IMG/VR virus record: IMGVR_UViG_3300005295_000016
Span: 1 to 22,862 of that record
DNA length: 22,862 nucleotides
From: a virus
Reading direction: 5' to 3' (one strand)
The notes below the pieces were generated by a model. That model ran no database searches. It was given only the letters and a program-made list of their open reading frames with translations, and was not told the origin of the DNA. A program made the position numbers and the translations under genes. Position 1 is the stretch's first letter. Each line of letters begins with the position of its first letter. Shown here piece after piece: positions 1-22,862 of the stretch.

Positions 1-280
1 CCGCCACGAACGACTGCGAGATCGGGAACGGGAACGACCAATACGTCGTGTTGTCCACGGGGGTGCCGACGAGTGATCCGAACTGGGGGGTGACTCGGAT
101 CACATTGCCGGCATCCACATCCCCGAGGACCGCATCGCGGTTGTTGGCGTCACGGTCGGTGATCGACACCCGGAGCGTATTGGCGTAGCCCGGTACGGGA
201 TCGGAGGCGAGTGTGACCTCACCGGCCGAAGGCACTCCGCGTGCCGTGCTCCACGTATACGCCCCGAGTGTCGTCGCCAT
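1..280 (-). CDS. Head-tail connector, 5' part only (truncated by contig end)
   Basis: This is the first 93 codons of the gene that is complete at 22225-22848, cut by the left edge of the window. The ATG lies one base after the TAA of the capsid gene. Compared with the complete copy it has no indels. 16 of the 21 base differences in the shared 294 bases fall at third codon positions, and I read only four amino-acid changes (N/D, G/A, D/T, V/A). The two copies therefore look like two functional alleles of one gene in a circular or terminally redundant genome, not a broken duplicate. The role is that of the complete copy: joining the capsid portal to the tail. Confidence 0.85.
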   Translation of the reverse strand, partial: MATTLGAYTWSTARGVPSAGEVTLASDPVPGYANTLRVSITDRDANNRDAVLGDVDAGNVIRVTPQFGSLVGTPVDNTTYWSFPFPISQSFVA

Positions 281-294
281 GTTAGCTGGCGACG
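1..294. repeat. Left copy of 294-bp imperfect terminal repeat
   Basis: Bases 1-294 align without gaps to 22569-22862 with 21 substitutions, about 93% identity. The differences cluster between 104 and 134 and are mostly synonymous. This is probably a circular-genome overlap assembled from two strain variants. Confidence 0.9.
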
Positions 295-2015
295 TTGTAC
301 AGGCTGAACGCCGCGGGATACCACGGGATTGGGAAAAGAATACCAATCAGGCCGACATCCCGGCCGGCCTTGGAGGGCACGTCCACCTGGAGGGTGATCG
401 GGCCATCCTCGGTCCATGCGAAGCCCGACGAGGGGCCGACGAGCGCGAACGCGCCGTGATCGTCCAGCGTCGGGACATGGACCGCGCGGAGGCCGGAGAT
501 CGTGCCGCTGATCCCGCCGGCTGCCGTGGCCGAAGCCTGGAGGCCGGGGTAGAGCGGGGCATTCGTGCCGGTCGCCTTGGCATCGATGAACTCGCCGATT
601 GCCTGAGTGGACAACCAGATGGTGTCCGGCGGCCGGCGGATGGCGTCGAAGCTCGTCACGAACGCCGCGCCCAGCGAGAGGCTCGCCGGGTCGAGCGGAT
701 CGCCCTGGTTCCAGCCGCCCATTGCGTTGGCGAGGGAGTCGAGCGCCACATCCTCGGCGAACTGCGCATACGCCTCTGCGAGCAGCTCGATGAACAGGCC
801 GAGGAAGCTCGGCGACGAGCGCCGGAGCAACTGCACGGAGATGTCCGCGGCACCTGCGATGCTCACGGCCCCGAACGTCCGGGTGCCGATGAGCGTCTTC
901 TGTGACGCGACCTCTTCCTTCTCCGGTGACTGGATGCCGACTTCGGGCCGCTGGTTGATGACCGGCACCTTGATGTCCATGCCCGCGGGCGGGAGGTCCA
1001 GGCGGCGGGTCGTGGAGAGGAACGGACGGGACGCGTCGATGACGCCGATCAGCTCCGTCAGGTATGCCGTGGGCACGACGCCGAGGTTGTCGGACGTGAT
1101 CACGTCATCGAGCGACCGCATGGCGACCGCCGGGGTGATCTCGCCCGAGAGGACGCCGAGGACGGTGTGCGCCCACACGCCGAGCGGCGGGATCTCCTTG
1201 TCCTCCGCGCGGGTCGCGGGGAGGGTGACGGCCTGCCGATCCGCCTCTTCGAGCTGCTCAAGGCGGCCCATGACCGCATCGAGCGGAGCGCGGAAGGCAT
1301 CGGACATCGCACTCACGAGCGCGTTCCGATCCTCCGCGGTGAACCCGGTCACGGCCGGGGCGTCGTTCTCGGCCATGTGGCCCTCCTGCGAGCGGATAGC
1401 AAGTACCGTCGCCTGCTCGCCATAGGCGGGACGGTAGGTGAGTACCGCGCCAGTGAGCGCGGAGCGGGTGATCCGGCTGACACGTCGGCCGGCTCGTGTG
1501 ACCTTCTCGACGATGTTCCGGCCGAGGTCCATCTCAAGGGAGACGCCCTGGATGATCCCGTCCTCGGCCAGCGCCATGATCTCGTCGCCGGCAGCCGTGC
1601 GGGCAACCTTGAACGTGGCGTATCCGCCGTCTGCCTCTTCCCATACCCGGACCGACCGTCCGGTGGGCACGCGCTTCATGGTGGGCTGGCCGTCCGACCC
1701 CAGGCCGAGCGTGCCGGAGTGCTCCAGGCCCATGAGGAAGAGGGCGTTGTCAGGAGTGCCGGCCACGGAGCCGGGTGCGAACTCCTCCGCACCGCTGCGG
1801 GTGCTGATGGTCTTGTTGAACGGGACGAGGCGCACGTCGATCTCGCGCTTGCTCGCATCCCGGACGGTGATTACCGTCTCGTCTGCCGGTAGCTCCAGCT
1901 CTTCGGTGTCGTCGCCCAAAACAGAAGACCTCCACGCTCCGCACTTCGGACACGGCCCGTGCGGGTGGAGGTCACATGGTTTGGGCAAGACGACGGAGCG
2001 TACGGCCCTCTTCAA
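282..2015 (-). CDS. Fused prohead protease and HK97-fold major capsid protein
   Basis: The protein builds the capsid shell and probably cleaves itself during maturation. The N-terminal third resembles an S78/HK97-type prohead protease: a His in MGLEHSG near residue 98 and a Ser in GVSLEMD near residue 159 are the likely catalytic residues. From about residue 214 (MAENDAPAV) a charged coiled stretch like a scaffolding delta domain leads into the capsid domain, which ends in PWYPAAFSLYNVAS. The longest frame opens with TTG at 2015, but TTG at 1919 has an ideal GGAGGT eight bases upstream and may be the true start. The extra residues carry CPKCG. Fusions of protease and capsid are known in phages. 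It follows the portal in the same reading frame, separated only by the portal TAG and a few codons. Confidence 0.88.
   Translation of the reverse strand: MKRAVRSVVLPKPCDLHPHGPCPKCGAWRSSVLGDDTEELELPADETVITVRDASKREIDVRLVPFNKTISTRSGAEEFAPGSVAGTPDNALFLMGLEHSGTLGLGSDGQPTMKRVPTGRSVRVWEEADGGYATFKVARTAAGDEIMALAEDGIIQGVSLEMDLGRNIVEKVTRAGRRVSRITRSALTGAVLTYRPAYGEQATVLAIRSQEGHMAENDAPAVTGFTAEDRNALVSAMSDAFRAPLDAVMGRLEQLEEADRQAVTLPATRAEDKEIPPLGVWAHTVLGVLSGEITPAVAMRSLDDVITSDNLGVVPTAYLTELIGVIDASRPFLSTTRRLDLPPAGMDIKVPVINQRPEVGIQSPEKEEVASQKTLIGTRTFGAVSIAGAADISVQLLRRSSPSFLGLFIELLAEAYAQFAEDVALDSLANAMGGWNQGDPLDPASLSLGAAFVTSFDAIRRPPDTIWLSTQAIGEFIDAKATGTNAPLYPGLQASATAAGGISGTISGLRAVHVPTLDDHGAFALVGPSSGFAWTEDGPITLQVDVPSKAGRDVGLIGILFPIPWYPAAFSLYNVAS
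1376..1387 (-). promoter_or_regulatory. Strong internal ribosome binding site for capsid domain
   Basis: On the minus strand AGGAGG stands five bases before an in-frame ATG at 1376, exactly at the start of the scaffold/capsid part of the fusion gene. Initiation here would give a 364-residue protein (282-1376) without the protease, which could supply excess capsid subunits over protease. Confidence 0.6.
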
Positions 2016-2034
2016 TTGCGCGGAGCGTACGGCC
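1993..2034. repeat. Short direct repeat around portal stop
   Basis: CGGAGCGTACGGCC occurs twice (1993-2006 and 2021-2034), and a degenerate form lies upstream in the portal C-terminus near 2175. On the coding strand it spells AVRS each time, and the second copy overlaps the portal TAG. It may be a trace of local duplication. Confidence 0.7.
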
Positions 2035-3476
2035 TACGCGGTGGCCTCGTCAAGATAGGCCGTGCCGCAGCGCGGGCATGAGCCGATGAACGGCCCCGCC
2101 TCGGCCAGCAGCTTGTTGCACGGCCGGAGTACGCCCTTGAGGACGCGTCGGCCGGAGCAACGCACGGGCTCCGCGGAGCGTGCGACCGGAAGCCGTGTCG
2201 GGAACGCTGCAGGAGGGGCGAACGGCACGGGCTGGAACTCCACGTCTCCGGCGTCGATACCCTCGGACCGGCGGGCGATGGCCGCCGCCTCTTCGGGGCC
2301 GATCACCGGCACCATCAGCCCATACGTCTCCCATCGGGTCTTGGCGTTGGCCCGCTCGAAGCCCGACACGTTGAACCGCGCCACGGTGGACCGGGGCAGG
2401 AGGTCCGACATCTCCTGCTCGATGGGCTCCAGGAAGTTGGGCGCAAGGCTCGTCTTGACGAACAGTGAGAAGACTTCCTGGACGTTCTGGTACGTCAGGG
2501 AGGAGCCGGGTGCGTTGTACTCGAGCAGCACGCCGGGGATACCGAACATGTTCGCGGCATCGCCCTTGTTGGCTAGCCGTGCGTCTAGCATCTGCGCCGC
2601 GGCGGGGTTGACGCCGAACTCCGTGATGTCCTCGATCCCCTCGTCGGTGACGAGCGGTACGTTGTGCGGTCGGGAGGCAATCTGCTGCTTCAACAGCTCC
2701 GCTTCGGTCGGCCCCGTGTCGGTGTCTCCGAGGGAGCCGGCGGCCTTGACCCACATCGACGGGTAGCCGCCCTCGGCATAGAAGTTGGCGGCCCATTCCT
2801 GCGACTCGACCGCGACCGACGCCGCAGCGCCGCACATCTGCAACGGACCGACGCCCCGCAGCCCGCCGTCCGGGTTGGGGAGGAAGGTGATCTGCCGCAT
2901 GTCGCGCGGGTCCATGACCGTCTGCTTGCCGCGGACGCTCCAGGTGATGACCGGCTGCAACCGGTCCACGGTCGGGTCAACGGTGATCTCCCACGGCGGG
3001 ATGGCGATGAGCGACATGGGCAGGTCGTCGCTATCCCGCTTGGCGACCCACCACCACACCTCGCCATACGACGCCAGCCAAAAGGCGGTGTCGCGGTAGA
3101 ACTTGTTGGGCGTGCGGAACGGGTCCGGACGGGTAACGAGCCGCGGCACGTCCGCGCCCTCCAGGCGCACGCCGTTGCGGTACGTCTCGACGGCCAGTGA
3201 GCCCGTGGTGTTGGCGATGAGCGACACCGCCCGGAAGATGGCGGGCGTCCCGAGGGCCTCCGCCACTGATGGGAACCGCCACGGCCGGCGGGACAGTCCG
3301 AATGCTTGCAGGATTTGCGTATCCCAATCCGGGTAGGTCGTGAAGCTGTCGATGGAGCGCATGCCCGCCTTGACGGCACGAGCCACGTCCGTCCGGTCCG
3401 CGATCTGCATCTGGCGGTCCGTCTGCGGCTCCGGCATGGGGGAGAACAACGCCTTGACCGACTCTCGGACGTTCAT
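2034..3476 (-). CDS. Portal protein with C-terminal zinc-knuckle-like tail
   Basis: This 480-residue protein matches the HK97-type portal family in size and character: a dodecameric ring at one capsid vertex through which DNA is packaged and ejected, and to which the connector binds. The ATG directly follows the terminase TAG (TAGATG). Recognisable portal stretches are the early TIFRAVSLIANTTGSLAVETYR-like segment and the later MFGIPGVLLEYNAPGSSLTYQN-like segment. The last 50 residues hold four cysteines (RCSG, RPCNKLLAEA, CPRCG) in an arrangement like Com/zinc-ribbon tails seen on some phage portals. The stop is TAG, and the following protease-capsid frame is in phase with it. Order terminase, portal, protease-capsid is standard. 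Confidence 0.9.
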   Translation of the reverse strand: MNVRESVKALFSPMPEPQTDRQMQIADRTDVARAVKAGMRSIDSFTTYPDWDTQILQAFGLSRRPWRFPSVAEALGTPAIFRAVSLIANTTGSLAVETYRNGVRLEGADVPRLVTRPDPFRTPNKFYRDTAFWLASYGEVWWWVAKRDSDDLPMSLIAIPPWEITVDPTVDRLQPVITWSVRGKQTVMDPRDMRQITFLPNPDGGLRGVGPLQMCGAAASVAVESQEWAANFYAEGGYPSMWVKAAGSLGDTDTGPTEAELLKQQIASRPHNVPLVTDEGIEDITEFGVNPAAAQMLDARLANKGDAANMFGIPGVLLEYNAPGSSLTYQNVQEVFSLFVKTSLAPNFLEPIEQEMSDLLPRSTVARFNVSGFERANAKTRWETYGLMVPVIGPEEAAAIARRSEGIDAGDVEFQPVPFAPPAAFPTRLPVARSAEPVRCSGRRVLKGVLRPCNKLLAEAGPFIGSCPRCGTAYLDEATA

Positions 3477-4898
3477 CTAGTACACCCTCGCTACCGGAAC
3501 AGGCGGGCCGCTCGCCAACCATACCGCCCGGATGGCGGCAAGCGATGCGGTGATCGGGCGGTCATCGAGGGCACGGACCGCGTGATAGGCACCTTCCCCG
3601 TTGGGCTTCTCCGATGTCCAGGTCAGGTCGTCGGTCACGGCGTCGCACTCCGACCACTTGAGCTTCTGCGCCGTGACGATGTTCTTGAACTGCGCCGACG
3701 CGTTGGCGAACTCGCCGCCGCTGATGGGCTTGCCGGTCTTGACGTACTTCACCAGCTCCTTGTCGGTGAGCGGATCGTGGCCCACCTGTCGGATGCCGTA
3801 CTTCTGGCAGAGCTGCTTCACCTGCCTGCCCAGCTCGTCGGTGTCGATTGGCTCGCCGGTCACATCGACAAGGAGCCGGAGGGCAACCTCCTCCCCGGAA
3901 CGCCACGCCAGCGCGACGGATGCCCTCCGGCCCTTGGGGTCCATGCTCACCGCGATTACGGGGCGCAGGGGCGTCCCGGTGTCGGCCTTGCAACGGACCC
4001 AGGAGAACTCGTCAACGAGCCGTTCACGGAGGGAGGCGACCCACCGGCAGAGGTGCTCCGTCTCGAAGATCCCCATCGTGCCGGCCAGCTTGTTGGCGAC
4101 GTACTCCCGCTCCAGGTACGGCAGGATGCCTGACATGTGGCCGATGGACGGGTTGGCCTCCAGCCACCCGGCATGATCGTCGGCGGCACGGTTGGGTGCC
4201 GCGGACCACTCCAGGTAGGCCAGTGATGGATCGCCATCGGCACGGGTCCGCAGCGCGTTCAGCACAACGGATGTCTCGTCGCCCGCATTCGACAGGTACA
4301 GGATCTGCGGGTTAGCGGAAGCGGTGAGCGTCGGCTTGGCGGCTGCGATGAAGTCGAAGTTGTCCAGCTCGCGGACCTCGTCGATGATCACGTCGTCGTT
4401 CGACGGGCCGCGGGCACCGGACCGCGTCGGCGCGACGATGCGGTATGACCCGCCGTTGCGCATCTTGATCTCTTCCTGACCGTTGGCATACCGCGGCATG
4501 ACGATCCGCCCGCCCTTGATTGCCAACTCTCCGGGCACCGCGCCGAGTATCTCCGCGACATGGCCGAAGACCTCACGCGGTAGCTCCCGGTTCTGCGCCG
4601 TGTGCATGATCCGCCGGCCCATCCGCAGCCGGTGGACGATCCTCGGAACGAGCGGCCGTGTTTTTCCGTTCTGGCGAGCAACGATCTGGGCCACCTCGGG
4701 GAACAACCACAGGCCGTTACGCCCGATGGCGTTGTCGTACCGGGCGGCGATCCGCTGCCACGGGAACGGCTCGAAGCCGATGCGCTCGCACGTCTGCTCC
4801 CACTCCTTGAGCAGACTGCGGGCCGGGGTCGGTGGACTGATCCGGGGCTTCTCTCGGCCCTTCGGTGATGAGCGGGGGATTGCGTTAGCCAGCGCCAT
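3477..4898 (-). CDS. terL: Terminase large subunit
   Basis: This is the packaging motor that pumps DNA into the prohead and cuts it. At 473 residues it has the usual two domains. The N-terminal ATPase shows a variant Walker A, ARQNGKT near residues 74-80, a Walker B ending DDVIIDEV near residues 167-174, and a coupling-type LYLSNAGD after it. The C-terminal nuclease starts near residue 317 with VSMDPKG, whose Asp is a likely metal ligand. The ATG at 4898 lies inside the end of the HNH gene (14-base overlap). No small subunit gene is recognisable on either side. The overlapping HNH gene suggests a cos-type packaging partner. Confidence 0.92.
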   Translation of the reverse strand: MALANAIPRSSPKGREKPRISPPTPARSLLKEWEQTCERIGFEPFPWQRIAARYDNAIGRNGLWLFPEVAQIVARQNGKTRPLVPRIVHRLRMGRRIMHTAQNRELPREVFGHVAEILGAVPGELAIKGGRIVMPRYANGQEEIKMRNGGSYRIVAPTRSGARGPSNDDVIIDEVRELDNFDFIAAAKPTLTASANPQILYLSNAGDETSVVLNALRTRADGDPSLAYLEWSAAPNRAADDHAGWLEANPSIGHMSGILPYLEREYVANKLAGTMGIFETEHLCRWVASLRERLVDEFSWVRCKADTGTPLRPVIAVSMDPKGRRASVALAWRSGEEVALRLLVDVTGEPIDTDELGRQVKQLCQKYGIRQVGHDPLTDKELVKYVKTGKPISGGEFANASAQFKNIVTAQKLKWSECDAVTDDLTWTSEKPNGEGAYHAVRALDDRPITASLAAIRAVWLASGPPVPVARVY

Positions 4899-5322
4899 GA
4901 TTCCGACTGTTTACGGAGCCTGTACCCGAAAAGGAGAGAGATTTCGGGAGAGCCCTATTGTTTCGTTCCCTCACTCTAAAAAACGAATGGCCTTGCACTA
5001 GTGGATGACGCACCCCTGCCGGTGTCATCCCATCCGCTAGCTCTCTATCCAGCCGTGCTGCTACCCCCCGTGCAGTGTTGTGGTGGGTGCACGATGCACG
5101 GAGGTTGCTCATGCTGATGAACTGGTGCCATGCCATGTCACGGTGTACCGGGAGGATGTGGTCCGCTACCCTGCCGGGGTAGGTGCAGCCCTTCACCACC
5201 TGACAGATACGGCCGTCCCTTGCGATGACCGCTGCGCTGGTACGACGCCATGCTGTCTTGACGTACCAGCAACCCGGGATGCGGATGCCGGCGTGACAGT
5301 TGGGGCAGGAGCATGCGCTCAC
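4885..5322 (-). CDS. HNH endonuclease next to terminase
   Basis: The 145-residue protein has a clear HNH core: VIARDGRICQ, then VADHILPVH (first His), then SNLRASCTHHNTARG (Asn and His-His). An N-terminal CPNCH adds cysteines and may bind zinc. HNH proteins encoded beside terL in HK97-like phages stimulate terminase cutting at cos, so a packaging role is the likeliest; a homing endonuclease is the alternative. The GTG at 5322 overlaps the glycosyltransferase stop as GTGA. The final 35 residues look unstructured, are richer in A+T at the DNA level, and overlap the terminase start. Confidence 0.82.
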   Translation of the reverse strand: MSACSCPNCHAGIRIPGCWYVKTAWRRTSAAVIARDGRICQVVKGCTYPGRVADHILPVHRDMAWHQFISMSNLRASCTHHNTARGVAARLDRELADGMTPAGVRHPLVQGHSFFRVRERNNRALPKSLSFSGTGSVNSRNHGAG

Positions 5323-6530
5323 GCGACTTCCTCGACACCGAAGAGGGGCCGCCTCTTCACGATGGTGCGGAGCTGCTCCACTACCGCTTCGTCCGTTACC
5401 ACCGCTTGCCCATCGGTGAACTCTATACGCTGCCCGTCCACCATCAACGCCCGCTTCCTGGACTGGAAGAGCACGCCCTTGCCGTGGATGCGGGGCTTGT
5501 GGCGTAGGGTGATGGCGTCACGGTAGAGCTGGGCGAGTATCTCTAGGGCGGGTAGCTCGTCGTGGTATTTGAGGACGTGGGCCACGCCACGCTGCGCGGC
5601 CTCATAGCGCATGTCGGACGACTGCACCATCTTGCGGATGACGCCCTTGAGGGAGTGCGGCGTTGCGGGCTGGAACGGAAGCCCTCCCCACAGTGAGCGC
5701 ATGCGGCGCAGCGTCCAGTCGTCTGCGCCTGCGATCACGGGCTTGCCCATTGCCCAGGCTTCCACGGAGTTGCAGCCATAGCCGAACAACAGTTGGTCAT
5801 AGACGATGTCGGCCTTGGCCTTCTCCACCAGCGCCACGTCGTTGGTCTGGTTCTCCACCATGACTAGGTCGATGGGCAGCCCCTCGGCCAGCAGTTCGCT
5901 CACGGCCTGTAGGAACAGGTCGGTGTGCTTGAGGGCGCGGTTCGTGGGGCAGTGGACGATCCGTACCCTTCCATCTGGACTACGGTCGTTCAGCGGCCCG
6001 AAGGTACGCAGAGCCGCTACGTCATACGCAGTCGGGAGCCAGTAGAGCTTGTCCGGGGCCGGCCGTTGCAGGTCGATGGTGGAGACGGCCGCGACCATCT
6101 TCCGGTGAGCTGCGATGTCCAGCATGCGCTGCGGGTTGCTGCGGAACATGGAGCCGTGGTGATGGAGCAAGATCGGCTTCTTGTACAGGTCGAACGTCCG
6201 CGCAGCGATGTCCGAGTTGTTGAAGTGGATGACATCGGCCTCGCGGGCATGCTGCCGGATGTCGCCCTGGGTCCGTCTGTCCCACACCTCGCCGCCGGGG
6301 AACTCGAAGTATTGCTGATGGCGGTGATAGCTGCGGATCGTCAGGCCCGCTTCGGGGTGCTTGTCCGCGGCGATGCGGAGGCGGCCCACGACGCCACCGG
6401 GGTCGATCTGGCCGATTGCCAGCGCATTGATGATGGCGGGGTCAGACCCATGCTTCTGCGCAGCCCGAACGTAGCGGGCGTTCTGGCCGTTCGTGTCCAG
6501 GCCATTGGAGATGATGACCGCCTTCGTCAC
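5319..6530 (-). CDS. GT-B glycosyltransferase (family 4-like)
   Basis: This would be a cytosolic enzyme moving a sugar from a nucleotide-sugar donor. Starting at GTG 6530 (GTGA overlap with the preceding stop) it has 403 residues; an open frame reaches 6662 but would run 130 bases into the upstream gene. Features typical of GT-B enzymes are an N-terminal VIISNGLDTNGQN, a mid-chain VHCPTNRALKHTDLF near residue 187, and the donor-site region NSVEAWAMGKPVIAG near residue 255. Its position between lysis and packaging genes is odd. It might decorate virions, DNA or the host surface, for example to block superinfection. The acceptor is unknown. Confidence 0.72.
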   Translation of the reverse strand: MTKAVIISNGLDTNGQNARYVRAAQKHGSDPAIINALAIGQIDPGGVVGRLRIAADKHPEAGLTIRSYHRHQQYFEFPGGEVWDRRTQGDIRQHAREADVIHFNNSDIAARTFDLYKKPILLHHHGSMFRSNPQRMLDIAAHRKMVAAVSTIDLQRPAPDKLYWLPTAYDVAALRTFGPLNDRSPDGRVRIVHCPTNRALKHTDLFLQAVSELLAEGLPIDLVMVENQTNDVALVEKAKADIVYDQLLFGYGCNSVEAWAMGKPVIAGADDWTLRRMRSLWGGLPFQPATPHSLKGVIRKMVQSSDMRYEAAQRGVAHVLKYHDELPALEILAQLYRDAITLRHKPRIHGKGVLFQSRKRALMVDGQRIEFTDGQAVVTDEAVVEQLRTIVKRRPLFGVEEVA

Positions 6531-6874
6531 ATCGGCACCAAGGCGGGCACAGGACGCCACATGGTGTCCGTGGGAGGCGGTGTAACGGCTGGTCCTGCCC
6601 CGTAGCGGATCGTGACTGGGCACAGTCCGGCCGAACGGGGCAGGCCGCAGATATGCTCCCATGCCTCGACGCCGATGTCTGCCACGCGGCCCTTGCGTTG
6701 CATCGCCCTATCGGGGCCGGCGTCATTCGAGGTCATCGTCAGGCATCGCTTCGCGCAGATCGTGACCGTCTGACCGGGGCCACCGGGGAGGGCCAGATAG
6801 TCGTCGCCGTACTTCTCCGGCATCCACGAGGCGACACCGGACACGACAACGGCGGCGACGAGAACCGCCGTCAA
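6527..6874 (-). CDS. Secreted RlpA-like double-psi beta-barrel protein
   Basis: The 115-residue protein begins with a hydrophobic signal-like segment (MTAVLVAAVVVSGVASW) followed by a short domain containing LALPGGPGQTVTICAKRC, SNDAGPDRAMQ, RVADIGVEAW and CPVTIRYG. This pattern resembles RlpA-type double-psi barrels, which include lytic transglycosylases and cell-wall binding proteins; the Asp in SNDAGPD sits where RlpA has its conserved Asp. Two to four cysteines could form disulphides outside the cell. The TTG start overlaps the holin-like stop as TTGA. It probably assists lysis or modifies peptidoglycan. The family call rests on motif memory only. Confidence 0.5.
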   Translation of the reverse strand: MTAVLVAAVVVSGVASWMPEKYGDDYLALPGGPGQTVTICAKRCLTMTSNDAGPDRAMQRKGRVADIGVEAWEHICGLPRSAGLCPVTIRYGAGPAVTPPPTDTMWRPVPALVPM

Positions 6875-7119
6875 CTTGGCCCGCCCGTAGCGGCTTCGGT
6901 GTTGTAGACGACCGGCGTTGCCGCTGCGGCGATCTTAGCCGTGTTGGCCGAGGCCGAGTTACCGGCAGAGTCGCGGATCAGCCAACCGACGACGAGGCCC
7001 AGCAGGGTCCATGCCTGGACGCTATCGCCGCGCTCGTTGTAGATGAGGAAGAAGCACGAGCCGACCACGATGATGGCGATCACGTACTTGGCGATAGTGT
7101 CGATCAGTTCCTTGGTCAC
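6871..7119 (-). CDS. Holin-like small membrane protein
   Basis: The 82-residue protein shows two hydrophobic segments, KYVIAIIVVGSCFFLIY (about residues 11-27) and AWTLLGLVVGWLIR (about residues 36-49), then a polar, alanine-rich tail. The layout and its place directly after the endolysin suit a holin or spanin-like partner that lets endolysin reach the wall. The GTG start overlaps the endolysin TGA. No family is recognised with certainty. Confidence 0.55.
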   Translation of the reverse strand: MTKELIDTIAKYVIAIIVVGSCFFLIYNERGDSVQAWTLLGLVVGWLIRDSAGNSASANTAKIAAAATPVVYNTEAATGGPS

Positions 7120-8006
7120 TTCTTGGCCTCCAGTGCCTTCTTGGATGCCGCGTCAACGCCCTGGTTGAACGTCGTCGCCGTATCGGGAGTGTAGTCAACG
7201 TCCATCTTGAGGAAGACGGCCAGCTCGTCGCCGATCAGCCAGACGTTGCTACGGTCGCCGGGGTTCTCGTCAAGCGGTGGGACGAGTACGCCCTGACCCA
7301 TGACCCGCTTGGTCGTACCCGGCTCCAGGAAGATGTATTCGCGGTCCGCCACCTGCACCGCGGCATGTTTGCCGCCGCCCTTGACCGTTGCGACCCCGCT
7401 TGCGGCTTGAGCCTTCTCGATGACGAGTGCTGGCACTTCTGGTTCCTCCGGGTCGGTGTCGGGGAGCTGGAACCGCGGAGCGCGACCCCAAAATAGCCTC
7501 TTCTCATCGTTACGCTCCCGGCGGGCGAGCTGCTCCATGTATGCCCGCAGTGACGTTAGCCGCATGTACTTGAAGCCGGCGCAAAGCGGGTCGCCCACCA
7601 TCACGGAAGTCTTGTTCCCGTTGAACAACGGGTGGACGTAGACGGCGTGTCCGCGGTCGAAGGTGGCCGAGCATCGGTCGATGGCCGGGAGGGCGTCGTA
7701 CCAGCCCTGCGCGATGACCCCATCGCCGGCATTCAGGGTGCGTACGACATCCTCGAAGGGGTCGGACCGGATGTCCAGGTCTTGCGCCCAGTGGTGCCAC
7801 GCCGTATCGACATGGATGAGGTTGGTTCCCCGACCGATGATATCCGCGACCGTCCGCCCGCAATACGGGATCAGCTGTCCGCCCCACACCGACACCTGAC
7901 CGCCCGTCGTGAAGTCGAGCGCCATCGCCCCGGACTCAAGGGTGCAGATATACGAGTCCAGGTAGGTCGTCGGGTCGCCGAGCTGCCGCCGAAACTGCGG
8001 GATCAC
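7116..8006 (-). CDS. C39-like cysteine peptidase endolysin (putative)
   Basis: The 296-residue protein resembles papain-like C39 peptidases in its first 150 residues: Cys21 in YICTLESGAMAL, His120 in RGHAVYVH and Asp139 in VMVGDPLC form a plausible catalytic triad in the right order. The preceding GDGVIAQGWYDALP fits the same fold. There is no signal peptide, as expected for a holin-dependent endolysin. After a proline-rich hinge near residue 185, the C-terminal 110 residues are unassigned and may bind cell wall or be structural. Neighbouring membrane proteins on both sides form a lysis cassette. The GTG at 8006 overlaps the preceding TGA. A virion-associated peptidase is an alternative. Confidence 0.6.
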   Translation of the reverse strand: MIPQFRRQLGDPTTYLDSYICTLESGAMALDFTTGGQVSVWGGQLIPYCGRTVADIIGRGTNLIHVDTAWHHWAQDLDIRSDPFEDVVRTLNAGDGVIAQGWYDALPAIDRCSATFDRGHAVYVHPLFNGNKTSVMVGDPLCAGFKYMRLTSLRAYMEQLARRERNDEKRLFWGRAPRFQLPDTDPEEPEVPALVIEKAQAASGVATVKGGGKHAAVQVADREYIFLEPGTTKRVMGQGVLVPPLDENPGDRSNVWLIGDELAVFLKMDVDYTPDTATTFNQGVDAASKKALEAKK

Positions 8007-8095
8007 GGCATAGCCACGGTCATGGATGCCTCAAGCCCCCATACGAACCACACGAGCAGGAAGGTGCCGCCCGTGACGAGAACGCGGCTAACCAT
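8003..8095 (-). CDS. 30-residue single-pass membrane peptide
   Basis: The ATG at 8095 lies eight bases inside the previous gene and the TGA overlaps the endolysin GTG. The peptide is mostly one membrane helix (VLVTGGTFLLVWFVWGLEA) ending TVAMP. A longer frame to 8212 would only repeat the previous gene in another phase. Its tight coupling to both neighbours supports translation. It is possibly a lysis accessory. Confidence 0.5.
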   Translation of the reverse strand: MVSRVLVTGGTFLLVWFVWGLEASMTVAMP

Positions 8096-8390
8096 TGTTC
8101 CGGGCCGTCTCTTCGGTCGCCATGATGATGCCGAGGCCCACGAACGCCCCGAGAGCGGTGGCCCCGAGCAGGCTCGATGCGGCATTCGGGATCGTGACGA
8201 TGAGATAGGCAAAGATCGAGCCCGCGGCCGGCGCGGCCGTCATGAACAGGGCGAGTGCCTCTAGGAAGTCGCGCCGTGCCCGACGGTCGTGGTGCTGGCG
8301 GTAGCCCATCCAGCGCTTGCCCAGGACGTAGCTGAACAGGATCAGCACGGCCATGCCCCAGATGAGCGACGTTGCGATGCGGAAGTCCAT
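8088..8390 (-). CDS. Three-pass small membrane protein, holin candidate
   Basis: The 100-residue protein has hydrophobic segments near residues 7-24 (SLIWGMAVLILFSYVLG), 45-66 (ALALFMTAAPAAGSIFAYLIV) and 72-92 (ASSLLGATALGAFVGLGIIM), with a strongly basic loop (RQHHDRRARRDF) after the first. Three helices with this size match class I holins. The ATG shares one base with the preceding TGA (TGATG). It lies just upstream of the endolysin. Confidence 0.55.
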   Translation of the reverse strand: MDFRIATSLIWGMAVLILFSYVLGKRWMGYRQHHDRRARRDFLEALALFMTAAPAAGSIFAYLIVTIPNAASSLLGATALGAFVGLGIIMATEETARNNG

Positions 8391-8593
8391 CAGCCCGTCA
8401 GCCGCCGGATACCCTCGACGCCGAGCAGCAGCGCCCCGGTGCCGAGCATGAGGAACAGCGGGAATGCTTCGAGCTGATAGTCGGGCCGGAACGCGTCAAC
8501 CATCGCAAGGATGCCCACGAGCCCGATGAGGAAGAGGCCACCGATAGCACGCTCGCGGTTGAACGGCGGCTTGATGCTGCCATCATCGGTCAA
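8390..8593 (-). CDS. Two-pass small membrane protein
   Basis: The 67-residue frame has two hydrophobic helices, IGGLFLIGLVGILAMV and FPLFLMLGTGALLLGV. The only in-frame initiator after the upstream TAG is TTG at 8593, with no good Shine-Dalgarno sequence, and the leader before it is structured. It may be a second holin or an antiholin. Confidence 0.55.
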   Translation of the reverse strand: MTDDGSIKPPFNRERAIGGLFLIGLVGILAMVDAFRPDYQLEAFPLFLMLGTGALLLGVEGIRRLTG

Positions 8594-8670
8594 GGAGGGA
8601 CGGCCCCACGCCCGTCTGAGACGGGCTACCGCCTAGCCCTGTTGGCGTCAATGGGGCCATCGAGCGCACG
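8594..8670 (-). promoter_or_regulatory. 77-base gap with competing hairpins
   Basis: This gap before the membrane-protein cluster has three inverted repeats. GCCCGTC/GACGGGC (8610-8616 with 8620-8626) and GGGCTA/TAGCCC (8623-8628 with 8634-8639) share bases and exclude each other. GGCCCCA/TGGGGCC (8602-8608 with 8652-8658) encloses both. No T-run follows, so a simple terminator is unlikely. Attenuation or control of the TTG start is possible. Confidence 0.4.
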
Positions 8671-8838
8671 CTACCACACCTCTCGGACGATCCAAGCGGT
8701 CGCCAGGACGAAGAACCCGGCTAGCGATGCCGTCGCCAGCCCCAAGGTGAACATCTGGCCTTGCGTCAGGATGTACGACCAGCAGGGGCCGAGGTCATCC
8801 GGGAGGCGGTAGGCGATGAAGGTCTGACAGGGTGTCAC
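8671..8838 (-). CDS. 55-residue membrane protein
   Basis: A GTG at 8838 overlapping the methyltransferase TGA opens a 55-codon frame ending in TAG. Residues 1-25 are polar with two cysteines (TPCQTF, GPCWSY). Residues 28-50 form one membrane helix (MFTLGLATASLAGFFVLATA), followed by WIVREVW. It is the first of a run of small membrane proteins before the endolysin. Function is unknown. Confidence 0.55.
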   Translation of the reverse strand: MTPCQTFIAYRLPDDLGPCWSYILTQGQMFTLGLATASLAGFFVLATAWIVREVW

Positions 8839-9413
8839 GCCACACCCCACTGTGCAGCCATCGCGGCGGCGATGTTGGGATCGGTCCTGCTTCGTTCCTT
8901 CCAGCGTTCGGGACCGGGCGAGGCGTGATGGACACGGGGAATGCGGCCGTCAACGATGTTGGTCGGTTCCAGGGGCGGAAGGTTCTTCAGCCACAGGCAC
9001 GTCGCCTTCGTCTCCGGTGTGCCGAACATCCACGGTTGCACCGTCTGTGTCGGCTTCGGCAGGCCAGCGTGCCGATGCTGAATGGGGTTCTCGACAGCGA
9101 TCCTGGGAACGGGTGCGTCGAGCAATTCCTGGAAGAACTCGGATGCGTCCTCCATCGAGGCCCATCGATGTGGGTTGCGCTCGGTGCCCTTGCCACCGTA
9201 CAGCCACCGTACTCCCGACAGGGCTAGATACGTACAGGGCGGATGAGCAATCAGCAAATCCCACTCGGCGTAAATGACCTCAAAGACGCTGCCCACGTAG
9301 TGCGGCCCCGGTCGCTCTGTTTCCAACAGATCGCAGGACATGGCGTCGTGGCCGCGCTCGATGAACGCGTCCCGCACGATGCCCGAGAACTCGCAGGCTA
9401 CCAGGACTCTCAC
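8835..9413 (-). CDS. Orphan DNA cytosine methyltransferase-like protein
   Basis: This small (192-residue) enzyme has the C5-cytosine methyltransferase hallmarks: VACEFSG at residues 5-11 (SAM-binding motif I), HPPC at 57-60 with the catalytic Cys60, and VENP at 107-110 (motif VI). Further family signatures are TKATCLWLKNLPPL and a C-terminal IAAAMAAQWG. It is much shorter than full Dcm-type enzymes and lacks a large target-recognition domain. No restriction enzyme is adjacent, so it probably protects phage DNA or is degenerate for specificity. The GTG overlaps the preceding TGA. Confidence 0.78.
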   Translation of the reverse strand: MRVLVACEFSGIVRDAFIERGHDAMSCDLLETERPGPHYVGSVFEVIYAEWDLLIAHPPCTYLALSGVRWLYGGKGTERNPHRWASMEDASEFFQELLDAPVPRIAVENPIQHRHAGLPKPTQTVQPWMFGTPETKATCLWLKNLPPLEPTNIVDGRIPRVHHASPGPERWKERSRTDPNIAAAMAAQWGVA

Positions 9414-9889
9414 TCCTCCCTCCCTGCCGTGGCGGGTGATGAGGCGGCACGGTTGTACTCATCGACAATAAGGGTGAGAGCGGCATGGTAGACAGCGCTT
9501 GTACCGCAGATGCATTCCTCGTCGTCGTCCTGAGCGGCGCACGCCGATGAGTGCTGCGGCGTCCAGTTCGCAAGCGCCTCTCGCAGCGGCCCCGCGTCGG
9601 CCTGTGGGGCGGCACGGGCGGCGTCGAGGACCGGAAGGTGCGGCGATGTGCCGGTAGCACCAACTGCGAGCCCTTCGGGGCAGTAGTCCCACGTTCCATC
9701 CGGCCCGGTCCATGTGCCGTCCTCGGGGACTAACCGAACACCACACCAGAGGCAGGTCGCCGTCAACTCCGAGGGCGGCGACACCGGGCGGGGGTCGGGG
9801 GTGTCCTCCTGCAACCGAACATGCAACGGGTACTCTGCCGCCGGGTCCCAATCATCCAGTAGGCGGGGGTCGGGGGTGTCAGCGGTCAT
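9410..9889 (-). CDS. Hypothetical protein with CxxC zinc-ribbon-like motif
   Basis: I do not recognise the family. The 159-residue protein has a repeated DTPDPR motif in the first 40 residues (an 18-bp DNA repeat at 9788-9805 and 9863-9880), then CLWCGVRL with a later YCPEG, and a C-terminal half with CAAQDDDEECICG before a helix ALTLIVDEYNRA. The cysteine pairs could bind zinc. The start is ATG 9889, overlapping the preceding stop as ATGA; an in-frame GTG lies two codons upstream. Confidence 0.65.
   Translation of the reverse strand: MTADTPDPRLLDDWDPAAEYPLHVRLQEDTPDPRPVSPPSELTATCLWCGVRLVPEDGTWTGPDGTWDYCPEGLAVGATGTSPHLPVLDAARAAPQADAGPLREALANWTPQHSSACAAQDDDEECICGTSAVYHAALTLIVDEYNRAASSPATAGREE
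9788..9880. repeat. 18-bp direct repeat (9788-9805, 9863-9880)
   Basis: GCGGGGGTCGGGGGTGTC occurs twice exactly, 75 bases apart and in frame, duplicating the DTPDPR motif in the N-terminus of the hypothetical protein. Confidence 0.85.
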
Positions 9890-10020
9890 CGCCACGTAAC
9901 CGAGAACTCGTGGCGCAGGATCACGACGCCGATGCCCGAGCCGAACGGGCGGTAGAACCGGAGGGTCTGGTTCAGCCCGCTAACGGGGTGCTGTCGTAGG
10001 TGGTGGAAACGAAGCGTCAT
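9886..10020 (-). CDS. 44-residue hypothetical protein
   Basis: ATG 10020 is coupled to the previous stop (ATGA) and preceded by a purine-rich AGGAGAAGGGAG. The TGA overlaps the next ATG. The product is basic and beta-like (LRFYRPFGSG, GVVILRHEFSVTWR) with histidines near the start. No family is recognised. Coupling at both ends supports it as a real gene. Confidence 0.5.
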   Translation of the reverse strand: MTLRFHHLRQHPVSGLNQTLRFYRPFGSGIGVVILRHEFSVTWR

Positions 10021-10168
10021 CGCGTCTCTCCCTTCTCCTGCCGACGCGGGCGCTCCCTCGTGAAGCGATCAATGGTCACCCACCACCACACGGGACAGCG
10101 GATCGTGCAGGGCGTTCCCGGCTTGTGGTCGTGGGCTAGTCCGGTCATCCCGTCTCTCCCTTCTCCTG
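10016..10168. repeat. 25-bp start-module repeat (10016-10040, 10144-10168)
   Basis: Two copies with one mismatch each contain the end of one gene (encoding EKGET), the Shine-Dalgarno-like AGGAGAAGGGAG, and the ATGA junction of the next gene. This implies duplication of a gene-junction cassette. Confidence 0.85.
10017..10148 (-). CDS. 43-residue hypothetical protein
   Basis: ATG 10148 overlaps the preceding TGA and has AGGAGAAGGGAG upstream. The product carries two cysteines (PGTPCTIRCPVWWW) and a basic tail ending RRQEKGETR, the same ending as the upstream protein. Its function is unknown. A longer frame to 10220 is less likely because it runs into the upstream gene. Confidence 0.5.
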   Translation of the reverse strand: MTGLAHDHKPGTPCTIRCPVWWWVTIDRFTRERPRRQEKGETR

Positions 10169-10450
10169 TGCGGCCACGATGGCGGCGAAGATGGCGGCGG
10201 AACAGTCCTTCGACGTACACGGCCAGTCACCTGGAGGCGAGTGGCGATGCTCGTCCAGCGCCGTCGCCAGTTCGGCCTCCGAGACGAGGAGGTAGCCGTC
10301 ATCGGTGACGGTGAACGTCGGTGAGTACCAGCCTTCCGTCGTTGGTTCGCCCCACTCGGCGGTGATCTTGCGACCGTCATCGGTGCGGGTGCCGAACTGC
10401 TCGAACAGGTTCTCGCTGGCGAGGATCAGTCGCGTGCCGGGCGGCGTCAC
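10145..10450 (-). CDS. Hypothetical protein, SEAELA paralogue 2
   Basis: The 101-residue protein contains DGYLLVSEAELATAL, close to the DACLIVSEAELASAI of its upstream neighbour, so the two are probably duplicates that diverged. Around it are GWYSPTFTV and a C-terminal CTSKDCSAAIFAAI. No family is recognised. GTG 10450 overlaps the preceding TGA. Confidence 0.65.
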   Translation of the reverse strand: MTPPGTRLILASENLFEQFGTRTDDGRKITAEWGEPTTEGWYSPTFTVTDDGYLLVSEAELATALDEHRHSPPGDWPCTSKDCSAAIFAAIVAAQEKGETG

Positions 10451-10743
10451 GTCCCGCTCCCTTCCCGCGAGGCTACGCGGCCCTGGAGGGCGGCGCGGAT
10501 GTCACGCGCCATTACGTGCGGGATTGGCTGTAGCGCGTCGTCCAGCCACTCGCCGCCGTCCTCGGCGACGTATCCCTCGGCTATGGCTGATGCCAGTTCG
10601 GCTTCGGAGACGATCAGACAGGCGTCAGGAAGTATCACGAAACCTTCGAGGAGCGCCGCGAGGTTGGCCCGAGCGGTCACGCACCGTTCCTCCGGGCAGA
10701 CCCCGACGGCGTGATGGGCGTAGAGGTAGTCAAGGTCGTTCAT
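10447..10743 (-). CDS. Hypothetical protein, SEAELA paralogue 1
   Basis: The 98-residue acidic protein begins NDLDYLYAHH, has a CPEERC pair, the SEAELA motif near its middle, and a C-terminal helix DIRAALQGRVA. ATG 10743 overlaps the replication protein stop (ATGA). No family is recognised, but the shared motif with the next gene indicates a small local gene family. Confidence 0.65.
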   Translation of the reverse strand: MNDLDYLYAHHAVGVCPEERCVTARANLAALLEGFVILPDACLIVSEAELASAIAEGYVAEDGGEWLDDALQPIPHVMARDIRAALQGRVASREGSGT

Positions 10744-11522
10744 GCTGGCCCCTTCGGTGTTGCGGCTTCGATCATCTTGGCTAGCTCGGCGTTCTGTTCG
10801 CGGGTCCGCCGTGCCCTCTCCGCGAACGATGCGCTGCGCTCCTCCTCCCGGTCCTCGGCCTCGAGCGCGGCGAGCTTCGGCCGGCTGCTGGCGTTCAGGG
10901 CGTCGATGGCACCGAACAGGAATCCCTTGATGTCGCCCTGCTTCGTCCCGGCGCGGGCCAGTCGGTCGAACATCCCGATGACGGCGCGGGAGCCGTGCTG
11001 CTCCACCGCCACGACGAGCTTCTGGTGGTAGCCGTTACCTGGACGAACGTCGCAGCCATGGACAGCCAACCACGACAGAGCCTCCCCCTCCGGGTCGTCA
11101 AAGGGATCGTTTGCCGCGCGTGCGTCCTCCTCGGCTCGGCTATCCTCGGCTCTACCTCGGCTTCGGCCCGGTGTGTACGGACCTTCTGGGTCCCGTCTGG
11201 GTCCCGGTTGGGACCCGTCTGGGTCCCGGCCTGTCCGCTGTCGGGTAGCAGCCGCCGCCCGTTTGGCCCGCTCCGCGTCGAGTCCGTGGATGCGGAACCG
11301 GGAGCCGGTGCCGAGGTCCACGAGGCCAGCCTCGGCCAGCGCGACCACGGCAGACCGGCGAGTCCCAGCCGGGAGCATGGCCGTCGCAGGGTGGGCCTGG
11401 TCCGCTATCAGCAGCAGCCGCAGCCACGTCGCGAGGTTGGCGTCCGAGTCGAAGATCGTGACGAACTTCGGGTCATCGACGATCGACCAGTAGACGCGGG
11501 AGTAACTAGCGCGTTCGCTCAT
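10740..11522 (-). CDS. Replication initiator-like protein
   Basis: The 260-residue protein has the layout of phage replisome organisers. The N-terminus (RVYWSIVDDPKFVTIF, then LAEAGLVDLGTGSRFRIHGL) looks like a winged-helix DNA-binding domain. A charged, unstructured linker follows (residues about 95-145), and then a helical C-terminal domain (YHQKLVVAVEQHG, AVIGMFDRLA, GDIKGFLFGAID). Such proteins bind the origin and recruit the host helicase. It is the best replication gene candidate, since no polymerase or helicase is present. ATG 11522 has AGAGG nine bases upstream, inside the structured leader at 11523-11597. It is one of the few early-region genes not overlapping its upstream neighbour. 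Confidence 0.65.
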   Translation of the reverse strand: MSERASYSRVYWSIVDDPKFVTIFDSDANLATWLRLLLIADQAHPATAMLPAGTRRSAVVALAEAGLVDLGTGSRFRIHGLDAERAKRAAAATRQRTGRDPDGSQPGPRRDPEGPYTPGRSRGRAEDSRAEEDARAANDPFDDPEGEALSWLAVHGCDVRPGNGYHQKLVVAVEQHGSRAVIGMFDRLARAGTKQGDIKGFLFGAIDALNASSRPKLAALEAEDREEERSASFAERARRTREQNAELAKMIEAATPKGPA

Positions 11523-11597
11523 GGTTTCCAGCCTCTAGTGAGAGCAACGTGGCGCGGCGGAGGCTGGAACCGACACCTGACCGCCACGCTGCTCTCA
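11523..11597 (-). promoter_or_regulatory. Interlocked inverted repeats in replication-gene leader
   Basis: The whole 75-base gap is structured. Stem 1 pairs 11539-11554 with 11582-11597 (16 positions; the one mismatch is a G-U pair in the minus-strand RNA). Stem 2 pairs 11526-11535 with 11560-11569 (10 bp, perfect) and covers the Shine-Dalgarno AGAGG. The arms alternate, so the stems form a pseudoknot or, more likely, compete: the connecting loop of three bases is too short to span stem 1 fully. Confidence 0.65.
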
Positions 11598-11819
11598 TCA
11601 TTGTACGCCCTTCGACGCGCCGTAGATACGGCCTCGGCCGTCGTTTGGCAGCCTGCCACCGTTCGGCGTGGGTCGGGCGTAGCATCGACCGTCACGCATC
11701 GCGGCCTCGTAGAAGGCTGCGGGGCAGTCGGCGCATGGACGGATGGCTCCGCGACGGACTCGGGCGGCAGCCTCGAGCCAGCCGGCCAGCTCGTCCGGGG
11801 TCATGCAGTCGTAGGTCAC
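11598..11819 (-). CDS. Hypothetical protein with CADC motif
   Basis: The 73-residue protein begins with a helix (MTPDELAGWLEAAARV), followed by CADCPAAFYEAAMRDGRC, a possible three-cysteine metal site, and a basic tail. GTG 11819 overlaps the HNH stop. Its stop codon touches the 5' arm of the leader structure of the next gene, so ribosomes finishing here could disturb that structure. Function is unknown. Confidence 0.6.
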   Translation of the reverse strand: MTYDCMTPDELAGWLEAAARVRRGAIRPCADCPAAFYEAAMRDGRCYARPTPNGGRLPNDGRGRIYGASKGVQ

Positions 11820-12130
11820 GCCGTCTCGTCCATCTGCATGGGGTCAGGCGGCAGGAAGCCCCGGAGATAGGCCCGCAGCTCCGGCCGGTGAGCCGTGGCC
11901 CAGCCCGTCCAGAGGTGATGGCCCTCGCAGAGCGTGACGAGGTGCGCCATGTCGGACGGTGCGCGGACGCCCATGCGGGGCTCGTCCTTGACGTGATCGA
12001 GGGTGTCCCGGCCCCGGCAGTCCATCGAGGAGCCGCCCAAGCGGGGCGCCACGCAGCCCTGGTCCCGTTGCAGGACGGCTATCGCCAGCTCACGGGTCAC
12101 GGGGTCGGCGTGCGGCTTGCGGCGGATCAT
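11816..12130 (-). CDS. HNH-type nuclease
   Basis: The 104-residue protein has RDQGCVAPRLGG, DCRGRDTLDHVKDEPRMG and HLVTLCEGHHLWTGWA. The Asp-His pair, paired cysteines and final His-His make a small zinc-stabilised HNH fold. Its place among early recombination and replication genes suggests a recombination or DNA-processing nuclease rather than the packaging role of the other HNH gene. ATG 12130 overlaps the preceding TGA; a frame to 12199 only overlaps the upstream gene. Confidence 0.68.
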   Translation of the reverse strand: MIRRKPHADPVTRELAIAVLQRDQGCVAPRLGGSSMDCRGRDTLDHVKDEPRMGVRAPSDMAHLVTLCEGHHLWTGWATAHRPELRAYLRGFLPPDPMQMDETA

Positions 12131-12336
12131 ATCGCCAGCTCCATCTGGGCCTTCTCTACGATCCAGTAGCCCTTCCGGCCGTCCGTCCGCTTCCGGCAAT
12201 CGACCGTGTAGCCCGCCGCCCGAGCGTCCGAGACGCGGCCCGTGACATTGACCAGCGATGTGGCGAGGGTGATCTCAAGCGAGGTGGCACCGGGGTTGTT
12301 GCGGAGGAAGGCGATGAGTGTCTGCGTCTGCGTCAT
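12127..12336 (-). CDS. Small winged-helix DNA-binding protein
   Basis: The 69-residue protein reads as a winged helix: TLIAFLRNNPGATSLEITLA, then NVTGRVSDARAAGYTV as the recognition helix, then a wing CRKRTDGRKGYWIV. It is probably an early regulator. ATG 12336 shares a base with the preceding TGA; an in-frame GTG lies one codon upstream. Confidence 0.68.
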   Translation of the reverse strand: MTQTQTLIAFLRNNPGATSLEITLATSLVNVTGRVSDARAAGYTVDCRKRTDGRKGYWIVEKAQMELAI

Positions 12337-13103
12337 CACACCGTCTCACCGAACAGCGGCACCGTCTCGGCCTCCATCGCCGGCAGGATGAACTCCGGCC
12401 CCTTGATGCGCTCGAGGTCGAGCACCTGGTACGTGACCTCTTTCTTGCTGCCCTTCGGGGTGAACGTCTCGTCTCGGATGCGGCCCCACACGCTCACCCG
12501 TTGGCCGATGACGCCCTCGCGCAGGCCAGCGAGGATGTCGGCCATGTCGCCCTTGACGATGACCTTGATGCCACCTGCGGGGCTCACGAGCTTGAACGCC
12601 AGCACCGATCCATCGGGCGACATCTTCGGGAGGAAGTCGGGGAAATCCTTGGCGAGCTCGGCGGTGCCGATGAGGCTGCCGTCTCCGTTGACGAGCGGCG
12701 GCTTGGCGGCGAGCTGCTCCCGCTCCTTGGCGTTCTGTGACGCCGGGGTGATCGGCTCTTCCTTGTTGGCGATTTCGTTCGCGGAGGCAATCGACTTGTC
12801 GATCCCGATGCCCAGCGCACCGATGGCGCGGCCCCACGCGCTTGTCTCGGTGTTCTCCAGCTCGGAGCCACGGGTGAAGTTGGTCGTGCCGGGGAGGACC
12901 ATCCACGACCAGCCCTGACCGGGGAGCGGATCGTCGGGGGTCCTGTAGGCGAACGCCTGGACCCACACCCGCGCGGTGTCGCCGTCCATGCGGACCTTGA
13001 CCTTGCCGGTGACGAGCCGTCCGTCAGGCCATCGCTCGTAGAACATGGCGATGCGGGTGCGGACCTCGACGTAATCCTTGAGCCGGTCCTCGTACTGGCT
13101 CAC
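12336..13103 (-). CDS. ERF-like single-strand annealing protein with OB-like C-terminus
   Basis: The 255-residue protein carries NTETSAWGRAIGALGIGI near residues 83-100 followed by SIASANEI, the signature of ERF/Sak-type annealing proteins used in phage recombination and circularisation. Upstream strands (VTGKVKVRMDGDTARVWVQA) fit that fold. The C-terminal 80 residues (GGIKVIVKGDM, RVSVWGRIRDETF, TYQVLDLERI) look like an OB-fold, so the protein may combine annealing and ssDNA binding. GTG 13103 overlaps the preceding TGA. Confidence 0.65.
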   Translation of the reverse strand: MSQYEDRLKDYVEVRTRIAMFYERWPDGRLVTGKVKVRMDGDTARVWVQAFAYRTPDDPLPGQGWSWMVLPGTTNFTRGSELENTETSAWGRAIGALGIGIDKSIASANEIANKEEPITPASQNAKEREQLAAKPPLVNGDGSLIGTAELAKDFPDFLPKMSPDGSVLAFKLVSPAGGIKVIVKGDMADILAGLREGVIGQRVSVWGRIRDETFTPKGSKKEVTYQVLDLERIKGPEFILPAMEAETVPLFGETV

Positions 13104-13336
13104 GCCGGCACCTTCCGAAGCTCTGCGAACGCGGCCCGCCATGCGCCCCCAGCGGTGGTGTATCCGTACACCTCCGCGGCCAGCCGAAGGTCAGGCGTCA
13201 GGATGCGACACGTCCACCCGCTCATACCGCGGCCGAGGTGGACCCGGTAGTCGGGCGGCTGCGCCGTGGCGATGGCAAGGCGGTTCTGCTCCGTCAACTG
13301 ACGACGGGCGAACGGGGTGGGCTGATGGAGGATCAC
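13100..13336 (-). CDS. Hypothetical early protein
   Basis: The 78-residue protein starts at GTG 13336, sharing a base with the preceding TAG. It has a polar N-terminus and a compact C-terminal half (GRGMSGWTCRILTPDLRLAA, GGAWRAAFAELRKV). Nothing is recognised. A longer frame to 13369 overlaps the upstream gene without need. Confidence 0.6.
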   Translation of the reverse strand: MILHQPTPFARRQLTEQNRLAIATAQPPDYRVHLGRGMSGWTCRILTPDLRLAAEVYGYTTAGGAWRAAFAELRKVPA

Positions 13337-13590
13337 TAGTCCACAACCTCTACTTCCGTCCCGCGCCATTCCACGAACTCGCGGGCCTTGGCCTGTGTCA
13401 GGCCGTCTGCCTGCTCCGGCTCCTGGATGAGACGACCCAGCCGACGCGGACTGGCGACGGTGTGCGAGAACTCCGGGTCACGGATGGCCGCAGCACGACG
13501 GGCGTCGTCGGTGTTCGCCGCGATCACCGTCACCCGGTAGACGCGCGGCGAGGGGGTGAGCCGGTGGTACCGGACTTGGTAGAAGTACAT
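13336..13590 (-). CDS. Hypothetical early protein
   Basis: The 84-residue protein begins MYFYQVRYHRL, a short strand-like start, followed by YRVTVIAANTDDARRAAAIRD and an acidic end (EVEVVD). It resembles small alpha/beta proteins of unknown role. ATG 13590 has GGGAG five bases upstream, at the edge of the structured 13591-13760 region. That ribosome site can pair with the loop of the nearest hairpin. Confidence 0.6.
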   Translation of the reverse strand: MYFYQVRYHRLTPSPRVYRVTVIAANTDDARRAAAIRDPEFSHTVASPRRLGRLIQEPEQADGLTQAKAREFVEWRGTEVEVVD

Positions 13591-13760
13591 GCCTACTCCC
13601 GGTTGTGTGGGCCGACGGCTACCGGGATAGCCGCCGGCCCGATACGGACGCCCTAAGCCAGATCGGTTGCCCCACGATCCGGGTGTTCAGGCATCCGGCG
13701 GTGCGCCCCGGCACACTGGCTGGGGGGAAGCCCTGCGGGGCGCACCGCGGGAAGTCTGAC
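13591..13760 (-). ncRNA. 170-base structured noncoding region
   Basis: No convincing gene lies here. Three hairpins stand in a row: 13700-13710 with 13736-13746 (11 bp perfect, 25-base loop), 13661-13665 with 13675-13679 (5 bp), and 13611-13621 with 13628-13638 (11 pairs, one of them G-U in the minus transcript, 6-base loop). The loop of the last hairpin (13622-13627) is complementary to 13597-13602, which overlaps the ribosome site of the next gene. It could be a regulatory leader, a small RNA, or an origin or packaging site. Confidence 0.45.
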
Positions 13761-13868
13761 TTACGTGCGGGCGGTAATGGCGATGAAGAGTCCGATGCCT
13801 AGAGCGATATAGGCGATCCAGTTCAGGATCGCAGAGCGCCACGACTCCTCATGGCGATCACCCCACAT
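13761..13868 (-). CDS. 35-residue membrane peptide
   Basis: ATG 13868 has AAGGAG seven bases upstream and lies inside the previous gene. After a polar start (WGDRHEESWRSA) comes one membrane helix (ILNWIAYIALGIGLFIAI) and a basic end. It is an early membrane peptide of unknown function; a host-takeover or exclusion role is a guess. Confidence 0.5.
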   Translation of the reverse strand: MWGDRHEESWRSAILNWIAYIALGIGLFIAITART

Positions 13869-13974
13869 GGCGCATCTCCTTGGCCTGCAACCGCTCCAGC
13901 CATGGCGGTCGGACCGGCTCCGGCTTCTTCGGCTCGCTCTTCTTCGCAGCGGCGATGCGTTCACGGAGCGTCAT
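13858..13974 (-). CDS. 38-residue charged peptide
   Basis: ATG 13974 overlaps the repressor TGA (ATGA), and the TGA lies within the next gene. The product is lysine- and proline-rich (AAAKKSEPKKPEPVRPPWLE), probably disordered. No family is recognised. Coupling on both sides supports expression. Confidence 0.45.
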   Translation of the reverse strand: MTLRERIAAAKKSEPKKPEPVRPPWLERLQAKEMRHVG

Positions 13975-14180
13975 GCATTCCCCCTTGCGCTGAGTGCTGC
14001 CATGACCTTCTGGTACTCGTCGCCGGTCGGGATCAGACGACCCTGCTCGGCGAGAGCGAGCGTCACATGGTTGACGCCCGACAGCTTCGCAAGCTCCCGA
14101 AGGCTGAGCCCGAGGGCCACGCGCTGTGGCCCCCAGGCTCCCCCGGCGGTGCGTACCGTGCTCTTGCGTTCGCTGTCCAT
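13971..14180 (-). CDS. XRE-family transcriptional regulator (Cro/CI-like)
   Basis: The 69-residue protein is a single helix-turn-helix domain: ALGLSLRELAKLSGVNHVTL matches helices 2 and 3 of XRE proteins, and a final helix EYQKVMAALSA follows. It is the first gene of the early region, and the promoter just upstream places the transcript start at or within a few bases of its ATG. It likely binds near 14181-14218 and controls its own promoter. No integrase is present, so it may act as a Cro-like switch or an immunity protein. Confidence 0.72.
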   Translation of the reverse strand: MDSERKSTVRTAGGAWGPQRVALGLSLRELAKLSGVNHVTLALAEQGRLIPTGDEYQKVMAALSARGNA

Positions 14181-14188
14181 ACAGGTAC

Positions 14189-14215
14189 GTTATAACAGGG
14201 CTCGGCGGGTGTCAA
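14189..14215 (-). promoter_or_regulatory. Sigma70-type promoter, likely leaderless start
   Basis: On the minus strand a perfect TTGACA (14215-14210) is followed after 15 bases by TATAAC (14194-14189); TAACGT at 17-base spacing is an alternative -10. Only eight bases separate TATAAC from the regulator ATG, so the RNA would begin at or near the start codon. It lies in the 38-base gap between the fibre gene and the regulator. Confidence 0.65.
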
Positions 14216-14218
14216 GCG

Positions 14219-15031
14219 CTAACTGATGATCGATGCCCGGATGCTGTACTTGTTGCTCGTCGTGGTGGACGTGTAGGCCGCGAAGTCGTCCCAGCGGTTC
14301 GCCGCTCCGGTCGCGGTCCGGTCGGAGCCAGAGCCGTCGTAGGCGATCTGAAGCAGGACCGAGCCACCCACGTCCGAGTGCCTGACCGCCACCCAATAGG
14401 TCGCAGCCGTGACCCAGATGCCGAGCGGGAGCTGGACCCACCGGCCGGTCGTTGCCGTGAGGCTGTAGAGCGGACCGGTGCTGCTGGGGCCGTGACCGAT
14501 CATCAAGCTCGGCCCACTGCTGTCCGTGAACAGGGCGCAGGAGAGGCCGCTCGCGGTACCCGCGGCATGCTGGACGTAGGCACCGACACTGTGTAGCAGG
14601 CCGGCTGTATTTGCCGTGATCGACTTCCAGTACACCTTTGAGTTGACGCCTGGTGTCTCCCACGTACCGCCAACGGTGTTGTACCCGAGATATGACTGCG
14701 TGATGCCGGCACCGCCGGTCGCGGTGAGAGAACCGGCCGCGAGCGACAGGCCGGTACCTACGGTGATCTCCTCGATGGCCCCGGTACTGGCCGTGGTCCT
14801 GCCGAGTAGGCGAGCGGTGGCTTGGGTCAGCCCTGACGACGTAATCGCACCGGCAGCCACACCGGGCGTCGTGACTGTTCCCGCGGAGTCCTTCAGGTGG
14901 AACAGCCCGTCCTCACCGACGAACATCCGGCGGTAGTCGGCCGCGGGGTTGGAGAAGTCGGAACCGTCGTTGGCCGACTCCCGGATCGTCATCCCATACA
15001 GCAGGGCTTCGCTGAACTTGCCTCCGGCCAT
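14219..15031 (-). CDS. Tail fibre or receptor-binding protein
   Basis: The 270-residue protein ends the tail module. The N-terminus (GGKFSEALLYGMTIRES) is followed by a glycine-, threonine- and alanine-rich shaft (LTQATARLLGRTTASTGA, ITVGTGLSLAAGSLTATGG) typical of fibres, and then a 120-residue C-terminal domain rich in Ser, Thr and aromatic residues (YWKSITANTAGLLHSVGA, RWVQLPLGIWVTAATYWVAV) that could bind the host surface. ATG 15031 has GAGGAG five bases upstream. No enzymatic motif is seen. Confidence 0.65.
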   Translation of the reverse strand: MAGGKFSEALLYGMTIRESANDGSDFSNPAADYRRMFVGEDGLFHLKDSAGTVTTPGVAAGAITSSGLTQATARLLGRTTASTGAIEEITVGTGLSLAAGSLTATGGAGITQSYLGYNTVGGTWETPGVNSKVYWKSITANTAGLLHSVGAYVQHAAGTASGLSCALFTDSSGPSLMIGHGPSSTGPLYSLTATTGRWVQLPLGIWVTAATYWVAVRHSDVGGSVLLQIAYDGSGSDRTATGAANRWDDFAAYTSTTTSNKYSIRASIIS

Positions 15032-15040
15032 GTCGTCTCC

Positions 15041-15739
15041 TCAGATCGCGTCTGCATACAGGATGTCGTCTTCCTCTTCCGTCAGGAGGATGTCCGCGAA
15101 GACGATGGGCGTTGAGTGGTCATCCGAAATCAGGATCGGTCCGACACCGCCACCCGGTGCGGTCGCAGTCGTGTGGCTGTGGGAGTCGTCCACGACAGAC
15201 GGGTTGGGGTAGGTGCCCGAGAGATCGCCGCCTGCCGCATCGCCCGTCTCGATCACCCCGGTGATCGTCGCGGCGGTGTGGTCGTGGGAGTCGTTGACGA
15301 CCGACGGGTTGGGATACGTCCCCGACAGGTCGCCGCCCGCGGCTCCGGTAGGAGTACCGCTTCCCGGGGTGTAGTCCGAGAACGTCAGGGACGTTGACCC
15401 GATGGTTGGTACCGTCGTGTTCGTGTTGCGGAACGTATGCCCGCCGTTGGCGGTGCCGGCCACGACGTAGATCACGGCGCCGTACGCGGCTACGCCTTCC
15501 TCCATGTCGAAGGCGCGAGCCGGGGTCACGCCCGCGATGTAGACGCCGTTCTGCGAGCCGGTTGATTGGTCCTTAACGAGTACCCTGTCGCCCGCTGCGA
15601 GCGTCACCCCGTCTACCGTGTCGCCCGCGTTCAGGCCCGTGGCGATCGTCAGAGTCGCAGTGGTGGCAACGCGGACCGGGAGCTGCGGCGGCGCTGCCCG
15701 GTGGAACTCCGGCTTGTGGGCGTCGAGTCGGATCGTCAT
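15041..15739 (-). CDS. Fibre-like tail protein with 35-residue repeats
   Basis: The 232-residue protein starts with a domain common in phage tail proteins (TGLNAGDTVDGVTLAAGDRV, LVKDQSTGSQNGVYI). It then has two copies of GGDLSGTYPNPSVV spaced 35 residues apart, each followed by a His-x-His motif (DSHDHTAAT, DSHSHTTAT). GDLSGTYPNP repeats occur in many trimeric tail fibres, and HxH motifs coordinate iron in some. ATG 15739 overlaps the preceding TGA. It probably forms part of the tail tip or fibre base. Confidence 0.68.
   Translation of the reverse strand: MTIRLDAHKPEFHRAAPPQLPVRVATTATLTIATGLNAGDTVDGVTLAAGDRVLVKDQSTGSQNGVYIAGVTPARAFDMEEGVAAYGAVIYVVAGTANGGHTFRNTNTTVPTIGSTSLTFSDYTPGSGTPTGAAGGDLSGTYPNPSVVNDSHDHTAATITGVIETGDAAGGDLSGTYPNPSVVDDSHSHTTATAPGGGVGPILISDDHSTPIVFADILLTEEEDDILYADAI
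15171..15345. repeat. 105-bp tandem coding repeat in fibre gene
   Basis: Two imperfect copies of a segment offset by 105 bases encode AAGGDLSGTYPNPSVV plus an acidic/His segment. Many third positions differ, so the duplication is old or under protein-level selection. Confidence 0.75.
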
Positions 15740-17607
15740 GTGCCGGGACCCCCGACGTTGGCCTGGTAGTTGACCGTCACCCGCTCAGCTCGCGTGTCAC
15801 CCGATGCCCCCTGCGGGGCGAAGTCGAGGGAGAACGTGCCCGCGTCAGGATCTTCCTCGGTATAGCCGTTGATGATGGGCACGCCATCAACGAAGACTTC
15901 CAACGAGCCCGCGGTATACGGGTACCGTGTCGTGAAGTCCGTAGTCGTCCCATCGCCATCCGCAACGAATTCGTTCTTGACGTGCATGAGAGCGCCGGGC
16001 GTAGAGCCTTCATTGCATGGCCCGTCCACGGTCATGAACAACTCTACCTGCGCAACGGTCATCTCCCACGACTCGCGGTTGTCGCCGTTCTCGAATTCCC
16101 AATGCCACGTCTCGCCCTTCAGCAGCGCGAGCGCGATGCTGTCGGTGATTTCGGCGGCGACGTACAGAGGACCGGTATGCAAGCCGGTGGTGATAGAGCC
16201 GCCGGGAGCCGCGCTGTACAGCGGGATTGCCTGGACGCCGGCCGAACCGCTGAGGAACAGCCTCACGGTCCCACCCGTGCCGCCAGCGGGCCATCCGTCG
16301 AACCCGTGCAGGTCGGAAAGGTCGATGATGAATGAGATAGTCCCCGGTACGTCCGGGATAAAGAAATCGTCGCTGATCGGCCCGCTGCCCGCGGCATGGA
16401 GCGTCTGATACGTACCGGGCGGGATGCGCCAAGCAAGGTCGCAGTTCTGGACGAACGGTCCGGGACCCGGGCTGCCACCACCCGGACCGAGGGCTTGGAT
16501 TTCGTTCGATAGGGTCAGGTGCAGGTCGTACATGTCCCGCCGACCCTCACTCGGGATCACGTTCCGCCGGATCACCGGGACCGTTACGAAGTCCTCGTAC
16601 CCCGGAAGGTGCGAGAACTTCACGTCTACCGCATCACCCGCCATCAGAAGATTTACCTGCGAGGCCGGCACGCGGATCGTTACCGTGATGGTGTCAACCT
16701 CGACCGCCATCGCCTCTAGGTCGGCGGCCACCGTTGCCGCTGCCGTTGTGGCCTTGCCGATACGGTCCGTCGTCTTCACCCGATCCCGCAGGAAGTTCAC
16801 CGGGCTGAACTCTGTCGGTGACAGCTCCGCGATCAGCGCGTCGTTGCGACCGTAGGCGTACTGCCCGCCGAGATACCCCAAGAGTTCGCCGGTGTGCTGA
16901 TCGTCCGGGCTCCGCCTCAGCTCGGCATCGATGAACGGGTAGAAGCACGTACTGCTGGCGTCCGACTCTACGTTGCTGATGGATAGGGTAGACGCGGGGG
17001 CAGCCGCTATCACGTCGTAATGGATGCTCGGCTCGTTGGCGGACTGATCGAAGTAGGCGTAAAAGTTCTTCCCGCTCGTCCCTGCGACGGACTCGAACAA
17101 CCCCTGGGGGTACTGCGTCACGTAGTCGGCGGGGCCAAAGTTGATCGGGTTATCGGTGATGTTGAACCGGCCGTTATCCGCGAGAGGCGTACCCGCCATC
17201 GCGGCCGACGCTCGGCACCACGCCACACGCTCGATGTCGGGTTCTTCGGGCCGCTTCGCGGAGCTGGCGCGGAAGACTTCGAAGCTGAACGCCGCGTTGA
17301 GGTCGATTACGTCGCATTCCCATATCCGGCCCGCGCCCTGCCGGAACGGTCCGCGGTTGATGGTCTTGCCGGTGATCCATCCCGAGAACGTCCGCTCGTT
17401 GCCAGTGCAACTTGTCTCGTCGTGGGTGAACGTATGCCAGCCGCGGAGGTCCAGCTCGCCGAGCGGGTCATCAATCCGCACGCCGGCGATCGCCACTTCC
17501 CCGTAGAACGCCGCGGACGGTAGCCCGATCACGCCCTGGGCCGCGTCGTTGTTCAGCCGCACGCGGTTAGTGACGAGGACCGTATCAATCCGGTATTCCT
17601 GCGCCAT
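15736..17607 (-). CDS. Minor tail protein (tail tip / baseplate-like)
   Basis: The 623-residue protein directly follows the tape measure, where siphoviruses encode distal tail or tail-tip proteins. Residues 1-370 form a beta-rich region with YGEVAIAGVRIDDPLGELDL and HTFTHDETSC, like baseplate hub domains. A Gly-Pro linker (GPGGGSPGPGP, near 371-381) leads to a sandwich-like region, perhaps carbohydrate-binding. The last 90 residues (AGSLEVFVDGVPI, DAGTFSLDFAPQ) match a domain often found at the end of tail proteins. ATG 17607 shares a base with the tape measure TAA. Confidence 0.72.
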   Translation of the reverse strand: MAQEYRIDTVLVTNRVRLNNDAAQGVIGLPSAAFYGEVAIAGVRIDDPLGELDLRGWHTFTHDETSCTGNERTFSGWITGKTINRGPFRQGAGRIWECDVIDLNAAFSFEVFRASSAKRPEEPDIERVAWCRASAAMAGTPLADNGRFNITDNPINFGPADYVTQYPQGLFESVAGTSGKNFYAYFDQSANEPSIHYDVIAAAPASTLSISNVESDASSTCFYPFIDAELRRSPDDQHTGELLGYLGGQYAYGRNDALIAELSPTEFSPVNFLRDRVKTTDRIGKATTAAATVAADLEAMAVEVDTITVTIRVPASQVNLLMAGDAVDVKFSHLPGYEDFVTVPVIRRNVIPSEGRRDMYDLHLTLSNEIQALGPGGGSPGPGPFVQNCDLAWRIPPGTYQTLHAAGSGPISDDFFIPDVPGTISFIIDLSDLHGFDGWPAGGTGGTVRLFLSGSAGVQAIPLYSAAPGGSITTGLHTGPLYVAAEITDSIALALLKGETWHWEFENGDNRESWEMTVAQVELFMTVDGPCNEGSTPGALMHVKNEFVADGDGTTTDFTTRYPYTAGSLEVFVDGVPIINGYTEEDPDAGTFSLDFAPQGASGDTRAERVTVNYQANVGGPGT

Positions 17608-19478
17608 TAGAGCAGTGTGGAGTGGAAGGTCTTAGTGACGGTCTTCTGACCCTTCGTCAACTCCTGGACAGAGAACTTGGCGGTGATGTTGACCGTGGGC
17701 GAGAAGTCCTTCCGCCGGATCGCCTCCAACCGTTCGTTGGCAACGAGCTGCCGGGACGCCACCGTCTGAGTAGCAGCCTTGGCGGCATCGGTAGCGGTCC
17801 TGACCGTGGCTACCTTGTCACGAACGGAGAACGCGGCCGCTTGGTTCTTGGCTCCCGCCTCCCGGGCCACAGCAGCGGCAACCGCCTGCCCCGCGGTGAT
17901 GTGGCTATCGAACTGCGCGTTCAGGGCGTTGGCCTTTGCCGCCTGCTTCGCGGTGTCGGACTTGATCGCCTCCAAGCGTTCGTTCGTGATGTTCTGAGCG
18001 GTGGCAACCTTGGCAACCTCGGGGCCGACCAGATCGCCTTGCGCCTTGGGCGTGGCTCCGGTTCCGCCCAGTGCGCCGTTTCCTCCGAAGATTTCCGGCA
18101 GGATCGTCGGCGTGTTCTTCGGACCGAACGGCCATTGCAGATCGTCGGGCTTGAGTGTCGGCAGACCCAGCGCGTCATGGATCTCAATACCAGCCCCGAC
18201 GACGGCGGGCTTGAGGGTGTTCGCCACATCGGCCGCGATGCCGACGATAGCCACCTTCATGATGAGGTTCGCGGCCGAGGCCAGTTTCCCCGCTCCGCCG
18301 GTTGCCCCCACTGGAGCGACACCGCCGGCGGCACCAACGACGGTTCCGGCCTTGATGTTGACGACACCCGCCGTCATCCCGAGAACGCCCTTGATTAGTC
18401 CCTTGCCCAGCTCGGACACAATGCCGCTGATGGCCCCGCCTGACAGCTTGTTCAGGCCGGCCAGCGCAATGATGGTTGTCTGGACTTCGGGCGGCAGGCC
18501 GAGGAAGGCATCGAACAGGACACCGGCCCAATGTGCTGCGGACTCCAGGCCCGCGGCGATCGCGCCCCACGGGATTTTCTCGGCAAACGCCAGTGCCTTG
18601 TCGAACGCTCCGGGCAGCTTGTTCGCGAACTCCTGGATAGCCGGCCCGTTCTTGACTACCAGATCGTTCAGCTTCACCGCGAGGTTGGTAATCTGCGGCA
18701 GCAGCGCGGTACCGATGACGGCAGAGGCGTCCTTGAAATTGGCCTTCAGGCGGCGCATGAGGTTCGCCATCCCGCCGCTCGTCCGCTCGAAGTCGCCTTG
18801 CTGTACGGCGGTGTCCTTCAGGATCAGCGAGTAGCGGGCCTGGACCTTCTGCGCCTCCGTCAGCGCATCACCGCGCTTGGCGATACCAGTTGCGTAGGCT
18901 TCCTCTTTGACGCGGGCCTCGGAAAGCAGGACGCCGAACCGGCGCAACGGCTCGGCCTCGCCGGATAGCCCGGACCGCAGCTTGTCCAGCATCTCCGACG
19001 GGTCTTCGTTGTTGAACGAGGCCATGTCCGCGGCCAGCGTGACAAGGGTCTTCGACATGTCCGCGGCTTGGCCTTCGGCCAGCCCGGTGGTCTTGAACAT
19101 GTTCCCGAACGCACCCGCAGCGGCGAGGGCTTCGGACTTACTGATGCCCAAGGCGTTAGCCGTCGTATCAGAGAACGCCAGCACGGACTTGGAGGCGTCT
19201 CCGAATACGACCTTCGTCTTGTTTATCTCCTCGTTCAGGTCGGAGGCGTTCTGCAACGACTTGGCGAGCAAGCCAACGGCCCCGATGCTGGCGATGGTCG
19301 TGATCTTGGCGATGTTGCCGGCAGCGGTGGACAACCCTTTACCGGCCTTCGACCCGACGTTTGTGAGCGTCTTGTCGAGCTGACCGGACTTCTTGATCGC
19401 CTTGTCTACGCCGCGGTTGAAACCCTTGTCATCGAGGGTCAGTTGCGCGACGAGTGCGGCAGTCTCAGCCCTTGGCAC
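17607..19478 (-). CDS. Tape measure protein
   Basis: This protein sets tail length and sits inside the tail tube. The 623 residues are mostly helical, rich in Ala, Lys and Gly, with the family-typical start (LVAQLTLDDKGFNRGVDKA), a hydrophobic stretch IASIGAVGLLAKSL near residue 65, and a conserved-looking FNNEDPSEMLDKLRSGLSGE segment near 160. A glycine-rich central part and an Ala/Thr-rich coiled C-terminus follow. By the usual rule of about 0.15 nm per residue the tail would be near 90 nm, which is short. GTG 19478 overlaps the end of the frameshifted chaperone, the standard arrangement. Confidence 0.88.
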   Translation of the reverse strand: MPRAETAALVAQLTLDDKGFNRGVDKAIKKSGQLDKTLTNVGSKAGKGLSTAAGNIAKITTIASIGAVGLLAKSLQNASDLNEEINKTKVVFGDASKSVLAFSDTTANALGISKSEALAAAGAFGNMFKTTGLAEGQAADMSKTLVTLAADMASFNNEDPSEMLDKLRSGLSGEAEPLRRFGVLLSEARVKEEAYATGIAKRGDALTEAQKVQARYSLILKDTAVQQGDFERTSGGMANLMRRLKANFKDASAVIGTALLPQITNLAVKLNDLVVKNGPAIQEFANKLPGAFDKALAFAEKIPWGAIAAGLESAAHWAGVLFDAFLGLPPEVQTTIIALAGLNKLSGGAISGIVSELGKGLIKGVLGMTAGVVNIKAGTVVGAAGGVAPVGATGGAGKLASAANLIMKVAIVGIAADVANTLKPAVVGAGIEIHDALGLPTLKPDDLQWPFGPKNTPTILPEIFGGNGALGGTGATPKAQGDLVGPEVAKVATAQNITNERLEAIKSDTAKQAAKANALNAQFDSHITAGQAVAAAVAREAGAKNQAAAFSVRDKVATVRTATDAAKAATQTVASRQLVANERLEAIRRKDFSPTVNITAKFSVQELTKGQKTVTKTFHSTLL

Positions 19479-20087
19479 GGGTGCCTGCCCTCAACTTCTG
19501 CATCTTCGCTTCCTCGGCCATTGACTCAGCCCTGACAGCGGTTCCGATACTCAGCTCTGCGAGGTACTGGAGTCGCCATCGGGCTGTGAGAACGTCATCC
19601 CGGTGTCGCCCGTCCGGGTAGTGGTAGTCGAGGACCGCGAGGATCGCTTGCGGCTCGAAGGTGTCAATCCACTCGTCACTGATGTCGATGCGCCTGTCGG
19701 CGTGGGCCGCGAGGATGTCGCGGCCCTGTTCACCAAAGGGATCAGCACCTGCGGGTTGTACAGGGTTTCCGCCTCCGAACTCACGAGGTCAGCCGCTACG
19801 AAGTCGGACATCAGGTACTTGCGGATGTTGCCGGCCGTGACCGGGATCGCGGCACCGTTCATCAGCGTCCAGGACGCGATGCCCGAGAACATGTACTGAG
19901 TGACGACGGCGGCAAGACGGCGGGCCGTCAGGTCGTTGACCTCGGACCCGTCATCCTCCACGAGCTGGATCGCCTGCTTGCAGGCCGTGGCCTCCTCGAA
20001 GCCAAGCCGGTCCTTGAGGGTCACGGTGTCGCCGTCCGGGTGGCGTGGTTCGTCCCCCGGACAGACACACGGGATGGAAACGTCCAT
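19465..20087 (-). CDS. Tail assembly chaperone, -1 frameshift product
   Basis: Slipping back one base at 19740-19734 joins the first 118 codons to a second frame that runs to a TGA at 19467-19465, giving about 207 residues. The second frame is clearly protein-like (GRDILAAHADRRIDISDEWI, QAILAVLDYHYPDG, ARWRLQYLAELSIG, EEAKMQKL), with acidic helices unlike the Ser/Thr-rich 0-frame tail. It overlaps the tape measure start. In many siphoviruses such a pair of short and long chaperones coats the tape measure during tail assembly, and their ratio matters. Confidence 0.82.
19551..20087 (-). CDS. Tail assembly chaperone, 0-frame product
   Basis: The 178-residue unshifted product starts at ATG 20087, two bases after the major tail protein stop. 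Residues 1-118 (TLKDRLGFEEATACKQAIQL, AAVVTQYMFSGIASWTLMNG, IRKYLMSDFVAADL) form the chaperone domain. After the slippery site the frame becomes a low-complexity Ser/Thr/Arg stretch that looks like out-of-frame reading of the long form, though it remains open for 60 codons. An open frame upstream to 20267 lies inside the previous gene and is not the start. Confidence 0.78.
   Translation of the reverse strand: MDVSIPCVCPGDEPRHPDGDTVTLKDRLGFEEATACKQAIQLVEDDGSEVNDLTARRLAAVVTQYMFSGIASWTLMNGAAIPVTAGNIRKYLMSDFVAADLVSSEAETLYNPQVLIPLVNRAATSSRPTPTGASTSVTSGLTPSSRKRSSRSSTTTTRTGDTGMTFSQPDGDSSTSQS
19734..19740 (-). other. -1 ribosomal slippery heptamer CCCTTTG
   Basis: In the chaperone reading frame the codons are ATC CCT TTG, so the heptamer reads C CCT TTG, the canonical X XXY YYZ form. 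After slippage both tRNAs re-pair on CCC TTT and reading continues with GGT GAA CAG. Confidence 0.85.
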
Positions 20088-20089
20088 GA

Positions 20090-21175
20090 CTAGGAGCCCG
20101 TCGCGCCGAGGTCGGCGTTCGTCATGTCGCAGACAACCGCCGACGTGTACACGCCGTCGAAGTCGTCGGGATCGTAGAAGGCGTGGCCGGTCAGGACGAC
20201 CGTGGTATTGCCGCCGATCTCGCCCTCGGTCCGAGTGTAGTACCGGATCGGCATTGTCTGAGTCCACTTGTACGGCACGGCCGTCCCGGCGATCAGCGTC
20301 GTTGACGTGGTGATGAGCCGAAGGTATCGGTTCACCGCGTCATCGCTCATCCAGGCATCGGACTCGGAACCGGTGCCAACGATGTCGCTCGTCTTGGCGA
20401 AGGTCATCTCGACTTCGATGGAGCGAGTCGCGCGGACGATCTCGTTGATGTCGAAGTTCTGGCTGCCGTTCATCCACCGCTTGAGGTCCAGATCGCCGCC
20501 GAAGCGGAGGGTGGCGGTGTACAGCGCGTCGGACACCTGACCGGCCCCGAGGCCCGCGACGCTGGATGCGATGTAGATCGCGGTGTCCTTGGCGTAGATC
20601 TTGGCGCCGGTCGTATCCACGGACAGACCCGGCGTCGGGACGGTTCCCGTGACGGGCTGATCGGTGGACGACTCCAGGGCCACGGAGCCGAAGCGCCATG
20701 AGGCGGTGGCCGTCGCGGCGACGAGCTGCTCCGGAAAGACGACCTCGAACGACTCCACGATGCTGTCGCCGAACTGGTACCAGTCGTTGGTAACGTCGTC
20801 GCCGAACTCCCACGTAAAGGGGTCCGGGTCTTCGGGGGTGGTGCTGGACGGGTCGTGTGTCCACGTCTTCGCCAGCCCGCCCGTGCCGCTGGCGACCGGC
20901 TCAACATCCCCGCCGAAGAAGCCCGCCATCAGCGCCGGGATGGTGTTGTATTCGAGGCCGTTGTCGGTGATGTCGCCCGTCGCCTCGTCGCCCTGACGGA
21001 TCGGGGCGACGGTCGGGTCGATGGAACCGGCGTCCACGTCCGGGTCGGTCCACTGGAGATCGACACTCGGAACGCCACGCCACGGGTATGCCTTGGTAGC
21101 GGCGACGACTGTGCCCTGTACTGCCTGCCGTGCGCCCTGCCACTTCCGCAGCCGCACGAGCCCTGCAACCGGCAT
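20090..21175 (-). CDS. Major tail protein (tail tube)
   Basis: The 361-residue protein polymerises into the tail tube. Its place between the tail terminator and the chaperone genes is diagnostic, and the sequence is beta-rich and acidic (PSVDLQWTDPDVDAGSIDPT, LRFGGDLDLKRWMNGSQNFD, IEVEMTFAKTSDIVGT). It is longer than many tube proteins, so it may carry an added surface domain; the DPDDFDGVYTSAVVCDM end belongs to the core. It has the best ribosome site of the tail module (AAGGAGGAG before ATG 21175), as expected for a highly made protein. Confidence 0.75.
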   Translation of the reverse strand: MPVAGLVRLRKWQGARQAVQGTVVAATKAYPWRGVPSVDLQWTDPDVDAGSIDPTVAPIRQGDEATGDITDNGLEYNTIPALMAGFFGGDVEPVASGTGGLAKTWTHDPSSTTPEDPDPFTWEFGDDVTNDWYQFGDSIVESFEVVFPEQLVAATATASWRFGSVALESSTDQPVTGTVPTPGLSVDTTGAKIYAKDTAIYIASSVAGLGAGQVSDALYTATLRFGGDLDLKRWMNGSQNFDINEIVRATRSIEVEMTFAKTSDIVGTGSESDAWMSDDAVNRYLRLITTSTTLIAGTAVPYKWTQTMPIRYYTRTEGEIGGNTTVVLTGHAFYDPDDFDGVYTSAVVCDMTNADLGATGS

Positions 21176-21239
21176 CTGTTCTCCTCCTTCGAATGAGCTG
21201 TACCCCTACCGTCCGGGGCTGGACATGGAGAACGCCTCT
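21176..21239 (-). promoter_or_regulatory. Leader of major tail gene with SD-pairing arm
   Basis: This 64-base gap holds GTTCTCC (minus strand, 21233-21227), which pairs perfectly with GGAGAAC (21184-21178) that overlaps the Shine-Dalgarno region of the tail tube gene. A CCCC/GGGG hairpin (21203-21206 with 21215-21218) lies between. No promoter is visible. Confidence 0.4.
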
Positions 21240-21677
21240 TCAGTTGTCGCCTACATAGCCCTCCAGGGTGATCCGTGTCCCGTAGTAGGTCCGCTGGTAC
21301 TCGGGTGGCATCCAGTCGGTGACGTAGGTTGGCTCGTCCTCCACCCGCGTCACCGCGATGAGGGAGTTAGCCCCGGCCTCGTGGTAGCGGGCGGCGACCC
21401 ACTGCACGAACCCGTCCACGAACGCGTCGCGCTGATCAGCCGCCTCGGCCGAGTCGAACAGGCCATGGAGGATGATCAGCTCGCATGACGGCGTGATCTG
21501 GTAGTTCGCTCCGGGGCCGATGGGGTCGATGGTCGCGCCCATCCGGTCAACGAACCCGCACGGCGGCTTGACTGACATCGGGCGCCCCGGGTACGTCTGG
21601 AGCTTCACGCTCGCGCTCTGCGCGTAGTCCTCCATCAACCCCACGGCCGCAGCCCGGTAATCGGTCTGTACGTCCAC
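21240..21677 (-). CDS. Tail terminator / tail completion protein
   Basis: The 145-residue protein lies between the gp10-like gene and the major tail protein, the usual place for the tail terminator that caps the tube and joins it to the head. Sequence features fit this class: an N-terminal helix (RAAAVGLMEDYAQSASVKLQ), a strand-rich middle (YQITPSCELIILHGL), a helix FVDGFVQWVAARYH and final strands GTRITLEGYVGDN. GTG 21677 follows the preceding TAG directly. Confidence 0.65.
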   Translation of the reverse strand: MDVQTDYRAAAVGLMEDYAQSASVKLQTYPGRPMSVKPPCGFVDRMGATIDPIGPGANYQITPSCELIILHGLFDSAEAADQRDAFVDGFVQWVAARYHEAGANSLIAVTRVEDEPTYVTDWMPPEYQRTYYGTRITLEGYVGDN

Positions 21678-22097
21678 CTATGCCGCCTTGTTCCACAACC
21701 GGATGAGGGAAGCGGCCATCGGCCTACGGCGCAGCGCCTCACGGGCGGCGCGGCCGCGGAAGGGCTGGGCGCGGGTCGCGGGGTGGTTCACCTTGCGGGC
21801 GAAGATCGTGCGACCTCCTGCCCGGAACACGAGCCGCGGAGCCTTGCGGGGCTTGATGAGGTGCGCCGTGGTGCCCTTGTCGATGAAGAACGCGGTGTAG
21901 TGGCCGCCGACCTGGGCACGGCGTTGGGTAGCGGACTTGACCCGGAACGAACGGCGGAGCCGGCCGGTCTTCTGGGGCACGTCGGAGCGCATCAGCTCGA
22001 CGGCCTCTTCGGCCCACTCCCGGCCGGCGGGCTTGAACGTCTGCTTGATCGCCCGGAGACGCGCGTTGAGCTGCTTGCCGCCCTTGAGTGAACTCAC
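21678..22097 (-). CDS. HK97 gp10-like head-tail joining protein
   Basis: The 139-residue basic protein shows the gp10-type pattern: EWAEEAVELMRSDVPQKTGR, then LRRSFRV, GHYTAFFIDKGTTAHLIKP and HPATRAQPFRGRAAREALRR. The KTGRLRRSF and HPATRAQPF segments are typical. Members act at the head-tail joint or as minor tail components. GTG 22097 overlaps the preceding TGA. Confidence 0.8.
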   Translation of the reverse strand: MSSLKGGKQLNARLRAIKQTFKPAGREWAEEAVELMRSDVPQKTGRLRRSFRVKSATQRRAQVGGHYTAFFIDKGTTAHLIKPRKAPRLVFRAGGRTIFARKVNHPATRAQPFRGRAAREALRRRPMAASLIRLWNKAA

Positions 22098-22195
22098 GAC
22101 TTCTTCGGTTCCACCTTGGCGTCGCTCTTGGCGGGCTTCGGCGGTGCCTTCGCAAGCTCCCGCTTGACGATGGCGTCGGCGGTCTTCTTCGACAT
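22094..22195 (-). CDS. Small lysine-rich protein between connector genes
   Basis: The 33-residue product (SKKTADAIVKRELAKAPPKP, then a KxEPKKS end) has an excellent GGAGGG eight bases before ATG 22195. An upstream ATG at 22228 overlaps the connector stop as ATGA and would add 11 residues, so two start choices exist. Similar small basic proteins follow connectors in other phages; role unknown. Confidence 0.5.
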   Translation of the reverse strand: MSKKTADAIVKRELAKAPPKPAKSDAKVEPKKS

Positions 22196-22224
22196 GATGT
22201 AGTCCCTCCGGCGGTCTGAGGCGG

Positions 22225-22848
22225 TCATGCGATACCCCACTTTCGTCGTTGTCCGGTGAGTAGCATCTGGTAAGTAGGATCCCGGATCAGAGCGGGTGAT
22301 CCGATGGCGGTGGGCTGCTGCGAGTACAACACCGCGAGGCGCAGCGCGGCGCGGCCCATGTTCTCGGTGGGAGCGTCTGCCGAGTCGTCCCAGTTCCCGA
22401 CGTTGCTCTTGACCGTGGCGATGGCCGCCGCCAGCGTGGCGTCGAGCGTCGTCTCCCAATCGGTCGTGTTCGTGACGTCCAGGACCTGCGCCAGCTCTTC
22501 GACCTCCGGCCATGCTCCCGGAACGACCGACAGCACGGTGATGTCGGCCTCGTTGGCTGGCTCGTCGGCCGCCGCGAACGACTGCGAGATCGGGAAGGGG
22601 AACGACCAGTAGGTCGTGTTATCCACGGGGGTGCCGACGAGTGATCCGAACTGGGGGGTGACTCGGATCACGTCGCCGGCATCGACCGTTGCCAGCACCG
22701 CGTCGCGGTTGTTGGCGTCCCGGTCGGTGATGGACACCCGGAGCGTATTGGCGTAGCCCGGCACCGGATCGGAGGCGAGTGTGACCTCACCTGCCGAAGG
22801 CACTCCGCGTGCCGTGCTCCACGTATACGCCCCGAGTGTCGTCGCCAT
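22225..22848 (-). CDS. Head-tail connector (gp6-like) with extra N-terminal domain
   Basis: The 207-residue protein has two parts. Residues from about 115 on (AWPEVEELAQVLDVTNTTDW, LAAAIATVKSNVGNW, GRAALRLAVLYSQQP, IRDPTYQMLLTGQRRKWG) match gp6-type connectors that dock onto the portal ring. The first 110 residues are a beta-rich domain (TWSTARGVPSAGEVTLASDP, DAGDVIRVTPQFGSLVGTP) not needed in the family's shorter members. Its ATG follows the capsid stop in the circular map. This is the complete version of the gene cut at the left edge. Confidence 0.75.
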   Translation of the reverse strand: MATTLGAYTWSTARGVPSAGEVTLASDPVPGYANTLRVSITDRDANNRDAVLATVDAGDVIRVTPQFGSLVGTPVDNTTYWSFPFPISQSFAAADEPANEADITVLSVVPGAWPEVEELAQVLDVTNTTDWETTLDATLAAAIATVKSNVGNWDDSADAPTENMGRAALRLAVLYSQQPTAIGSPALIRDPTYQMLLTGQRRKWGIA

Positions 22849-22862
22849 GTTAGCTGGCGACG
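22569..22862. repeat. Right copy of 294-bp imperfect terminal repeat
   Basis: This copy aligns without gaps to 1-294. Joining the contig here restores capsid-connector gene order and gives a circle near 22,568 bases. Confidence 0.9.

Follow-up and report, generated by a model that had tools for sequence, protein, structure and literature searches.

The leader of the probable replication gene

The window that we analyzed, a stretch of 22,862 nt, is the record of an uncultured virus for which the phage collection contains no relative. On its minus strand, a 260-aa gene is located after recombinase-like and HNH-like genes, and it is separated from a small 73-aa gene by a leader, TGAGAGCAGCGTGGCGGTCAGGTGTCGGTTCCAGCCTCCGCCGCGCCACGTTGCTCTCACTAGAGGCTGGAAACC, that stretches from the TGA stop codon of the upstream gene (11600-11598) to the ATG start codon at position 11522 (Table 1). 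The recombinase/ssDNA-annealing-like protein of the window is encoded at 12336-13142 (minus strand) and is distantly related to proteins of Gordonia, Bacillus, and Lactobacillus phages (45-29% identity); a DNA methyltransferase gene (8835-9413, minus strand; phrog_757, E 1.7e-58) is present downstream of the replication gene. Homologous loci are referred to below as L001, L005, L006, L007, and L119.

Table 1. Features of the replication-gene leader and its flanking genes in the window.
Feature	Position	Strand	Remarks
73-aa Cys-containing protein gene	11598..11819	-	Stop codon directly before S1; 76% identical in L007
-10-like hexamer TACAAT	11600..11605	-	Predicted transcription start about 11592-11594
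Leader ORF (predicted)	11506..11601	-	ATG 11601 to TAG: MMRAAWRSGVGSSLRRATLLSLEAGNHERTR
S1 5' arm	11582..11597	-	TGAGAGCAGCGTGGCG; covaries with L007
Weak apical stem in S1 loop	11556..11577	-	Nested minimum-free-energy fold
S2 5' arm (anti-SD)	11560..11569	-	TTCCAGCCTC; inside S1 loop
S1 3' arm	11539..11554	-	CGCCACGTTGCTCTCA
S2 3' arm	11526..11535	-	GAGGCTGGAA; with SD GAGG
Replication-initiation-like gene, 260 aa	10740..11522	-	Weak phrog_3926 match (E = 0.0037); L001 homologue 61%
Four iteron-like direct repeats, 11-bp spacing	11182..11245	-	GGGACCCAGAC-like; within replication gene

Pfam and PDB gave no match to the 260-aa protein, and NCBIfam no convincing one; its homologue in L001 again gives a weak PHROG match to replication initiation (E 0.0077). 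The direct repeats that the window carries inside its initiator gene also occur mid-gene in the replication genes of L007, L006, and L119. In phage lambda, the origin is located inside gene O, and the repeats of the window, in a lambda-O-like placement, are candidate iterons that may mark an origin. Since the weak PHROG match is joined by the gene context and by internal repeats in the lambda O layout, the designation as a replication gene is likely to be correct.

The initial annotation of this DNA had described two interlocked stems in the leader, and this description was borne out. The two arms of the 16-position stem S1 are 94% complementary with 27 nt between them; in minus-strand RNA they form 15 Watson-Crick pairs and a single G-U pair, which on the plus strand would read A-C. 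S2 is a perfect stem (10/10 pairs) whose arms alternate with those of S1, and the loops of the interlocked structure measure 12 (L1), 5 (L2), and 3 nt (L3). The Shine-Dalgarno (SD) sequence AGAGG (11536-11532) occurs 9 nt before the ATG, and its GAGG supplies the four bases with which the S2 3' arm begins; the stop codon of the upstream gene directly precedes S1. The statement that the stems fill the only gap between these early genes is correct for non-coding sequence, with the qualification that an ORF starting with ATG (11601-11506) spans this gap. In the nested minimum-free-energy fold, part of the S2 5' arm is taken up by a weak apical stem (GGUG 11577-11574 with CGCC 11559-11556, and GGU 11571-11569 with GCC 11564-11562), as is also the case in L007.

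Conservation of the interlocked stems

The stems are not a product of chance, and four loci from uncultured viruses (the window, L007, L119, and L001), two of which (the window and L007) are close in the leader, keep the layout S1a-S2a-S1b-S2b(SD) with differing sequences; in all of these, the arms alternate as in an H-type pseudoknot. When the 110-nt leaders were each compared with 1000 dinucleotide shuffles, interlocked stems as strong as those of the window appeared in at most 1 in 1000 shuffles of its leader. The corresponding p values were 0.001 for the window, 0.001 for L007, 0.002 for L119, and 0.004 for L001; for L007, the best interlocked pair in this search differed from the homologous S1 and S2, which were taken from the alignment, because S1 of L007 reaches into the SD zone. 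At L005 and L006, homologues that are devoid of the stems and in which the upstream ORF instead ends at or next to the start codon, the same score was unremarkable (p = 0.60 and 0.14, respectively). A scan of the whole window for a stem of at least 13 pairs interlocked with one of at least 9 pairs returned just one further place, within the terminase coding region, and the nested fold of the window leader had a z-score of -2.96 relative to shuffles.

L007 has the same synteny as the window (recombinase 70%, upstream protein 76% identical), and its leader is that of the window, followed by a replication gene that has diverged. Over leader and upstream gene, the two loci are 85% identical in nucleotides (76% in amino acids), but their initiators are just 33% identical. 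The initial annotation had named a lack of covariation in related phages as a finding that would speak against it; our comparison of these two leaders instead revealed compensating changes in both stems. In S1, an A-U pair is replaced by U-A and one G-C by G-U; in S2, a U-A pair is replaced by C-G and an inserted A is matched by an inserted U; no pair is broken in either stem. By comparison, five random substitutions in the arms left every pair intact in only 0.075% of trials. It is only in the sense RNA that the non-Watson-Crick pairs of S1 in these two leaders read G-U. Covariation in related viruses thus supports the claim of a structured RNA leader that is able to bury the SD of the replication gene. 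Between the window and L007, the leader sequence has remained conserved despite single-base indels by which the frame of the leader ORF is shifted, and selection therefore appears to act on the RNA. These indels shift the frame while pairing in the stems is kept, so that the visible constraint is on the RNA and the ORF may be incidental; a reading based on conservation of a leader peptide was downgraded for the same reason. L008, a near-identical copy of L007, was left out of all counts.

The leader of L119 is largely different in sequence, but its GTACAATGA start and its TAGAGG SD are the same. It possesses a 10-bp S2 (CUGCAACCUC/GAGGUUGCAG) and a 13-bp S1 (UGCGGUCGGCCGG/CCGGCUGAUCGCG), while L001 possesses a 10-bp S2 (GGCUACUACC/GGUAGUAGCU) and a 10-bp S1 (GGCGCCCGUC/GGCGGGCGUC); G-U pairs were allowed in the search that found these stems. 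The loop nucleotides CAGGYGUCGG are conserved between the window and L007 and are poorly kept in L119 and L001. Taken together, we consider it highly probable that the conserved RNA structure is real, and judging from the sequences, the leader very probably is a genuine RNA control element for production of the replication protein.

Searches against all 4227 Rfam families yielded nothing at the gathering threshold, and the leaders of the window, L001, and L119 produced only matches far below it. No relative of the leader, the replication protein, or the small upstream protein was found in the phage and plasmid collections, nor were relatives found in the bacterial genomes searched. When the conserved loop was searched as a DNA pattern (CAGGYGTCGG..CCGCCGCG), 94 viral stretches matched; the leader was present only in the L007 virus and its near copy, and the remaining matches look like chance. 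Recombinase relatives at 32-38% identity were left out of the leader comparison.

The L007 replication gene (6845-7384) is diverged and does not have the C-terminal domain found in the window (10740-11522). As leader and upstream gene are common to both loci while the replication gene has diverged, an exchange of modules just downstream of the leader is suggested.

Promoter-like hexamers and folding of the leader

A -10-like hexamer is located just upstream of the leader in the window (TACAAT), L007 (TAAGAT), L119 (TACAAT), and L001 (TATAAT); none is present near the start in L005 and L006. Hexamers of the TANNAT form are otherwise very rare in these GC-rich sequences: minus-strand sites with at most one mismatch to TATAAT number 5 in the 22.9 kb of the window, such sites number 2 in 9.9 kb of L001 and 1 in 8.1 kb of L119, and L007 contains two TANNAT sequences in 10.8 kb. 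Transcription starts predicted 6-8 nt past the hexamer lie within the S1 5' arm, or at its margin, in the window, L007, and L119. No -35 box was recognised for the hexamer. From its sequence and position, the hexamer is a probable promoter, and since this rare element stands just upstream in all four loci that carry the stems, the leader probably serves as the 5' UTR of a transcript of its own. This arrangement suggests S1 as the starting point of some or most transcripts, which would then have no upstream ribosome at all.

The initial annotation had treated the two stems as mutually exclusive. This was not upheld by modelling in which the stems were represented as rigid A-form helices and the loops as tethers: clash-free arrangements with both S1 and S2 exist for all four loci, and no linkage has to span more than 3.6 A (5.5 A when S1 of L007 is extended to 18 bp), compared to a tether limit near 6.5 A per linkage. 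An either/or logic is therefore not required, because the geometry lets the stems coexist as a pseudoknot. Nested folding energies favour S1 in the window (-44.9 vs. -38.1 kcal/mol with S2 forced) and in L007 (-46.1 vs. -44.0 kcal/mol with S2 forced), and S2 in L119 (-51.7 vs. -38.9 kcal/mol) and in L001 (-53.3 with S2 forced vs. -50.4 kcal/mol with S1 forced), so that the two states lie about 2-13 kcal/mol apart across the four loci. Crude hand estimates put the pseudoknot at -46 to -31 kcal/mol, values not clearly below those of the nested folds. Masking of the first 12 nt of S1 led to refolding into S2 in silico in the window and in L007. In these models, the energies and the masking result fit a switch as much as a static pseudoknot.

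Proposed control of initiator synthesis

Our best reading of these data is that an SD-burying pseudoknot or a bistable leader controls translation of the probable replication initiator. That the leader controls translation of the replication gene we regard as likely; for the specific model in which a pseudoknot closes the ribosome site, we put the chances at about even. According to this model, the promoter with its -10 hexamer TACAAT (11605-11600) would probably start the transcript inside the S1 5' arm. S1 would be the first stem to form, because its 3' arm is transcribed earlier than the arm with the SD, and would hold the anti-SD strand (the S2 5' arm) in its loop, initially partly tucked into the weak apical stem. 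The emerging SD would then pair with the anti-SD strand to form S2, and the resulting H-type pseudoknot of S1 and S2 would shut the ribosome site. Synthesis of the initiator would be limited, most likely, to a short period after transcription, or until the site is reopened, possibly by a ribosome translating through the leader, by a host factor, or by unfolding of S2. More tentatively, and less likely than not, these leaders could represent a new RNA family of uncultured GC-rich phages, in which a promoter-proximal pseudoknot with the SD built into its second stem shuts off the initiator in a timed or ribosome-sensed manner, the layout being kept as the letters turn over.

Translation from upstream provides the basis for two other explanations, of which positive coupling is a minority possibility that we consider rather unlikely. 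A ribosome that ends the 73-aa gene would restart at an ATGA (the upstream stop codon overlapping an ATG), translate the leader ORF, and melt S1 and S2, whereupon that ribosome or a following one would initiate; without translation of the upstream frame, the stems would keep the gene silent. Since a ribosome translating the leader ORF would melt both stems, activation is predicted, the reverse of the sign proposed in the initial annotation. Consistent with coupling, the ATGA is found at the same place in the window (11601), L007 (6772), and L119 (3314), and the frame stays open to 16 nt past the replication ATG in the window and to 10 nt past it in L007, and that of L119 continues, in frame, into the replication gene. 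The upstream ORF of L001 itself crosses the leader and ends in an ATGA with the start codon, and even where the leader is missing, L006 has a direct stop-start overlap and L005 a stop codon 4 nt before the start. However, at 66% GC an open frame of about 30 codons is nothing unusual; the peptide is not conserved, its middle being altered by indels in S2 and L3 that leave pairing intact; and a transcript starting near 11594 would exclude the ATG of the ORF. The negative attenuator originally envisaged, in which S1 leaves the SD open until a ribosome terminating at 11598 covers the S1 5' arm, thus opens S1 and lets S2 close the site, such that upstream translation lowers the initiator dose, is improbable. 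While the stop codon adjoins S1 or reaches into its edge in the window and L007 (3 nt before S1 in L119), and the shift to S2 upon masking of S1 would suit it, S2 formation need not await the opening of S1, L119 and L001 already have S2 in their optimal nested fold, L001 has no stop codon before S1, and the promoter-like element suggests transcripts that lack the upstream gene altogether.

The conserved loop nucleotides of the window and L007 could also point to a protein-bound operator, with the initiator, the small Cys protein, or a host protein binding the pseudoknot or the loop CAGGYGUCGG and repressing translation in the manner of T4 gp32. We assign this explanation a similarly small chance: the loop motif is poorly kept in L119 and L001, and autoregulation by the initiator is unlikely because the two viruses share the leader while their initiators are only 33% identical. 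It is very improbable that the inverted repeats act solely in the DNA, as operators or as part of an origin, with no RNA fold involved. The position upstream of an initiator-like gene, and in L001 a 16-bp palindrome over the -10 hexamer together with three copies of a 9-mer, would be in line with such a role, but in the window and in L007 the wobble pairs suit the sense RNA only, in each case it is the SD around which the arms interlock, and the 11-bp-spaced repeats inside the gene are the better origin candidate. A reading of the stems as a terminator was dropped, there being no T run.

Judged by analogy, the closest systems in logic are the pseudoknots of IncI repZ (Asano & Mizobuchi 1998, cited in PMC10724649 and PMC10286972) and T4 gene 32. 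In the IncI-alpha plasmid ColIb-P9, a leader pseudoknot reportedly activates translation of repZ and is opposed by an antisense RNA. As proposed here for the window, translation of the repZ initiator is tied to a leader pseudoknot and to a ribosome in an upstream frame. However, the repZ pseudoknot leaves the SD free, whereas the S2 3' arm of the window holds it; because S2 contains the SD itself, the pseudoknot of the window should repress. Unlike for repZ, no antisense -10 element was found near the leader, the sole TATAAT-like plus-strand site of the window (considering TATAAT-type sites only) being at 14191. SAM-II and preQ1 riboswitches are H-type pseudoknots that have the SD inside or next to the 3' arm of their second stem. 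The placement of the SD is alike, but S1 is much longer in our leaders (10-18 bp), for which neither a ligand core nor an Rfam match was recognised. To our knowledge, pseudoknot control of translation in phages has been documented in very few cases. The nearest phage precedent, by analogy, is the autoregulatory pseudoknot of T4 gene 32, which is located 67 nt upstream and serves to nucleate the binding of protein (PMC3014915). Both are replication genes of phages whose 5' leader has an H-type pseudoknot, predicted in our case, but in the window one of the stems directly holds the SD. The timP type I toxin mRNA requires a pseudoknot for its translation, and this structure is the target of the antitoxin sRNA (PMC11228461); the proposed use of alternative leader folds, one of them with a pseudoknot, to set translation is similar, yet timP encodes a toxin and the gene of the window is initiator-like. 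If our reading is true, the covarying, SD-burying leader of a phage initiator would be an independent case linked to the logic of plasmid repZ, and it would provide a compact switch, about 75 nt long, that lends itself to testing.

In L001, a perfect 16-bp palindrome, TACCTCGCGCGAGGTA (5874-5889), overlaps the TATAAT hexamer and is likely a repressor operator on the homologous promoter. The same locus contains the nine-mer GGTAGTAGC at 5903-5911, 5951-5959, and 5989-5997, twice in direct and once in inverted orientation; the first of these copies is close to the predicted 5' end and could rival the SD in pairing with the anti-SD strand.
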